A DNA stretch of 64,000 bases from Chloroflexota bacterium. Its GTDB lineage: Bacteria; Chloroflexota; Chloroflexia; Chloroflexales; Herpetosiphonaceae. How positions within the stretch are numbered: the stretch's first letter is position 1; every line of letters begins with the position of its first letter. This document shows, one piece after another, positions 1 to 64,000 of this stretch. Position numbers and translations under genes: made by a program. A model generated the notes under the pieces. It saw nothing but the letters and a program-made list of their open reading frames with translations, was not told where the DNA came from and did not search any database. Where the stretch lies: assembly GCA_020161265.1 (NCBI GenBank), contig JAIUOC010000004.1, positions 124,001-188,000 of the forward strand. Reading direction: 5' to 3'.

Positions 1-725
1 TTGAGCAACCATGCCAAGGCAATTTGGCCAACGCTAGCTTCGTATTTTTTGGCAATTTGATCAAGCGTGCCACCAGGCGCAGTTAATCGGCCAGCCGCCA
101 ACGGGAACCACGGAATAAAAGCGATATTTTGGGCTTCGCAGGCATCGACCATGCTTTCCCATTCGTGGTCGCCAATGCTATAGCGATTTTGCACCGAAAC
201 GATTGGCACGACTTTTTGTGCTTGAGCCAATTGTTCGTTATTAACTTCGCTCAGGCCAATATGGCGAATTTTGCCTTCGTTGCGTAAATCGCTCAGCGTC
301 CCCAACGATTCTTCCAAAGGCACTTGGGCATCAATGCGATGCAATTGATAAAGGTCAATTCGTTCGAGTTTTAATTGGCGCAAGCTTTTTTCCAGCGAAA
401 TGCGTAGATGCTCAGGTCGCCCGTTGGAATACCAAATGTTTGGACCGCCGCGCAGCAAGCCACCTTTGGTTGCAATCACCATATCAGCTGAATAGGGGTG
501 CAAGGCTTCGCCGATCAAACATTCGCTGACATCGGGGCCATATGAATCAGCAGTATCAATAAAATTAACGCCGAGTTCGGCAGCGCGGCGTAATACCGCC
601 TTAGATTGTTCGCGATCGCTTGGCTCGCCCCAAATTCCATCGCCTGTGATGCGCATCGCACCAAAGCCCAACCGCCGAATTTCGAGATCACCACCAAGCC
701 GAAATGTTAGAGAACCGAGGCTCAT
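1..725 (-). CDS. Aldo/keto reductase (3' end beyond window)
   Basis: The gene runs off the left edge, so about 241 N-terminal residues are visible. The reading frame is open throughout. It shows aldo/keto reductase features: LGFGAMRITG near the N-terminus, NFIDTADSYG with the conserved Asp and Tyr, ATKGG holding the catalytic Lys, and DLYQLHRID with the conserved His. It should be an NADPH-dependent oxidoreductase of the TIM-barrel AKR superfamily; the substrate cannot be read from the sequence. The ATG at 723-725 is chosen because a GGAGGA ribosome site lies about 6 bases upstream. It stands alone, read away from the HAD gene's promoter side. Confidence 0.9.
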   Translation of the reverse strand, partial: MSLGSLTFRLGGDLEIRRLGFGAMRITGDGIWGEPSDREQSKAVLRRAAELGVNFIDTADSYGPDVSECLIGEALHPYSADMVIATKGGLLRGGPNIWYSNGRPEHLRISLEKSLRQLKLERIDLYQLHRIDAQVPLEESLGTLSDLRNEGKIRHIGLSEVNNEQLAQAQKVVPIVSVQNRYSIGDHEWESMVDACEAQNIAFIPWFPLAAGRLTAPGGTLDQIAKKYEASVGQIALAWLL

Positions 726-823
726 TGAGCTTCCTCCAAAACACACAATCAATACCGTTCAGTACTGAACCACATGTATTGTACCCCCAAAAAACCGAAA
801 AATCTGGTTGCTCGATCAGCAAT

Positions 824-1456
824 TCAATCGATCAGGCGGGTGGCAATATCGGAAACCTGAAAAAACACTTCGCGCGGCGCATAGGGGGCAAAATCTTGAA
901 TGCGGCTCATGCCCCAGCCCACCGCACCAAAGGCCAATTGAGCTTGCTTGGCCGCCTCAGCATCGCGAATCTCATCGCCAACACAGAGAATTTTTTCGCG
1001 CTCGAGGTTGGCTTTGCGCACAATTCGCTCGAAGCGGGCACGTTTGCGCAAAATCGGCACGCTACATTCATAAAACTCAACCACATTGGCCAAGGCATCG
1101 CCCAACACATGACGTACATTCTCTTCGCTATTGCTACTGACCACGCCCAAACGCACATCGGCAGCATCCAACTGAGCTAAAATCAATTCCATGCCATCGA
1201 AAAGCTGAATATTACGAATATTTTGGGCGGCCAGTTGGCGCATATGGCGGGCAATTAATGGCACTTTCCACCAAGCCACCTGCATATATTTCATCACCTC
1301 GCGGGGGTTTTGGCCGCGCAACTCGGTAAATTCCTTGGGCGTGAGTTGGCGAAACTTATATTTCTCGGCCACGCCATTGATCGCCTTGACCAACCAAGGA
1401 ATTGAATCGGCCAAGGTTCCATCAAAATCAAACAATACTAGTTCGTATTTTTTCAT
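824..1456 (-). CDS. HAD-superfamily phosphatase (subfamily IA)
   Basis: A 210-residue haloacid-dehalogenase-type hydrolase. Motif I is LFDFDGTLADS, with nucleophile Asp10 and acid/base Asp12. Motif II is VVSSNS around residues 105-110, and motif IV is VGDEIRDAEAA with Asp161 and Asp165 for Mg2+. An alpha-helical cap occupies roughly residues 18-85. It resembles phosphoglycolate phosphatase-like enzymes, but the substrate cannot be assigned. Length is normal for the family. The ATG at 1456 is the first residue of a conserved N-terminal strand. It is probably monocistronic. Confidence 0.9.
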   Translation of the reverse strand: MKKYELVLFDFDGTLADSIPWLVKAINGVAEKYKFRQLTPKEFTELRGQNPREVMKYMQVAWWKVPLIARHMRQLAAQNIRNIQLFDGMELILAQLDAADVRLGVVSSNSEENVRHVLGDALANVVEFYECSVPILRKRARFERIVRKANLEREKILCVGDEIRDAEAAKQAQLAFGAVGWGMSRIQDFAPYAPREVFFQVSDIATRLID

Positions 1457-1636
1457 TGGTCAGCTACCTCTAAAATTGCTTCGAGCTAAGCATACCGTGG
1501 GCTGGGTTAATTGCCAATTCTGCTTTTGTTTCCTGTAGTCTTTATGGGTTTTGTGCGTAGATTGAGGATCACTCTCCTTCCGTTCTAGCTTACAGTAGTA
1601 GTTTTTAATATTCATTCGTGATCACCACCCCTCCGC

Positions 1637-1679
1637 CCCGCCTCAAGGCGGGAAACGCAGGGTGTTTTCATCCCCCTGC
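1637..1679. repeat. GC-rich double hairpin in the 1457-1754 intergenic region
   Basis: Two adjacent inverted repeats: CCCGCC/GGCGGG (1637-1642 with 1647-1652) and GCAGGG/CCCTGC (1657-1662 with 1674-1679). They sit in an otherwise plain 298-base gap between the HAD gene and the AT-rich nuclease-like gene. They could be a REP-type element or a transcription terminator without a clear T-run. Nothing else is seen in this gap except the promoter at 1691-1720. Confidence 0.5.
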
Positions 1680-1690
1680 ACCCCCTAAAT

Positions 1691-1720
1691 TTCAATTTTT
1701 GGAATTAAATTTGGTATAAT
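1691..1720 (+). promoter_or_regulatory. Promoter of the AT-rich nuclease-like gene
   Basis: TTCAAT at 1691-1696, an 18-base spacer and a perfect TATAAT at 1715-1720 preceded by TGG (extended -10). The gene's ribosome site (AGGAGAGG) and ATG at 1755 follow within 40 bases. Confidence 0.55.
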
Positions 1721-1754
1721 TGCAACTATCAAATTCTAGGAGAGGTATTCGCTT

Positions 1755-2210
1755 ATGCTGTATATTCCATCTAAGCGCATTATAGAATATCGGCTTGATT
1801 CGGCATTATTACATCTAATTGATACCGATCGTTATTTACTTGATGAAAATCTGCACGAACGAACAATCGTGCATAAATTTGCTAGTTATCTACAATTTAT
1901 GTTTCGGAGTTGGCATGTTGACGTTGAATATAATAATAATATGGGAGATACTAAAAGATTAAACAACTATTTAGGAAAAAGAAGGCCTGTATTTCCAGAT
2001 ATTATTATTCATCGTCGAGGTAATAATGATAATAATTTACTTGCAATTGAAGCTAAAGCATTACAAAACCCCAGTCAAAAATCCATAGCTAGGGATCGAA
2101 TAAAACTTCAAGGTTATAAAGAGCAATTAGACTATCATTATGCTTGTTTTATCTTATTTATCGTAAAAAATCCACTGAACCCTAAGCCTTATCAACTTAA
2201 ATGGATCTAA
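1755..2210 (+). CDS. Orphan PD-(D/E)XK nuclease-like protein
   Basis: A 151-residue protein. It has Glu35 in a helix (ENLHERTIVHKF), then PDIII with Pro81-Asp82, a short loop, and LLAIEAKA with Glu99 and Lys101. A later D-x2-K-x3-Y pattern lies at Asp114-Lys117-Tyr121. This order matches the PD-(D/E)XK nuclease core, and I recall a widespread uncharacterised family with the same layout. Nuclease activity is inferred, not shown. The gene is clearly more AT-rich than its neighbours and uses many AAT/TTA/ATA codons, which suggests recent acquisition. No methyltransferase or other restriction partner is adjacent. Its stop overlaps the convergent kinase stop by 4 bases. An AGGAGAGG site supports the ATG. 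Confidence 0.7.
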   Translation: MLYIPSKRIIEYRLDSALLHLIDTDRYLLDENLHERTIVHKFASYLQFMFRSWHVDVEYNNNMGDTKRLNNYLGKRRPVFPDIIIHRRGNNDNNLLAIEAKALQNPSQKSIARDRIKLQGYKEQLDYHYACFILFIVKNPLNPKPYQLKWI

Positions 2211-4348
2211 TCATCCAGCACCTTGCGGACTGTTTGCGCCAAAGTAGCCAATGAAAACGGCTTGCTGAGCAACAAAGGCTGTTGGGCTAATTGCTGATGT
2301 TGCGCCAAACTATGCTCGGAGTAGCCCGAAATAAACAAAATTTTGAGCTGAGGATCAAGCTCAGCAACCCGTTGGCTCAGCTCAAAACCACCCATTTGCG
2401 GCATAACCATATCAGTAATTAAGAGCTGAATTGTGCCAGTCGCTTGAGTTTGTAGCAAGGCCAAGGCCTCGGAGCCATGCGGCGCTTCGAGCACGCTATA
2501 GCCCAAGCCTTGGAGCATACGCACCAATACTGCCCGTACCTGCGGCTCATCCTCGCTCACCAAAATCGTTTCCGTGCCACGAGGTAAGTTTTGGATGAGG
2601 CTTGGAGTATCATCGAGTTGAGCTTGCTCTGAACGTGGCAAATAAATTTTAATCGTCGTGCCATGATTAATTTCGCTATACAAGCCAATATGGCCGCCAT
2701 GTTGCTTGATAATGCCATAACAGGTAGCTAAGCCCAAACCAGTGCCTTCGTGATCGCTTTTGGTAGTAAAAAATGGCTCAAACGCTCGACTTTGGACTTC
2801 TTGGGTCATGCCGATGCCAGTATCGCTCACCGCAAATAAAACATAATTGCCAATTGGCACATCAACATGGGTTCGCGCATAATTAGCATCAACTGCAACA
2901 TTGTTTGTTTCAACCAGCAAATTCCCACCCTGAGGCATAGCATCACGCGCATTGACCACTAAATTCAATAATACTTGCTCAATCTGGCCGATATCAACCA
3001 AAATTAAATCAATTTCAGTATTAAGTACAGTTCGCCATTGAATTGATTCTGGTAAAACTCGTTTAATCAATTTCTCCATCGACATAATTAAATCATTGAT
3101 ATTGACAATTTTTGGTTGGAGTTGCTGCTTACGTGCAAAAGTTAATAATTGACTGGTGAGCATCGCTGCCCGATCAGTGGCATGTTGAATTTCAGTTAAT
3201 TCTTCGACCACCGAAAAGCCTTGCTGGGCACTATCAATCGCCAAGGTCGTATATCCGCTAATTGCAGTTAACAAATTATTGAAATCGTGAGCTACGCCGC
3301 CAGCCAAACGCCCGATACTTTCCATTTTCTGCGCCCGAATTAATTGCATTTGCAACTGATTGCGATCAGTTCGATCTTCGGTATGCACCATAATCAAATC
3401 TGGCTCGATAAACACATAGCTTACATATAAATCTTTAACTTGATTGACAAATTTAAATTCATAGCGAGTTTCTTGATGAATTGTCGTTTTCTCGCGTTGA
3501 CAACGCTCAAAATGGCGTAAAATCTCTGGCTCGCTGCGATAAACAATTCTAGCTGATTGATTAACGAATTTGGTAATTGCTCCTTGGGTAATAATCATCG
3601 CTGCATCATTAAAACCTTCGAGAATAAAATCGTCGTCAACGCAACGCCACGTATAGGTTGGAATCGGAATACCATGATATTGCGCTCGAAATTGTTTTTC
3701 GCTGGCGGCCAATTGAGCCACCGCCAAGCGCTGCAAACCCAACAAACGATAAACAACTCCAGCAATAATCACCAAGAAAATCAGCCAACCAACTAACATC
3801 AACGAATAGCGCTCGGCCTGTCGTTTGATCGATAATTCCAAATCAAGGTACAAACGATTTTCCAACTGCTCAGCCTCAGATTCCAACTCCGAGAAGGCGA
3901 TTCGACGATCAATCGTGGTTTGGGCTTGATCTTGCGGGCGATTGAGATGTTGCAATAACAAAGCTCGAAAGCTGACCAAATGCTGGCGATATTCAGTGAG
4001 CGCTTGCTGCGTTGGTGGAGTTGGCGGCAACAATTGATCAAAGACTACAACGGGATTTTTACCTTGTTGCCAATCATCAACCGCCAAAATTGCCCGATCA
4101 AGATAGGCAATTGCATCTTGGGGCAGGAGAGTTTGGTTACCATTCAAGACTTGTTCGACAATCAAATAGCCACGTTTCATATTCAAACGGGCTTGAGTCA
4201 TCCCATTAAACGCCGTGATTTGCGATTGAATCATCGAGCGCATTTGGTAATAATTCCATTGCAACAGGGCAATCGAAACTAAAGCCACGCTCAATAAAGC
4301 GATTAATGGGCGTAATTCTTTGCGCCGCAACCAAGCAAAACGCTTCAT
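2207..4348 (-). CDS. Hybrid sensor histidine kinase with C-terminal receiver
   Basis: A 713-residue membrane sensor. Membrane segments lie at about residues 14-31 and 183-205, enclosing a mostly helical periplasmic sensor. A PAS-like domain follows (about 215-335), then a HisKA helix with GGVAHDFNNLL carrying the phospho-His. The HATPase domain shows NARDAMP (N box), DTGIGM (G1) and GTGLGLATCYGI (G2). A C-terminal receiver has ITDMVMPQMGG with the phospho-Asp. No separate response regulator is adjacent, so phosphate probably passes from His to the internal Asp and on to a distant partner. The start overlaps the stop of the upstream solute-binding gene (ATGA), so the two are translationally coupled. 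Confidence 0.92.
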   Translation of the reverse strand: MKRFAWLRRKELRPLIALLSVALVSIALLQWNYYQMRSMIQSQITAFNGMTQARLNMKRGYLIVEQVLNGNQTLLPQDAIAYLDRAILAVDDWQQGKNPVVVFDQLLPPTPPTQQALTEYRQHLVSFRALLLQHLNRPQDQAQTTIDRRIAFSELESEAEQLENRLYLDLELSIKRQAERYSLMLVGWLIFLVIIAGVVYRLLGLQRLAVAQLAASEKQFRAQYHGIPIPTYTWRCVDDDFILEGFNDAAMIITQGAITKFVNQSARIVYRSEPEILRHFERCQREKTTIHQETRYEFKFVNQVKDLYVSYVFIEPDLIMVHTEDRTDRNQLQMQLIRAQKMESIGRLAGGVAHDFNNLLTAISGYTTLAIDSAQQGFSVVEELTEIQHATDRAAMLTSQLLTFARKQQLQPKIVNINDLIMSMEKLIKRVLPESIQWRTVLNTEIDLILVDIGQIEQVLLNLVVNARDAMPQGGNLLVETNNVAVDANYARTHVDVPIGNYVLFAVSDTGIGMTQEVQSRAFEPFFTTKSDHEGTGLGLATCYGIIKQHGGHIGLYSEINHGTTIKIYLPRSEQAQLDDTPSLIQNLPRGTETILVSEDEPQVRAVLVRMLQGLGYSVLEAPHGSEALALLQTQATGTIQLLITDMVMPQMGGFELSQRVAELDPQLKILFISGYSEHSLAQHQQLAQQPLLLSKPFSLATLAQTVRKVLDD

Positions 4349-5220
4349 GAGCCATTCTCACAACCTTGGAGCAGACTGGCGGTCGAACGATTGGGCAATT
4401 GCTCGCGCGAGAAACCAAAGGGCGCAATTAAGCCATAATGTTCGTCACTGCCAATAAATCCAATCAACTGTTGATCAATTGCTGTGCGCAAATGTGCATC
4501 CTCATGGCGCATCGCAAAAGCGCCATAGCCAATACTTAAATTTCCATCAATAATTGGTGGCACAAACGGCATGGCTCGTTCAACCTGATCTGGCGCTTGT
4601 AATACCAACAAATCAATGCTGATATCGGTCAAGGCTAAGGCATCGGCGCGGCCTGCCAGCACGGCTGCCAAGCCAGTTTGCACATCGGGCACAAATAATA
4701 ATTGCTCTGAAGCAATCCCCAGTGCTTGGGCGATTTCGGCCTCACGCGCACCACGCATCACCGCCAAACGCCGATCAGGCCGCTGAAAATCGGCAAAACT
4801 CTGAATGCCCAATGGATTGGTTTTCGCGACGAGCATAGCTGGGCTGAGGGCAAAGGTTGGTTGGCTAAACGCAAGGAGTTCAGCTCGCTCACAGGTAATA
4901 AACATCCCGCTGGCGATCAGATCAAAACGCCCAGCCTGTAAGCCAGGAATTAAATCGGCCCATTCGGTTTGCACCCATTCAAGCTGAGAAACTCCTAGGC
5001 GCTGCATCACCCAAGCAATCACCACTGCCTCTTCGCCAACGACAGTGCCAGTAGCATCTCGATACGAGAAGGGCGCTTCGGGGGCATAGCCAATTCGGAT
5101 CATACCAGTGCGTTGGGCACGTTCTAAGGTTGTTTCAAGCGGTTTTGCTAGCCACCAAATCAAAACTGTGAGCATTCCGATGAGGGCTAAACCAGCCACA
5201 CCCCACCAAACACGACGCAT
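4345..5220 (-). CDS. Membrane-anchored family 3 solute-binding protein
   Basis: A 291-residue protein with one N-terminal membrane helix (about 7-25) and then a bacterial extracellular solute-binding domain of family 3. IRIGYAPEAPFSYRD, WADLIPGLQAGRFDLIASGM and AVMRGAREAEIAQ fit that fold, which binds amino acids or other small polar ligands. There is no lipobox, so the helix probably acts as an anchor. ABC permease genes are absent; instead it is coupled to the hybrid histidine kinase by a 4-base overlap. It is therefore more likely a ligand-sensing partner of the kinase, like the periplasmic part of BvgS-type sensors, than a transporter subunit. GGAGG precedes the ATG. Confidence 0.85.
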   Translation of the reverse strand: MRRVWWGVAGLALIGMLTVLIWWLAKPLETTLERAQRTGMIRIGYAPEAPFSYRDATGTVVGEEAVVIAWVMQRLGVSQLEWVQTEWADLIPGLQAGRFDLIASGMFITCERAELLAFSQPTFALSPAMLVAKTNPLGIQSFADFQRPDRRLAVMRGAREAEIAQALGIASEQLLFVPDVQTGLAAVLAGRADALALTDISIDLLVLQAPDQVERAMPFVPPIIDGNLSIGYGAFAMRHEDAHLRTAIDQQLIGFIGSDEHYGLIAPFGFSREQLPNRSTASLLQGCENGS

Positions 5221-5398
5221 GCCAGTACCTCCGTTGGAAGAGGTTGTACAAAGCTAGCCAAGCGGCTTTATTGTTCTAAGAATCAGGCTAAAAAGTGTTA
5301 AATAATATGGGCTATAGTATAACGCAGCTAATCGAGGATAGCACTAGTACTACGCCGTGATCCGTACTAAAGGACTATCCCAAAGTTGTGAGGAGTAT

Positions 5399-5435
5399 AA
5401 AAAAACCGCCGCTCTTTGGTAAGAGCAGCGGTTTT
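5399..5435 (-). terminator. Intrinsic terminator of the zinc-ribbon gene
   Basis: A 15-base stem with one mismatch (5402-5416 with 5421-5435), a 4-base loop and a T-run on the minus strand (complement of 5399-5405). It lies about 35 bases after the stop of the zinc-ribbon/RGG gene. Confidence 0.85.
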
Positions 5436-5469
5436 GCTTATAAGAATGAGGATTGATTCCCCAAGAATC

Positions 5470-5883
5470 TTACCAGCGGTTCGAGCGTGATGATGATTGT
5501 TGGCTTTGGAAACAGTCACGGCAGTAGACTGGTTTGTCGCCACGTGGTACGAATGGCACTTGTGCAGGGCCGCCACATGATGAACAAGTGGTGGTGTGCA
5601 TTTCGCGTTGACCACGATCTGAACTGTAACCGCCACGATCTGAACTGTAACCGCCACGATCTGAGCCATAGCTGTTGCGGCTATAACCACCACCGCCACC
5701 GCCACGGCTTGAGCTTTCGTAGCCACCGCCACCGCGATTTTGTTTGCGGGCTTGGCGGCAGTTTGAACAGCGAGTTGGCTCGTTGTCAAAGCCTTTTTGT
5801 GAGTAAAATTCTTGTTCGCCAGCAGTAAATACGAACTCGTTGCCACAATCGCGGCAGTTCAACGTCTTGTCGGTGAAGCTCAT
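5470..5883 (-). CDS. Double zinc-ribbon protein with RGG/YSSDRGG linker
   Basis: A 137-residue protein in three parts. The N-terminal ribbon has CRDC and CSNC (four Cys, about residues 10-42). The middle is a Gly/Arg/Ser/Tyr-rich stretch with RGG-type boxes and three SDRGG units. The C-terminal ribbon has CSSC and CRDC (about 97-125). RGG segments in other proteins bind RNA or single-stranded nucleic acid, so a nucleic-acid role is likely but inferred. The linker coding DNA holds a 21-base tandem repeat at about 5623-5664. A long leader of about 120 bases, as in cold-shock genes, separates the promoter at 6012-6040 from the ATG. A terminator follows. Confidence 0.85.
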   Translation of the reverse strand: MSFTDKTLNCRDCGNEFVFTAGEQEFYSQKGFDNEPTRCSNCRQARKQNRGGGGYESSSRGGGGGGYSRNSYGSDRGGYSSDRGGYSSDRGQREMHTTTCSSCGGPAQVPFVPRGDKPVYCRDCFQSQQSSSRSNRW

Positions 5884-6011
5884 TCGCTTGTTTCTCCAAC
5901 TATGGTAATGTATCCAATTGTTTCAGGTTGGAGTCACGAAGCTCAGGGAAGAGATTGCATATCCACTCAGTCCGAGGTAATGTGAGGAACCAAACCATGT
6001 CAACGCAACCA

Positions 6012-6040
6012 TTGTACCAAAAGTACTCACGAGTTACAAG
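6012..6040 (-). promoter_or_regulatory. Promoter of the zinc-ribbon/RGG gene
   Basis: On the minus strand: TTGTAA (complement of 6035-6040), a 17-base spacer, and TACAAT (complement of 6012-6017) preceded by TGG. The predicted transcript start is about 120 bases before the ATG. Confidence 0.6.
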
Positions 6041-6166
6041 AGGCAAAATCGACTTTTTGCCTATGAATTTAATCGCAAGTAGTAACAATGGGTGAAAAAG
6101 TGGTTAAACCAAAGGTGCAAAGGGTAGGTAGCTAGTTAGCCGACTCTACCCCTTAACCAAAATAGC

Positions 6167-7303
6167 TTAACTCCCGAAGATTTTGCTCCAGAAGCCGCGC
6201 TCTTTTTGCTCGAAATGGTCCATACCCATGGTTTCGCCAAGTTTTTGGAAAAGTTCGCGTTGCTCGTCGTTGAGCTTGGTTGGCACACGCACTTTGACCA
6301 CAACCATCTGATCACCACGGCGGCCCAAATTTCGCCCCGATGAATCAATATAGGGCACGCCTTTGCCACGCAAGGTAAAGACTGTACCATCCTGCGTGCC
6401 TGCTGGCACATTCAACGGCTCGTCGCCGTCAACAGTTGGCACATTGAGTTGTGCTCCCAAAGCAGCTTGCACCAGATTAATTGGCAGTTGCAGCAGAATA
6501 TTGTTATCTTCACGTACAAAGAAATCGTGTGGTTGCACTCGCAAGTTGACATACAAATCGCCAGCCGAGCCACCACTTGGCCCACTATCGCCAGCACCAC
6601 CAATCCGAATCCGCATGCCATCGTCAACGCCCGCTGGTACGGTCAGTTTGCGCTTGACGGTCTCACGAACGCGGCCTTCACCTCGGCAGGTTTTGCACGG
6701 GATGGGAATAATCACGCCGCGACCATTACATTGGTCACAAGTGGTTACCGTGACCATGTTGAGGAAGGTGCGGACACGCATTTCGCCCGAACCTTGGCAT
6801 TTGGGGCAGCGGGTCGGTTCGGTGCCAGGCTCTGCACCATTGCCACCACAAGGCCCACACGATTCAAGCCGACGGTAATCAAGCTCTTTTTCGGTGCCAA
6901 AAATTGCTTCTTCAAAGCTAATTACGAGGTCGGCACGTAAATCGGCTCCTTGGCGGGTGCCACCACGGCTACCACCGCGTGCACCTTGGCCAAAAAAGGC
7001 ATCGAAAATCGTGCTGAATGGATCGCCGCCAGCACCACCAAAGCCGGCAAATGGATCAAAGCCTTGACCACTACTGCCAGCATGACCAAATTGATCATAC
7101 ATTCGGCGTTTTTGGTCGTTGGAAAGCACTTCGTAGGCTTCGGTCGCTTCTTTGAATTTATTTTCAGCCTCGACGTTGCCTGGGTTGCGGTCGGGGTGAT
7201 ATTGCATGGCCAACTTGCGGTAGGCCTTCTTGATCTCGTCAGGCGAGGCACTTTTGCCCACACCCAAAACCTCGTAGTAATCGCGCTTTGCCTCGGTTGC
7301 CAT
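6167..7303 (-). CDS. dnaJ: Chaperone DnaJ (Hsp40)
   Basis: A 378-residue type I Hsp40 that delivers unfolded clients to DnaK and stimulates its ATPase. The J domain (about 5-70) carries HPD at residues 36-38. A Gly/Phe-rich segment follows (about 75-115). The zinc centre has all four CxxCxGxG units: [24 protein letters not shown] and CKTCRGEG. The C-terminal client-binding and dimer regions are complete. It is the last gene of the hrcA-grpE-dnaK-dnaJ operon. A 194-base gap holding an inverted heptad-repeat pair separates it from dnaK. An AAGGGAT ribosome site precedes the ATG. Confidence 0.98.
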
Positions 7304-7320
7304 ACATATCCCTTATGTAG

Positions 7321-7348
7321 AAGGATGAAGGATGAGGGATGAATTATG
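7321..7348 (+). repeat. AAGGATG heptad array before dnaJ
   Basis: Four 7-base units: AAGGATG, AAGGATG, AGGGATG and AATTATG. It begins 17 bases upstream of the dnaJ start codon. It is the inverted partner of the CATCCTT array at 7467-7494, so a dnaK-dnaJ transcript could pair the two. Confidence 0.8.
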
Positions 7349-7466
7349 AACATCCCTCAACGCTGCATACCTTAGGTTTGTAATGTAAGTTCTGCTATTG
7401 CTGTCTAAAACATATATTCAATGATGAAGAATCAAACTACCTTGCTAATTAATAATTCGTGCGTTT

Positions 7467-7494
7467 CATCCTTCATCCTTCATCCCTCATCCTT
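7467..7494 (-). repeat. CATCCTT heptad array after dnaK
   Basis: Four units of 7 bases (CATCCTT, CATCCTT, CATCCCT, CATCCTT) ending 3 bases from the dnaK stop codon at 7498-7500. It is complementary to the array at 7321-7348. The 118 bases between the two arrays hold no gene. Confidence 0.8.
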
Positions 7495-7497
7495 AGA

Positions 7498-9354
7498 TTA
7501 CAGTTCCACCTCGTCGGCGGAGCCGTGGTCTTGGCTTGGTGTTTCTGGCTCGATGCCAAAATCGGGCGCTGGCTTGAGCCGTTGCATTGCCACGCTCAAT
7601 TCAGCGGTACGATTGTTGATCGTTTCCATATCATCGCCATCGAGCACCGCCCGTAGCGCTGAAATCCGATCCTCGACCGTGTTGCGAGCAGTGTAATCAA
7701 CGTTATCATCAGCTTCGCGCAACATCCGATCGGCAGCATAGATCACGCCATCGGCTTTGTTGCGCGTGGCAATTTGATCACGGCGGCGAGCATCGCTATC
7801 AGCATGATCTTCGGCATCGCGAATCATGGCTGAAATTTCATCATCATTCAAGCCCGATGAAGGCGTGATCGTGATTTTTTGCTCTTTGTTAGTGGCTTTA
7901 TCGGTTGCGCTGACATTAACAATCCCGTTGGCATCAATATCAAAAATAACTTCAATTTGCGGCACACCACGCGGCGCGGCTGGAATGCCATCGAGGGTAA
8001 AACGTGCCAAGGATTTGTTATGTCGAGCTTCAGCCCGTTCGCCTTGCAACACATGAATTTCAACACTATTTTGGTTATCGCTGGCAGTTGAGAAAATTTG
8101 TGAGCGCTTGGTTGGAATCGTGGTGTTGCGATCAATTAACGGTGTCATCACGCCACCATAGGTTTCGATCCCCAAGGTCAACGGTGTTACGTCAAGCAAC
8201 AACACATCGGTCACATCACCAGCCAGCACGCCAGCCTGAATCGCTGCCCCAATCGCCACCACTTCATCGGGGTTTACGCCCTTGTGTGGCTCTTTGCCAA
8301 AGAATTTTTTAACGGCGGCCTGCACTGCGGGCATACGGGTTTGGCCACCAACCAAAATCACTTCATCAACTTCGCCTGGTTTCAAACCAGCATCTTGCAA
8401 AGCTAGTTTGATCGGCTTGAGCGTGCGTTCGACCAAATCGGCGGTCAATTGCTCAAGTTTGGCACGGGTCAAGGTGGTATTCAAGTGTTTGGGGCCGCTG
8501 GCATCAGCACTAATAAACGGCAGCGAAATATCGGTTTGCAGCACGCTCGAAAGTTCTTGCTTGGCTTTTTCCGAAGCTTCTTTCAAACGTTGCAAGGCCA
8601 TGCGGTCGCTGCGCAAATCGATATTATTTTCGCGTTGAAACTCGCTGGCCAGCCAATCGATAATCTTTTGATCAAAATCATCGCCGCCGAGGTGGGTATC
8701 ACCGTTGGTAGCCCGAACCTCAAACACGCCCTCGCCAAGCTCCAAAATTGAAACGTCGAACGTGCCACCACCAAGGTCATAGACGACGATTAATTCGTTA
8801 CTGTTGCGCTCCAAGCCATACGCCAAGGCGCTGGCGGTTGGCTCGTTGATAATTCGCAATACTTCGAGGCCAGCAATTTTGCCAGCATCTTTGGTCGCTT
8901 GGCGCTGCGAATCATCAAAATAGGCCGGAACCGTAATCACCGCTTGACTGACAGGCTCGCCCAAATAGGCTTCGGCATCGGCTTTGAGTTTTTGCAAAAT
9001 CATGGCCGAAACTTCTTGCGGCGAATAATCGCGACCGCCCATCAAGACCCGCGCATCGCCATTGGGAGCGCTGGTCATGCGGTAGGGAATCAAATCTTTA
9101 TCGCGTTGGACGCTGGGATGATCCAATTTACGACCAATAAAGCGCTTGACCGAATAAATTGTATTTTCGGGATTGGTGACCGATTGGCGCTTGGCAACCA
9201 AGCCAACCGTGCGTTCACCGTTTTTGCTCAAGGCAACAATTGAAGGAGTGGTGCGAGCGCCTTCGGCGTTGGGAATCACCACCGCCTCGCCACCTTCCAT
9301 GACCGCAACCACTGAATTGGTTGTTCCAAGGTCAATACCGATCACTTTACCCAT
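7498..9354 (-). CDS. dnaK: Chaperone DnaK (Hsp70)
   Basis: A 618-residue Hsp70. The ATPase domain starts with [15 protein letters not shown] and includes [33 protein letters not shown] and [13 protein letters not shown]. The linker [15 protein letters not shown] precedes the substrate-binding beta domain and a helical lid. The frame stays open 18 codons upstream, but the ATG at 9354 is chosen: it starts at the conserved [10 protein letters not shown] and has a GGAG site about 10 bases before it. The neighbours grpE (nucleotide exchange) and dnaJ complete the chaperone cycle. The operon is expected to be under HrcA/CIRCE control. Confidence 0.98.
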
Positions 9355-9450
9355 ATAGCTCGTGCTCCACAGACAGCGACAAAGCATCGCTAAGCGACGG
9401 CCAATCACGGCAGCAATGCCACTTAAAACGATGCTTTGATCTAGTTGCTC

Positions 9451-9966
9451 CTACTTGCCGACTTTGACGACCGTTGGACGCAAGACCCGTTCGCCAAGCT
9501 TATAGCCACGGCGTAATTCGGCCACAACTTTGTTTGATTGCGCTTCGTCGCCTTCTTCAAACATAATTGCTTCGTGAATATTCGGATCAAATTCTTCATC
9601 AACGGCAGGAATTGGTTGCAGGCCAGCGCCTTCAAGCACCGTTTCAAATTTACGTTGTACTTGTTTAACGCCGCCAATCCACTGATTGTTTTCAATTTCA
9701 GCGGGAATTTGACCCATCGCCAAGAGCAGGTCATCGAGCACTGGAAGCAATTTCAACATCAAACCAGCGCTAGCATTGCGAATCAACTCCTCGCGTTCGC
9801 TTTCGGTGCGGCGTTTGTAATTTTTGAAATCAGCAATCGCTCGCATCCAGTTGGTTTTGTGTTCTTCAACTTCGCGTTCGAGCGTGGCGATCCGTTCGTT
9901 CAGGCTTTCGGCATCGCCTTGAGGATTGGTATCGTCAGTTGATTGTGCTTGCACTTCTTCCGTCAT
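9451..9966 (-). CDS. grpE: Nucleotide exchange factor GrpE
   Basis: A 171-residue GrpE. A charged, coiled-coil N-terminal half (about 25-65, with heptad Leu/Glu/Lys) leads into NWMRAIADFKNYKRRTESER, a family hallmark. The C-terminal beta domain ends in YKLGERVLRPTVVKVGK. GrpE dimers release ADP from DnaK. It lies 58 bases after hrcA and 96 bases before dnaK. A GGAG site sits just before the ATG. Confidence 0.97.
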   Translation of the reverse strand: MTEEVQAQSTDDTNPQGDAESLNERIATLEREVEEHKTNWMRAIADFKNYKRRTESEREELIRNASAGLMLKLLPVLDDLLLAMGQIPAEIENNQWIGGVKQVQRKFETVLEGAGLQPIPAVDEEFDPNIHEAIMFEEGDEAQSNKVVAELRRGYKLGERVLRPTVVKVGK

Positions 9967-10024
9967 GAGAACTCCGTACCTCCGTAAAGATCAAACTTAT
10001 ATGATCACAGCCTAGCGTCTAGCA

Positions 10025-11089
10025 CTATTCTGATGGTTCTATTTTGCGTTCGCCGTATAAATCACCCATCAAATCGCTCATCACCCCAGCGATATAACGC
10101 ACGCTGGAGATGGAACGTGGATAGGCCATCCGACGCGGCCCTAAAACCCCTACCACCCCGGCAACATCGCCATTGACCCCGTAGCGCGACAAAATCACGC
10201 TATAGTCGCGCAGTTCATCGCGGCTATGTTCGCCACCAATGATCACCTGCACGCCATCCGAAGCCAAGGCTTGGGGAATCAACGACTCAAGCATGGTGCC
10301 GCCTTCGAGAATCGAAAGCACCTCGCGTACCCGCGTCACCTGGCCAAATTCTGGTTGATGCAACATCTCTAGCAAGCCATCGTGATGAATTAATTCGTTG
10401 ACATGCTCCTCGAATTGTTGCATTGCCCGCGCCACGCTCTCGATCACCAGCACTTCAAAACTGCTGAGTGGCGGCTGGTTGGTTGGCTGATTGTGAGCGA
10501 TGTTGGCAATCGCCTTGGCTGAAGCTTCATGACATAGCTCATTAATTCGTCCGGCGATGCGGCTTAGTTGCTCTTGGGTCGTATTGGGGTCGGCGGGGAG
10601 CGTTTGCTGCTTGACCGAACCTTCATGCAACACCAACACCAACAAGACCAAGGCATCGTTGATTGAAATTAACTCGATATGTTTGAAGCGGCTCTCGTAG
10701 GCTCGCGGGGGCGTAACCACCGCCGCCGTTTGGGCAGTGCGAGCCAAAACCGCTGCTGCCAAATGAATCCATTGGTTCAATTCCGAGCGGATTTGATAAA
10801 ACTGATGTTGGATCATGCGCTGTTCTTGGGTCGAAAGCGCCGCCCGATCCATCAAATTTTCGACAAAAAAGCGATAGCCAGCATCAGTTGGCAAACGCCC
10901 AGCCGAGGTATGCAAATGCGTCAACAGGCCAGCGTCTTCTAACGCCGCCATTTCGTTACGGACAGTCGCCGAGCTAACCCCCAAACTCCTAGCAAGGTCT
11001 TGCGAGGCTACTGGCGTTGCCGTATCAATGTATTGTTGAATAACCGCCTTAAGAACCCGTCGTCGCCGCTCATTGAGTTCAAGATGCAT
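10025..11089 (-). CDS. hrcA: Heat-inducible transcription repressor HrcA
   Basis: A 354-residue HrcA. The N-terminal winged helix ([20 protein letters not shown], then [21 protein letters not shown]) binds CIRCE. The rest is a GAF-like domain and dimer region, with [16 protein letters not shown] and [19 protein letters not shown] near the C-terminus. It should repress its own operon when GroEL is free. Its operator lies 14 to 40 bases upstream of the start codon. The GAGGTGAG ribosome site falls between operator and ATG, which fixes the start. Confidence 0.98.
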
Positions 11090-11102
11090 CGCTCACCTCG
11101 CT

Positions 11103-11129
11103 TTAGCACTCTTGGCCGAGGAGTGCTAA
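11103..11129. promoter_or_regulatory. CIRCE operator of the hrcA operon
   Basis: A perfect 9-9-9 CIRCE: TTAGCACTC at 11103-11111, a 9-base spacer, then GAGTGCTAA at 11121-11129. It is the known HrcA binding site. It lies between hrcA and a candidate minus-strand -10 (TTATAA) at about 11135-11141, so bound HrcA would block transcription at or just after initiation. Confidence 0.97.
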
Positions 11130-11338
11130 CTCGGTAAGTTATAAGATTGGCGTGCTCGCCGCACGCCGCTGAATATTGTAACACGCCGCGATAGAGCTAG
11201 CAACGGGGCAGCGCTAGCTCTTACATCGCTCTAACATTTAGCCAAATCAACAACTAATTGCGACCAAATCTCAAAAATTGGGCCAATTTTGGCGATAACT
11301 CGATCTTAAGATCTATGCACATTTTTGCCAGAATGCGC

Positions 11339-11344
11339 TATAAT
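11339..11344 (+). promoter_or_regulatory. Candidate -10 of the M4 protease transcript
   Basis: A perfect TATAAT preceded by GCGC. No good -35 is seen at the usual distance. If used, the leader would be about 164 bases long and contain the small open frame at 11396 and the hairpin at 11435-11480. Confidence 0.4.
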
Positions 11345-11395
11345 CGCCAAACGCTATTGCTGATATGATCATCTAGCGCTATTGGGAGGCTTTGA

Positions 11396-11422
11396 ATGTG
11401 GGTCGGAGAGAAACTCTGGTGA
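11396..11422 (+). CDS. Possible 8-codon leader peptide MWVGEKLW
   Basis: An ATG with an ideal ribosome site (GGGAGG, 6 bases upstream) followed by seven codons and TGA, giving MWVGEKLW with two Trp codons. It lies in the leader of the M4 protease gene and directly precedes a hairpin. A regulatory leader peptide is possible, but so is chance. No other evidence of translation is available. Confidence 0.3.
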   Translation: MWVGEKLW

Positions 11423-11434
11423 GCGAGGAGTAGG

Positions 11435-11480
11435 CAGCATCGGGAGGGGTCTGGCAACTCATCCCCATAGCGTGATGCTG
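11435..11480 (+). promoter_or_regulatory. Structured leader of the M4 protease gene
   Basis: The arms CAGCATC (11435-11441) and GATGCTG (11474-11480) pair perfectly. Inside, GGGG (11446-11449) can pair with CCCC (11463-11466) across a 13-base loop. The helix sits 35 bases before the protease ATG without a T-run, so it is not a terminator. I do not recognise a known riboswitch. Confidence 0.5.
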
Positions 11481-11514
11481 AGCGTTATTCGTTTTAGTGT
11501 GTAAGGAAAGATTT

Positions 11515-14500
11515 ATGCGTTCAATGCGAATGCTGCGTTTGCTGGCAGCATTAATTGTTGTGAGCATGCTTCCGTTAAGCCGGAGCAATGCCCAAACACC
11601 CACCACCAATTCGCCCATCAATCGCTTGCTCAGCCAAGGAGCCAATGTTGCTCGCCATAGCCAAACTGGCTATGTGCGCTGGATTGGCGCAGCCGCTGGC
11701 ACAACTCTCGATCAGCCAGTAGGCTTGAATCGCGCTGATACGCTCAACGTTGCCAATGCTTATTTAGCTGAATATGGCAATTTGTTTGGCTTAGCCCAAG
11801 CCAGCGATGCCACAGTTGCCAAAACCAGTACCACCCAAGATGGTCGCCAGGTTGTACGCTATCAACAGCGCTACCAAGGCGTGCCCGTCATTGCTGGCGA
11901 ATTGCAAGTTCAAGTCAATCAGGCTGGCGAATTACTGAGCATCAACGGCGAAGTGCTGCCAAATCTTAATCTCAGCACCAATGCCAAAATTAGCCAAGCC
12001 AACGCAATTAACACTGCCCAAAACCTCGTTGCCACCAAATATGATGTCAATGCGGCAGCGTTAAACGTGAGCAAAAGCGAATTAGCGATTTTTAACCCAG
12101 CTTTGTTGGGCGGCACAGGCCTGCAAAAGAGCAATCTGGTTTGGTTTGTGACGGTTGAATCAACCAGCAGCGACCCGATTCGCGAATATGTGTTTGTGAA
12201 TGCGCAGTCGGGCGACGTGAGTTTAAGCTTCAATCAAATTGGCTTTGCCAAAAACCGCTTCGTTTGTAACGATAACAACGTGGTTGATAACGACGATAAT
12301 CCCAACAACAACTGTGATCAACCAAGCGAATATGTGCGGATTGAAGGCTCAGCTGCTAGCAACGATGCCGATATTGATGCCGCTTACGATTATTCGGGCG
12401 ATACCTACGATTTCTTCAACTTGTTCTTTGGCCGTAACAGCATCGACAACAACGGCATGAACTTGATCTCACTGGTCAAACACTGCCCACCTGGCGCGGG
12501 CTGCCCTTATGGCAACGCCTTCTGGAATGGTCGCCAAATGACCTATGGTGAAGGGTTTGCTGCTGCCGACGACGTGGTTGCTCACGAATTGTCGCACGGG
12601 GTAACCGAATATACCTCGAACCTGTTCTACTACTTCCAATCAGGTGCAATCAACGAAGCCATGTCGGATATCTTCGGCGAATTTATGGACCAAACCAACG
12701 GTAGCGCCGATGATGACGAAACCACACGCTGGATTATGGGTGAGGATTTGGGTGGGATTCGCAATATGCAAGACCCAACCCAAGGCGATCAGCCTGACCG
12801 TATGTTGAGCGAATTGTATGTGCTCGATCCTAATCTGCTTGATAGCGGTGGGGTGCACAGCAACAGTGGTGTCGCCAATAAGGCCGCCTATCTTTTGACC
12901 GATGGCGATACCTTCAACGGCCAAACCATCGCTTCAATTGGCATCACCAAAACCGCCCATTTATTCTATGAAACCCAAATTAGCTCGTTGACTTCGGGCA
13001 GTGATTATGCTGACCTTGCTTCGGCTTTACGCCAAGCCTGTACTAGCCTGACAGGCAATCATGGAATTACCGCTGCTGATTGTGTTGAAGTCAATAAAAC
13101 CATTTTGGCAACCGAAATGGATCTTCAACCAACCAACGCACCAGCCCCTGACATGAAAGCTTGTAGCACTGGTCAAACTCAAGTTAATGCCTTCCAAGAC
13201 GATTTTGAGGCTTTGCCCAATAACAACTGGACAGCAAGTGCCTTGAGTGGTAGCACCGAAACTTGGACTACCAATCCAGCGCCACTCGTTGGGGCATATG
13301 CAACGAGCGGTGGTGGCTCAGCAACCAACTATAACGGTGTGTATGGGTGGAATCAAGCGATTGAAGAATCGGCCTTTACCCAAAATGCTAGCGTAACCGT
13401 GCCAACCAACGGCTTTGCCTACTTCCGCCATGCCTATGACTTCTATGCGCCAATCGACGCGGGCGTGGTTGAATATAGCACCAATAATGGTAGCAGCTGG
13501 CAATCAGCCGCTGGTTTGTTCAGTTTCAATGGCCCAACCAACATCGCTGAAGATGGCGCGTTTGGCGGTGAGCAAGCCTATGTTGGCAACAGCAACGGCT
13601 ATAACGCCAGCCGCTTGAACTTAGCCAGTTTGGCTGGGCAATCGATCCGCTTCCGATTCAAGGTGGCGCTTGGCGATACCCCAACGCCAAATCGCTCAGC
13701 CACTTGGTCAATCGACGATTTTGCGATTTACAGCTGTAATGGCCCAGCCACACCAACCGCGCCAAGTTTGTTCCTGACTAGCGACGTATTGGTGCAACAA
13801 GGCAAACAAAGCAGCGCGACCATCGGCACAGCCTCAGATGATCTAGATTTGGCGGGCGCGTTGACAGTCAGCACCGCTGGCGCACCAGCAGGCATGAACG
13901 TTAGCATCAGCAACCAAGCAGGGATCTTGAAGGCTAATGTTAATTGTGCTTGTAGCAGCGCAGTTGGCACCTACCCAATCACCGTAACCGTGCGCGACAG
14001 TGGCAACCTGACAGCCAGCCAAGTATTTAATATCGAGGTTGAGCCAGCGGGCCAAAGCATTGTCGATGGTGGTTTTGAGCGTGGCCTGAATTGGCAAGCC
14101 TTCTCAAACTCATTTAGCGATGTTTCACCACCATTGTGCTACACCTCAAGTTGTGCTGGTACGCCACGCACTGGCACAAGTTGGTTGCGTTTTGGCGCAC
14201 GCGCTGGCACAACCGAAACTGCCTTTGCCCAACAAACCCTCACCACAACCGCTGGCGATGCGACGCTTGAGTTCTACCTCTCGATTTATGCTCATAACGG
14301 CCGCGGAACTCAAGATTATGTCAAATTTAGCCTTGATGGCGAGGAAATTTTCCGAGCTAGCGATGCCAACACCGAATATAACAATGGCTATGCCAAAGTT
14401 ACGATTCCACTGACTGATCTGAGTGCAGGCGAACATGTCTTGCGGATTGATTCGGTCAGCGATTCGACCGCTAACATTGTACGCTTTAGCATTGATGACA

Positions 14501-14568
14501 TCAGCTTCATGGCTGAAAACAACCAATGCCGTGGCTCAAATATCTATCTGCCAATGATCACTAAATAG
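11515..14568 (+). CDS. Secreted M4 (thermolysin-like) metalloprotease with accessory domains
   Basis: A 1017-residue exported protease. A signal peptide covers about residues 1-27 (cleavage near SNA-Q). An FTP/PepSY-type propeptide follows (about 50-230). The catalytic domain holds HELSH at 357-361 and GAINEAMSDIF with the third zinc ligand Glu about 20 residues later. After the M4 C-terminal domain come a jelly-roll-like segment (about 560-740), an Ig-like segment (about 750-850) and another carbohydrate-binding-like module. The chain ends in NIYLPMITK, a tail echoed by the SGNH hydrolase in this window. It should digest extracellular protein. The ATG at 11515 follows AAGGAAAG; an in-frame GTG 18 bases earlier is less likely. 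Confidence 0.93.
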   Translation: MRSMRMLRLLAALIVVSMLPLSRSNAQTPTTNSPINRLLSQGANVARHSQTGYVRWIGAAAGTTLDQPVGLNRADTLNVANAYLAEYGNLFGLAQASDATVAKTSTTQDGRQVVRYQQRYQGVPVIAGELQVQVNQAGELLSINGEVLPNLNLSTNAKISQANAINTAQNLVATKYDVNAAALNVSKSELAIFNPALLGGTGLQKSNLVWFVTVESTSSDPIREYVFVNAQSGDVSLSFNQIGFAKNRFVCNDNNVVDNDDNPNNNCDQPSEYVRIEGSAASNDADIDAAYDYSGDTYDFFNLFFGRNSIDNNGMNLISLVKHCPPGAGCPYGNAFWNGRQMTYGEGFAAADDVVAHELSHGVTEYTSNLFYYFQSGAINEAMSDIFGEFMDQTNGSADDDETTRWIMGEDLGGIRNMQDPTQGDQPDRMLSELYVLDPNLLDSGGVHSNSGVANKAAYLLTDGDTFNGQTIASIGITKTAHLFYETQISSLTSGSDYADLASALRQACTSLTGNHGITAADCVEVNKTILATEMDLQPTNAPAPDMKACSTGQTQVNAFQDDFEALPNNNWTASALSGSTETWTTNPAPLVGAYATSGGGSATNYNGVYGWNQAIEESAFTQNASVTVPTNGFAYFRHAYDFYAPIDAGVVEYSTNNGSSWQSAAGLFSFNGPTNIAEDGAFGGEQAYVGNSNGYNASRLNLASLAGQSIRFRFKVALGDTPTPNRSATWSIDDFAIYSCNGPATPTAPSLFLTSDVLVQQGKQSSATIGTASDDLDLAGALTVSTAGAPAGMNVSISNQAGILKANVNCACSSAVGTYPITVTVRDSGNLTASQVFNIEVEPAGQSIVDGGFERGLNWQAFSNSFSDVSPPLCYTSSCAGTPRTGTSWLRFGARAGTTETAFAQQTLTTTAGDATLEFYLSIYAHNGRGTQDYVKFSLDGEEIFRASDANTEYNNGYAKVTIPLTDLSAGEHVLRIDSVSDSTANIVRFSIDDISFMAENNQCRGSNIYLPMITK

Positions 14569-14583
14569 CAACTTGATTATTTG

Positions 14584-14620
14584 CCCTACCTTGGTATCTG
14601 CCAAGGTGGGGTATTTATTT
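14584..14620 (+). terminator. Terminator of the M4 protease gene
   Basis: An 11-base stem CCCTACCTTGG/CCAAGGTGGGG (one G-T pair), a 6-base loop and a T-rich tail (TATTTATTTTA). It starts 16 bases after the stop. Confidence 0.8.
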
Positions 14621-14632
14621 TAGGCGTAACCT

Positions 14633-15421
14633 TCACGAGCCAGTACTGCCATAGTGTTTGAGGCCAAATACCCAAAAGCGATAGGCAATGGTGATACTCA
14701 CGAGCGCTATCAGCGGAGCCAGCCATGCCATCCAACCAACTGAGTGACCCAGCAAATAGCTAGCCGGATAATACGAGGCAAAGCCATATGGTAGCAACCA
14801 TGTCAACAAAATGCCGACCGAGCGATGATAAAATGTCAGTGGGTATTGAGCAAATTCATTGGTGCTGAATACTAAATTGGTCACCGGAATTGAATCCATA
14901 ATCCAAAAAGCAGTTGCCGCAGTGAGTAAATTCAGCGCAATAAAAATAATGCCACCACTGATGACCATTAATATGATAAACCCAATGCTTGCCAGGGTAA
15001 TTGGTAATTGTAGTTTAACCATTGCATACCCAACCAAGCCAAAGCCAACAATAAAATCACCAATCGCATCATGACAAATCCGATCGGCTAATAAATGGAA
15101 TAATGGATTAATTGGCCGCACCAAAAAACGATCAAATTGGCCAGGTCGAATATAATCGCGCCCAATCACCCAGAGATTATCGGCAAAGAGATGATTGATG
15201 CCTTTGGATAAGGTCAATAAGCCATAAATTAATAGAATTTGCTCAAGTGTCCAGCCTTGGATACTTGGAACTTGGCGCAAAACTGACCACATTGCAATAA
15301 TGCTCGCACCTTGAAATAACACGGTTGAAATCGAACCAATAAAAAAATTCAGCCGATATTCCATCAAAATTTTGAAACGCTGAACGACGAAATACCAATA
15401 GAGTTTGCTATAACGCAGCAT
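14633..15421 (-). CDS. ABC-2 type exporter permease (second subunit)
   Basis: A 262-residue membrane protein with about six helices, of the ABC2_membrane_6 type. It carries the family's conserved cytoplasmic stretch DYIRPGQFDRFLVRPINPLF. The ATG at 15421 (MLRYSKLYWYF) is chosen because it starts 3 bases after the stop of the upstream permease; the frame remains open upstream only as read-through of that gene's DNA. It forms an exporter with the neighbouring permease and ATPase; the cargo is unknown. Confidence 0.88.
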   Translation of the reverse strand: MLRYSKLYWYFVVQRFKILMEYRLNFFIGSISTVLFQGASIIAMWSVLRQVPSIQGWTLEQILLIYGLLTLSKGINHLFADNLWVIGRDYIRPGQFDRFLVRPINPLFHLLADRICHDAIGDFIVGFGLVGYAMVKLQLPITLASIGFIILMVISGGIIFIALNLLTAATAFWIMDSIPVTNLVFSTNEFAQYPLTFYHRSVGILLTWLLPYGFASYYPASYLLGHSVGWMAWLAPLIALVSITIAYRFWVFGLKHYGSTGS

Positions 15422-15423
15422 TA

Positions 15424-16236
15424 TTAGCCACCTTGTACCGTGATTTTGCGCACACTGAATTGAAACATCAAGCGGGAAAGCATTAACATCACTGCTAACC
15501 ATGCCAATTGTTGCAACCAAATTGCTCCAAGCTGATCCAATGGCGTGATTCCGCTCAATAACGATACCGGGATCGAAACACTTTGGGCAAAGGGCATCCA
15601 TTGGGCAATGGTTTGTAAGGCTGAAGGCAGCATGGTTAATGGCAGAAGTACGCCACTAAACAGCATTAGAATTGAGCCACGAACCACTTGTAAACCCCAA
15701 ACTTCGGTTGAATAAAAAGCGATGCACCCAAAAATCCAATCGAAGCAGAATAAAATACTACAGCCAAGTAATAATGAAATTAGAAAGCTTAGCCAAATTA
15801 ATGGATCAGTTGGTAAGCGAATATCAAATACTAAAACTGCAAAGCTTCCGGTGACTAAAAGTTGTTGTGCTAAGGCAACAAACGTTCTTGTTAGATGGCC
15901 AATAAAAATTCGCTCTTGAAAATCTACAGGCCGTAATAATTCGCTAGAAATAGTACCTTCGCGAATCCAATAGCCAAATTCTTGAGTATAGCCCCATTGC
16001 ACCAATGGCGCAACCATACGAGCCAAGATGATATAGGTCAAGGTTTGTTGCATGGTTAAGCCTGCAATTGTTTCACGTTCGCTATACAGGGCTTTCCAAA
16101 ACGAAACATAGACAATTGTGAGGAAGAGATGTGCGCCAAGTTGCGACCAAAACCATAAATTATAGGCGAGCATTTCTTTAATATTCATGCCAACCACACT
16201 GCGATAGGTACGCAAACGATAAGCAAGTTTATTCAT
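15424..16236 (-). CDS. ABC-2 type exporter permease (first subunit)
   Basis: A 270-residue membrane protein with about six helices. It shares with its downstream neighbour the pattern WIREGTISSELLRPVDF after the second helix pair, typical of paired ABC2_membrane_6 subunits. Its start overlaps the end of the ATPase gene by 8 bases, and its stop is 2 bases from the next start. The three genes form one tight operon read ATPase, permease, permease. Confidence 0.88.
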   Translation of the reverse strand: MNKLAYRLRTYRSVVGMNIKEMLAYNLWFWSQLGAHLFLTIVYVSFWKALYSERETIAGLTMQQTLTYIILARMVAPLVQWGYTQEFGYWIREGTISSELLRPVDFQERIFIGHLTRTFVALAQQLLVTGSFAVLVFDIRLPTDPLIWLSFLISLLLGCSILFCFDWIFGCIAFYSTEVWGLQVVRGSILMLFSGVLLPLTMLPSALQTIAQWMPFAQSVSIPVSLLSGITPLDQLGAIWLQQLAWLAVMLMLSRLMFQFSVRKITVQGG

Positions 16237-17239
16237 TAACTGCTACCTCGTTATAGGCCGTGGGGTTTTGATACAAATGTTTGATGATGCTCTCAAGATC
16301 AGGCTCATTCAAGGTAAAATCGGCCACATCAATCTGTTGCATCAAGGCGGTGGCTACTTGACTGGCACTTAATTGGCTTCGATCAAACTTCAATTCAAGG
16401 CTATATTCGCTTAAACTCAGTTGCTCGCAGGCTGGTGGCAATTGCACATTGCTAATTGGTTGATTGGTCTCAAATTTAATTGTGCGATATTTGCCAAATT
16501 GCTGTTTGATCGCATGCAACGGCCCATCGTAGACTTTGCTACCAGCATCAATGATGATCACCCGTGAACAAAGCTGTTCGATATCACCTAAATCGTGGGT
16601 GGTAAGCATCACCGTCGTATTATGGGTTTGGTTATAGTCTTTAATAAATTCGCGAATCCGTTGTTTGACCATGACATCAAGCCCGATGGTTGGCTCATCA
16701 AGATACACAATTTTGGGTTCGTGAATGAAGGCTGCTGCTAGTTCGGCTCGCATTTTCTGGCCTAACGACATCGAGCGAATCGGCGTTTTTAAAATTTCGT
16801 CAAGCTCTAATACTTCGCTGAAATGGCTGAGCAATTGCTTATAACGGCTTGGCTCAACTTCATAAATATTGGCGACCAAATTGAGCGATTCGATCAGCGC
16901 TAAATCCCACCATAACTGGCTACGCTGACCAAACACAACCCCAATATTGCGCGCATTGGCCACCCGCTCACGCTGTGGATCGTGACCCAACACTGTAACA
17001 GCGCCAGTCGTAGGGTAGAGAATTCCGGTCAACATTTTGATTGTGGTCGATTTACCAGCGCCATTGACTCCAATATAGCCGACAATTTCGCCAGCATCGA
17101 TCTGGAAATTTAAATCGTGAACTGCAACTTTTTCGCGATATTGAGGCCGAAAGAGCGCCTTGATTGCCCCTTTGACTCCGCCTTCTTTTTCAATTGTGCG
17201 GTAGGTTTTGCCCAAATTACGAACATCAATAACTGACAC
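16229..17239 (-). CDS. ABC exporter ATP-binding subunit
   Basis: A 336-residue ATPase. Walker A is GVNGAGKST, the signature is SMSLGQKMRAELA, and Walker B is KIVYLDEPTIGLD, followed by the His switch in LTTHDLGDIEQL. The C-terminal extension of about 90 residues is like those of DrrA/NatA-type exporters. The frame is open far upstream, but I choose the GTG at 17237-17239: it has GAGGAG about 7 bases before it and starts at the family-typical VIDVRNLGKTYR. It energises the two permeases that follow. Confidence 0.9.
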   Translation of the reverse strand: MSVIDVRNLGKTYRTIEKEGGVKGAIKALFRPQYREKVAVHDLNFQIDAGEIVGYIGVNGAGKSTTIKMLTGILYPTTGAVTVLGHDPQRERVANARNIGVVFGQRSQLWWDLALIESLNLVANIYEVEPSRYKQLLSHFSEVLELDEILKTPIRSMSLGQKMRAELAAAFIHEPKIVYLDEPTIGLDVMVKQRIREFIKDYNQTHNTTVMLTTHDLGDIEQLCSRVIIIDAGSKVYDGPLHAIKQQFGKYRTIKFETNQPISNVQLPPACEQLSLSEYSLELKFDRSQLSASQVATALMQQIDVADFTLNEPDLESIIKHLYQNPTAYNEVAVNE

Positions 17240-17408
17240 CGTGGTCTCCTCGTTGGCATGGATGTGAGTATTGGCATAGTTTAAGTCGCTTGGCCCCAAA
17301 GCTAGCCCATCGCATGACTGAGTTGCTATCAGCCCAAAGCCTGATTGGGTGCACACAACTTGCATTGGCGAGATCCAAGGATTGTGAACTGAAGGAAGGA
17401 GCATGATC

Positions 17409-18191
17409 ATGGATTTAAGCAATACCGTCGCGTTAATCACTGGCGCTGGCTCAGGGATTGGTAAAGCCGCCGCCTTGCATTTGGCAGCGCGTGGGGCAAA
17501 AGTCGCTGCGCTTGGCCGCACCGAGGATGAACTTAGCCAAACCGTCGATACAATTAAACGAGCTGGTGGCGAGGCTTTGGCCTTGATTGCCGATATTACT
17601 CAGCCCGACGAAATGCAACAAGCAGTCGATCAAACACTTAAGACATGGGGTAAGCTTACTTGTGTCTTTGCCAATGCTGGCATCAACGGGGTTTGGGCAC
17701 CAATTGAGCAATTGACGCTCAAAGAATGGCAAAATACATTAAACATCAATTTAACTGGGACGTTTTTGACCTTGCAAAAAACTGTACCAGCCCTCAAAAA
17801 ACAGGGTGGCGCGATTATCATTACCTCGTCGATCAATGGCACTCGTACTTTTAGCAATGTAGGCGCAACCGCCTATTCAACCACCAAGGCGGGCCAAGTA
17901 GCGATGGCCAAAATGCTGGCCTTGGAGTTGGGCCAATTTAACATTCGAGTCAATGTCATTTGCCCCGGGGCGATAGAAACCAGTATCGAAGAAAGTACCG
18001 AAAAACGGGCAATTGAAACGGTGGCCGTGCCCGCCGAATTTCCTGAGGGCGATATTCCATTAACCCACGGGCAACCAGGCACAGCCGAACAAGTCGCCCA
18101 GTTGGTTGGTTTTTTGGCTTCCGAGGCAGCCAGCCATATCACAGGCACCGAAATTTGGATCGATGGTGGCCAATCGTTATTGCGCGGCTAA
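17409..18191 (+). CDS. SDR-family oxidoreductase
   Basis: A classical short-chain dehydrogenase of 260 residues. The cofactor site is TGAGSGIG near residues 12-18, followed by NAGING. The catalytic set is Ser (TSSIN, about 140), Tyr156 and Lys160 (AYSTTKAG). The C-terminus ends in the usual SHITGTEIWIDGGQSL. It is an NAD(P)-dependent oxidoreductase of unknown substrate. Two ATGs lie 6 bases apart; the second, at 17409, has AAGGAG at 7 bases, while the first would leave almost no spacing. It is divergent from the ABC exporter operon, with about 170 bases between. Confidence 0.9.
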   Translation: MDLSNTVALITGAGSGIGKAAALHLAARGAKVAALGRTEDELSQTVDTIKRAGGEALALIADITQPDEMQQAVDQTLKTWGKLTCVFANAGINGVWAPIEQLTLKEWQNTLNINLTGTFLTLQKTVPALKKQGGAIIITSSINGTRTFSNVGATAYSTTKAGQVAMAKMLALELGQFNIRVNVICPGAIETSIEESTEKRAIETVAVPAEFPEGDIPLTHGQPGTAEQVAQLVGFLASEAASHITGTEIWIDGGQSLLRG

Positions 18192-18202
18192 ATGTCAAAA
18201 GG

Positions 18203-18228
18203 GCACGCTAGCAGAAATACTAGCGTGC
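18203..18228. terminator. Hairpin between convergent SDR and Nudix genes
   Basis: GCACGCTAG (18203-18211) pairs with CTAGCGTGC (18220-18228) around an 8-base loop. It lies between two stop codons and could end transcription from both sides, though it has no strong T-run. Confidence 0.6.
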
Positions 18229-18236
18229 TACCGATA

Positions 18237-18719
18237 TCAGATCGCTTGCAGCAGATATTGTTCGCTATTATCCTCGTTGGAGCGAAACGCCCAAACCCGC
18301 CCTGCTTCGACATTGCCTGCTAAATAATCAAGCAATGGCAGGCGAGTGCTAGGCCAGCGCAGCGATTGCACCATCTTGGGAATATCGTGCAGATCAAACC
18401 AAGCACACTCTTCGATCTCATTATCAGGATCGTTGATGGCGATTTCGCCTTCGGTTGTACCTTCAAAGGCACAAAAAACCACAGTTTGCTCTTTGCCGAC
18501 CAAATAGACTTGCGACATATAGGCCAAGGTGCTGGCAGCGGCAACCAAGCCCGTTTCCTCACGCACCTCACGCGCAAAGGCTTCGAGCCAATGTTCGCCA
18601 ACCTCAACTTTGCCGCCAGGAATGCCCCAATAACTACCATTTTGGCCTTGTTGGCGCACCAATAACACCTGATTTTCACGCCGCAGGAGCGCTAAAACAA
18701 TATGTACAATCGATTCCAT
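18237..18719 (-). CDS. Nudix hydrolase
   Basis: A 160-residue Nudix protein. The Nudix box GGKVEVGEHWLEAFAREVRE continues into ETGL and matches G-x5-E-x7-REUxEExGU, which binds Mg2+ and cleaves nucleoside-diphosphate-X substrates. The substrate is unknown. The ATG at 18719 (MESIVHIV) is preferred over upstream in-frame codons because GGAGG lies about 5 bases before it. It follows the ABC permease gene by 14 bases and may be cotranscribed with it. Confidence 0.9.
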   Translation of the reverse strand: MESIVHIVLALLRRENQVLLVRQQGQNGSYWGIPGGKVEVGEHWLEAFAREVREETGLVAAASTLAYMSQVYLVGKEQTVVFCAFEGTTEGEIAINDPDNEIEECAWFDLHDIPKMVQSLRWPSTRLPLLDYLAGNVEAGRVWAFRSNEDNSEQYLLQAI

Positions 18720-18733
18720 AATGCCTCCGTGGG

Positions 18734-19969
18734 CTAGCGCAACGCCTGCCATAACCCGCGTACCGAAAATTTACTGCCGCGTAACAAAATGGTGGCACGA
18801 AATAAACGGGCAGTTAAACTGAGGGTTGCCACGACGGCTAACGCTAGCAAACCAATACTTAATCCTATTTGCCAAGGTGGGACAACCGTCATCACTGAAC
18901 GGAGCATCATCGTTGATGGGGCGGTAAAGGGAATCACGCTCAGGGTTAGGGCTAAAGCGCCATTGGGTTTGCTCAGCAACGAGGTAATAAACATCAACGG
19001 AATCATTGCTGGCACACTCACCAAAATAATTAATTGCGATAATTCGCGCATTGATGGACTAATTGCTCCGATGCCCGCAGTTAAGCTGGCATAAAAAAGG
19101 TAGCCCAATAGAAAAAAGATTCCCAAAAGCAGCCATGTCGTTGGCTCAATTTGCACTTGATTGAGTGCATTGCGAATGGCTTGGCCGCGCAAAACCCCAA
19201 GCGCGAGGATTGCCCAAAAGCCCAATTGAATAAAGGCCACAATCCCTAAACCAAGCATTTTGCCGGTCAGCAATTGGCGTGGTGAGATCGAGGTAAGCAA
19301 TACTTCGAGCGTGCGATTTTCTTTCTCCTCTAAAATTCCCTGCATCAACAAGCTTGCACCCATAAAAATGGAGATATAGATTGCCATGGCAAAGCCAATT
19401 GGCACCATTGAGCCGGCAAAATTTTGACTCAAATTGCCAGCGACTCGTACATTTTGGCCAATTGCCTCAGCTTTGCTCAGGCTAATTGGTTCAAATAATA
19501 GTGGTACAAAATCGATATGCGGTGAGCGCAACTGATTCACCGCCAACAAGGTGCGCAAGGCATTCGTATCAGCCTGATCGAAAATGCTAGCTGTTCGAGT
19601 GGTGCGGGTCACAATCCCCGATTGCTGATAATCGGCAGGAATGATGAACAACGTTTCAATCGTTGCTTGGCGCAAAGCCTGCTCAGCGACGGTTTGATTA
19701 TCAAATTGCAGCACGGTTGTTGGCGAAATAACCTCAAAATGCTGTTTGAGCACTGCTGCCTGGTCAACCACACCGATGCTATGATCGCGAGTAGTGCTTG
19801 GAATAAACAGATTGGCAGTGGTTTGGCCCGACGGATCGCCGCCAAACACTTGGGCAAAAAGATAAATCGCACCAATCAGCAAGGGCACGCCCAAGGTTGA
19901 CCAATAAAAATCTTTTTTGCGCAGATGATAGAGCAGATCGCGCCGCGCAACAAACCAAATTTTAGCCAC
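18734..19969 (-). CDS. ABC-2 permease of NatB type, without a linked ATPase
   Basis: A 411-residue membrane protein. One N-terminal helix is followed by a large extracytoplasmic domain (about 55-180), then five or more helices in the C-terminal half. GASLLMQGILEEKENRTLEVLLTS is shortened here to EEKENRTLEVLL, the conserved motif of NatB/YhaP-type exporters. The likely start is GTG at 19969 with GGAGG 7 bases upstream; it overlaps the upstream gene by 8 bases. No ATP-binding gene is adjacent, so its ATPase must be encoded elsewhere. Confidence 0.85.
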   Translation of the reverse strand: MAKIWFVARRDLLYHLRKKDFYWSTLGVPLLIGAIYLFAQVFGGDPSGQTTANLFIPSTTRDHSIGVVDQAAVLKQHFEVISPTTVLQFDNQTVAEQALRQATIETLFIIPADYQQSGIVTRTTRTASIFDQADTNALRTLLAVNQLRSPHIDFVPLLFEPISLSKAEAIGQNVRVAGNLSQNFAGSMVPIGFAMAIYISIFMGASLLMQGILEEKENRTLEVLLTSISPRQLLTGKMLGLGIVAFIQLGFWAILALGVLRGQAIRNALNQVQIEPTTWLLLGIFFLLGYLFYASLTAGIGAISPSMRELSQLIILVSVPAMIPLMFITSLLSKPNGALALTLSVIPFTAPSTMMLRSVMTVVPPWQIGLSIGLLALAVVATLSLTARLFRATILLRGSKFSVRGLWQALR

Positions 19970-20510
19970 GCCCCGCCTCCGTTCGCTCAAGATAATCGCC
20001 ATGAATGAGAAAAGAACTTGACTGAGGAAAGCGCCAAACGCCCAAAACTTTCCAAAGGTCGTTGGTCGTCAGCCCAAGGTTGACCGCACCCCACAAGGCT
20101 AGGTAGGCCGACAGCGGCTCGATTAGAAACCCAAGCAATAACAAGCCATTCAATGCTAAGGGTGCTAATAAATAGCCAATAACCTGGCGACGAGGAAGCG
20201 CTTGGCTGGGCCGTACTCGCGGATAGATCAAACGGCGCTGAAGTTGCCATGGTTGCTTTTGCAGCATCAGCCCTAGCACATGGCTTACCGTATGGCTTAC
20301 TGGCGCGATAATCAGCACAATAATTGCATCAATAATTACCCAAGCCTGAACCCCTTCAAAATCAAGTTGCTGAGCACTCGCATGTAAGCTATATCGAATC
20401 CGCATCAATACGACCAAGCTAAAAAAACCAACTAACCCACCGATCAAAAATGGTAACCGCCCGGTTAATCCTTCAACAATGCGGGATTGAGGTTGCGCTT
20501 CGTTTGACAT
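19962..20510 (-). CDS. Small membrane protein, DUF3267-like, degenerate zincin motif
   Basis: A 182-residue protein with about four helices. A helix containing PVSHTVSHVLGLML sits where DUF3267 putative zinc peptidases have HExxH; here the sequence is HTVSH, lacking the catalytic Glu. The later NDLWKVL and the short C-terminal soluble tail also resemble that family, but the match is by eye only. It overlaps the ABC-2 permease gene by 8 bases, suggesting a shared role. The ATG at 20510 follows GAGG. Confidence 0.55.
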   Translation of the reverse strand: MSNEAQPQSRIVEGLTGRLPFLIGGLVGFFSLVVLMRIRYSLHASAQQLDFEGVQAWVIIDAIIVLIIAPVSHTVSHVLGLMLQKQPWQLQRRLIYPRVRPSQALPRRQVIGYLLAPLALNGLLLLGFLIEPLSAYLALWGAVNLGLTTNDLWKVLGVWRFPQSSSFLIHGDYLERTEAGRG

Positions 20511-20616
20511 GCTGATCCTCATCTGGCAACGACGTTGCGAACAAACTACCACGCTGCGTCGTTTTAATGAATGCTAGCTTATTATAATCAGTTCCTTGCA
20601 AAATTGGCAGGCAACC

Positions 20617-20650
20617 AAAAGCGCCGTTAATAACTAATAACGACGCTTTG
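20617..20650 (-). terminator. Weak terminator after the 225-residue membrane protein
   Basis: AAAAGCGCCGTTA and TAACGACGCTTT form a stem with one internal mismatch around an AT-rich loop. On the minus strand it ends in CTTTTGG. It lies 16 bases after the stop at 20666. Confidence 0.5.
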
Positions 20651-20665
20651 GGCAGAATGGGTGAT

Positions 20666-21343
20666 TTAAGCTAAACGTTGGAGTTTGGCTTGGGCTAAAA
20701 TAGTTTGCACAGTTCGCCCAAAATAGCTGAGCCAAAAGACGATTCCAACAAATTTGAGGCTATCTTCGGTAAAGGTAGCTAGCTCATGAAACGGCATAAT
20801 GACATCGAAAATCATCGATAAGGCCATAAAACCAACCGCCAGCATAAACAATCCATAATCTGTGCTTAACATTCGTGGCAAAAAATAAAAAAGATAGGCC
20901 ATCCCCAAGCCTAAATAGCCCGCCAACACCAGATTTTCGGGAATATGCAGATGCTTCGGAAAAACCCGTTCGTGTAGCAAAATGGCATCGTCAAGCGCCA
21001 AAAGCAAGGATAAGAGGGCTGATGCTCCTAAAAAGCGTCGCTGTTGATGGCTGGGTTCAAGCAACAACCAGCCAACCCCGCAAACACCGGTTGTTGCCGA
21101 CCACAACATTACACCCAAGGTCGAAAGAATACCAAAATAGAACGGCATGCCCGTAATATCGGCAGGATCACGGGTGAGCGTGCTCAGTGGAATATGATCG
21201 AGTTGGCTAAAACTATACAGTATCAGCAACAAACAAACTACAAACAGGCCGATCCAAAAGATCATGCGGCGGGTTAATGAATGATGCTTCAGTGCATCGC
21301 TATGCAGTTGTTGGCTGCCAAATGCAAAAAATCGTGGCTTCAT
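20666..21343 (-). CDS. Polytopic membrane protein with two D-x5-HE motifs
   Basis: A 225-residue protein with about six membrane helices. Acidic and His residues fall at helix ends in two similar motifs, LDDAILLHE and FDVIMPFHE, each D-x5-H-E, followed by EDSLKF before the last helix. Buried Asp/His/Glu clusters of this kind bind metal in membrane hydrolases such as the ceramidase-like superfamily, but I cannot name a family. The ATG at 21343 (MKPRFFAF) is chosen from GAAAGGG 7 bases upstream; the frame is open further but without a ribosome site. Confidence 0.65.
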   Translation of the reverse strand: MKPRFFAFGSQQLHSDALKHHSLTRRMIFWIGLFVVCLLLILYSFSQLDHIPLSTLTRDPADITGMPFYFGILSTLGVMLWSATTGVCGVGWLLLEPSHQQRRFLGASALLSLLLALDDAILLHERVFPKHLHIPENLVLAGYLGLGMAYLFYFLPRMLSTDYGLFMLAVGFMALSMIFDVIMPFHELATFTEDSLKFVGIVFWLSYFGRTVQTILAQAKLQRLA

Positions 21344-21493
21344 TTGGAAACCCTTTCTTGAGGCAAGTTGCTTTTGGCGAAATCTACGACTGAGTATACG
21401 CAATCGCTTAGGAGCTGCCAAGGGTGAATTAATCGACCACGAACCAATTGAAGGTATTGCAAATTGAGGACTATTGGTACAATTTAGCGCCAA

Positions 21494-21533
21494 CAAGCCT
21501 TGCTGCAAGGTGCAACCCTCACAGCAAGGCTTG
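21494..21533 (-). terminator. Inverted repeat after the 60-residue membrane protein
   Basis: A perfect 12-base repeat, CAAGCCTTGCTG (21494-21505) and CAGCAAGGCTTG (21522-21533), with a 16-base loop, 2 bases after the stop. The stem is strong, but the T-run is absent. Confidence 0.55.
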
Positions 21534-21534
21534 G

Positions 21535-21717
21535 TTAATGTTTTGGCCAGAGCAATGCGCCCAGCGCGGCAAATGCTGCCACAACGCTAACCAATTGGGC
21601 TACATCGCGCCCAAGCACGACCAAAACGGTCACAGTGATACACATTATGACCATTGTTAGCATAAACATCAGCCGCAATGGCCGATTCTGCTGTTGTTGA
21701 TCAGGTTGTTGACTCAT
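21535..21717 (-). CDS. Small two-helix membrane protein
   Basis: A 60-residue protein. A Gln-rich N-terminus (MSQQPDQQQQNRP) is followed by two hydrophobic helices, about 15-36 and 40-56, ending in LLWPKH. The ATG at 21717 has an ideal AAGGAGGT 7 bases upstream. No family is recognised. It is probably monocistronic. Confidence 0.7.
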   Translation of the reverse strand: MSQQPDQQQQNRPLRLMFMLTMVIMCITVTVLVVLGRDVAQLVSVVAAFAALGALLWPKH

Positions 21718-21845
21718 TCGCAATACCTCCTTCATCCAGAACTCGCATTTGATATAGAACACAAGTTCTGTTTAACTATAGCGGATATTGCGGCTAGCTG
21801 TCAATCAACGACATTAAATAGTTTTAATTCTCTCATTTTAGCCAC

Positions 21846-22643
21846 TTATTGAGCTGGCTGATCCCACACGCGACTGGCATTTTTGCGTAATTTGGCTCTC
21901 ACTGCTTCAACCAAATTAACATTGGTAGTATCAGCTAATTGCACCAAATAGAGCAATACATCGGCCAACTCGCCCTGCCATTCAGCTTGATCGACAATTT
22001 CCTCACGCCATTGCAGGTGCTCAAGCACTTCAGCCGCTTCAAGCGTCAGCGAAATCGCTAAGTTGCGGGGAGTTTGCGGACGCTTTGAATTGGCCTCGTA
22101 CCAACCCTTGGAGCGCACAAAACTATGCATCTCTTGGGTTAATGCGGCCACACTGGCATCGGCGGGCTGCTGAAGTTGGGCTAAAACTAAAGCATCATGG
22201 TTGAAAGCCAGTGGTGGCAGTTGATCGAGCGCGAAAAATTGAGCCAAATCAGCATCGCCGCCCGCTTGCAAATTGCCACCACTGACCGTTGCCCGCAGCC
22301 AAACTCCCAATGGATAAGGCGGCTCGCGATCAAGATTGGAATGAACAGCAATAACTTCGCCAATCTCGGCTTGCAAGCCAGTTTCTTCCAGCACCTCGCG
22401 AGCTAAGCCTTGGCGCATTTCTTCATCGTGCTCAAGGTAGCCACAGGGCAAACACCATAAACCTAGGCGAAACGAGCCAGCTCGCCGCACTAACAATACC
22501 TCACCAAAATCATTTTGAATGACGGCGGCCACGCCAGCTGGGGCACTGGTAAAATGCACCCAACCACATTCAGGGCAGGTCAAGCGTTCGCGACCACCAC
22601 GAAAACGGAGTTCCAAACGTTGCCGACAGTGTAAACAATACAT
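21846..22643 (-). CDS. Zinc ribbon - Nudix - MazG-like pyrophosphohydrolase fusion
   Basis: A 265-residue protein with three modules. The N-terminal zinc ribbon has CLHC and CPEC (residues 3-26). A Nudix domain follows with box GYLEHDEEMRQGLAREVLEE and ETGL (about residues 70-90). The C-terminal part (about 165-262) has LEAAEVLEHLQW and GELADVLLYLVQLAD, the paired ExxE/ExxD metal motif of all-alpha NTP pyrophosphatases such as RS21-C6/MazG-like enzymes. Both catalytic modules hydrolyse nucleotide pyrophosphates, so the fusion probably cleans the nucleotide pool. An intact motif set in both halves argues that both are active. Confidence 0.88.
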   Translation of the reverse strand: MYCLHCRQRLELRFRGGRERLTCPECGWVHFTSAPAGVAAVIQNDFGEVLLVRRAGSFRLGLWCLPCGYLEHDEEMRQGLAREVLEETGLQAEIGEVIAVHSNLDREPPYPLGVWLRATVSGGNLQAGGDADLAQFFALDQLPPLAFNHDALVLAQLQQPADASVAALTQEMHSFVRSKGWYEANSKRPQTPRNLAISLTLEAAEVLEHLQWREEIVDQAEWQGELADVLLYLVQLADTTNVNLVEAVRAKLRKNASRVWDQPAQ

Positions 22644-22728
22644 TCAATGCGCTCCTACATTCAATTGCGCTGCTATCAGCCCATACAATACCAGACGATC
22701 GCAGCGCTGTTGAATATAGGGCTATGTG

Positions 22729-23793
22729 CTAGTTTTTGTGGATAGAGGGCAAGAATACCGTTTGGCGTTGGATAAAGCGGGTTGGTTCGTTCATACCATT
22801 AATATCGACCGCACGATAGGCCAAGCGTGCCGAAAAAGGAACAGTTAATGGGCTGGTATAGCGTTTCCAGTTGCCATTATTTAAACGATATTCGATGCCC
22901 GCCACCCCAACGTTGTCGCTAGCACTCAGGGTCACTTGATAGCCCGTGTTGCTAATAACGCTGCTCAGGGTTGTGACTGGGGCAACAGTATCAGTGAAAT
23001 GGAAGGTGTATTGAAAGGTTTGCAGCGATAAACGTTCTTGCCCAATCACTGAGGGATGGTAATAATCAAGGGTTGAGGCACTGCTTGGCTCAACTGGAGT
23101 TGTGGTCAAAAAGCCACCTTCATAACGACAATGAATATATTGGGCGCAAATTTCGGCTAATTGAAGGTTATAATCCAACGCTCGTTGTTGCACCCGTTGC
23201 CGCCGCGCCACATCTGCTGGCTCCATCGAGGTTGGGTTCGCCAGCATCACAGCACAACGATCATCACGACCCCAAGCAGTTTGGGCATTCGGATCGTTAT
23301 GCAAGGCTTCCCATAAACCCAATACATTTGGATTACTGGCGACAAAAATTCGCGCATCAGGCAAGCGGGCACTCAAGGCCGCCATTCCAGCTGCAAACTG
23401 CAAGCGATAATTGAGCACTGGAGTCATCTGCGCTTCGGTTGGGCCACATAGATCATTGCCGCCCATTAGAATCGTCACATAATCGACGGTTGGCGAAAGT
23501 GTTTCAACTTGGCTGAGCAAATCGCGCATGCGTGTGCCTGAAACCGCAGCATTCGTAGCAGGCATGGTGGGGTTGAACTGACGCAACAAGGTAGCATGGC
23601 TATTAATTCGCCCGCCAGTGCTCCACGAATACACCGGATGATCACTATGAATATCGGCATTAGCAGCACGCGTAATCGAATCGCCGAGCGCAGCCATATG
23701 CTGAGGATAGCTTGCAGGTAGCTCGGATTGGGCTTGCGAAACTTGAGGCAGCAATAAACCGAATCCGAATAATACAACTAGCAAAAATCGCAT
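22729..23793 (-). CDS. Secreted SGNH-type esterase/lipase
   Basis: A 354-residue exported hydrolase. The signal peptide covers about 1-22 (cleavage after SQA). Block I is ALGDSIT with nucleophile Ser39, block III is MGGNDLCG with Asn113, and the catalytic Asp/His pair is in LDYYHPSVIGQ. An Ig-like or Big-type domain (about 275-345) with SDNVGVAGIEYRLNNG follows. The chain ends in TVFLPSIHKN, similar to the end of the M4 protease. The substrate is an ester or acetylated sugar, undetermined. GGAGG precedes the ATG at 23793. Confidence 0.9.
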   Translation of the reverse strand: MRFLLVVLFGFGLLLPQVSQAQSELPASYPQHMAALGDSITRAANADIHSDHPVYSWSTGGRINSHATLLRQFNPTMPATNAAVSGTRMRDLLSQVETLSPTVDYVTILMGGNDLCGPTEAQMTPVLNYRLQFAAGMAALSARLPDARIFVASNPNVLGLWEALHNDPNAQTAWGRDDRCAVMLANPTSMEPADVARRQRVQQRALDYNLQLAEICAQYIHCRYEGGFLTTTPVEPSSASTLDYYHPSVIGQERLSLQTFQYTFHFTDTVAPVTTLSSVISNTGYQVTLSASDNVGVAGIEYRLNNGNWKRYTSPLTVPFSARLAYRAVDINGMNEPTRFIQRQTVFLPSIHKN

Positions 23794-23938
23794 CAATCGA
23801 CCTCCAAAAAATAACTGATTCCTACCAACCTTGGCTCAAATAACTAGCTAAATTGGTAGATCTGCTTGCAGAGGCCTTAATATAAAAGTGATTGATGAAA
23901 AAGTTGTGAAGAGCTTAAGACCTAGGGCTACAGCCCGA

Positions 23939-23966
23939 TTGTCAATTTGCCAAAACCATGTATACT
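23939..23966 (+). promoter_or_regulatory. Promoter of the 67-residue zinc-finger protein
   Basis: TTGTCA (23939-23944), a 16-base spacer and TATACT (23961-23966). The leader would be about 115 bases. The rest of the 23794-24088 gap shows nothing further I can support. Confidence 0.55.
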
Positions 23967-24088
23967 ACAGCTTAACACATGGCAGCGTGGCCATACGACA
24001 GGGCAATGATCGCCTACTCCTCTAACCGGGGGTGGGATTTTTTAATTCCGCCACTTCCGGACACACCACCCACACAAGGAGGCCCGTC

Positions 24089-24292
24089 ATGGAAAATCGT
24101 TCGCTCGAAGAACGCCGCTGCCCCGATTGCGGTGCTCGATTGGAACTTGTTGATGATGGCTCGTATCGCTGCGTCGCAGATGAAAGTGTTTGGATGGCTT
24201 ATGGTCCTAAGCTGTTGCTCAAGCCTGCTTCAATCACCGCCCCCCGTTTAGCTCTTGAGTTGCCTTGGGAATCGCATAAGGTCGCTGCTTAA
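24089..24292 (+). CDS. Small zinc-ribbon-like protein
   Basis: A 67-residue protein. CPDC near residue 11 and a single Cys in YRCVADES suggest a zinc ribbon whose second knuckle is degenerate: the fourth Cys is missing. The C-terminal half is a proline- and leucine-rich tail with no recognised fold. AAGGAGG at 24077-24083 fixes the ATG at 24089, although the frame is open upstream. A strong hairpin follows the stop. Confidence 0.75.
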   Translation: MENRSLEERRCPDCGARLELVDDGSYRCVADESVWMAYGPKLLLKPASITAPRLALELPWESHKVAA

Positions 24293-24297
24293 TTTAA

Positions 24298-24340
24298 AAA
24301 GCCCATGGTTACCGCTGCGGGAGCAGAAACCATGGGCTTT
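24298..24340. terminator. Strong bidirectional terminator
   Basis: A 13-base perfect stem with arms AAAGCCCATGGTT and AACCATGGGCTTT around a 17-base loop. It sits between the convergent zinc-ribbon gene and the WecA-type gene, with T or A runs on either side. Confidence 0.85.
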
Positions 24341-24351
24341 GTTGTGCGAGT

Positions 24352-25374
24352 TCACTTCGGCGGGTTATACCGCGCATAGCGTTCAAACAGCCAAATTCCA
24401 ACTGCTGCAATCCCAATCAACAACGCCGCCAAGGCATAGGCTTCTTGCACATCGGCTTTGCTCAACATGGTCGCGGTAATGCCACAGCCAACGCCCAGCA
24501 TATAGCAAATCAACACAGCTTCGCGCCGCGACGAACCCAGCGCTACAAAGCGATGTGAAATGTGGTCTTTGCCTGGAGTATTGAAGGGATTGACCCGCCG
24601 TCGCAAACGAGCAACAATCACCATTGAGGTATCGAAAATTGGCACGCCCAGCACCACAATCGGAATCATCCACGTGACGATGATGCTGTTGCTCGGAAAG
24701 CGCAGTTTGATGCCGAGCACCGCCAAAATAAAGCCCAAAAACAGGCTGCCCGTATCGCCCATAAAGATTTTGGTTGGCACAAAGTTATGGCGTAAAAAGC
24801 CGATACACGCGCCCATGGTTGCCGCCGATAGAGCTGCGACCAAAAACTGGCCATTCAAAACGGCGAGTTGCAAGAAGAACGCCGAAGCAACCGCAGTCAA
24901 GCCAGCCGACAAGCCATCCATGTTATCCAAGAAATTTATCGCATTTGAGATACCCGCGACCCAAGCAATTGTGATCAGGGCGTTGAGCCATGGCGAGGCA
25001 AATAATTGCACCTGAATGCCAGCGTAAATCAGCACAAAACAGGCGATAATTTGGCCCAGCAACTTCAATGAGGCCGATAAGCCCCATTTATCATCGAGCA
25101 TGCCACAGACAACCACAATCGTCGCGCCGCCCAAAATCGCCGCCAATTCACGCAGAATAAATTGGTCATCCCAAATCAGCAGCGTTACCACGACCCCGCC
25201 ATAAATTGCCAAGCCACCCAGCAACGGCACAGGGTTGGTATGCACTTTGCGGGCATTTGGTTGATCAATAATCCCAACCGCGATCGCCAAGCGGCGAACT
25301 AAGGGCGTGCTGACAATCGACATGGTAAGCGCCGAAAGAAAGATCAGAAAGATTTGGGCTAGCGAAACACTCAT
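24352..25374 (-). CDS. Undecaprenyl-phosphate glycosyl-1-phosphate transferase (WecA/TagO type)
   Basis: A 340-residue protein with about ten helices, of the MraY/WecA family. It moves a sugar-1-phosphate from a UDP-sugar to undecaprenyl phosphate on the inner face of the membrane. Motifs are MLDDKWGLS, NAINFLDNMDGLSAG, MGDTGSLFLGF and DHISHRFVALG, the last with the His residues typical of WecA rather than MraY. It would start the lipid-linked glycan made by the clusters nearby and lies downstream of an O-antigen-ligase-like gene in the same direction. Confidence 0.92.
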   Translation of the reverse strand: MSVSLAQIFLIFLSALTMSIVSTPLVRRLAIAVGIIDQPNARKVHTNPVPLLGGLAIYGGVVVTLLIWDDQFILRELAAILGGATIVVVCGMLDDKWGLSASLKLLGQIIACFVLIYAGIQVQLFASPWLNALITIAWVAGISNAINFLDNMDGLSAGLTAVASAFFLQLAVLNGQFLVAALSAATMGACIGFLRHNFVPTKIFMGDTGSLFLGFILAVLGIKLRFPSNSIIVTWMIPIVVLGVPIFDTSMVIVARLRRRVNPFNTPGKDHISHRFVALGSSRREAVLICYMLGVGCGITATMLSKADVQEAYALAALLIGIAAVGIWLFERYARYNPPK

Positions 25375-25409
25375 ATGGATTCTCTTGATGAAAATTAAGC
25401 ATGGCCTAA

Positions 25410-25465
25410 GTGCCCTTAGCCCCCTCGCCCACTGCGGCGGGAAAGGGGGCTAGGGAGTGAGGCAC
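25410..25465. repeat. Long GC-rich palindrome between ligase-like and WecA-type genes
   Basis: Nested arms GTGCC/GGCAC (outer), AGCCCCCT/AAGGGGGCT (middle) and CCC/GGG (inner) make a long hairpin just after the stop of the ligase-like gene at 25470. It could end transcription or be a REP-type repeat. I see no other copy in this window. Confidence 0.6.
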
Positions 25466-25469
25466 TCAA

Positions 25470-28400
25470 TTATGGTTTACTTTGACCGAGTTGGCTTTGA
25501 AAAAAGCTAACCAGCTTTTCAAAGGCCGTTCGGGTATCAGCATAGGTTGTGTTGAATGTTGGATCGGCTGCACCCATTTTGTCCATTTCGGCCAAAGCTA
25601 GTTGGACTTGGGTCAAACCTGCATCATAGCGTTGGCTATCGCTCAACACTTGGGTGTACATCTGACGATACGACATATCGCCTGGCTTGCTGGCAATCGC
25701 TCGCTCGAAGCCCGTCAAGAAGCTATCAAACACTGCTGGATCGCTTTGCATCGAGGCAAAGGTTGCTTGGACACGGGCCGTGCGTTCGGCTGGCAACTCT
25801 GCTACGTCAACCAAGCCACTGCTGCTCAGCGCCCGTGGATCAAGCGCCAAGGCGTTGGCAAAGGCTAAAGCTGCATTAGGCAAATCGCCCTTGCGGCGGT
25901 AGGCCTCGCCCAAGCGAATAAAATTGAGCGACCATAATGGATCTAGTGTGGTCGCTTTGGTCAATTCGGCAATCGCTGTATCGTATTCTTGGCGATACAA
26001 ATACAACATAGCCCATTGACCAGTCAACTCAACATCCTGAGGCGCGACCGTATGGGCTCGTTTGTAGGCCTCAATCGCGGCATCAAGGTGAGCGCGTGCG
26101 CCTTCAGGGTCGCTTTGCTCGGTGTTACGGAACCACGATGAATGCAAACGGCCTAAGTTAGCCGGATGATCCTTGTTCTGGGGATTGAGCCGCTGGGCTT
26201 CTTCCAACGCCAAGCGGGCATAATCGAGCACTTGCAATGGCCCAAACTTGGTCAAGAAATCACGGGCAACCGTTTGCAAACCAGCCACGCTATATTCAGC
26301 GTCGGGCAAATCGGCAAGTTCAGCATCGGGCAATGGGCGACTATTCAGCACTTGGGCAATCGCCGCATTTTGATTTTCGCTGACCAACTTGTTTTGCTCA
26401 ATGCTCAAATCGGTGGCCAAGGTCATCAAGGCTCGCCCGTACATCAAGAAATATAAATCTTCATTAGGTGCATGTTCGACAGCATCCTGAATCGCAGCAA
26501 AGCCCAAAAGATGCTGGTCGAGGCCTTGGCCCTGGTCGATAAATTGTTTGCCCTGCAAATAGCGCATATCAGCAAAAATATTATCGAGGTTGAGGAACCA
26601 GACCAACAGCAGCACAATCGGCACAACGACTGCATACAAAATTCGTGCAGGAGCCGCGCCAGTTACGCCGCTGCTGGTACGACCACGGCCAGCGGGGTTA
26701 CGGCGAGCATTTTGGGCGGCTTGGCGTTTGGTGCCAGCTTTGGCCGGGGTCGATTCGGCGGCTTCTTCAACGACTGGTGCTGCCACAACCGCTGGCTTTG
26801 TGCCAAGTTGATAGGCTCCAGCGTGTGCCCCAGCAAGTATGCCAACCGCCATAATCACCCAGGTATAGAGCAACGACGAAACAATTGGAATCCCAAATAG
26901 GTTTTCGACAAAATTGGCGGCAACCGCCGAAAGCACAGTGATAATCAACAATTGCCACGTAAAGCTCAGCGATGCTTCAAGCGGCTTGGCATAGCCCAAC
27001 CATGTGGCGAGCCCAACCACCAACAAGCCCACACTACCAGCAATCAAACCAAGTGCGAGGCTCTTCAAAAACACTGCAAAAAAGATGCCAATTCCCAGCA
27101 TAAAGAGCGTGGTTAGCCCCAAATTGATCAGCCGTGGAATCCGCAGCAGCCGCAGCATAATAATTAAGAATGAGCCAAATAAGAATAAATGGCTAAACAA
27201 GCCAATCGCACCTTTAGTGACCAATTCGTCCAACAAGGCTTGGTGCGAACGGTCGGGCGAAGCCCCGCGCGATTCATAATTGGCCAAACGGGGCGGATAA
27301 AATGGGTTGTAGGCCACAAACATCGATTCCGGCCCCCAACCAATTGCCGTGCGCAACGGATTGCTCAAGGCCAAACCAACTGCGCCTTGGGTATGCTCAT
27401 CGCCACGCCAAATCAAAACCCGCACCAAACCAGTGCCGCCATCAGTTTCAAGCAAGTTGCCCAAACGGCTGATATAGCGGTTGCTTTGGCGTAGCCCACT
27501 AAAACTGCTTGGATCAGTATTGAGCACAACTAAGAAGGCTGATCCGGCGAGGGCCAGCACAACCCATGCACTCAGCGCCGCGCCAAAAACGCGTTTGAAA
27601 CTGGTGCTGCGTAGGCCTTGCAATAAAAAGAGGGTGAAGAAGACGAAAATGCTTACGAACATGCCGATTTGTGGGCCACGGCTTTGGGTGAAGAAGATAA
27701 TGACAATCGTGAACAGGCTTAACCCCGCATAGATTGCCGCACTGAGCCATTGCACAATTGCATGGGCTGCTGCTTCGCTACGGCGTGGCAAGGCTAGCAC
27801 TAAGCCATAAAAACCAAAATAGGCCGCCATCGCCAACAAAAACCAGGTACGAAAATCGCTAGCCCGCTTAGCGGTTGCCATATCAAGGTTGTAGCAGGTT
27901 TCGCTAATTGTGCCTTGGCATTGGTCGGCAGTTAAATAACCACCCAACACCAAACTCAGCATATACAGCAAAATCAAGCCGCCAGGCAGATATAAGCGCC
28001 AATCAGTACGGCTGCGGGTACTGGTTACCCACGAAATTAAGGGCAAGGTACTGCCAGCCACAATCACCGACATTGGGAAGATCCACCAATGGCCGATGCC
28101 CAGCAAGGGTGCTTGCAGTAATGCTCCCAACTTGAGGGTGGCATATAAGAGGCTTAATTGGCCAAGCGGAATCAAGCCCAAGGTGACAAACCACGCTGCA
28201 TCTAAACCAACCGAGTTTGTAGCTTCACTTTCAGCACGTTTGGTCGCCATCACGCTGGTAATCAAGCGATACAACATAAAGGGCAGGGTTAAAATCAAAT
28301 AGGCTGCCACAAAAATCGAGTTGCCCATGCTTGAGGCAACCCGCGCCGCAGTATCGCCAGCCCATGGCAAGGGGTCGCTGCGCTGATACTGCACCCAACC

Positions 28401-28874
28401 ATAGCCCAAGGTTGGCAAGGTCGTGGCAATAATCACCGTAATAATCCGCTCAAGTTGCTCGCGGCGGCGCACATGGGCCAGCATTGCCCCAAACACCACG
28501 ACATACGAGAAATTGGTGTAAAAGCCTTGAAGCCGATTATAGCCGCCAAAAAAGCTGGTAAACACCAACACTGAAGTGAGCGTGGTAAAGAAAAAGACCC
28601 CAACATAAACGATAGCCGGAGCAACCAATGGCGAGCGCCACCAATCACGCCAACGCGGCCACGAACGAAAAACTTGGCCGCGTTCAAGCCAATTGATAAT
28701 CCACGCACCGCCAAGGATCATCACGATTGAGCGCAAGGCCACCGCTTTATCTGGCTCAAAGTGGCGGTCACTGAGCAAACTAAAATAGACCGGGATCATT
28801 GCTAAAGCCAATAGCCAGCAGGCTTCCATCACCCGCCGCGACCATAGGCTGATCGTTGTCTCGCGTGAATCCAA
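25470..28874 (-). CDS. O-antigen-ligase-like membrane protein with C-terminal TPR domain
   Basis: A protein of about 1134 residues. The first 700 residues hold many membrane helices with the Wzy/WaaL-type signature SPDRSHQALLDELVTKGAIG after a large loop. A basic, Ala/Arg-rich linker (about 710-745) leads to one more helix and then a soluble region of tetratricopeptide repeats (about 830-1120). WaaL/Wzy-like enzymes join or polymerise lipid-linked glycans, and TPR tails in such proteins bind partners; this role is inferred. I favour a TTG start at 28874 because AAGGAG lies 6 bases before it; an ATG at 28895 has no ribosome site. Confidence 0.82.
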   Translation of the reverse strand: MDSRETTISLWSRRVMEACWLLALAMIPVYFSLLSDRHFEPDKAVALRSIVMILGGAWIINWLERGQVFRSWPRWRDWWRSPLVAPAIVYVGVFFFTTLTSVLVFTSFFGGYNRLQGFYTNFSYVVVFGAMLAHVRRREQLERIITVIIATTLPTLGYGWVQYQRSDPLPWAGDTAARVASSMGNSIFVAAYLILTLPFMLYRLITSVMATKRAESEATNSVGLDAAWFVTLGLIPLGQLSLLYATLKLGALLQAPLLGIGHWWIFPMSVIVAGSTLPLISWVTSTRSRTDWRLYLPGGLILLYMLSLVLGGYLTADQCQGTISETCYNLDMATAKRASDFRTWFLLAMAAYFGFYGLVLALPRRSEAAAHAIVQWLSAAIYAGLSLFTIVIIFFTQSRGPQIGMFVSIFVFFTLFLLQGLRSTSFKRVFGAALSAWVVLALAGSAFLVVLNTDPSSFSGLRQSNRYISRLGNLLETDGGTGLVRVLIWRGDEHTQGAVGLALSNPLRTAIGWGPESMFVAYNPFYPPRLANYESRGASPDRSHQALLDELVTKGAIGLFSHLFLFGSFLIIMLRLLRIPRLINLGLTTLFMLGIGIFFAVFLKSLALGLIAGSVGLLVVGLATWLGYAKPLEASLSFTWQLLIITVLSAVAANFVENLFGIPIVSSLLYTWVIMAVGILAGAHAGAYQLGTKPAVVAAPVVEEAAESTPAKAGTKRQAAQNARRNPAGRGRTSSGVTGAAPARILYAVVVPIVLLLVWFLNLDNIFADMRYLQGKQFIDQGQGLDQHLLGFAAIQDAVEHAPNEDLYFLMYGRALMTLATDLSIEQNKLVSENQNAAIAQVLNSRPLPDAELADLPDAEYSVAGLQTVARDFLTKFGPLQVLDYARLALEEAQRLNPQNKDHPANLGRLHSSWFRNTEQSDPEGARAHLDAAIEAYKRAHTVAPQDVELTGQWAMLYLYRQEYDTAIAELTKATTLDPLWSLNFIRLGEAYRRKGDLPNAALAFANALALDPRALSSSGLVDVAELPAERTARVQATFASMQSDPAVFDSFLTGFERAIASKPGDMSYRQMYTQVLSDSQRYDAGLTQVQLALAEMDKMGAADPTFNTTYADTRTAFEKLVSFFQSQLGQSKP

Positions 28875-28913
28875 GGCACACTCCTTCAAAGGCATGGGTA
28901 TCTGAATTTCAAG

Positions 28914-30677
28914 TTATGGGTTGCTGGTTGCCAGTTTGTAGTTGGCAGCCCGTTCGAGCATGGCGCTGGCCGAGCGACGGCTAGCTTCGCTCACTGGTGT
29001 TCCATCAAGCATCGCCGCTAGTTCTTCGATGCGTTCTTGTTCGCTGAGTGGTTGCACAAAGGTTTGGGTGCGTTGGTTGATAACTTGCTTGGCAATCGCA
29101 AAATGGCAATCACCAAAAGCGGCAACTTGAGGCAAGTGGGTAATACACAACACTTGATGGGCATCGCTAATGCCCCATAATTTTTCACCGACCACATGGC
29201 CAGCCCGTCCCCCAACTCCCACATCAACTTCATCAAAAACCAGGGTTGGCACACTATCAACTGCTGAAAGAATTGATTTCATCGCCAAGAGCAAGCGTGC
29301 CGATTCACCACCAGAGGCAATTTTGGCCAATGGTTTGAGCGGCTCGCCAGGGTTGGGGCTGAGTAAAAACTCAATCTGATCAACCCCCGTGCGATCAAAT
29401 GCTAGATACTGATCATCGATTAATACGCCTTGTGGGTCGCTGCGCTGCGATAATTGCACATGAAATTTAACATGCGGCATGGCTAAATCGCTCATGGCAG
29501 CGGCAATCCGCCCAGCCAATTCATCGCCTGCTTGGCGACGACGGCGGCTCAGTTCAGCCGCAGCAATGCCAATATTCGCCAGCAATTGCTGTTCTTGTTG
29601 CACCAATTCGGCAATATGCTCAGCGCTATAGTGCAAGGTTTCGAGTTCGTCGCTGGCGCTAGTCAAGCGTTCGAGCAATTCAGCAGCATCGGCAGCGCGA
29701 TATTTTTTGGCTAAATCGCGCAACTCAGCTAAGCGATCTTCGATCACTTCGAGGCGGCCTGGCTCAAACTCTAGCCGATCACGATAAACCCGCACGCCCT
29801 CGATCACATCGTCAAGCCGATAGCGCACTTCAAGGGTTTGCTCGTTCAATCCAGCCAAACTTGGGTCTAACCGCAGCAATTCGCTCAACAGATTCGCCAC
29901 ATCATCAAGGCTATCGACAATTGAACGAGTGGCTGAACGCCGTTCGCTGGCTGGCGTACCAGTTCGCAACAAACGATACATCGTATCAACCGTACCCGTG
30001 ATTTTAGCACTATTTTGCAATAAACCGCGTTCGTTGGTTAACGTAGCCTCTTCGCCAGCGATCAACTTGGCGTTGGTCAATTCCTCAACCAAAAAGGTCA
30101 ATTCTTCGATGCGTTCGAGGCGACGTGCTTCGGCATTGCGCAAGGTGCTAATTTGGCTGCGCACAGCTTCAATCGCGATCACTTGCTGGCTCAGTTGTTC
30201 GCGATCGGCGACAACTCCAGCATAGCGATCGAGCATTTCGGCGTGGGTGCGCACATTGAACAAGGTTTGGCTATCGTTTTGGCCGTGAATATCAACCAAG
30301 CGCCCGCCAATATCACGCAACACGGCACTACTCACGGCGCGACCATTAATTCGGGCAACGCTCCGCCCGCTGGCTCCATGAATTTCACGGGTCAGAATAA
30401 TCTGATCATCATCAGCGCCATCAAGGCCATATTCGGCTAAAATAGGCAGAATATCAGGGCGATCAGCCAGCGTGAAGATGCCTTCAACCCGGGCTTGATT
30501 GCTTCCAGCTCGCACAAAGCTTGGATCGCTCCGTTCGCCGCGTAACATGCCGAGTGCATCAATCATAATTGACTTACCGGCTCCGGTTTCACCCGTCAGC
30601 ACATTAAAGGCCGGGGTAAAGTGCAGGCGTACTTGGTCAATAATTGCGAAATCGGCAATAAATAATTCTAGCAGCAT
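28914..30677 (-). CDS. recN: DNA repair protein RecN
   Basis: A 587-residue SMC-like ATPase used in double-strand break repair. The N-terminal half has FNVLTGETGAGKSIMIDAL (Walker A). Long coiled coils lie at about 160-230 and 300-400. The C-terminal half carries LAKIASGGESARLLLAMK (signature) and PTLVFDEVDVGVGG (Walker B). Length is normal for the family. A TGGTACAAT extended -10 lies on the minus strand about 70 bases upstream (30745-30753). Confidence 0.96.
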   Translation of the reverse strand: MLLELFIADFAIIDQVRLHFTPAFNVLTGETGAGKSIMIDALGMLRGERSDPSFVRAGSNQARVEGIFTLADRPDILPILAEYGLDGADDDQIILTREIHGASGRSVARINGRAVSSAVLRDIGGRLVDIHGQNDSQTLFNVRTHAEMLDRYAGVVADREQLSQQVIAIEAVRSQISTLRNAEARRLERIEELTFLVEELTNAKLIAGEEATLTNERGLLQNSAKITGTVDTMYRLLRTGTPASERRSATRSIVDSLDDVANLLSELLRLDPSLAGLNEQTLEVRYRLDDVIEGVRVYRDRLEFEPGRLEVIEDRLAELRDLAKKYRAADAAELLERLTSASDELETLHYSAEHIAELVQQEQQLLANIGIAAAELSRRRRQAGDELAGRIAAAMSDLAMPHVKFHVQLSQRSDPQGVLIDDQYLAFDRTGVDQIEFLLSPNPGEPLKPLAKIASGGESARLLLAMKSILSAVDSVPTLVFDEVDVGVGGRAGHVVGEKLWGISDAHQVLCITHLPQVAAFGDCHFAIAKQVINQRTQTFVQPLSEQERIEELAAMLDGTPVSEASRRSASAMLERAANYKLATSNP

Positions 30678-30935
30678 AGACTCTCGTGTTTGCCCTAAAA
30701 AAAACAGCCGTTTGCGAACACCACAACGAGCTGCATGTAGACCAATTGTACCATATTCGCTTTAGATAGCCCATTTGATTCAATCGCCAAACGTGGCTGA
30801 TCAGCCGAGATTTGCTGGTCACGAACCTGCTGTAGATATTTGTTGTTGCTTTCTCTGGTACAATGCCAAGGTTGCGAGTGCCTTGAGCGATTGCAATCAC
30901 ATCCTTATTAATATGGTTATTCGAGATTAGATAAT

Positions 30936-31901
30936 ATGACTGATCAATTACCACCAACCCAGCCACGCCAACCCCAACCATCGCAGGCGCGGCCCGAAGC
31001 AGCCCCACCACAAGTTGCCGATGCCCAATTACGTCAGTTGGTCGTAGCTTTAGATAACGTCAACGATCCCAATCATGAACGGGCCGAGGATGATCTGATT
31101 CGTTTGGGTGCGCAGGCTGTGCCATTGCTGATCGATGCGCTTGATCCACGTTACCCATGGTTACGGGCTTATCGCGCTGCCGAAGCTCTCGGCCAAATTG
31201 GTGATGGCCGTGCCAGCCGTCCCTTGAGCCAAGCCTTAAATCACCCCAACAGCAATGTGCGCTGGGCCGCTGTGCGAGCGTTGGGCAAGGTTGGTGATGG
31301 TCGAGCCTTGTTGGCCTTACGCCGCACTGCCCGCGATGATCGTAGCCGCACCAGTTGGGGCGAGCCTGTAGCTGCTAGTGCTGCTGCAACGTTACGCGAA
31401 ATGCAACGCACCAGCACAATCCTGCGACTTTCCGATCCCATTCGGATTGCCTTGTTGGTTGCGGTAGCCTTCTTTGCCTTGTTTTGGGCTAATGATCGGA
31501 TTACCACCGTGCGCGGCGCAATTAACGAGTCGAATCATGCAGTTTGGGGCACTGCCGTTACGCCAATTTTGCCAACCGCAACCCCAGTCAGCGAAGATCT
31601 CAGCAGCGAAGAAGATCCTGAAGAGGATTTGGTTGAGGAAACGCCCACGGTTGATCCGGCGGCGACCCCAACCTTGGCTCCGGCAACTGCTACTGTGGTC
31701 GCCCCAACTGCCAATGTTCGGCCAGCCCCAAATACCAACAACGACCCAATCGCCCAGTTGAAAGCTGGCGATAGCGTGCAAGTGCTTGGTCAATCTGGCG
31801 ATTGGTATGAAATTCAGTTGCCCGATGGCACTGGCCGCGGTTGGGTAGCCTCAAGTGTGCTTGGCCCACCAAGTGGCCCTGTGCCAACGGTTACCAATTA
31901 A
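30936..31901 (+). CDS. HEAT-repeat / SH3b membrane protein
   Basis: A 321-residue protein. A Pro/Gln-rich N-terminus precedes about three HEAT (PBS-lyase-type) repeats at 30-150, e.g. RAAEALGQIGDGRASRPL and RWAAVRALGKVGDGRA. One membrane helix (about 168-187) comes next, then an acidic and Pro/Thr-rich linker, and a bacterial SH3 domain (about 245-315) with NVRPAPNTN and GDWYEIQLPDG. The SH3 part would be outside the cell and the HEAT part inside, a layout suited to a scaffold. No enzyme motif is seen. A heptad repeat begins directly after the stop. Confidence 0.8.
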   Translation: MTDQLPPTQPRQPQPSQARPEAAPPQVADAQLRQLVVALDNVNDPNHERAEDDLIRLGAQAVPLLIDALDPRYPWLRAYRAAEALGQIGDGRASRPLSQALNHPNSNVRWAAVRALGKVGDGRALLALRRTARDDRSRTSWGEPVAASAAATLREMQRTSTILRLSDPIRIALLVAVAFFALFWANDRITTVRGAINESNHAVWGTAVTPILPTATPVSEDLSSEEDPEEDLVEETPTVDPAATPTLAPATATVVAPTANVRPAPNTNNDPIAQLKAGDSVQVLGQSGDWYEIQLPDGTGRGWVASSVLGPPSGPVPTVTN

Positions 31902-31924
31902 AGAGCATAGAACATAGAACATAA
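31902..31924 (+). repeat. Heptad array, family A (AGCATAG/AACATAG)
   Basis: Units of 7 bases: AGCATAG, AACATAG and AACATA, starting right after the HEAT/SH3 stop codon. The first 23 bases are identical to the array at 59051-59073. It is the inverted partner of 32170-32200; together they bracket the 304-base gap 31902-32205. Confidence 0.8.
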
Positions 31925-31982
31925 GGGTCGGGCTGTACTAGCTCGATCCTTATTGTTTAACCCAGTGGCGCAAAGGATACAT

Positions 31983-32065
31983 GGCTACAGGCTGAAGGCT
32001 CTCGGCTATTGGAACAATTGTTTGTATTTCAACTCAAGCTCCGCTAGCCCATAGCCTAGAGCCTC
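31983..32065. repeat. Inner inverted pair of GGCTxxx heptads
   Basis: Four GGCT-led heptads at 31983-32010 (GGCTACA, GGCTGAA, GGCTCTC, GGCTATT) face TAGCCCA, TAGCCTA and GAGCCTC at 32045-32065. This second inverted pair is nested inside the family A pair. Between 31956 and 31972 lies TTTAACCCAGTGGCGCA, which matches the reverse complement of 36376-36392 with one mismatch. Confidence 0.65.
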
Positions 32066-32169
32066 GCTTCGGGTAATTCGGGCAATTCGTGACAAAAACC
32101 GCTCTTCATGGATTCATGTAAACTTGCCAACTTCGAGTATGATAGCCTTATAGTGATACGTATCGATTA

Positions 32170-32200
32170 CTATGTTCTATGTTCTTTGCTCTATGTTCTA
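32170..32200 (-). repeat. Heptad array, family A, inverted copy
   Basis: A 31-base array of TATGTTC/TATGCTC-type heptads ending 5 bases before the ATG of the AAA ATPase gene. It occupies the place of the ribosome binding site. The same arrangement occurs at 59197-59227. Confidence 0.8.
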
Positions 32201-32205
32201 AATAT

Positions 32206-33294
32206 ATGACACAAGCCTATTTTTCAACCACACCCATCCACGATCCGCGCGACTTTGTTGGGCGTGAACGTGAGATTGTTCAAATTAACGAAGCGCTGGC
32301 GGCTGGTCGCTCGTGTGCAGTGATCGGCCCACCAGGTAGCGGTAAAACATCGTTGCTGCATCATATTGGTCAAGCTGTGGCCATGGTGCTCGACGAGCCG
32401 CCCCAAGTGGTTTTCCTGAGCCTAGCGCGAGTTAACGAAGCGCGTGATTTGTATTCGCCAATGTTGCGGGCATTGCGAGCCAATGGCGACGATGAACTAA
32501 GTCTAACTCAAGCTTTTCACGAAGCTACAACACCACCGATGTTGCTGCTACTCGATGATTTAGAATCGGCGGGCATGGGCTGGATTGGGGTAGTTCGCAG
32601 TGCTTTACGCGGTTGGGTTAACGAGGGCTTTTTGCAAATTGTCGCTGCTAGCAGCCAACCACTTGATCGGATTGCCGCTGATTTGCAAAGCACGCTCAGC
32701 CAAATTAGCCTAGCGCCCATGCCTGAACGCGAAATCCGTAGTTTGATCACGACCCTGACCCAAAATGCCAACTTGAATCCAGATCCCACCACGATCAGCC
32801 AAGTGATTAAATTGGCAGGTGGCTACCCAGCAGCGATCAAATTAGCTTTAGAACTTTGGGCACATTCGCAAGCCACCACCCAATTTGATTGGCAACAGCT
32901 GTTTCGTGAGAAGCAACAAGCTGCCTATGCTGGCAGTTCGGCTGCTGGTTATAGCACTGCGATTGAAAGCGAAGCCTTGCCAACCAAGGTTAAACAACAT
33001 CCAGTTCAGCCGAGCAAGCCTGCTGCCAAGCCCGAAGAACCCCAACGCCCGCGCAGCTACAAAGCCGACGATCCCAGCGAATTTTTGATTATGCTGATTT
33101 TATTGTCGTTGGCGGTGCTGATTGGCTATTTAGTTGGCTCATGGCTGGGCTGGTTTGTGGCTGGCTTGATCTTGCTGATTTGGGTTGGCTTGGCCCATGC
33201 GATGGTACGCTGGCGTGGCAACGGCGCACTCAGCCATATCTATGTACGAGCCACGCGCTGGTTGCCCGTGGTTGGCCGCTTTGCCCCCAAATAA
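32206..33294 (+). CDS. Membrane-tethered AAA ATPase
   Basis: A 362-residue protein. Residues 17-23 hold FVGRERE, typical of STAND/ORC-like ATPases. Walker A is GPPGSGKT at 41-48, and Walker B is MLLLLDDLES near 113-122. A small helical lid domain (about 165-225) is followed by a Pro/Lys-rich linker and two membrane helices (about 290-335). Its function is unknown. The ATG at 32206 is taken because it begins the conserved region, but no ribosome site is visible: a heptad array lies directly upstream. It may be leaderless or coupled in some other way. Confidence 0.75.
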   Translation: MTQAYFSTTPIHDPRDFVGREREIVQINEALAAGRSCAVIGPPGSGKTSLLHHIGQAVAMVLDEPPQVVFLSLARVNEARDLYSPMLRALRANGDDELSLTQAFHEATTPPMLLLLDDLESAGMGWIGVVRSALRGWVNEGFLQIVAASSQPLDRIAADLQSTLSQISLAPMPEREIRSLITTLTQNANLNPDPTTISQVIKLAGGYPAAIKLALELWAHSQATTQFDWQQLFREKQQAAYAGSSAAGYSTAIESEALPTKVKQHPVQPSKPAAKPEEPQRPRSYKADDPSEFLIMLILLSLAVLIGYLVGSWLGWFVAGLILLIWVGLAHAMVRWRGNGALSHIYVRATRWLPVVGRFAPK

Positions 33295-33537
33295 TTCCCA
33301 CGCATGCTGATTGGCACTAGGACTAAGAACCTACTACGTTCTGGTGAAAAACTATGGTATCATCAGCCGCAGTTAGGCGAACCAAAGGCTCACACGCTTA
33401 ATTCAACATCCTAGAAATTTGACTGTGCTGGTTAGCAATCATCATTTGCTGCCGACTTTGCGAAATATGGTACAATCGCATTTTTAGAATACTCGTAAAG
33501 CTCGCAAGCGATGATATTGCACAACAAGGAGGTTGGC

Positions 33538-34524
33538 ATGAAGCTGGAGCGTAATTTGGGGTTTGATCTCCAACGGGCAACCGAAGCGGCTGCGTTACGT
33601 TCAGCCCGCTGGATGGGTCGGGGCGATAAGAACGAAGCTGATGGTGCGGCGGTCGATGCGATGCGGTTTGCCCTCAATGCCACCGATATGGATGGAATTG
33701 TGGTTATCGGCGAAGGCGAAAAAGACGAAGCACCCATGCTCTACATTGGCGAGCAGATCGGCAACGGCAGCGAACCACGGGTTGATATTGCGGTTGATCC
33801 AGTTGAAGGCACGACCTTGCTAGCCCAAGGGATGCCGGGGGCAATTGCGGTCGTCGCAGCAGCCGAACGTGGCAGTCTATTCAACCCACCTGGGATCGTC
33901 TACATGGATAAAATTGCCGTTGGCGAATCGGCCAAGGGCAGTATCGATATCAACGCTTCGGTTGAAGACAACATCCGCAGCGTTGCCAAAGCACTTAAAA
34001 AACGGGTCGAAGATGTAACGGTCATTGTGCTTGATCGGCCTCGCCATCACGATGTTATTGCGCGGATTCGTGAAATGGGAGCGCGGATTAAACTGATTTT
34101 GCATGGTGACGTTGCAGCCAGCCTCATGCCGAGCATGCTTGAGGCTCCCGCAGATATTCTCATGGGCATTGGCGGAGCACCCGAGTCGGTGATTTCGGCC
34201 TGCGCCATGAAGTGTACTGGTGGCGAGATTCAGTGTAAGCTCTGGCCGCGTAATGACCGTGAGCGTGACCTAGCCCGTCAGAACGGCTTGAATCTCGACA
34301 AAGTGTACACGACCAACGATTTGGTACAAGGAGACAATATTTTTTGGGCGGCGACGGGAATTACGACCGGAGATTTTCTCAAGGGCGTACAATTTTTTGG
34401 GTGGGGTGCTACCACTCACTCGTTAGTGATGCGTTCGGCCTCTGGCACAGTACGCTACATCGAGTCTCGTCACCGTTGGGATAAATTGATGCGGATTTCA
34501 GATTTGCCGTTTGCCGAGCACTAA
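33538..34524 (+). CDS. glpX: Fructose-1,6-bisphosphatase class II (GlpX)
   Basis: A 328-residue GlpX-type enzyme that removes the 1-phosphate of fructose-1,6-bisphosphate in gluconeogenesis. Key features are AMRFALNATDMDG, VVIGEGEKDEAPMLY, the metal and phosphate site VDPVEGTTLLAQ, and GIGGAPESVISA. The ATG at 33538 follows AAGGAGG; an earlier ATG 27 bases upstream has no site. An extended -10 (TGGTACAAT) sits at about 33469-33477. Confidence 0.96.
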   Translation: MKLERNLGFDLQRATEAAALRSARWMGRGDKNEADGAAVDAMRFALNATDMDGIVVIGEGEKDEAPMLYIGEQIGNGSEPRVDIAVDPVEGTTLLAQGMPGAIAVVAAAERGSLFNPPGIVYMDKIAVGESAKGSIDINASVEDNIRSVAKALKKRVEDVTVIVLDRPRHHDVIARIREMGARIKLILHGDVAASLMPSMLEAPADILMGIGGAPESVISACAMKCTGGEIQCKLWPRNDRERDLARQNGLNLDKVYTTNDLVQGDNIFWAATGITTGDFLKGVQFFGWGATTHSLVMRSASGTVRYIESRHRWDKLMRISDLPFAEH

Positions 34525-34564
34525 ATATACCGTCACTGTTTGCGTTAGAAATTGCTTAAAATCG

Positions 34565-34601
34565 AGCAACGTCATGATTAAAAATGGCGTTGCTTGCTTT
34601 T
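34565..34601 (+). terminator. Terminator of glpX, overlapping the rho promoter
   Basis: AGCAACG (34565-34571) pairs with CGTTGCT (34588-34594) and is followed by TGCTTTT. Its right arm contains the -35 of the rho promoter. Confidence 0.65.
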
Positions 34602-34618
34602 GTCAGTCGTGGTATACT
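34590..34618 (+). promoter_or_regulatory. Promoter of rho
   Basis: TTGCTT (34590-34595), a 17-base spacer and TATACT (34613-34618) preceded by TGG. The leader would be about 250 bases long. Confidence 0.65.
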
Positions 34619-34635
34619 GCGTGCGACGCATTTGG

Positions 34636-34690
34636 GAATCCCCTTCCAGCGTCACATTCACACATCTCCAAACAGCAGCCAACTTTTTAA
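34636..34690 (+). promoter_or_regulatory. C-rich, G-poor segment of the rho leader (possible rut site)
   Basis: This stretch soon after the predicted transcript start is rich in C and poor in G, with repeated YC dinucleotides (CCCCTTCC, CACATTCACACATCTCC). Rho loads on such RNA, and rho genes in other bacteria are controlled by their own product. The rest of the leader up to 34860 shows nothing I can name. Confidence 0.4.
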
Positions 34691-34875
34691 AACGCAACTG
34701 ATTAGTTACATCCCCTCACAAGATCGCTTCCCATTGTGGGCACGTCCGTGAACGCATGGTTGTGCGGCATATTGGCTGAACTATGCTATTAGTTCGCCAC
34801 GCAACGCCATTGATTTTTTGAAGAGGTCGGATGATGCACGCCCGCTGTAAGAATTCATCGTAGGAGGATAGCACG

Positions 34876-36126
34876 GTGGTCAACCTTGCTGATTTAGAAA
34901 ACAAAACGTTGAGCGACCTCCAAGAAATGGCTCGGGAACTCGATATCTCTGGCTATAGTCGCCTCAAGAAACAAGACCTCATTTACAAATTAATTCAGGC
35001 TCAAACTGAACAAGCAGGCAATATTTTCAACACGGGGATTCTCGATATCGTTTCTGACGGTTTCGGGTTTCTGCGCAGCGACCGTATGTTGCCTGGCCCC
35101 GATGATGTGTATGTCTCGCAAACCCAAATTCGCCGCTTTGGCCTCCGTACTGGCGACCGCATCTCCGGCCAGATTCGTCCTCCCAAAGAAAGTGAACGCT
35201 ATTATAGTTTGCTGCGGGTTGAATTAGTGAATGGTATGGACCCTGAGCAAGCTCGTAAGCGCCCCCATTTTGAAAAATTGACCCCGATTTTTCCCAATGA
35301 ACGCTTTATTTTGGAGACTGAGCCGCAAATTCTTTCAACTCGTTTGGTTGATTTGATTGCGCCAATCGGTCGCGGTCAGCGTGGGCTGCTGGTTTCGCCA
35401 CCCAAAGCTGGTAAGACGATGCTGATGAAGGCGATTGCCAATGGCATCACCACCAATTATCAAGATGCCCATTTGATGGTCTTGTTGATTGGCGAGCGCC
35501 CTGAAGAAGTCACCGATATGCGTCGCTCAGTCCGTGGCGAAGTGATTGCCTCGACCTTCGATGAGCCAGTTGAAGATCATACCAAAGTTTCCGAAATGAC
35601 CCTCGAACGAGCCAAACGCTTGGTCGAAGGCGGTCAAGATGTGGTGATCTTGATGGACTCAATCACCCGTTTGGCGCGGGCTTACAACTTGGATATGCCA
35701 CCATCAGGCCGCACCTTGACTGGCGGGATCGACCCAGTGGCCTTGTATCCACCAAAGCGCTTCTTTGGTGCTGCCCGTAATATCGAAGGCGGCGGCTCGT
35801 TGACAATCATCGCTACCTGTCTGGTCGATACTGGCAGCCGCATGGACGACGTGATTTACGAAGAATTCAAGGGTACTGGCAACATGGAATTGCACTTGGA
35901 TCGGCGCTTGGCTGAACGCCGCACCTATCCAGCAGTCGATATTGCCCGCTCTTCAACTCGTCGCGATGAGTTGTTGCTCTTGCCTGAGCAATTGCGCCAA
36001 GTTTGGACGTTGCGCCGTATGGTCAGTATGTTGGGCGAAAACGAAGGCACTGAATTGGTGCTGACGCGGATGTCCAAAACCCGTACCAACGACGAATTCT
36101 TGCTGACCCTCAACAAGAGCCTCTAA
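34876..36126 (+). CDS. rho: Transcription termination factor Rho
   Basis: A 416-residue hexameric RNA helicase. The N-terminal Rho_N helix bundle (about 1-45) is followed by the RNA-binding cold-shock-like domain with GILDIVSDGFGFLR. The ATPase has Walker A PPKAGKT (about 177-184), VLLIGERPEEVTDMRRS, Walker B VVILMDSITRLARAYN and the Q/R-loop region GGGSLTIIATCLVDTGS. It begins with GTG at 34876, supported by TAGGAGG 8 bases upstream. Confidence 0.97.
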   Translation: MVNLADLENKTLSDLQEMARELDISGYSRLKKQDLIYKLIQAQTEQAGNIFNTGILDIVSDGFGFLRSDRMLPGPDDVYVSQTQIRRFGLRTGDRISGQIRPPKESERYYSLLRVELVNGMDPEQARKRPHFEKLTPIFPNERFILETEPQILSTRLVDLIAPIGRGQRGLLVSPPKAGKTMLMKAIANGITTNYQDAHLMVLLIGERPEEVTDMRRSVRGEVIASTFDEPVEDHTKVSEMTLERAKRLVEGGQDVVILMDSITRLARAYNLDMPPSGRTLTGGIDPVALYPPKRFFGAARNIEGGGSLTIIATCLVDTGSRMDDVIYEEFKGTGNMELHLDRRLAERRTYPAVDIARSSTRRDELLLLPEQLRQVWTLRRMVSMLGENEGTELVLTRMSKTRTNDEFLLTLNKSL

Positions 36127-36149
36127 AAAGTTCATTACCTGTTATGTTT

Positions 36150-36186
36150 CCCTGTTCTCGGTAGTCGAGGGCAGGGAAGCGTTTTT
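36150..36186 (+). terminator. Terminator of rho
   Basis: CCCTG and CTCG pair with CGAG and CAGGG in a two-part stem (36150-36176), with TTTTT at 36182-36186. Confidence 0.7.
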
Positions 36187-36257
36187 AAGGGATGAAGGAT
36201 GAGGGATGAAACCGCGAAGGACACGAAGAATACGAAAGTTATTTTAGCCACGAATTA
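36187..36257 (+). repeat. GGGATGA heptads followed by CACGAAGGA nonamers
   Basis: At 36187-36210 three heptads (GGGATGA/AGGATGA type, as before dnaJ) are followed at 36214-36257 by 9-base units (CGCGAAGGA, CACGAAGAA, TACGAAAGT) and TATTTTAGCCACGAATT. The second part recurs at 36401-36448 in the same direction and at 61341-61406 inverted. These arrays fill much of the 558-base gap 36127-36684. Confidence 0.75.
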
Positions 36258-36400
36258 CCCGAATAATTATTATTTTAGCCACAGATTCGCACAGATGTTG
36301 ATGATTATGCAGCTGTATCCAATGTGATTACTACATTTCTGCAACCCATTCTGAATCCTGACCCCTCGCATGCTCTGCGCCGCTGGGTTAAAAATTGATC

Positions 36401-36448
36401 CACGAAGGACACGAAGAGCACGAAGGTTATTTTAGCCACGAATTCCAC
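36401..36448 (+). repeat. CACGAAGGA nonamer array, second copy
   Basis: CACGAAGGA, CACGAAGAG and CACGAAGGT, then TATTTTAGCCACGAATT and CCACGAA. It differs by only a few bases from 36214-36257. Just upstream, 36376-36392 matches a segment at 31956-31972 in inverted form. Confidence 0.75.
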
Positions 36449-36487
36449 GAAAGATGCTTCTCTTTCCCAATCCCATCGCCCGCCCCC

Positions 36488-36537
36488 GATCCTTCATCCC
36501 TCATAATTCATCCTTCATCCTTAACCTCGTTCATCCT
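36488..36537 (-). repeat. CATCCTT heptad array, inverted partner of 36187-36210
   Basis: CATCCCT, CATAATT, CATCCTT, CATCCTT, and a further CATCCTT after a short gap. It resembles the dnaK-dnaJ arrays. The remaining bases to the ABC-F start at 36685 hold nothing I can support. Confidence 0.75.
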
Positions 36538-36684
36538 TCTTTTGTCGGATGTTGGGTCGTTGCCACTCATGCTAAGCTTGAGCTATTGATTGTTTTAGGG
36601 AGTTATACCAATGAAAATCAACTGTTTGATGATCAAAACCCAACGTTTAGGCACTATGAATCAAGCTAGGAGATCATCGAACAC

Positions 36685-38328
36685 ATGTTATTGCAGATCA
36701 ACAACCTCAACAAAGCCTATGGCCCAGATCAAATCCTCAGTGATATCGCGTTAATTATCAATCGTGGCGAACGAATTGGCCTCGTCGGCCCAAATGGCGT
36801 TGGTAAATCAACCTTACTACGCTTAATTATTGGCCAAGAGCAAGCCGATACTGGCACAATTCGCTGGGGCGAGGGCTGTGAATACGGCTATTTAACTCAG
36901 CAATTAATCACCCCTACAGATCTAAATGTTGAGCAATTGCTGGCAGCCAGCCAACAACAGCTTAGCCAACTCGGCCAACAGCTTGAGCAATTAAGCAGCC
37001 AAATGACCAATGCCAACCCCGATCAACTTGCCGATCTTTTAGAACGTTATGGCGATGTGGCTGAGCGCTTTGAGTTACGTGGCGGCTACGAACTGGATTA
37101 TCGCATTGATCAAGTGCTTGCGGGCTTGGGATTAAGCCATTTGCCACGAGAACGCTCAGTCCAGGCGCTATCGGGCGGCGAGAAAACCCGACTTGGTTTA
37201 GCCGCGCTGCTGATTAGCAACCCCGATGTGTTATTGCTCGATGAACCAACCAATCACCTTGATCACCAAGCTAGTGCATGGCTTGAAACCTGGCTCCAAG
37301 CCCATAGCGGGGCAATCTTGGTGGTTTCGCACGATCGGGCATTTCTTGATCAAGTGGCAACCACAATTATTGAGCTTGATGAACATACCCATCAACTCAA
37401 AACCTACCCTGGCAACTACAGCGCTTATTTTGCCGCCAAGCAAGCTGAACGCGAACGCTGGGAAGCTGATTATCAACGCCAACAGGTCGAAATTCGCCAA
37501 TTACAAATGCGAGCCAAAGCCCAAAATCAACAAGTTGCTCATAATCGAGCACCGCGCGATAACGATGGTTTTATTTATCATTCCAAAGGCGAAAATGTGG
37601 CCGCGGCGGTTTCGCGTAACGTTCGTTCAGCTCAACAAGCGCTTGAGCGCATTTTGGCCGATCCAATTCCTGAGCCACCCAAACCACTGGCGATCAACCC
37701 AACCTTTAATCCCAGCCCCGATGGTAGCCAACAAATGCTGTCGATCGAAGGCGTGAGCTATCAGCGTGAGCAACAGCCAATCCTCGAACAGATCGATTTA
37801 GAACTACGACCACGCCAACGGATTCTGATCACAGGAGCCAATGGCAGCGGCAAAACCACCCTGCTTGACCTGATTGCAGGTGATTTAGCACCGAGCACAG
37901 GCCAAATTCGCTATGGCCCGAACCTGCAAATTGGCTATTTACGCCAAGAATATCAGCGACCCAAGCCCGAACAAAGCCTCTTTGAAGCCTATCGCGAAGG
38001 TTTGCTGGGTTTTAATAAAGATCTGATCAACGAGCTGGTTTGGTCGGGCTTATTCCGTTATGCTGAGGTCAATCGGGCGGTTGGCAGCATTAGCACAGGT
38101 CAGTTGCATAAGTTACAATTAGCCCGACTGATTGCCGCACGGGCCAATTTGTTATTGCTCGATGAACCAACCAACCACCTAAGTTTTGATGTTCTAGAGC
38201 AATTCGAGGCTGCGCTCAATCAGTTTGCTGGGCCAATCATTGCGGTTTCGCATGATCGGCGCTTTATCCAGCAATTTGCTGGCGAGATTTGGCATTTACA
38301 ACAGGGACGGTTAACGCGCCTATGCTGA
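36685..38328 (+). CDS. ABC-F family ATPase
   Basis: A 547-residue soluble protein with two ABC domains and no membrane part, as in ribosome-associated ABC-F factors. Domain 1 has GPNGVGKST, QALSGGEKTRLGLAAL and LLLDEPTNHLD. A charged linker (about 250-310) precedes domain 2 with GANGSGKTT and LLLDEPTNHLS. The second signature is SISTGQLHKLQLARL instead of LSGGQ/E, a noticeable deviation. Members remodel the ribosome E site or protect it from antibiotics; which applies here is unknown. The last 7 bases overlap birA. Confidence 0.92.
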   Translation: MLLQINNLNKAYGPDQILSDIALIINRGERIGLVGPNGVGKSTLLRLIIGQEQADTGTIRWGEGCEYGYLTQQLITPTDLNVEQLLAASQQQLSQLGQQLEQLSSQMTNANPDQLADLLERYGDVAERFELRGGYELDYRIDQVLAGLGLSHLPRERSVQALSGGEKTRLGLAALLISNPDVLLLDEPTNHLDHQASAWLETWLQAHSGAILVVSHDRAFLDQVATTIIELDEHTHQLKTYPGNYSAYFAAKQAERERWEADYQRQQVEIRQLQMRAKAQNQQVAHNRAPRDNDGFIYHSKGENVAAAVSRNVRSAQQALERILADPIPEPPKPLAINPTFNPSPDGSQQMLSIEGVSYQREQQPILEQIDLELRPRQRILITGANGSGKTTLLDLIAGDLAPSTGQIRYGPNLQIGYLRQEYQRPKPEQSLFEAYREGLLGFNKDLINELVWSGLFRYAEVNRAVGSISTGQLHKLQLARLIAARANLLLLDEPTNHLSFDVLEQFEAALNQFAGPIIAVSHDRRFIQQFAGEIWHLQQGRLTRLC

Positions 38329-39140
38329 CATCATTTGAACAAACAATTATCGAACCAGCCCGTTATCAGCTAGAAACTTTGATTATTGGCCAAGAATTGC
38401 TTGGCCTCGAACAAACTGCCTCGACCAACAGCCTGATTCGTGAACGCGCTTTTGCTGGGGTCTCCGAAGGCTTGGTGATTGTTGCCAACGAACAAACCGC
38501 TGGCCGTGGGCGACGCGGACGTAGCTGGAGCGCTCCGGCTGGCAGTAGTTTGTTGCTTTCGCTGCTGTTACGGCCAACGTGGCTCTTGCCAAGCGAAAGC
38601 TTTTTATTGACCATGCTGGCGGCGGTGGCGATTAGCGAAGCAATTGAACGCGAAACTAATTGCAAGGTCGAGCTAAAATGGCCCAACGATCTATTAATTA
38701 ATGGGCGGAAGTTGGCGGGCATTTTAGTTGAGCTAGAGACGGCTGGCCCCGAACGGCTGCGCTGGGCCGTGATTGGGAGCGGTATCAACGTCAATTGGCG
38801 GCCAACCGAAGATCTAAGCATCAACCAAGCGGCTACCTCGTTGGCAGTGGAATGCGGCAAGGATGTTGATCGGGCGGCCTTGCTGAGGGCAATTTTGCAA
38901 AGCTACGATCGCCAGTATCTGAGTTTGCGCAGTGGCCGTCGCGAAGCCTTACGTCAAACTTGGCTCAGCCGTTTAACCACGCTCGGACAAACTGTCGAAG
39001 TTGAGTTGAGCAGCCACAATTTCACTGGCGTGGCCGAATCGGTCGATCAGCATGGTGGCTTACAAGTGCGCAGCAGCGACGGTCAACTGCATACGGTTTA
39101 CGCTGGCGATGTTAAAGTTCGCCCAGTCACACAAGCATAA
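38322..39140 (+). CDS. birA: Biotin-[acetyl-CoA-carboxylase] ligase
   Basis: A 272-residue BirA of the monofunctional type: no N-terminal DNA-binding helix-turn-helix. The catalytic core holds ANEQTAGRGRRGRSWSAPAG (biotinyl-AMP site), ELKWPNDLLINGRKLAGILV and VIGSGINVNW, with a C-terminal SH3-like cap. It attaches biotin to acetyl-CoA carboxylase. The ATG at 38322 overlaps the stop of the ABC-F gene, so the two are coupled. Confidence 0.94.
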   Translation: MLTSFEQTIIEPARYQLETLIIGQELLGLEQTASTNSLIRERAFAGVSEGLVIVANEQTAGRGRRGRSWSAPAGSSLLLSLLLRPTWLLPSESFLLTMLAAVAISEAIERETNCKVELKWPNDLLINGRKLAGILVELETAGPERLRWAVIGSGINVNWRPTEDLSINQAATSLAVECGKDVDRAALLRAILQSYDRQYLSLRSGRREALRQTWLSRLTTLGQTVEVELSSHNFTGVAESVDQHGGLQVRSSDGQLHTVYAGDVKVRPVTQA

Positions 39141-39185
39141 TTTGGTAGCATCTTCAATAGCCTAGCGTTGCTCAAGCCCCAAGGT

Positions 39186-39214
39186 TTGACAGCGTTTTAG
39201 GCTATTGTTATACT
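39186..39214 (+). promoter_or_regulatory. Near-consensus promoter of the polysaccharide operon
   Basis: TTGACA (39186-39191), a 17-base spacer and TATACT (39209-39214): one of the best sigma70-type promoters in the window. It reads into six overlapping or adjacent genes to 47440. Confidence 0.85.
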
Positions 39215-39222
39215 CGCCACGT

Positions 39223-39238
39223 TGTGACACCTGTCACA
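39223..39238. promoter_or_regulatory. CRP/FNR-family-type operator
   Basis: TGTGACACCTGTCACA is a perfect palindrome that fits TGTGA-N6-TCACA. It starts 9 bases after the -10, so it covers the expected transcript start and would repress when bound. Confidence 0.7.
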
Positions 39239-39258
39239 TGAATTAAAGGCCACAATTC

Positions 39259-41307
39259 ATGCAGATCGATTCCCTTGCGGCAAATCAACCACCAACCTCA
39301 GGCTGGCAGCGCTTCCAACCTTGGCTTAATTTGCTTGGAATTAATTTTTTCATGCTGGTTGCCTTGGCAAGTTTTGGTTTGGGCCAGAGCTTGGTTTGGC
39401 TGACAACCCATACGCTTGAAATTGCTGCCAGCCTTAGTTTTATGCTTGGAGTATGGTTGCTGCCTGGTTGGGCGGTAATCCGCTGGTGTAGCCCAAGTGG
39501 CCTCTTTGATCAGCTTGAACGCTGGGCATTAAGTTGGAGTATTGGAATTGCCCTGCCACCAATCTTGCTGCAACTCGCCGATTTGGTCGGCTTAGCAATC
39601 AATCGTTGGCTGGTAGTTGGTTATGGTGGCTTGGCTTTGCTGGCAGCAGTCTGGCCAAAAAACCACAGCACTTGGCCTAATCGCCTCAACGAGCTAAAAC
39701 AGATTCGGCCATCGAGCCATGCTTGGTTACTGGTTGGCTTAACCGGCGTGATTGTGCTGCAACGCTTGTTGGTCGTGCGCGATTTGGCGGTGGCGCAATG
39801 GGGCGATTCGTATCATCACTCGATGATTACCCAGCTATTGCTTGACCATGGTGGTTTATTTGATACATGGCATCCCTATGCCGATTTAATCACCTTTAGC
39901 TATCATTATGGGTTTCACGCCAATAGTGCTTTTTTGGCATGGTGGGGTCAATTATCGGCCACCAGTGCCGTGCTTTACACCGGCCAAATGATCAATATTG
40001 CGGTTGGCCCATTGGCCTATCTTTTAACTCGCCGTTTGAGTGGCAACAAAGCGGCGGGCATCATCGCCCTCGTATTCACCTGCTTCTACAACACCATGCC
40101 TAGTTTTTATGTCAATTGGGGGCGCTTTACCCAACTAACTGGCCAAGTTATTCTGGTTGGGGTCATCGTGGCATGGTTGGCTTTACTCGATTACAAAGCC
40201 TTTAATTGGCGCTTAGTGAGTTTAGCGGTTATTTTGACTACAGGTTTAGTGCTAACCCATTATTTGGTCACAATCTTCGCCGTGATTATTTTGATGCTGG
40301 TGGTGCTGGCTTTACTGGCCCAACATCCACGCTTCGATTATGCCAAACAGCTGCTTTGGCGCGGCGGCGCGGTTGGGCTGATCAGCGCCGTGCTGGCCGC
40401 GCCATGGCTCTACACCATTGTGCAAAGCAAACTCACGGCAATTGCCCGCAACTATGTCACTGGCTATAGTCAAGGTTATGCCAGCAGTGTCGCAACCTTG
40501 GTGGCAATCGTTCCATTTTATATCAAAGCTCCCTTGATGATTTTAATTGGGCTGGGCTTGTGGCTGGCTTGTGCTCAGCGCAATTGGCGCATGCTTTGGC
40601 TGGCCATCTGGAGCCTTGGGCTGGAATTAATTGCCGTGCCCTATGTGCTGAATCTGCCCTTGAGTGGCATTATCACGGGCTTTGCCGTAGCAATTATGCT
40701 CTATCTGCCACTGATTCCATTGGCTGCCTATCCCCTCGGCTGGCTCTACCAACGCTGGCAACATTGGCCCTGGCTGCGTGGCGTGAGCATGGTTTTGCTA
40801 TTATTAACGATTGCATGGTCTACGCCATGGCAAAGTACTTTAGCCACCGACCAATATCGTATGTTTTTCGCTGGCGATCAACAAGCCTTGAATTGGATTG
40901 AGCAAGCGACTGCCGCTGATGCTAAATTTTTGATTAACGGCATTATGAGTTATGGCGATGCCCTGGTAGTTGGTGAGGATGGTGGAGTTTGGATTCCGCT
41001 GCTGACCAAACGTCAAACCACAATTCCCCCGCTCACCTATGGCTCGGAGAAAGCTAGCGATCCCAAGTTTGATTACAATGTGTATTTATTGTATGAAGCG
41101 CTGCGCACAACACCCTTAGCGAGTGCCGAAGGCCGCCAATTATTGCAAGCTCAAGGGATCGATTATATTTATAGTGGTGTGCGATTGAGCCAAAATAATC
41201 CCAAATTTCAACAAGATATTCAAGCACTCCGTTATCTGCCAGAGCAATTTCCCATTGTTTACGAGCGCGATGGAGTGGTGATTTTTGCAGTAAAGGCGCA
41301 ACAATGA
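39259..41307 (+). CDS. Large polytopic membrane protein of glycan cluster
   Basis: A 682-residue protein with about 13 membrane helices through residue 540 and a soluble C-terminal region that includes GIMSYGDALVVGEDGGVW and DYIYSGVRL. An extracytoplasmic loop has RDLAVAQWGDSYHHSMITQL, with acidic and His residues like those of GT-C glycosyltransferases and DUF6541-type proteins. It is the first gene of the polysaccharide operon and is probably a lipid-linked sugar transferase or polymerase; this is inferred from context and topology. Its ATG has a weak AAAGG site. Confidence 0.75.
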   Translation: MQIDSLAANQPPTSGWQRFQPWLNLLGINFFMLVALASFGLGQSLVWLTTHTLEIAASLSFMLGVWLLPGWAVIRWCSPSGLFDQLERWALSWSIGIALPPILLQLADLVGLAINRWLVVGYGGLALLAAVWPKNHSTWPNRLNELKQIRPSSHAWLLVGLTGVIVLQRLLVVRDLAVAQWGDSYHHSMITQLLLDHGGLFDTWHPYADLITFSYHYGFHANSAFLAWWGQLSATSAVLYTGQMINIAVGPLAYLLTRRLSGNKAAGIIALVFTCFYNTMPSFYVNWGRFTQLTGQVILVGVIVAWLALLDYKAFNWRLVSLAVILTTGLVLTHYLVTIFAVIILMLVVLALLAQHPRFDYAKQLLWRGGAVGLISAVLAAPWLYTIVQSKLTAIARNYVTGYSQGYASSVATLVAIVPFYIKAPLMILIGLGLWLACAQRNWRMLWLAIWSLGLELIAVPYVLNLPLSGIITGFAVAIMLYLPLIPLAAYPLGWLYQRWQHWPWLRGVSMVLLLLTIAWSTPWQSTLATDQYRMFFAGDQQALNWIEQATAADAKFLINGIMSYGDALVVGEDGGVWIPLLTKRQTTIPPLTYGSEKASDPKFDYNVYLLYEALRTTPLASAEGRQLLQAQGIDYIYSGVRLSQNNPKFQQDIQALRYLPEQFPIVYERDGVVIFAVKAQQ

Positions 41308-42449
41308 AACTATGTGTGGTTGGACCAACCTATCCCTACCGTGGGGGGATTGCTCATTACACCACGCTGTTGGTCAAACATTTGCGCGAAGTTGGCCATC
41401 ATGTGCGATTTTATTCGTATACCCGCCAATATCCGCGCTGGCTTTTCCCTGGTAAAACCGATAAAGACCCTAGTGCTACGCCGTTGCGGGTCGAATGTGA
41501 ATATGTGCTTGATCCAACCAACCCAATTACTTGGTGGCGGTTGTGCCGCAAAATTCGCGCCGATCAGCCCGATTTGGTGGTGTTGCAATGGTGGGTTCCC
41601 TACTGGACACCTTCGCTCAGCTATATTTCGCGCTGGCTGAAAAAACACACCAAAGCCAAAATTGTCTATATTTGCCATAATGTGATGCCCCACGATGGCG
41701 GCGGCTTTCTGGATCGGCGCATGGCTTCGACCGTGCTCAAACAGGGTGATGCCTTGATTGTGCATAGCGACCAAGATTTGCATCGTGCTCAAGCATTGTT
41801 GCCGCAAGCTGCTGTGCTTAAATCGCAACTGCCAACCTTTGAAGAAGTTGCCAAGCACACCGATTCGGCGGCAATTGAGCGCTTGCGTGGCCAACTTGGC
41901 ATCTCCAGCGATCATGATATTTTGCTGTTTTTTGGCTTTGTACGGCCTTACAAAGGCCTAGAATATTTGATCCAAGCCTTGCCATTGGTAGTACAAGAGC
42001 GGCCTGTGCATTTGCTGGTGGTTGGTGAGTTTTGGGCTTCGCCAGAGTTTTATCAGCGCTATACCCGTGAATATGGGGTTGAAGCAAATGTCACTTTTGT
42101 CAATCGCTATGTGCCCAACGAAGAGCTTGGCCCCTATTTCGATTTAGCTGATGTAGTGGTATTGCCCTATATTTCCGCCACTCAAAGCGCGGTTGTGCAA
42201 TTGGCCTTTGGGCTTGGCAAGCCAGTCATCACCACGCGGGTTGGCGGTTTGCACGAAGTTGTCCGCGATGGCGTAAATGGCTTAGTCGTGCCGCCACAGG
42301 ATGAAGTTGCCCTAGCCAAGGCGATTTTACGCTATTTTCAGGCTGAATTAAAAGCCCCGATGACTGCCGCTGTGCAAGCCGAACGCGGCCAGCAACTGCA
42401 TGGCTGGGAAAATCTGATCAATTGCCTTGAACGAATTGGGGCCAAATAA
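41304..42449 (+). CDS. Glycosyltransferase family 4
   Basis: A 381-residue GT-B enzyme. The N-terminal YPYRGGIAHYTTLLVKHLR is a typical acceptor-side glycine loop. The C-terminal half has FFGFVRPYKGLEYLIQALPL and the EX7E-like region FGLGKPVITTRVGGLHEVV, which hold the nucleotide sugar. The start overlaps the upstream stop by 4 bases and the stop shares one base with the next start. It transfers one sugar in the assembly of the cell-surface glycan; donor unknown. Confidence 0.92.
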   Translation: MKLCVVGPTYPYRGGIAHYTTLLVKHLREVGHHVRFYSYTRQYPRWLFPGKTDKDPSATPLRVECEYVLDPTNPITWWRLCRKIRADQPDLVVLQWWVPYWTPSLSYISRWLKKHTKAKIVYICHNVMPHDGGGFLDRRMASTVLKQGDALIVHSDQDLHRAQALLPQAAVLKSQLPTFEEVAKHTDSAAIERLRGQLGISSDHDILLFFGFVRPYKGLEYLIQALPLVVQERPVHLLVVGEFWASPEFYQRYTREYGVEANVTFVNRYVPNEELGPYFDLADVVVLPYISATQSAVVQLAFGLGKPVITTRVGGLHEVVRDGVNGLVVPPQDEVALAKAILRYFQAELKAPMTAAVQAERGQQLHGWENLINCLERIGAK

Positions 42450-43678
42450 TGCGGCGGGTTGTTTTTCTGATCACGATGGGTATTGAACGACCTTCGGGTC
42501 AGCGTTACTTTAATCTAGCCAAGGAATTGGTGCACCAAGGCGATCAGGTACGTATCTTGGCCTTGCACCCCGATTTGGAGCAATGTCAGCAACGCCGCTT
42601 TGTGCAGGATGGAGTGGAAATTTGGTATGTTGGCCAAATGCACTCGCGCAAACGCCATGGCGAGGTATTGCCATTTTCGCCCCTGCAATTGCTATGGGTT
42701 TTGATCACTGCGACCTTGGGCATGCTTTGGGCCATTCTCTGCTCGCCCGCTGAGATTTACCACCTTGGCAAACCACAGCCCGTCAATGGACTGGCGGCAC
42801 TCTTGGGGGTATTGTTGGGGCGCGGTCAGCGCTTTTGGGTCGATTGCGATGATGATGAAGTTGGCAGTAATCGCTTGACCAACCAAGCGCAGCGCATGGT
42901 TTTTAGCTTTTGGCAATGGCTCTTGCCGCGTTTGGCCAAAGGCGTAACCGTCAATACCCAAGCCTTGGCGGCGCGAATGCTCACAGCACGGGTTCCCAAA
43001 ATTGTCTATGTGCCCAACGGCGTTGATCTCAGCCTCTTCCAAGCGCCAGAGCCAGCAGTTTTGGCAGGCTTGCGTACAAGTTTAGGCTTGGATGGCATGC
43101 AGGTGATCGCTTATGTTGGCACAATTGCCCTACACAATCACCCAATCAACCTCTTGCTCGATGCCTTTGATCAGCAATTAAAGCATGATCCGCTGATTCG
43201 GCTGGTGCTCGTTGGTGGCGGCGAAGATCTGGGTTATGTGCAAACTTGGATTCGCGACCATGGCTACCACGATCGAATCTTCTGTCTTGGCCATCAAGAT
43301 CGGCGCAGCATTCCGATGTGGATGGCGCTTGCCAATGTGACGGTTGATCCAGTGTATGATGATATGGTGGCACAAGCCCGTTCGCCCTTGAAGCTATTTG
43401 AAAGCTTGGCCTTGGGAATTCCCCCAGTTACTGGCGACGTTGGCGATCGGCGGCTTGTCTTAAATTTTGCTGCTGATCGGTTGATCGCTCCGGCTGGCGA
43501 TGCGCTAGCTTTGGCTCAAACCCTGCAAGCCGTGCTCGCAACCTGGAGCACAACTGATCGCCAAGCCTGCTTTGAACGAGCGGCTGACTATGCATGGTCG
43601 GCGTTGGCGCTCCGTTGGCGAGCAGGCTACGAGGAATCTTATGCGAACCATTCACTTAACCCGACCTCAACCAAATAG
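42449..43678 (+). CDS. Glycosyltransferase family 4
   Basis: A 409-residue GT-B enzyme. MGIERPSGQRYFNLAKELV marks the N-terminal domain, WVDCDDDEVGSNR lies mid-domain, and the C-terminal domain has VAYVGTIALHNHPINLLLDAF (written here in part) and SLALGIPPVTGDVGDRR. It shares a base with the stop of the previous gene. It is one of three GT4 enzymes in this operon. Confidence 0.88.
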   Translation: MRRVVFLITMGIERPSGQRYFNLAKELVHQGDQVRILALHPDLEQCQQRRFVQDGVEIWYVGQMHSRKRHGEVLPFSPLQLLWVLITATLGMLWAILCSPAEIYHLGKPQPVNGLAALLGVLLGRGQRFWVDCDDDEVGSNRLTNQAQRMVFSFWQWLLPRLAKGVTVNTQALAARMLTARVPKIVYVPNGVDLSLFQAPEPAVLAGLRTSLGLDGMQVIAYVGTIALHNHPINLLLDAFDQQLKHDPLIRLVLVGGGEDLGYVQTWIRDHGYHDRIFCLGHQDRRSIPMWMALANVTVDPVYDDMVAQARSPLKLFESLALGIPPVTGDVGDRRLVLNFAADRLIAPAGDALALAQTLQAVLATWSTTDRQACFERAADYAWSALALRWRAGYEESYANHSLNPTSTK

Positions 43679-43689
43679 CGAGTTTGGCA

Positions 43690-44961
43690 ATGATTAAGGA
43701 ATCTACGCCAACTCAAGCCAGTGTGGCCGAAGCCCCTGCCCCAGCCAAATTGCCACGCGCTCGGCTTTTCCAAATCACGTTTGGGGTTGGCGGAGTGATG
43801 TTGGCGCGGGTGTTGGGAATTTTTACCCAAATTATTTTGGCCCGGCGCTTGGGGGCTGAGCAATATGGCTTGTTCAACTCGCTGTATGCCTTGCTCAACC
43901 CCTTGATTATTCTGGCCAACTTGGGCTTGGATAATTGGCTATTGCGCCAAAGCGCTGATCGGGTGAAACTCAATAAATCGGTAAGCAGGGTATTTGCCTT
44001 GCGTGGATTTGTGCTGGCAGGCTTGTTATTGGTCGCTGCACCATTTGTCAGCATGCGCAGCCCAGAATTTACCCCGCATCTGATTGCCTTGGCTTGTGCC
44101 GGAATTATTGGCGATTTATTGGTTGGCACTGCCGATACCGCCTTGCGAGCCTCGATTCAGGTGCTCAAAGCCTCAAGTCTGCAAATTTTAGTCGCATTTA
44201 GTTTGTTTGTGCCAATTTGGTTTACCCCCAGCTTGCCATTTTCCACGGTGGTGATCTATCGCTGTATTGCAGTGGCCTTGGGTTTTGGCCTGAGCGTCTA
44301 CTATTTGCATGGCATTTTGCGCTGGGTTTGGCAGCCACGCCAATGGATTAAAACGATCGGTGAGGCACGTTTCTACTTTGTCTCTGAGGTGATGGCCTAT
44401 TTGACCTTGCGTGTTGATCTCTTTTTGGTGGCCTTACTGCTACCAACGATCAATTCAGGCATTTACGCACCGCCGCTGGCAATTATCAACAATACCTTTT
44501 TAGTACCCAGCATTACCGCCCAAATCTTGCTACCAATGATCGTCAAGCATCCGCCGCGCTCGCCACTCTATCGCCGTGTAATGAGCTTAGCAATTGGCTT
44601 GAGCATCCTCTACGGCTTGGCATGGTTGGCGCTGCTCACATGGTATTCCGATTGGATTATCAACCTAATGTATGGGCCACAGTATGCTGCTGCGATCCCG
44701 TTGTTGCAAATTATGGCGATCATTCCATTGCTCAAAAGCCTGAATTTCTGTTGGGCGACTTTTATGGTTTCCAACGATCAGCAGCCGCTGCGAGTTAAGT
44801 TGCAAACGATCGGGGCCACAATTAGTATTCTCGGCAATTTTGTGGTTATTCCGTTGTATGGTCTGCACGGCGTAGCCATTATCAACATGATCACTGAAAT
44901 TGCCCTATTTATCTCATATGGCTATGGTGCATGGCGGACCTATAAGAAAGTGATGCGATGA
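43690..44961 (+). CDS. Polysaccharide flippase (Wzx/MOP superfamily)
   Basis: A 423-residue protein with about 12 to 14 membrane helices. A short Ala/Pro-rich cytoplasmic N-terminus precedes GVGGVMLARVLGIFTQIILA and RRLGAEQYGLFNSLYAL, typical of the MOP superfamily of lipid-linked oligosaccharide flippases. It moves the finished repeat unit across the membrane. The ATG at 43690 is chosen; an in-frame TTG is 6 bases earlier. The last 4 bases overlap the next gene. Confidence 0.9.
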   Translation: MIKESTPTQASVAEAPAPAKLPRARLFQITFGVGGVMLARVLGIFTQIILARRLGAEQYGLFNSLYALLNPLIILANLGLDNWLLRQSADRVKLNKSVSRVFALRGFVLAGLLLVAAPFVSMRSPEFTPHLIALACAGIIGDLLVGTADTALRASIQVLKASSLQILVAFSLFVPIWFTPSLPFSTVVIYRCIAVALGFGLSVYYLHGILRWVWQPRQWIKTIGEARFYFVSEVMAYLTLRVDLFLVALLLPTINSGIYAPPLAIINNTFLVPSITAQILLPMIVKHPPRSPLYRRVMSLAIGLSILYGLAWLALLTWYSDWIINLMYGPQYAAAIPLLQIMAIIPLLKSLNFCWATFMVSNDQQPLRVKLQTIGATISILGNFVVIPLYGLHGVAIINMITEIALFISYGYGAWRTYKKVMR

Positions 44962-46265
44962 AGGTTTTATTATTGAATGCGCATTCGCCGCAAAATGCAG
45001 GCGATTTGGCCTTGCTTGAGCAATCGTTGGCCCATTTACGGGCAGCGTTTCCCCATGCCGATCTGAGTTATGTGATCAATCAGCCCGATCCGCCCGAATG
45101 GCTACCCGCCGATGTAGCCTATATTCGGTCGATCCATGAACATAAAACCAATTTGATCAAAGATGCGCCCAAGCCACGGCGTAAATGGCTGATGCTGGGG
45201 CTGGCAATTTGGTTGGTCAGTATCAGCTTAATCTATCGCTGGACACGGATCAAACTCAAGCCAGCCCAAAATAGTGCTTGGCGCGAACTACTCGACCACT
45301 ATTTTGAGGCCGATGTCACGGCAGCGATTGGCGGCGGCTATTTGTATGCAACCAAAGCCTTCGACCTGAACTACGTTTGGGTATGGTTGGGAGTGGCCTT
45401 GCCTGTGCTCATGGGCAAGCCGCTGGTGATGTTGCCGCAATCGTTTGGCCCAGTCACTGGCAAAATCAACCAAATGCTGCTGGCTTGGTTAGTCAATCAC
45501 TCGGTGCAAGCCTACGCCCGCGAAGAACGTTCGCAACACTATCTCTACAGCATTGGCGTTAATCAACCAGTCCATGTGATGCCTGATGTCGCCTTCAACT
45601 GCCCAACCGTCGAGCCAGCCCAAGCCGAGCGCTATTTGGCACGTTGGTGGCAACCAGCCAAACGCCCAGCTTTGGTTGTTGGCATCACTGCGATGGATTT
45701 TGGGATTCAGCACCCAGGTTCGGGGTTTAGCCATGGCCAGCGTTATGAGCAAGCCTTGCTCGATTTGATTCAACAGATCGGCCAGCGTGATGATGTGCAT
45801 ATCTTGCTGTTTGCCCAATGCGTTGGGGCTAGCGAGGCTGAGGATGATCGGGTGGTAGCGCGACGCTTAATCGCCCAATTACCTGCTGATACGCCAATCA
45901 CGTTTATTGATGATCGCCTACAACCAGCGATGCTCAAGCAACTGTATAGCCAGCTTGATCTACTAATTGCAACCCGTTTGCATTCGGCGATTTTCGCCCT
46001 GAGCACAACCACTCCTAGCTTTGTAATTGGCTATTTGCACAAATCGGCAGGCGTAATGCAGATGCTAGGCTTGGCCGATTATCAAATTCCGATCGAATCG
46101 ATCGATAGTGCTAACCTCATTAGTGCTTTTGAACAAACCTTGGCCGCACGTGGCCCGATTAAAACTAGCTTGCACAGCAGCATTCCGGCGCTGCAAAGCC
46201 AACTTGAACGCTTGCCCAGCCAAATTCGGGCGGCGGTTGGCGATTGGTTACGAGGAGCAAAGTAG
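44958..46265 (+). CDS. Polysaccharide pyruvyl transferase family protein
   Basis: A 435-residue protein of the CsaB/WcaK type, which adds ketal pyruvate to sugars. It has NAHSPQNAGDLALLEQSLAH at the N-terminus, AAIGGGYLYATKAFDL, PQSFGPVTGKIN, and a C-terminal half with TRLHSAIFALSTTTPSFVIG, where Arg and His are typical. It overlaps the flippase stop (ATGA). Pyruvylation would give the glycan negative charge. Confidence 0.9.
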   Translation: MKVLLLNAHSPQNAGDLALLEQSLAHLRAAFPHADLSYVINQPDPPEWLPADVAYIRSIHEHKTNLIKDAPKPRRKWLMLGLAIWLVSISLIYRWTRIKLKPAQNSAWRELLDHYFEADVTAAIGGGYLYATKAFDLNYVWVWLGVALPVLMGKPLVMLPQSFGPVTGKINQMLLAWLVNHSVQAYAREERSQHYLYSIGVNQPVHVMPDVAFNCPTVEPAQAERYLARWWQPAKRPALVVGITAMDFGIQHPGSGFSHGQRYEQALLDLIQQIGQRDDVHILLFAQCVGASEAEDDRVVARRLIAQLPADTPITFIDDRLQPAMLKQLYSQLDLLIATRLHSAIFALSTTTPSFVIGYLHKSAGVMQMLGLADYQIPIESIDSANLISAFEQTLAARGPIKTSLHSSIPALQSQLERLPSQIRAAVGDWLRGAK

Positions 46266-46273
46266 CAAACTGT

Positions 46274-47440
46274 ATGCGTAAAATAACTGTCGCTCATATT
46301 ATTACTGGTTTCGCCAGCGCTGAGGGCGCGGGTGGCTCGGCCTTGTTTGGCATCGAAGTAGCCCGAGCTTTGGATAAAAGTCGTTTTCGGCCAATTTTGT
46401 GTGGTATTCATCGTTTTGATGCACCTTCAGAGCAGCGTTGGCTCAAAACCTTAGCCGATGAAGGGATTGAAACGCGGATTATGGTGCATGAACGTAGCAA
46501 GTTACGCTACGATATGGTGCGATTCAGCACCTTGCTAAATTATCTCATCCGTGAACAAACGGTTGATATTATTCATACCCACGTTGAGCGGGTAGAATTT
46601 TTCATCAGCTTGCAAAAATTACTGCACCCTAGCTACTATCCTAAACTTGTTCGAACGTTGCATGTTAATTCAATGTGGGTAACCCGTCCGATGGTTCGGC
46701 GCTTGATGAATATTGTCTATACCCAACTATTCAGCCAAGAAATCGCAATTTCCCAAGCCACAAAAACCATGCTGGATCAGCGCAAGGCTGCCCGGCTATT
46801 TGGGCGTTCAGCGACCGTGATTCAAAATAGCTTGCCCTCAGCTCGCTTGCAACAATTTGATCGCCCGAAACAACATACGCCGTTTAGCCCACCACGATTT
46901 TTATTGATTGGGCGCTTAGAAATTCAAAAAGCCCAAGATATTTTCATTCAGGCGGCAGCGTTGGTATTGCAACAATACCCTGAGGCCGAGTTTTGGTTGG
47001 CAGGCGAAGGCACGCAAGAGGCAGCTTTTCGCCAACTGACAGCCAATTTAGCGATCGAGCATGCCATTAAATTCCTTGGGCCGCGTGGTGATATTCCCAA
47101 AGTGCTGAGCCAGGTTGATGTGCTGGTTTCAACCTCGCGCTGGGAAGGCTTTGCGACAGTAATTTTAGAAGGAATGGCCGCCCGAACTCCAGTGATTGCC
47201 ACTGATATTGGCGGTAATAACGAACAAGTGGTTGATCACGAAACTGGGCTTTTAGTGGAGGTTGATAACCCAAGCGCCGTAGCAGATGCCATGATTTGGA
47301 TGCTTGAACATCCAGCAGAAACGGCGCTCATGGCTCAGCGTGGCTACGAATGGGGGCAGCAGTTCACCATGGAACGTACTGCCGCCCAGTATGGCGAAAT
47401 TTACGAGCGTTTGCTTACGGAGCAAAAATATCAACCTTGA
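46274..47440 (+). CDS. Glycosyltransferase family 4
   Basis: A 388-residue GT-B enzyme, last of the operon. Features are ITGFASAEGAGGSALFGIEV at the N-terminus, LIGRLEIQKAQDIFIQAAAL, and the donor-site stretch STSRWEGFATVILEGMAART followed by PVIATDIGGNNEQV. The ATG at 46274 lacks a clear ribosome site; coupling to the upstream gene 8 bases away may help. Its 3' end overlaps the convergent lipoprotein gene by 26 bases. Confidence 0.9.
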   Translation: MRKITVAHIITGFASAEGAGGSALFGIEVARALDKSRFRPILCGIHRFDAPSEQRWLKTLADEGIETRIMVHERSKLRYDMVRFSTLLNYLIREQTVDIIHTHVERVEFFISLQKLLHPSYYPKLVRTLHVNSMWVTRPMVRRLMNIVYTQLFSQEIAISQATKTMLDQRKAARLFGRSATVIQNSLPSARLQQFDRPKQHTPFSPPRFLLIGRLEIQKAQDIFIQAAALVLQQYPEAEFWLAGEGTQEAAFRQLTANLAIEHAIKFLGPRGDIPKVLSQVDVLVSTSRWEGFATVILEGMAARTPVIATDIGGNNEQVVDHETGLLVEVDNPSAVADAMIWMLEHPAETALMAQRGYEWGQQFTMERTAAQYGEIYERLLTEQKYQP

Positions 47441-47921
47441 GTGGGCCTAAATCAAGTTTTTGATCAACTTTCGCATCAATCACGAGCGTTACTTGATCAG
47501 GGCCAAGTAAAATTTTGTAATTGCTATAAACATCGCCAACGACCACAACATAGCGATGTGGTGGGATGTTTTCAAACACAAAATCACCCTGATCATCAGC
47601 GAAGGTGATCGGGCTTTGAGCAGTGTTGAGCACAAAATTGGTTTCGCCTACTTCATTATCGTAGGCTTCGGCCAATTGCACTTGAACCTGACTATAAGGT
47701 TGGCCGTTGGTGGGATTACTAACATTGCCAAAAACGGTTGCTCGACCACTTTCAGGATCTTTAATTTGAGTCAGATCAATATCTTGCCCGAAGTCGCTAC
47801 GAGTTGGGGTTGGCGGAGCAACCGCAGTTGGCAATGTACTATTAACGGTAGGCGGAATACTCGTATCGCTACAACCAACTAACGCCCCGATCAGTAGCCC
47901 GACCAAAATTATTTTGCGCAT
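47415..47921 (-). CDS. Lipoprotein with carboxypeptidase-regulatory-like domain
   Basis: A 168-residue exported lipoprotein. The lipobox LVGC places lipidated Cys17 after a short signal peptide. A Pro/Thr-rich spacer (to about 45) leads to an Ig-like fold of the CarboxypepD_reg/SpaA type, with RATVFGNVSNPTNGQPYSQV and GDFVFENIPPHRYVVVVGDV. Such domains are structural and found on cell surfaces. Its stop lies inside the end of the convergent GT4 gene. Confidence 0.85.
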   Translation of the reverse strand: MRKIILVGLLIGALVGCSDTSIPPTVNSTLPTAVAPPTPTRSDFGQDIDLTQIKDPESGRATVFGNVSNPTNGQPYSQVQVQLAEAYDNEVGETNFVLNTAQSPITFADDQGDFVFENIPPHRYVVVVGDVYSNYKILLGPDQVTLVIDAKVDQKLDLGPLKVDIFAP

Positions 47922-47948
47922 CGAAAAGCTCCCTCATATAAAATTAAA

Positions 47949-48689
47949 TTAGCGACGGGTAATGTGCAAACGACTCTTATGCTCAAAGCGAAATTCAGCT
48001 TGGCGCTCACGGAAGAAATCGTCAACAGCTTGGCGACAGCCCGACCAACTTTCATAGTCGTCGATCACCAAGATTCCACCTTGGACGAGGTATGGCACAA
48101 TCCGTTCAAGGCAAACCATCACCGAATCATACCAATCACAATCGATGTGCGCCAAAGCTACAGGCTGATCGATCTGTAAGCTATCTTCGTATAAGCCCTT
48201 AACCAAGCTTACCTGATGCTGCTCAATTGGGTAGCCAGCTTCAGCAAAGGCCGCAATCACCTTTTGATCAAGTGCCTCTTCGTAACCATAATAGCGCCGA
48301 TTACCGAGGCCTGGTGATTTTCCAGTGCTAATCACCTCGTAGCGTTGATGGACATCCTGACCATCACGTGCTGACGGTGGTGGAATCATGCCAAACACAT
48401 CGTAAATGGCAAAAGGGCGTGATTTTGCTTTAACACTGGTAATCACAATGGCCGAGCCACCTGCCGCACAGCCTAATTCAAGCATTTGGCCAGCGATTGC
48501 CTGCTGCTCAAGTTGAGTAACTGCCAGCCCAAGATCGATCAAGGCTTGTTGATCAAGATAGGTTAAATGCTGTTGCTGGACATGGGTAATCGCGGTTACC
48601 AAGTTTGGCTGAAGCCGATTGAGTGCACTCAATTGCCAGTGATTGACGATCGTTGACTTAAATTTCTTGAGTGATGTTTTGATTCCCAA
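47949..48689 (-). CDS. TylF/macrocin-type O-methyltransferase
   Basis: A SAM-dependent methyltransferase of about 246 residues. It shows MLELGCAAGGSAIVI (SAM loop), YDVFGMIPPP, AHIDCDWYDSVMVCLE with metal-binding Asp residues, and GGILVIDDYESWSGCRQAVD, all typical of the TylF family that methylates sugar hydroxyls. The start is uncertain. No ATG lies near the conserved region; TTG at 48689 has AGGAG about 10 bases before it, while another TTG at 48737 would add 16 residues. Confidence 0.82.
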   Translation of the reverse strand: MGIKTSLKKFKSTIVNHWQLSALNRLQPNLVTAITHVQQQHLTYLDQQALIDLGLAVTQLEQQAIAGQMLELGCAAGGSAIVITSVKAKSRPFAIYDVFGMIPPPSARDGQDVHQRYEVISTGKSPGLGNRRYYGYEEALDQKVIAAFAEAGYPIEQHQVSLVKGLYEDSLQIDQPVALAHIDCDWYDSVMVCLERIVPYLVQGGILVIDDYESWSGCRQAVDDFFRERQAEFRFEHKSRLHITRR

Positions 48690-48778
48690 AATACGACTGC
48701 TCCTACTGATTGATTCTGAATTAACCCCTCTAAACAAGGCTTAAACCGCCTGATTAACCCAAAAGGATTAGTGGGTAG

Positions 48779-49498
48779 TTAGCGGATTTTACGGGCGATT
48801 AGGGCATAATTTTTGCACATGCCAGCGGCAGTGTATTTATATTGGAGGTCAAGGCGGCTAAATAATAATGATACAACCACCAATAACGGACGCAGCAGGA
48901 GCGCGGCAAAACTTCCGCCAATCCCAGCCCAACCACCGCCATACAAGCGTGGATTGAGTGGCAAACTCCGCACCGCGAGATCAGCCTGATAGGCCAATGT
49001 GCCGTAATAGCCTTCAAGCCATTGAGTTTGCTCAACCTGAAAGCCCGCCTGTGTCAGCTGTTGCTTAAAGCCAAACTGGGTATAACGATAAAAATCGTAA
49101 GGCACTTCATGCTCTTCATAGAATAACGGAGCCGAGAGCCAGAGCGTGCCATTGGGCTTGAGCAGCCGCAGCATCTCGGTTAATACCAGTTGCGGATTGG
49201 GCAAATGCTCCAAAACTTGAGTCAACAAAATCAAATCGTAGCGCTCAGATTCAACTGGCACTGCCGCTAAATCACAGACATAGGTCATCGGCGCATAGGC
49301 CTTATCAACTTGGCAAAAATCGGCTGATTCATAGGTGACATGGCTAAAAAAGCGTTGATATGCACCATCGCCAGCCCCAGCATCGAGCATGCGTTGACCA
49401 GGTTGCAGGCTTTGAGCGGCCTGTTGCACAAACTGCTCAAGATAGACGCGCGACGAATTTTTAGCATAGCGGCGTAAAATTTTTGGCAAAATTGCCAT
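48779..49498 (-). CDS. Class I SAM-dependent methyltransferase
   Basis: A 239-residue protein. GQRMLDAGAGDGAYQRFF is motif I for SAM, followed by DLILLTQVLEHLPNPQLVLT and LLKPNGTLWLSAPLFYEEHE. The C-terminal third has hydrophobic stretches that might touch the membrane. The target is unknown; position beside the TylF-type gene and downstream of the glycan operon suggests a sugar or lipid-linked intermediate. Confidence 0.88.
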   Translation of the reverse strand: MAILPKILRRYAKNSSRVYLEQFVQQAAQSLQPGQRMLDAGAGDGAYQRFFSHVTYESADFCQVDKAYAPMTYVCDLAAVPVESERYDLILLTQVLEHLPNPQLVLTEMLRLLKPNGTLWLSAPLFYEEHEVPYDFYRYTQFGFKQQLTQAGFQVEQTQWLEGYYGTLAYQADLAVRSLPLNPRLYGGGWAGIGGSFAALLLRPLLVVVSLLFSRLDLQYKYTAAGMCKNYALIARKIR

Positions 49499-49622
49499 AA
49501 TAACTTCCTAAAACAATAGTTAACGAACCGTTGCCAAGCATACCATGCTGTTAATTCATCAGCAAACCAATGCAATAACCACTAAACCGATCAATAATCC
49601 CCCGATTAGCCAAGATGGAGTA

Positions 49623-49651
49623 TTGCGATGAGCCTAGGATCTTGTGATACT
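49623..49651 (+). promoter_or_regulatory. Candidate promoter of the surface-protein gene
   Basis: TTGCGA (49623-49628), a 17-base spacer and GATACT (49646-49651). Confidence 0.45.
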
Positions 49652-49672
49652 ATAGCCAGCATAACAAGGGAA

Positions 49673-49692
49673 TACCTAAAAGCGTTTAGGTA
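49673..49692. promoter_or_regulatory. Palindrome in the leader of the surface-protein gene
   Basis: TACCTAAA, a 4-base loop AGCG, then TTTAGGTA. A perfect 8-base inverted repeat 30 bases before the start codon. It may be a repressor site or a stabilising RNA hairpin. Confidence 0.5.
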
Positions 49693-49722
49693 AATTAGCG
49701 GTCTTATCAAAGGAGTTTATCA

Positions 49723-51147
49723 ATGACGTTTGCGAAGCTACGTGTACGGGCAATGATGGTTGCCTTGTTGCTTTCAATCTTTGCAGTCGGCGGTCGGGGC
49801 GTATCAGCTCAAACCAACGCCTATGCAACCGCCTTCACCACCTCGATCACCTACCAAAACATTGGTACTGGCACTGCTAACATCAACTTGACCGTTTACA
49901 GCTCAAGTGGTACACCATCAGCCATCCCAGCCTCAACCTTGGCTCAAAATGGCGCTGGCTCGTACTTCGTTGGCTCAGTCAGCGGCTTGGGAACCACCTT
50001 CAATGGTTCAGCCGTGATCTCAGCTGACCAACCAATTGCAGCGACCTTGGTGCAAATTCCAGCCGCAGCTTCACAAGTCAAGAACCGCCCATTGTCAAAT
50101 GGTTTCTCAAGCGGCTCAGACGTTGTGTTGATTCCAACCGTTTTGAAATCATTTGCTAACTACACCAGCAAGTTTGTTATTCAAAACACTGATTCAGTTG
50201 CCAACGACTTTACCGTTCAATTTATCAACCCAGCCAATGGTGCAGTGGTTCACACCGCTAACCCAGCCAACGTATTGCCAAATACCTCAGTCTACTACGA
50301 TGCTGGCACGATTGCAGCCCTTACCGGAACCTTCAACGGTTCAGTCAAGGTAACCGCTGTCAAGACTGGCACCAGCAATCCTGGTAGCGCTGTTGGTACG
50401 GCTCTCGAATTGCAAACCAATGGTGTTGGGGCTTATGCTTCACAAGCATTCCCAGCAAGCGCCGCTGCAACCAAAGTGTTCATGGCAACATCGCTTTGTA
50501 ACTTGGTTATTCCAAGTGGTGCAACCACCTCGTTCTATGCAGTTCAAAACGCTGGTACTGCTTCAGCAAGCGTCACCGTTACCTATGTTGGTACCGCTGC
50601 TGGCAATCCAGTCAACGTAACCTCAACTGCAACCACGATTGCTGCTGGCGCTAAGGCGAGCTTCAACCCATGTGGTTTGACGCCAAATGGCTTCAGTGGT
50701 TCAGCAACCATTAACTCAACCCAACCAATCTTGGCGATTGGCAAGGTTAGTGGTGGTGGCTTGTACACCGCATTCGAAGGTGCAACCGCTGGTAGCGCTA
50801 AGACTGCATTGCCATACGTTCGCTGGTTGGCTCCAGCTCAAGGTGGCCAACAAACCTTCATCGCTATCCAAAACGTTGGTACGACTGCTGCAACCAATGT
50901 AACCGTCAAATACTACAGCGGTTCAGGCACGTTGCTCGGTACCCACACAATCCCAAGCATTGCTGCTGGCGCTAAGGCTAGCTCAAACCCAACATCAGCC
51001 AGCCCAAGTGCCTCAGGTATGGGTGTTGGTGGCGGTTCAGCCGTGGTTGAAGGTACTGGCGCTCAATTGATCGTGGTTACTCGCGTAACGTCACCTGTTA
51101 CCGGTGGTACCACTGGTGAAGACTACAACGGTATTCCTTTCAACTAG
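49723..51147 (+). CDS. Secreted surface protein with four Ig-like repeats
   Basis: A 474-residue exported protein. The signal peptide spans about 1-29 (cleavage after VSA). The mature chain is Ala/Thr/Ser/Gly-rich and contains four repeats of about 100 residues, each opening with an aromatic or hydrophobic strand plus QN and Gly/Asp (TYQNIGTGTANIN, FVIQNTDSVANDF, YAVQNAGTASASV, FIAIQNVGTTAATN) and ending in GSAxI/V plus a strand. The beta-rich layout suits an adhesin, sheath or S-layer protein. There is no anchor motif. The codon choice is unusually uniform (ACC, GCT, CCA, GTT), as in highly expressed genes. A strong terminator follows. Confidence 0.82.
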   Translation: MTFAKLRVRAMMVALLLSIFAVGGRGVSAQTNAYATAFTTSITYQNIGTGTANINLTVYSSSGTPSAIPASTLAQNGAGSYFVGSVSGLGTTFNGSAVISADQPIAATLVQIPAAASQVKNRPLSNGFSSGSDVVLIPTVLKSFANYTSKFVIQNTDSVANDFTVQFINPANGAVVHTANPANVLPNTSVYYDAGTIAALTGTFNGSVKVTAVKTGTSNPGSAVGTALELQTNGVGAYASQAFPASAAATKVFMATSLCNLVIPSGATTSFYAVQNAGTASASVTVTYVGTAAGNPVNVTSTATTIAAGAKASFNPCGLTPNGFSGSATINSTQPILAIGKVSGGGLYTAFEGATAGSAKTALPYVRWLAPAQGGQQTFIAIQNVGTTAATNVTVKYYSGSGTLLGTHTIPSIAAGAKASSNPTSASPSASGMGVGGGSAVVEGTGAQLIVVTRVTSPVTGGTTGEDYNGIPFN

Positions 51148-51173
51148 GCTTAAAAGCTTCAAGTATTCCCTTG

Positions 51174-51204
51174 GGCCTGCTTCAGCAATGGGGCAGGCTT
51201 TTTT
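51174..51204 (+). terminator. Terminator of the surface-protein gene
   Basis: GCCTGC (51175-51180) pairs with GCAGGC (51193-51198), and TTTTTT follows at 51199-51204. Confidence 0.8.
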
Positions 51205-51215
51205 GATCCAATTAA

Positions 51216-51243
51216 AAACGCCAGTTCGTTTGAACTGGCGTTT
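51216..51243 (-). terminator. Terminator of ilvE
   Basis: A perfect 12-base stem AAACGCCAGTTC/GAACTGGCGTTT with a 4-base loop. On the minus strand a T-run follows, 17 bases after the ilvE stop. Confidence 0.85.
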
Positions 51244-51259
51244 GAGTTGCTGAGAAGAT

Positions 51260-52195
51260 TTAGGCTAAGACTGAGCTATAGACTGGGCTGCACCATTCAC
51301 GCCGCTTAGGATCTTGGCCATGGGTCACAGCATAATACAAACTGCGAATTTGGCTAAAGATTGGGCCAATCTGGCCATTACCAACTGCTCGATGATCAAC
51401 CTCAACTACCGGAGTAACTTCAACACCAGTGCCACAGAAGAAGATTTCGTCAGCAGCGTACAGTTCGGTGCGATCAATCGAACGCTCAACAACGTGCAAG
51501 CCCAATTCTTCAGTTGCCAGTTGTTTGATCACATGGCGGGTAATGCCTTCAAGAATGTTATCGGTAATGCCTGGGGTATACAGCACGCCATTACGCACTA
51601 CATAGATATTTTCGGCGCTGCCTTCGCAAACATGGCCATCTTGGGTCAAGACAATGCCTTCATCAAAGCCATTTTGCATGGCTTCGCTCTTGACCAAAGC
51701 CGAATTCACGTAGGAGCCAGTTGCTTTCAAACGCGCCGGAATGGCATTATCGTCGATCCGTCGCCATGAACTGATGCCAACTTTCAAGCCAGCTTCTTTT
51801 TCGATGTATTTGCCAAAGGGAATTGCCCAAATCGTGAAATCGTCGCTAATATCGTGCAAGCGCACGCCAATGCCTTCAAATGATTTGTAGGCCAGTGGAC
51901 GAATATAGACATCGCTGCGAAATTCTTCGCGGCGCAATAGTTCAAGCGTGGTTTCAACTAATTGCTCGGCGCTGTAGGGTAGGCGAATTTGCAGCACTTT
52001 GCATGAACGTAACAAACGTTCGTAGTGAGCTTGCAAATGAAACACATACAATTGCTCATCGGCTTCGTTCCAATAAGCCCGAATGCCTTCAAAGCAGCCT
52101 GTGCCATAATTCAAGGCATGGTTCATCACGCTGACTTTGGCATCAGCAATCGGCACAATTTCCCCTTTGAAAAAGGCAAAACGATTGGTGGACAT
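51260..52195 (-). CDS. ilvE: Branched-chain amino acid aminotransferase
   Basis: A 311-residue class IV aminotransferase that interconverts Leu/Ile/Val and their keto acids. It has ALNYGTGCFEGIRAY near the N-terminus, RPLAYKSFEGIG, the PLP lysine in ARLKATGSYVNSALVKSEA (written in part), GSAENIYVVRNG and FFCGTGVEVTPVVEVD. Length is typical. It lies 29 bases after the EamA gene in the same direction, and may be cotranscribed with it. Confidence 0.95.
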   Translation of the reverse strand: MSTNRFAFFKGEIVPIADAKVSVMNHALNYGTGCFEGIRAYWNEADEQLYVFHLQAHYERLLRSCKVLQIRLPYSAEQLVETTLELLRREEFRSDVYIRPLAYKSFEGIGVRLHDISDDFTIWAIPFGKYIEKEAGLKVGISSWRRIDDNAIPARLKATGSYVNSALVKSEAMQNGFDEGIVLTQDGHVCEGSAENIYVVRNGVLYTPGITDNILEGITRHVIKQLATEELGLHVVERSIDRTELYAADEIFFCGTGVEVTPVVEVDHRAVGNGQIGPIFSQIRSLYYAVTHGQDPKRREWCSPVYSSVLA

Positions 52196-52224
52196 AGATA
52201 CTCCTTAAACTAGGCAACAACGAA

Positions 52225-53139
52225 TTAGTTACTGGGAGCAGCAACGGTCTGACGACGAAATGGCCATTTGCCATTGACAATGATCACGCCCAGCAAAATC
52301 AAACAGAGGCCAATCAGCATATCACTGCGAATGGCTTCATTCAAAAACAGCCAGCCCCAAAAAATCGCGAAGATTGGCAAAATATAGGTAACTTGGGCGG
52401 TTCGCGCCGCGCCAACCTGCTTTACCAACCAAAAGTAGAGAATTTGGGCGATGCCTGTGCCTAAAATGGCTAAACCAAACAGTGAGCCAAGCGAAACCAA
52501 ACTTGGCATTTGCCAGCTATTATGATCAACCACCAGCGCGACTGGTAAAAGCATAATCGCGCCACTGGCCATTTGCCCAAAAGCGGGAATCAGCGCTGGC
52601 AAGCTGCCAAAGTTGCGCCGCACATACAGCGTGCCAATCCCATACATCGATGAGGCAATGATACAGGCAATTTGGCCCCACGTATCCAAGCTATTGATAT
52701 TACCAATCGAACGCGAAAAGAGATAGACCACGCCCGCAAAACCCAGCACAATGCCAAAGGTGCGCACGCCGGTCAAGCGCTCGGAACGCACAAAGGCAAA
52801 GGCCAAAATTACTGTCCACAAGGGTGTCGTCGCATTATAGATCGAAGCCAAGCCGCTGGCGTTAGCGCCCATTTTGTGCTCGCCCCATGCAAACAAACAG
52901 TACGGCAAGGCTGCATTTACAAAACCAACAAAACCCAGTGAATACCATAGTTTGCGCTCACGCGGTAGCTGAACTTTTTGCCAGCGCAGCACAGCATAAA
53001 TCAACACCGCAGCAATCGCCAAGCGCAAAAACACAAAGGTAATTGGTGGAATGGTTTCTACGCCCAGCCGAATGAATAAAAATGATGCTCCCCAGACTAA
53101 GGCCAAAATTAAGAGAACGCCCGTTTGCCGCAGTGTCAT
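52225..53139 (-). CDS. EamA/DMT-family transporter
   Basis: A 304-residue protein with ten predicted helices in two EamA halves. ALVWGASFLFIRLG at the N-terminus and TPLWTVILAFAF are typical. Family members export metabolites or amino acids. The ATG at 53139 (MTLRQTG) is chosen over an in-frame one 14 codons upstream, since GGAAGGG lies 9 bases before it. The adjacent MocR regulator and ilvE suggest, but do not prove, an amino-acid substrate. Confidence 0.9.
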   Translation of the reverse strand: MTLRQTGVLLILALVWGASFLFIRLGVETIPPITFVFLRLAIAAVLIYAVLRWQKVQLPRERKLWYSLGFVGFVNAALPYCLFAWGEHKMGANASGLASIYNATTPLWTVILAFAFVRSERLTGVRTFGIVLGFAGVVYLFSRSIGNINSLDTWGQIACIIASSMYGIGTLYVRRNFGSLPALIPAFGQMASGAIMLLPVALVVDHNSWQMPSLVSLGSLFGLAILGTGIAQILYFWLVKQVGAARTAQVTYILPIFAIFWGWLFLNEAIRSDMLIGLCLILLGVIIVNGKWPFRRQTVAAPSN

Positions 53140-53228
53140 ACCTAAATTCCCTTCCTTGAAAGCCAGCAATCTATCGATCAACCGAGGCTGAGTAGCGCTG
53201 TTACGGCCTTGTTTTGGAATTCACCAAC

Positions 53229-54725
53229 TTACATCAATGGAGTGGTTTCGCGCCATGCACGGGCAGCAAGTTGACCACAACGCAAGACATGGCGCGTCAG
53301 TACATCGCCAAGGATGCGGATTCCACGATCAATTAATTCTGGTGATTGGGTGGCAAAACAGAGCCGTAAGTGTGCGTTACGCGGCGGTTGCGGAAAAAAG
53401 ACATTGCCAAGAGTCACGCCAACGCCTGCTTCAATTGCCTCGGTATAAATATCGGTGCCATTTAATCCAGAGGGCAAGGTTAGCCAGTAGCATAACCCGC
53501 CACGTGGATGCGTCCATTGAATATCACGGGGACAATAGCGGTTCAACGCTCGTTCCATGGCATCACGGCGCTCACGATAGAGTTCACGCACATAGCGCAA
53601 ATGCGCCGCCAACTGACCACGGCCAAGATAATCGGCCAAAGCTCGTTGCAATAATGGCGAGCAGTGGAGATCGTTGCCACGCTTGGCGGTCAGCAACGGG
53701 TGCAAAAATTCGTCACGGGCAACCAAATAACCCAAGCGTAAGCCTGGAGTCAGAATTTTGGAGAAACTGCCAAGATAGACCACTCGCCCATGAGTATCAC
53801 GGGCTTTGATTGGGTGTGGTGCTTGAGCATCGTAACTGAGCGGTCCATACACATCATCTTCTAAAATAATTAAGTTATGTTCTTGAGCCAATTGCAATAG
53901 GGCTTCTTGGCGCTCGGTCGAAAGGCAAACGCCGGTTGGGTTGTGGAAGGTTGGCACGGTATAGAGCAACCGTGGTTTGTACTCACACAATACCCGTTGC
54001 AAAATATCCAGCCGCAAACCTTGATCATCCAAGGGAATGCCGATTAAGCGCACACCCAAGGCTGTAGCTTGTTCGATAAAGCCCAAGTAGGTTGGCTCCT
54101 CGACTAAAACTACATCGCCTTGGCGCACAAAGGCCTTTAATGCCAAGGCGACACCTTGTTGAGCGCCAGTCGTCACCAGCACATGGTCGGGCGAGGTTAC
54201 AACATTGCGGTCAAGCAGCCAAGTGGCAATCGCTTCGCGCAAACATAATTCGCCTTGGGTTGGGCCATAGCCTAGGGCGCTGGGGTCGCGCAGGGCTTGC
54301 TGAATCGCGCGGCCAATTTCACGAACTGGAAAGGTTTCTTCAGCAGGGGCAGCTTGGGCAAAGGAGATCAAGTTTGGCTGTTGGGCCAAGCGCAGCATAT
54401 CGGCCAACATGCCTTGGCTAAACCATGGCGTTTGTAGCTCATCCACTACTCGTTGGCGAATCTCATACGCTGGAATAATCGGCTTGATCCGCTCGGCGAC
54501 GAAGGTACCGCGACCAACGTAGGCCTCAACCCAACCACTGGCTTGCAGTTCGCTGTAGGCATTGTGAACCGTCAAACGAGTGAGGCCAAGTGATTCAGCT
54601 AAATCGCGCACTGGCGGCAGTTTGGTTCCAGCCGGCAACGAGCCACTCCGAATCCGCTCTTGCAGTTGTTCGGATAATTGAATATAGAGTGGTTTGGCGT
54701 GCTGACGATCAAGCTGAAATTCCAT
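53229..54725 (-). CDS. MocR-type regulator (GntR HTH fused to aminotransferase)
   Basis: A 498-residue fusion. The N-terminal GntR winged helix (about 1-75) holds PLYIQLSEQLQERIRSGSLP and LAESLGLTRLTVHNAYSELQ. The C-terminal fold-type I aminotransferase domain has TTGAQQGVALALKAF, PTFHNPTGVCLS, ILEDDVYGPLSYD and the PLP Lys in SFSKILTPGLRLGY. MocR proteins sense PLP or an amino compound and control nearby genes, often transporters; here an EamA gene follows by 90 bases. The ATG at 54725 follows AAAGG. Confidence 0.93.
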   Translation of the reverse strand: MEFQLDRQHAKPLYIQLSEQLQERIRSGSLPAGTKLPPVRDLAESLGLTRLTVHNAYSELQASGWVEAYVGRGTFVAERIKPIIPAYEIRQRVVDELQTPWFSQGMLADMLRLAQQPNLISFAQAAPAEETFPVREIGRAIQQALRDPSALGYGPTQGELCLREAIATWLLDRNVVTSPDHVLVTTGAQQGVALALKAFVRQGDVVLVEEPTYLGFIEQATALGVRLIGIPLDDQGLRLDILQRVLCEYKPRLLYTVPTFHNPTGVCLSTERQEALLQLAQEHNLIILEDDVYGPLSYDAQAPHPIKARDTHGRVVYLGSFSKILTPGLRLGYLVARDEFLHPLLTAKRGNDLHCSPLLQRALADYLGRGQLAAHLRYVRELYRERRDAMERALNRYCPRDIQWTHPRGGLCYWLTLPSGLNGTDIYTEAIEAGVGVTLGNVFFPQPPRNAHLRLCFATQSPELIDRGIRILGDVLTRHVLRCGQLAARAWRETTPLM

Positions 54726-54762
54726 GGTTGGCCTTTCTCTAGCAGAATTGTCGATTAAACAC

Positions 54763-54800
54763 AACGGCGTAGGACACTATTGTACCAGTCCTACGCCGTT
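54763..54800 (-). terminator. Terminator of the 51-residue membrane peptide gene
   Basis: A perfect 13-base stem AACGGCGTAGGAC/GTCCTACGCCGTT with a 12-base loop. The loop on the minus strand contains TGGTACAAT, an extended -10 that could serve the MocR gene just downstream. Confidence 0.75.
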
Positions 54801-54808
54801 ATTGTCAT

Positions 54809-54964
54809 CTAGGCCATAACAATCGAGAGCAAAAGCATGACAATTGGTAGGACAATCAGTAGATTTAAGGGGTTTTTGATTGTCCAATGGGCTTGATCAT
54901 CGATTGGCATCCATGATTGTTGGCTAGTTGGGCTAAATATATTGGCATATTGTTGCTTATTCAT
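54809..54964 (-). CDS. 51-residue membrane peptide
   Basis: An ATG with GAGGA 8 bases upstream opens a 51-residue frame: a polar N-terminus (MNKQQYANIFSPTSQQSWMP), DDQAHWTIKNP, then one hydrophobic helix (about residues 34-50) ending at TAG. A strong terminator starts 9 bases after it. The combination of ribosome site, helix and terminator supports a real gene. No family is recognised. Confidence 0.65.
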   Translation of the reverse strand: MNKQQYANIFSPTSQQSWMPIDDQAHWTIKNPLNLLIVLPIVMLLLSIVMA

Positions 54965-55089
54965 GTTTAGTTCCTCAGTGATGTATCCGATTTATGGAAC
55001 TAAATGTATCATGCCATGCAGACATTGTAGAGGGACAATTAGCAATTGTCCCCTATGACATATTGTTTATATTCGTTAATAATCTGGTT

Positions 55090-57273
55090 TTATTGGGGAT
55101 TTGCAACGTGTAGCGGTAAATACACCGTGAACAGACTGCCTTGGCCAACTTGGCTGCTCACTTCGATGCTGCCGCCATGCAGATCGACAATTTCTTTGAC
55201 CACAAATAGGCCAATGCCTAGCCCTGCCACATGGCTCCGCGCAGCATTGCTGGCGCGATAAAAACGGGTAAAGAGGTTGGGGATCGATTCTGGAGGAATG
55301 CCAATGCCATGATCGCGAATCTGGACGATTGCTTGTTGGGCATTGCGATCGGCACTCACCAGCACTTCAGTTTGTTCGGGGCTATATTTCATAGCATTGT
55401 TGATCAAATTGACAAATACTTGCTCCAAGCGAATTGGGTCGCCCGCCACGTGGATGGGCTGGCTGCTCGTGCAGTGGTAACGAATCTGGTGATGATCGAT
55501 CGTGGTGGCTAAATCATTGACCAATTGTTGCAAAAGCTGAGCCAAATCGATTTGATCACGCTGAATATCGAGCTGGCCTGTTTCGATGCGTGAAACATCG
55601 AGCAAGGCGGTAACCATTTTATTCATGCGGCTGGCCTGAGTTTCAATTGCTTGCAGCGAACGCTGAAGTCGCTCATCGACCAAATTTAGTCGTTCTAAGC
55701 GGCGCAAACTCAATTGCGATTGACCAAGCAAGGTGGTTAATGGGTTTTTCAACTCGTGCGAGGCAATCGATAAAAAGACATCACGTAAACGCACAGCATT
55801 TTGAGTTTGACGATAGAGATAGGCCTGCTCAATCGCCAAGACCATGCGCTGGCTTAGCTCCTCGGCCAATTCAACATCAATTTGGTCAAATAGATGTTGA
55901 TCGTGTAAAAAGACCATCGCCCCACTGAGCTGATGTTGATCGCGAAAAGGAATGATAATTGCCGATTGATATGGCTCAGGCAAGGCTTGATCGACAATTT
56001 GGGCTTGGCCGTTAGCTAGCGCGGCGGCAAAAGCTGGGTGTTGCTGCCAGTTGAGCAATGGTTCATGGGCGCTGCTATAGCTGCTCAACGGCTCTTCAGC
56101 GGCATCAAGCAGCAAATACAAACCGCAGGCAACGCTAAAACTCGGCGTTGGCACAGCAGTGCTGGTTTCTAGCACTTGAGCTAAATCAATCGTTGCTGCC
56201 AATTGATTATGTAATGTTCGTAGTAAACGTTGGCCAAACTCATCGCGATAGCGTTCGCTTACATCACGAAAAACCATCACCGCGCCGATCACCTGCTGTT
56301 CGCGGTCGTAAATTGGTGCGGCGCTATCCTCGATTGCCACATAGCCATTGCCTTGGCGCATCACCACCGAATTGCTCAAGGTGACGATTTGACGCTGGGC
56401 GAGAGCGGTATTGACCGGATGGGCTAGCTCATGTTTGGTTATTGGATCAAAAATTGCTGCCACTTTATGAATTGATTGACCAAGTGCCTGTTGTTCAGGC
56501 CAGCCGGTAATCGTCGTGGCGATATGGTTCATAAAGCTAATTTTGCCATCGATATCGGTGGTCAGCACCGCATCGCCGATACTAGCGAGGGTAACCGCAA
56601 ACCATTCGCGCTGGTTGCGCAGCTCGTTAGCAGCCAACTCACGGCGACGCACATCGCGCTCGGTTAAGGCCATTGTGCCAATTACGAAGCCCGTCGCAAC
56701 CAAAGTAGCAAAGGCCAACGCAAGGCCTGCTCGCTGCACATTGAGTTTGGTTTGAGCCGCCCGTTCGAGCGCACGAATATTTTCGCGATCGAGCAATTGA
56801 TCGATAATTTGACGAATACGATCCATGTGCTGCTTGCCCTGATTTTCCAGCACAATCGCTTGGGCGGCTTCAAAGCCTTGGCTGCGCCGCAAATCGATCG
56901 TCGTGCTCAGCTCTTGTTGCTGCTCAGCGATCAAGGTTTTTAGCTCAGGTAGGCGTTCGATAAACAATGGGCGTTGGCTGCTGTAGGCTTCAATTTCAGC
57001 AAGCAGGCTAGGGAGTTCGGTTTGGGCGGTTTGGTAGGGCGCTAAATATTGTTCGCTGCCAGTGATGATAAACCCACGTTGGCCGGTTTCAGCGTCTTTC
57101 AACAATGATAACAGCCGATCCAAACGATTGGTCATGGTTTCCGATTCGATCACACTAGCATTATTAGCTTGAATGGTTTGGAGATATTGCCACGAAAGGA
57201 GGCCATTGACGATAATGACAAGTGCTGCTAGCATGAACCAACGATTTAATTTATGCGCAATTAATGATTTCAT
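55090..57273 (-). CDS. Sensor histidine kinase with CHASE3, PAS and GAF-like domains
   Basis: A 727-residue membrane kinase. A helix near residues 9-28 and another near 180-200 enclose a CHASE3 domain with LLSLLKDAETGQRGFIITG. A PAS domain follows (about 225-340, with SIGDAVLTTDIDGKISFMN), then a GAF-like domain (about 360-480). HisKA carries SIASHELKNPLTTLLGQ with the phospho-His. The HATPase has NLINNAMKYSP, RDHGIGIPPE and GLGIGLFVVKEI. There is no receiver domain and no adjacent response regulator, so its partner is encoded elsewhere. The start at 57273 is favoured over a TTG six codons upstream. Confidence 0.92.
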   Translation of the reverse strand: MKSLIAHKLNRWFMLAALVIIVNGLLSWQYLQTIQANNASVIESETMTNRLDRLLSLLKDAETGQRGFIITGSEQYLAPYQTAQTELPSLLAEIEAYSSQRPLFIERLPELKTLIAEQQQELSTTIDLRRSQGFEAAQAIVLENQGKQHMDRIRQIIDQLLDRENIRALERAAQTKLNVQRAGLALAFATLVATGFVIGTMALTERDVRRRELAANELRNQREWFAVTLASIGDAVLTTDIDGKISFMNHIATTITGWPEQQALGQSIHKVAAIFDPITKHELAHPVNTALAQRQIVTLSNSVVMRQGNGYVAIEDSAAPIYDREQQVIGAVMVFRDVSERYRDEFGQRLLRTLHNQLAATIDLAQVLETSTAVPTPSFSVACGLYLLLDAAEEPLSSYSSAHEPLLNWQQHPAFAAALANGQAQIVDQALPEPYQSAIIIPFRDQHQLSGAMVFLHDQHLFDQIDVELAEELSQRMVLAIEQAYLYRQTQNAVRLRDVFLSIASHELKNPLTTLLGQSQLSLRRLERLNLVDERLQRSLQAIETQASRMNKMVTALLDVSRIETGQLDIQRDQIDLAQLLQQLVNDLATTIDHHQIRYHCTSSQPIHVAGDPIRLEQVFVNLINNAMKYSPEQTEVLVSADRNAQQAIVQIRDHGIGIPPESIPNLFTRFYRASNAARSHVAGLGIGLFVVKEIVDLHGGSIEVSSQVGQGSLFTVYLPLHVANPQ

Positions 57274-57514
57274 CGTAGCCCATCGCAACACAATCTAACC
57301 CCAAAGTTCAATATGCCAGCAGTTCTACCGAATCATTGCCTAGCAAGCTTTGATGGCTGTCGTAACGTTATGACAACCAATGGCAATCAAATTGAGTGTT
57401 CGGTGTACGCGAATTGTAGCATATTCATGCCACATCATTGCCACTCATTACCAACATCCACTCATTACTGATCTGCGTAGCTTTGGCTATGGCAATCACA
57501 GGAAGGAGCATTGA

Positions 57515-57817
57515 ATGTTCAATGCCCACGAACGAACCATTTTAGAGCAACAAGCAGTTTGGCTATTTTGCCAACATGTCGAACGCCTATGGCATGGGTT
57601 TGTAACCCCACCCAACTATGGCACGCTTGATGGCGATGCGCTGCAACCACCGCAATTTCCCGCAATTCGCCGTAGCTCGCTGGCAATCGAAGCTCATCCC
57701 TTGGACAATCAGTCGTTCTTTGTTGTCTGTCAGCGCCGCGATGGCCTTGATGGCGATTGGTATCGATTACAACGCTTGTTTAACTACCAAATTTTGGCCA
57801 ATTTGGCGCTAAGTTAA
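57515..57817 (+). CDS. Hypothetical protein, 100 residues
   Basis: A small soluble protein with Trp/His-rich helices (LEQQAVWLFCQHVERLWHGF), then PNYGTLDGDALQPPQ and a C-terminal part with FFVVCQRRDGLDGDWYRLQR. No family is recognised. It has a good AGGAAGGAG site 7 bases before the ATG. The 222-base gap upstream to the kinase gene shows nothing I can support. It precedes the inositol-phosphate synthase gene by about 150 bases. Confidence 0.6.
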   Translation: MFNAHERTILEQQAVWLFCQHVERLWHGFVTPPNYGTLDGDALQPPQFPAIRRSSLAIEAHPLDNQSFFVVCQRRDGLDGDWYRLQRLFNYQILANLALS

Positions 57818-57965
57818 GCAACAAAACGCCAAAACAAGCCTTTAAATGCGCACAGCTTGATCAAGGTGTGCAATTTGCTATGTTTCCTTGCCAATGGATT
57901 TTAACTGGAGTACAATTTTTCCTTGGATAGAGCTTTCGTTCAGCCTTTTAAGGAGTTGAGTCGTT

Positions 57966-59039
57966 TTGAGTAAGAAAATTCGCGTAGCCATTATCGGCGT
58001 GGGCAACTGTGCCTCGTCGCTCGTCCAAGGGATTGAATTTTACAAAAATGCCAACGAGGACGATCACGTACCAGGTTTGATGCACGTCAACCTTGGCGGT
58101 TATCACGTTCGCGATATCGAATTTACCGCTGGCTTCGATATTAATATTACTAAGGTCGGCAAGGATTTATCTGAGGCGATTTTTGCTGAACCCAACAACA
58201 CCTATAAATTTTCCGAAGTTCCACATTTGAATGTACCAGTCTATCGTGGCATGACTCACGATGGTTTGGGCAAATATCTTTCACAAGTGATCGAAAAAGC
58301 GCCTGGCTCGACCGCTGACATTGTGAAAATTCTGCGTGACACCAAAACCGATGTCGTGATCAGCTACTTGCCAGTTGGCTCAGAAATGGCCACCAAATGG
58401 TATGTTGAGCAAATTCTCGAAGCTGGTTGCGCCTTCATCAACTGTGTACCAGTCTTTATTGCCAGCCAAGAATACTGGCGCAAACGCTTCGAAGAAAAGA
58501 ACTTGCCCATTATCGGCGACGATATTAAATCGCAAGTTGGCGCAACCATCGTTCACCGCGTGCTGACCAATTTGTTCGAGCAACGTGGCGTGCGCTTGGA
58601 TCGCACCTATCAATTGAATTTCGGCGGCAACACCGATTTCTACAACATGCTTGAACGCGAACGCTTGGAATCGAAAAAGATCTCCAAGACCAACGCTGTT
58701 ACCAGCCAATTGCCCTATGCATTGCCCGCCGATAGCGTGCACGTTGGCCCAAGCGATTATGTGCCTTGGTTGACCGACCGCAAGTGGTGTTACATTCGCA
58801 TGGAAGGCACAACCTTTGGCAATGTACCATTGAACGCCGAAGTTAAGCTCGAAGTGTGGGATTCGCCCAACTCGGCTGGCGTGGTGATCGATGCAATTCG
58901 CTGTGCGAAGTTGGCGCTTGATCGTGGAGTTGGTGGCGCATTGTACGCACCTTCATCTTACTTTATGAAAACCCCACCCGAACAATACACCGATGACGAA
59001 GCCCATCGCCGCACCGAAAGCTTTATTGCTGGCGAATAG
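57966..59039 (+). CDS. ino1: Inositol-3-phosphate synthase
   Basis: A 357-residue synthase that makes inositol phosphate from glucose-6-phosphate with NAD. It is the short bacterial form. Features are [20 protein letters not shown] (NAD site), [32 protein letters not shown] and [18 protein letters not shown]. The start is TTG at 57966 with AAGGAG 10 bases upstream. It suggests that the cell makes inositol lipids or inositol solutes. A heptad array begins 12 bases after the stop. Confidence 0.96.
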
Positions 59040-59050
59040 GAGTGAGCGCG

Positions 59051-59082
59051 AAGAGCATAGAACATAGAACATAGAGCATAGG
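59051..59082 (+). repeat. Heptad array, family A, second locus
   Basis: AGCATAG, AACATAG, AACATAG and AGCATAG, following the inositol synthase stop. Its first 23 bases are identical to 31901-31923. The inverted partner is 59197-59227. Confidence 0.8.
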
Positions 59083-59164
59083 CAAGGAATCAGGGAATAA
59101 ACTGGTTCAGTAGGCCAAATTTTTTGCCACAGATGAACGAGATTATTCTTTAGTAGCTCTGTAT

Positions 59165-59227
59165 CTGACCTTTGGCTCCTGATCTCTTGCCTCTACCTAT
59201 GTTCTATGCTCTTTGTTCTATGCTCTA
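59165..59227 (-). repeat. Heptad arrays before the acyltransferase gene
   Basis: Units CTGACCT, TTGGCTC, CTGATCT, CTTGCCT and CTACCTA (59165-59199) run into the family A inverted copy at 59197-59227, which ends 7 bases before the ATG at 59235. The 195-base gap 59040-59234 is mostly such repeats. Confidence 0.75.
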
Positions 59228-59234
59228 AACAATT

Positions 59235-60101
59235 ATGAACACACTACCACTCTTTCGCTTGGCGATGCGTTGGCTGCCGCGACTCCCCAATTGGCTGGTC
59301 GATGCAGCCTGTGATCTTTTAGGGGTCGGCTTGCTGGCGATCCCTCGCTTGCGCCACAACACCCGTTCGAACCTCAAGCGGGTTGCTCCAAAAATCCAAG
59401 GCTTGGCTCGTTGGCGTTTGCAATCGCGCGTGCTGGCAAACTCCTTGCGCCATTATGCCGATCTCGTGCGGCTCCCAGCTTGGAGTTCCGAGCAACTGCG
59501 CCAGCGTTTTGAGCATTCGGGCTTAGAACACTTACGCCAATTAACTGAAACTGGCGGCTTAGTCATCGTCGCGCATACTGGCTCGTTTAGCACTGGGCTT
59601 TCGGTTTTGGCGGCTCATGGCTTGCCGGTTGTACTGGTCGTTGAGGCAATCGAGCCACCAGAACATTTGGAACTTGTCAAGGAATTACGCGCAGCCCATG
59701 GCGGCGAATTGATTGTGCTGGGGCCAAATGCTGGGCGTGAAGTGCTCAAAGCGTTACGTGCCAAAAAGTTGGTAGTGCTAGCAGGCGATCGCGATCTGGC
59801 GGCTCAATCAATTAAGTTGCCATTTTTTGGCGAGCCAGCCGATGTACCAATTGGCCCAGCTCGCTTAGCTTTACGCGGCTGGCCAGTGGTCGTGGGTACT
59901 TGTGGCTGGTTTGATGATCATCGCTCATTCTTTCGGGCCGAGCCAATCCAACATTTTCACGTTTTAGCCAATGAAACACCCGACCAAGCAGCCGAACGGG
60001 TTGCCAGCGACATGTTGGGCTACCTCGAACACCGAATCGCCACCCATCCTGCAAGTTGGGTTGTCCTGCAATCAGTATGGGCCAATCGCACCGACGATTA
60101 A
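59235..60101 (+). CDS. LpxL/PatA-like lipid acyltransferase
   Basis: A 288-residue protein of the LpxL/HtrB superfamily, which in actinobacteria includes the PIM acyltransferase PatA. LRHNTRSNLKRV, LVIVAHTGSFSTG, ELIVLGPNAGREVLKALRA, VVLAGDRDL and PVVVGTCGWFDDHRSF fit the family. The usual HX4D/E has His114 but Ser119 at the acid position, which could impair or alter catalysis. Next to inositol synthase, an inositol-lipid substrate is plausible. A heptad array lies directly upstream, and no ribosome site is visible. Confidence 0.8.
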   Translation: MNTLPLFRLAMRWLPRLPNWLVDAACDLLGVGLLAIPRLRHNTRSNLKRVAPKIQGLARWRLQSRVLANSLRHYADLVRLPAWSSEQLRQRFEHSGLEHLRQLTETGGLVIVAHTGSFSTGLSVLAAHGLPVVLVVEAIEPPEHLELVKELRAAHGGELIVLGPNAGREVLKALRAKKLVVLAGDRDLAAQSIKLPFFGEPADVPIGPARLALRGWPVVVGTCGWFDDHRSFFRAEPIQHFHVLANETPDQAAERVASDMLGYLEHRIATHPASWVVLQSVWANRTDD

Positions 60102-60180
60102 AATTCGTGCTACTATTGGGCCAATTGATCCAAATTTGCCGATTTGCTGAACAACTACCAAATAAAGGAAGGCCAAGCAC

Positions 60181-61230
60181 ATGGCCACGATGCCAATGAG
60201 TGAAACCTATATTCAACCAAGCGAGCCAACTCGTAGCCATCCATGGCGGGTGATTATTCAGATTCCCTGTTTGAATGAAGAAGAAACTCTGCCCGATGTG
60301 TTGAATGATATTCCCTTGGATTTACCCAATGTGCATTTTGAAACCTTAGTAATCGATGATGGCTCGACTGATCGCACGGTTGAGGTTGCTCGTGAACTAG
60401 GGGTCAACTATATTGTGCGCCATCGTGGACGCAAAGGCTTGCCAGCCGCCTTTCAATCGGGCATGGATGCCGCACTAAAACTTGGTGCTGATATTATTGT
60501 CAACACCGATGGCGATCATCAATATCCAGGCTCGGCAATTCCTGAGTTGATCAAGCCAATTTTAGAGGGCAAGGCCGATATTGTGATTGGCGACCGCCAA
60601 ACCCAAAATGTTGAGCATTTTTCAACTCAAAAGAAGCTCTTGCAACGAGTTGGCAGTTGGGTTGTGCGCGTTGCTTCCGATACCGATGTGCCCGATGCAC
60701 CCAGCGGTTTTCGGGCCTACTCCAAAGAAGCTGGCTTGCGTTTATATGTAACCAGCGAATTTTCCTACACGATCGAAAATTTAATTCAGGCTGGCAAACG
60801 CCGCTTAAATGTTGATCATGTGGCGATTACCACCAAGCCAACTCGCCCTTCACGCTTGCATCGCGGCAATTTCAATTTCGTCAAACGCCAAGGCGCGACG
60901 ATTATCCGTACCTATGCCCAATATGAACCACTCAAAACCTTCACCTACTTTGCCCTGCCATTTTTGCTGATTGGCGGCGGCCTACTGCTACGCTTCATGA
61001 TCTACTACCTGCTCGATCCCAACCAGACCTATACCCGCTATTTGCAATCGGTTTTTATTGGCGGAGTGTTTATGATCGTCGGGATTTTAACCTTCTTCAT
61101 TGGGATTTTGGCCGACCTCAGCGGCAACAATCGCCGAATCAACGAAGAAATTCTGTATCGTTTGCGCAACCTTGAAGTCGAGGTCGCCCGCCGCTTGCCC
61201 AACAACGATGGCGAGGAAATTCACGAGTAG
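60181..61230 (+). CDS. Glycosyltransferase family 2 (dolichyl-phosphate-mannose-synthase-like)
   Basis: A 349-residue GT2 enzyme. The GT-A domain has IIQIPCLNEEETLPDVLNDI, VIDDGSTDRTVEVA and the metal site NTDGDHQYPG. Two C-terminal helices (about 245-270 and 290-315) anchor it, as in Dpm1/GtrB-like proteins that load sugar on polyprenyl phosphate. It ends with a short charged helix. AGGAAGG precedes the ATG. It lies 79 bases after the acyltransferase gene, and both may serve lipid glycan synthesis. Confidence 0.92.
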   Translation: MATMPMSETYIQPSEPTRSHPWRVIIQIPCLNEEETLPDVLNDIPLDLPNVHFETLVIDDGSTDRTVEVARELGVNYIVRHRGRKGLPAAFQSGMDAALKLGADIIVNTDGDHQYPGSAIPELIKPILEGKADIVIGDRQTQNVEHFSTQKKLLQRVGSWVVRVASDTDVPDAPSGFRAYSKEAGLRLYVTSEFSYTIENLIQAGKRRLNVDHVAITTKPTRPSRLHRGNFNFVKRQGATIIRTYAQYEPLKTFTYFALPFLLIGGGLLLRFMIYYLLDPNQTYTRYLQSVFIGGVFMIVGILTFFIGILADLSGNNRRINEEILYRLRNLEVEVARRLPNNDGEEIHE

Positions 61231-61240
61231 TTCGTAAAAT

Positions 61241-61298
61241 CAAAAGGCAAAAGGCAGAAGCCAAAAGCGGAGGGGCTAGGGTTCAGAGGTCAGGATGA
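61241..61298 (+). repeat. CAAAAGG and AGAGGTC heptad arrays after the GT2 gene
   Basis: CAAAAGG, CAAAAGG, CAGAAGC and CAAAAGC at 61241-61268, then AGGGTTC, AGAGGTC and AGGATGA at 61278-61298. It starts 10 bases after the stop codon. It shares the 7-base period of other arrays but not their sequence. Confidence 0.65.
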
Positions 61299-61340
61299 GC
61301 TGTGGGCATGGAGATAGGCAGATTGAGGATGAGAAGCATA

Positions 61341-61406
61341 ATTCGTGCAATTTGTGTCATTCGTGGCTAAAATAACCTTCGTGCTCTTTAGCGTCCTTCG
61401 TGGATC
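61341..61406 (-). repeat. CACGAAGGA nonamer array, inverted copy
   Basis: The reverse complement reads like 36395-36448 (CCACGAAGGAC, GAGCACGAAGG, TTATTTTAGCCACGAAT). It ends 9 bases before the -35 of the rpsL promoter. Confidence 0.75.
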
Positions 61407-61414
61407 AAAACAGT

Positions 61415-61443
61415 TTGACAGTAGCCTACGCTGGTGCTATACT
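61415..61443 (+). promoter_or_regulatory. Promoter of the str operon (rpsL-rpsG)
   Basis: TTGACA (61415-61420), a 17-base spacer and TATACT (61438-61443) preceded by TGC. It is the strongest promoter-like sequence near the ribosomal genes. The leader is about 205 bases long. Confidence 0.85.
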
Positions 61444-61452
61444 GGGCGGTCG

Positions 61453-61479
61453 ATGCCCCGTGGTGGGCATGCTTTTTTT
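61453..61479 (+). terminator. Terminator-like hairpin at the very start of the rpsL leader
   Basis: ATGCCC (61453-61458) pairs with GGGCAT (61465-61470), followed by GC and seven Ts (61473-61479). It begins only a few bases after the predicted transcript start, so it would stop RNA at about 30 bases unless prevented. Confidence 0.6.
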
Positions 61480-61657
61480 GCTGCAATTTTTCGCTGGTGT
61501 TCATCAGCCAACTGACTGATGGATAACCAATAGATTATGTCTGTTCGCGGCATTGGGGCGGCAATGCCATAGCTCGTTAGGCTAGAACACGCTCACGGTA
61601 TAGTAGACGTGAGAACCGTCCAGAACCCGGTATTTCCAAAATCTTTGGAGGAATTGA

Positions 61658-62098
61658 ATGCCAACGATCAACCAGTTGATCCGCAAGCCCCGTAAACCTG
61701 TGGTCAAAAAGACCAAGGCACCTGCGCTGCGTTTCATCTACAACTCGCTGAAGGGCAAGCTTACCCGCGGCAATGGTGCACCCCAAAAGCGTGGTGTTTG
61801 TACCCAAGTTAAGACCATGACCCCTAAGAAGCCTAACTCGGCCTTGCGTAAAGTGGCTCGGGTGCGCTTGTCGAATCAAATGGAAGTGACCGCCTATATT
61901 CCAGGCGAAGGTCACAACTTGCAAGAACACTCAGTGGTCTTGATTCGCGGTGGTCGGGTAAAAGACTTGCCAGGCGTGCGCTACCACATTGTGCGCGGTA
62001 CCTTGGACTCACAAGGTGTCAACAACCGCAAGCAAGGTCGCTCGAAGTACGGCACCAAGAAGAATGCCCAAGTTGCAACGGGCAAGAAGAAAAAATAA
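61658..62098 (+). CDS. rpsL: 30S ribosomal protein S12
   Basis: A 146-residue S12, near the decoding centre. It has [33 protein letters not shown], the conserved [20 protein letters not shown] and a Lys-rich tail. Lys residues in TPKKPNS and the GRVKDLPG loop are those where streptomycin resistance arises. An insertion of about 14 residues before PQKRGVC is also known in Firmicutes. GGAGG precedes the ATG. Confidence 0.98.
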
Positions 62099-62109
62099 GG
62101 TAGGGTAAC

Positions 62110-62583
62110 ATGCCACGACGACGAAAAATTGCCAAGCGGATTGTGCCTGGTGATCCAATTCACAACAGCGTACACGTGCAAATGTTGATCAATAAGGTCA
62201 TGATGCACGGTAAAAAAAGTGTCGCTGAAAATATCGTATATCGCGCGTTGGATGTTGCAGCTCAACGCTTGAACCGCGAACCAGTTGATCTGTTCGAACA
62301 AGTGCTGCGCAACTCCAGCCCTACCATCGAAGTTCGCCCAAAGCGCGTCGGTGGTTCAACCTACCAAGTGCCTGTTGAAGTGAAAAGCGACCGCCGGATT
62401 GCCTTGGCGATTCGTTGGTTGTTGACCGCCGCTCGCGGTCGCAGCGGCAAACCAATGCACGAACGCTTGGCGCTCGAATTGGTCGATGCTTTCAACAACA
62501 CTGGTGCAACCGTCAAGCGTCGTGAAGAAGTTCACCGTATGGCCGAAGCCAACCGCGCCTTCTCACACTACGCTCGCTTCTAA
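62110..62583 (+). CDS. rpsG: 30S ribosomal protein S7
   Basis: A 157-residue S7, a primary 16S rRNA binder that organises the 30S head. It shows MPRRRKIAKRIVPGDPIHNS, LINKVMMHGKKSVAENIVY, PTIEVRPKRVGGSTYQVPVE and MAEANRAFSHYARF. It follows rpsL by 11 bases in the usual str order. Confidence 0.98.
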   Translation: MPRRRKIAKRIVPGDPIHNSVHVQMLINKVMMHGKKSVAENIVYRALDVAAQRLNREPVDLFEQVLRNSSPTIEVRPKRVGGSTYQVPVEVKSDRRIALAIRWLLTAARGRSGKPMHERLALELVDAFNNTGATVKRREEVHRMAEANRAFSHYARF

Positions 62584-62639
62584 AGTTTGTGGCCACCCCT
62601 CACGACCAGCGTCGTGAAACAATTGGGTCGGTGACCAGA

Positions 62640-62668
62640 GCGGCTAGACGCGAGTTTAGCCGCTTTTT
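62640..62668 (+). terminator. Terminator between rpsG and fusA
   Basis: GCGGCTA (62640-62646) pairs with TAGCCGC (62657-62663), and TTTTT follows. A separate small hairpin CACGAC/GTCGTG lies at 62601-62616. It suggests that fusA is partly separated from the ribosomal genes. Confidence 0.75.
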
Positions 62669-62681
62669 GCCTGCATACTTA

Positions 62682-62690
62682 TGGTACAAT
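62682..62690 (+). promoter_or_regulatory. Extended -10 of fusA
   Basis: TGGTACAAT 61 bases before the fusA ATG, just after the terminator. The -35 is poor (GCTTTT at 17 bases). The same TGGTACAAT precedes glpX, recN and the zinc-ribbon gene. Confidence 0.5.
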
Positions 62691-62750
62691 ACAACGTCAC
62701 CGCCGTGCAGGCTGTCACCAGCTAATACTAACCATGTAACGGAGTAAGGA

Positions 62751-64000
62751 ATGCCTCGCTCGACACCACTCGACAGAGTACGCAATATTGGGATTATTGC
62801 CCACATTGACGCAGGGAAAACTACCACCACCGAACGGATTTTGTTCTATACCGGTCGTAACTATAAGATCGGTGAAGTCCACGAAGGCGCTGCCACCATG
62901 GACTGGATGGAACAAGAACGCGAACGCGGGATTACGATTACCGCTGCTGCTACCACCGCTCACTGGGAATATGCTGAGCAACGCTATCAAGTCAATATTA
63001 TTGATACCCCTGGCCACGTGGACTTTACGGCTGAAGTAGAGCGCTCATTGCGCGTGCTCGACGGTGGCGTAGTGGTGTTCGATGCAGTGGCCGGTGTGGA
63101 GCCACAATCAGAAACGGTGTGGCGACAAGCTGATAAATATAACGTGCCTCGGATTTGTTTTGTCAACAAGATGGACCGCATGGGCGCAAACTTCGATCGC
63201 ACCGTTCAGATGATTGTTGATCGCCTTGGCGCAAAACCAGTGCCGATCCAATTGCCAATCGGGGCCGAAGATCGCTTCCAAGGGATCATCGACTTGATGG
63301 AAAACAAGGCCATCTTCTACATGGACGATGTTGGTAAAGTCCAAGAAGAACGCGAAATTCCTGCTGAATTGGCTGAAAAAGCCAAAGCAGCCCGCGAATA
63401 TATGCTCGAAGCCATCGCCGAAACCGACGATGAGTTGATGATGCTCTATCTCGAAGGCGAAGAATTGCAAGTGCCTGAATTGCGCCGCGCTCTGCGTGCC
63501 GCCACCATTGGCAACAAATTGGTGCCAGTCTTGTGTGGTTCAGCCTTGAAAAACAAGGGCGTGCAACGCATGCTCGACGCAGTGGTCTTGCTCTTGCCTT
63601 CACCATTGGAAATTCCAGTAACCAAGGCTGTGCGCCCAGGCGTTGATTCAGAAGCCGAAGATGCAGAGTTCATCGAGCGTCCAGCCGATGAAAATGCACC
63701 TTTCACTGGTTTGGTCTTCAAAATTATGGCTGACCCATTCGTGGGTAAGTTGGCCTACTTCCGCGTTTACTCAGGTAAACTCGAAACTGGCTCATACGTT
63801 TTGAACACCACCAAGAACAAGCGCGAACGGGTTGGTCGCTTGCTGCAAATGCACGCTAACCACCGCGAAGAAATCAAGGAAGTCTATGCAGGCGATATCG
63901 CAGCTGTGGTGGGTCCAAAGGATACCTTCACTGGCGATACCATCTGTTCACCAGATGATCCGGTGGTTTTGGAAAGCATCAAGTTCCCAGAACCAGTGAT
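62751..64000 (+). CDS. fusA: Elongation factor G (cut by window end)
   Basis: The first 416 residues of EF-G, the GTPase that moves tRNA and mRNA through the ribosome. G1 is AHIDAGKTT, switch I is [15 protein letters not shown]3 is DTPGHVDF and G4 is NKMD. Domain II begins around [20 protein letters not shown]. The rest lies beyond the window. GGAGTAAGG precedes the ATG at 62751. Confidence 0.97.

Follow-up and report, generated by a model that had tools for sequence, protein, structure and literature searches.

Our analysis shows that the similar endings of two unrelated secreted enzymes, encoded in the 64,000-nucleotide stretch of DNA that we call the window, belong to a real C-terminal tag of the Chloroflexota that recurs beyond chance. 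The endings picked out in the earlier note, NIYLPMITK in P0001 and TVFLPSIHKN in P0002, are both present in the sequence (Table 1); the terminal lysine it ascribed to them is exact for P0001, but in P0002 one asparagine follows the lysine. The note was also right that the enzymes are otherwise unrelated. In profile searches P0001 matches Peptidase_M4 (E = 9e-23) and M4_C (E = 4e-32), with weak matches to Ig-like domains, whereas the catalytic domain of P0002 is Lipase_GDSL_2 (E = 2e-14) and its C-terminal domain matches Big_7 and OmpL47, both below cut-off. Apart from the tail, they have nothing in common.

Table 1. Window coordinates of the two tail-ended genes and their terminal features.
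Feature	Position	Strand	Basis
P0001, M4 (thermolysin-type) metalloprotease with FTP propeptide and Ig-like parts, tail-ended	11497..14568	+	sequence, profile search
Probable signal peptide of P0001	11497..11592	+	cleavage site by eye; crude predictor; start codon maybe a few codons further in
YLP-box tail NIYLPMITK of P0001, stop codon directly after	14539..14565	+	sequence; NF053834
P0002, SGNH/GDSL hydrolase with C-terminal Ig-like domain, tail-ended	22729..23796	-	sequence, profile search, model
Probable signal peptide of P0002	23731..23796	-	cleavage site by eye
YLP-box-like tail TVFLPSIHKN of P0002	22732..22761	-	sequence; predicted disordered; no match reported with the NCBIfam YLP models

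The motif itself is already known. The earlier note had supposed it undescribed, but NCBIfam release 20 catalogues it in two models, NF050076 (sort_motif_YLP) and NF053834 (ultrashort_CTERM), which are 11 and 10 positions long and each carry the description 'YLP-box putative sorting motif', with a model named sortase_YLP at the adjacent accession. Our literature searches, partly judged by title, found no functional study of the YLP-box; the 'YLP motifs' of insect cuticle proteins are, by their titles, unrelated. What we add here is that no membrane helix precedes the tail, that some of its carriers are lipoproteins and one is an N-in membrane protein, that the distribution of sortase_YLP does not match that of the tail, and that one tail-bearing genome has no detectable sortase. 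The core and C-terminal position of our tails are identical to those of the YLP-box, and the P0001 tail exceeds the NF053834 cut-off of 10, with 13.7 bits for the last 59 residues and 14.6 bits in a genome search (window 14542-14565); the match comes from the tail segment, none being reported for the whole protein owing to the filters of HMMER. For P0002, with the same filters, no match to the YLP models was reported at E values up to 10 for the whole protein or its last 60 residues, and its tail is also absent among the genome-search YLP matches listed. Many tails of the source genome are looser than the models (FMPFVTLNQ, YIPWVSNNN), and NF050076 and NF053834 match 9 and 10, respectively, of 48 carriers at E values up to 1.

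We sampled 1.264 Mb of the source genome (6.04 Mb, 13 contigs), consisting of 1.2 Mb and the window, and called 904 genes and their signal peptides with a crude script of our own rather than with Prodigal or SignalP. In this pooled sample C-terminal [YF]LPx(2-4)[KR] ends 7 of 137 signal-peptide proteins versus 2 of 767 others (p = 4.4e-5), the excess on exported proteins that the earlier note had proposed to look for and without which it would have given up the idea. The pooled enrichment was supplied by the first sample (6/82 versus 2/504); the window gave 1/5 versus 0/42, and the held-out 400 kb, with 0/50 and 0/221, is uninformative by itself. One of the two matches lacking a signal peptide is a sensor-kinase-like protein ending in VYLPQHK, judged by eye to be a look-alike, and the other is an N-in membrane protein ending in FLPSVGK with its C-terminus outside. 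A VYLP ending was also seen by eye on a sensor-kinase-like protein within the window (55090-57294). A wider regular expression, designed post hoc when the first sample had already been inspected, found 14/137 versus 1/767 in the pooled sample and 2/50 versus 0/221 in its held-out part (p = 0.03). Loose tails such as YAPWVTN, MIPYVVN and the two given above are frequent in this genome, so that a strict regular expression of any kind undercounts. Four permuted motifs gave 0 in all sets, and the acidic control [YF]LPx2-4[DE] found one signal-peptide protein in the first sample and two proteins lacking a signal peptide in genome G160. Within 633 called genes the motif occurs internally 4 times, which is no enrichment; one of these copies is the near-terminal variant AFLPIAIRSAE.

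To follow the tail through the phylum, 301 genomes were scanned with a 27-base degenerate DNA pattern ending at the stop codon, the reversed pattern serving as control. The order of the source genome (31 genomes) yielded 278 matches versus 16 for the reversed pattern and family f44 (7 genomes) 27 versus 4, and numbers were at background in families f11 (14 versus 11, 17 genomes), f13 (7 versus 6, 11 genomes) and f22 (48 versus 54, 26 genomes). The tail also occurs in family f39. Forty stretches picked by the DNA pattern alone hold 45 matches, of which 39 end an open reading frame with a signal peptide, one ends a lipoprotein, four end frames lacking a signal peptide and one ends a frame too short to judge. 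The exported share is thus 40/45 for tail-bearing frames versus 163/480 for the non-tail genes of the same stretches, a matched baseline (p = 4e-13). A narrower pattern, representing one codon version (GC-rich codons, Arg, TGA), has 24 matches in 84,980 species genomes, all of them Chloroflexota by record title, with a lineage check for less obvious names; 24/24 end an open frame, and a signal peptide is present in 10 of the 14 whose 5' end lies inside the locus. The earlier note's remark that secreted Chloroflexota proteins have similar endings is borne out, the tag being characteristic of the phylum. Unbiased 200-kb samples gave lower numbers: [YF]LPx(2-4)[KR] was found on neither signal-peptide proteins nor others in G224 (0/22, 0/118) and G160 (0/15, 0/149), and the wider expression found 3/22 versus 0/118 and 0/15 versus 1/149, respectively. 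VYLP endings like those on the sensor-kinase-like proteins show that chance or composition may produce an occasional match, but as an account of the tail it is extremely improbable in view of the reversed-pattern, permuted-motif and matched-baseline controls and the restriction of all 24 narrow-pattern matches to one phylum.

In whole-genome searches, NF050076 is above its cut-off in 20/21 relatives versus 2/14 control genomes, and NF053834 in 26/32 versus 11/14 controls; given this lack of specificity, it is the count of NF053834 matches, not their presence, that is informative. Counts of this unspecific model are 13-43 in six sampled genomes of the order and 0-4 in most tail-poor genomes, with 13 in the source genome, 40 in G210 and 43 in G245. 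G150 has 8 matches, yet 0 for the DNA pattern versus 2 for its control, and G018 has 7, yet 0 versus 5.

The tail approximates to [VI][YF]LP[hydrophobic][VI]x[KR], with 4-6 residues to the end, a consensus biased outside the source genome by the pattern used to fetch the tails. Eighty-nine tails fall into 67 groups by the 148 residues that precede the last 12, and exactly four residues follow the proline in 60 of the 67 group representatives. In the codon after the proline, where the pattern leaves the second base open to C or T, all 45 matches show one base. Around the conserved tail the flanking codons and the DNA 3' of the stop codon are free to vary, which indicates that selection acts on the protein. 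The carriers are diverse, with 84 Pfam families across 48 of them and the commonest, subtilase, in five; the tail is absent from many exported proteins of the source genome. Since many carriers terminate in beta domains, the tail could in principle be the final strand of the preceding domain, but we think this very improbable: the 67 preceding contexts are unrelated, some tails follow Thr-Pro linkers, and residues 346-355 of P0002, its tail, are predicted to be disordered and outside the Ig-like domain (pLDDT below 50 in an AlphaFold2 monomer model from a 14-sequence alignment).

Orthologues of the two enzymes show how the tail is retained. The M4 protease was matched 22 times, in 19 of the 82 genomes searched, and the tail is present in 6/6 genomes of the genus and in 3/3 copies in G062, of the sister genus. 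In family f3, 8/8 readable ends lack it, six having a different sequence following RCC1-like repeats (by eye) or a similar extension, and two having another extension. The remaining five of the 22 matches were left out of these counts, four because they run off a contig or locus edge and one because its end could not be read. The SGNH hydrolase has 18 matches in 17 genomes: all eight with the Ig-like domain carry the tail behind a variable linker, and the ten that lack this domain end at the catalytic domain. The tail thus follows the C-terminal architecture rather than the catalytic domain.

Some carriers are already held in the membrane. All five near-full-length members of the 'PDIAV' lipoproteins (NF053835) have a lipobox-like N-terminus, judged by eye; three end in clear tails, TFLPIAQR (source genome, G000:C7), TFLPITQR and VYLPLVRK, and two in the degenerate NSLPLILK and SFAPVLLR. 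As a marker of the tail system NF053835 was rejected, being above cut-off in only 4/80 genomes. The FLPSVGK protein of the source genome (L031:9622-11037) combines a LuxR-type HTH with a single membrane helix, at about residues 145-166, and a Kelch propeller. Since lipoproteins and an N-in membrane protein bear it too, the tail does more than stand in for a membrane anchor: C-termini that lie outside are marked by it, whatever holds the N-terminus. Of the sorting or anchoring signal envisaged in the earlier note, a common C-terminal signal on exported proteins is supported, and anchoring, for which membrane-held carriers have no need, is at most a possibility. A tag for stability or quality control, whose proline and basic end would protect the C-termini of secreted proteins against proteases or be read by a periplasm-like protease with no sorting involved, would suit all carriers, including the membrane-held ones, and would make a dedicated enzyme unnecessary. 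We nevertheless consider it quite improbable, as it leaves unexplained the conserved aromatic-Leu-Pro order, the limitation to one phylum and the absence of the tail from many exported proteins.

The LPXTG sortase signal contains a Leu-Pro core, and the YLP tail resembles it in this core, in its basic end residue and in its exported carriers. A sortase of the PF04203 class or sortase_YLP might thus cleave inside LPxV and attach the carrier to the cell wall, with the basic end as the remnant of the usual charged tail. PF04203 is found in 65/80 sampled genomes, tail-rich and tail-poor, including all 18 sampled from the order. NCBIfam has also placed beside its YLP models NF053836, sortase_YLP, a 'putative sortase' with weak similarity to PF04203, and one of the two copies in G096 (family f44) bears, downstream of its signal peptide, a stretch resembling the YLP motif. 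We nonetheless regard a sortase signal as unlikely. The YLP tail has no Thr-Gly, and 51/53 carriers have no membrane helix: a membrane-like segment near the C-terminus (17 residues of mean hydropathy at least 1.6, within the last 45) was found in only 2/53, so the carriers do not share the LPXTG-substrate architecture of motif, membrane helix and basic tail. sortase_YLP occurs in 11/301 genomes, of which eight belong to f11, a family whose tail count does not rise above background, two to f44 and one to f77, and in 0/31 of the order. G160, a draft genome 97% complete with 8 tail matches versus 1 control, contains neither PF04203 nor NF053836, and a cognate sortase is therefore not found in every tag-bearing genome; its congener G191, with only 2 tails, lacks PF04203 and is not among the sortase_YLP matches. 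Conversely, families f5 and f11 are tail-less and have sortases. sortase_YLP may serve members of f44 such as G096, but it could be the partner in general only if the task fell to relatives that the model misses as too distant.

No co-occurring processing enzyme of the kind suggested in the earlier note was found among the sortases, exosortase and neighbouring genes examined. The exosortase that PEP-CTERM requires (PF09721) was present in 1/36 genomes, G009 only, and recurrent families near the carriers of the 40 stretches were either other carriers or general families, e.g. transporters. According to passages of PMC11980579, the tripartite signals PEP-CTERM/exosortase, GlyGly-CTERM/rhombosortase and MYXO-CTERM/myxosortase combine a motif, a transmembrane helix and a basic cluster, and are likewise phylum- or clade-wide C-terminal tags on dozens of unrelated exported proteins; the YLP tail differs from all of them, including the rhombosortase and myxosortase substrates, in lacking the helix.

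We therefore hold it probable, with moderate confidence, that the YLP-box is a docking or sorting tag read outside the cell, with a non-sortase factor as the candidate reader. The tag is short and probably disordered, and sits on exported proteins of some Chloroflexota, at C-termini that lie outside. Once Sec export is complete, its free end would be bound by a putative envelope factor that may retain the protein at the surface or place it there. This reading is based on the enrichment on signal-peptide proteins, the phylum limit, the 67 preceding contexts, retention in orthologues, disorder, the lack of a helix and the agreement of the NCBI curators. Against it stand the 0/50 of the held-out sample, the 0/15 of G160, membrane-held carriers that need no anchor and the lack of a shared neighbour gene. 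We think it likelier that the tail is read by a factor for docking or reception, or by a transferase so far unrecognised, than by a sortase. More tentatively, the YLP-box could possibly be the first ultra-short sorting tag that has no membrane helix and is read outside by a non-sortase factor of a multilayered envelope, in the same way whether the protein has a cleaved signal peptide, is lipidated or is an N-in membrane protein.

The mismatch between the tail and the candidate sortase of NCBIfam directs the search for a partner elsewhere, and a tag carried by dozens of proteins in a single genome offers a handle on how exported proteins reach or keep their envelope layer. Excerpts of two papers describe filamentous Chloroflexota as having layered envelopes whose composition is unclear and as lacking an accepted outer membrane (PMC13319060, PMC7332563), and tomograms of Roseiflexus as showing neither an S-layer nor, apparently, an outer membrane (PMC7332563). 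Roseiflexus carries the tail (narrower-pattern match at L119), which argues, as far as these excerpts go, that neither layer is its general target.

No member of the Pfam sortase family PF04203 was found in G160 or G191, two Chloroflexota genomes of the same genus; tails are many in G160. In another genome, G096, one protein matching the putative sortase model sortase_YLP (NF053836) has a YLP-like stretch, FQVFLPLLTN, immediately after its signal peptide, which is possibly a built-in pseudo-substrate; no such stretch was found in the six other full sortase_YLP sequences inspected. Also in G096, a canonical sortase gene adjoins a sortase_YLP gene in the opposite orientation.

The C-terminus GSLFTVYLPLHVANPQ of a window protein judged by eye to be sensor-kinase-like is a look-alike of the tail, and a comparable protein elsewhere in the same genome ends in NVYLPQHK; endings of this kind can inflate naive tail counts. 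Among the tailed proteins, near-identical RCC1-repeat proteins stand in tandem in genome G224, all retaining the tail, the first being a shortened frame. In the window's own genome, a LuxR-type HTH, one membrane helix, a Kelch propeller and the tail occur in one protein, which joins an outside, sensor-like propeller to a transcription-factor-like domain. The tail is also present on a PDIAV-motif lipoprotein (NF053835, 101.8 bits against a cut-off of 90), which ends in TFLPIAQR.

Coordinates of the loci discussed
Feature	Genome, contig	Position	Strand
sortase_YLP protein with YLP-like stretch	G096	L216:1387-2052	+
Adjoining sortase genes	G096, C27	L215	
Tandem RCC1-repeat proteins	G224, C1	L098, about 822-830 kb	
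Sensor-kinase-like protein	own, window	55090-57294	-
HTH-Kelch membrane protein	own, C3	L031:9622-11037	+
Tailed lipoprotein	own, C7	L206, 226893-228290
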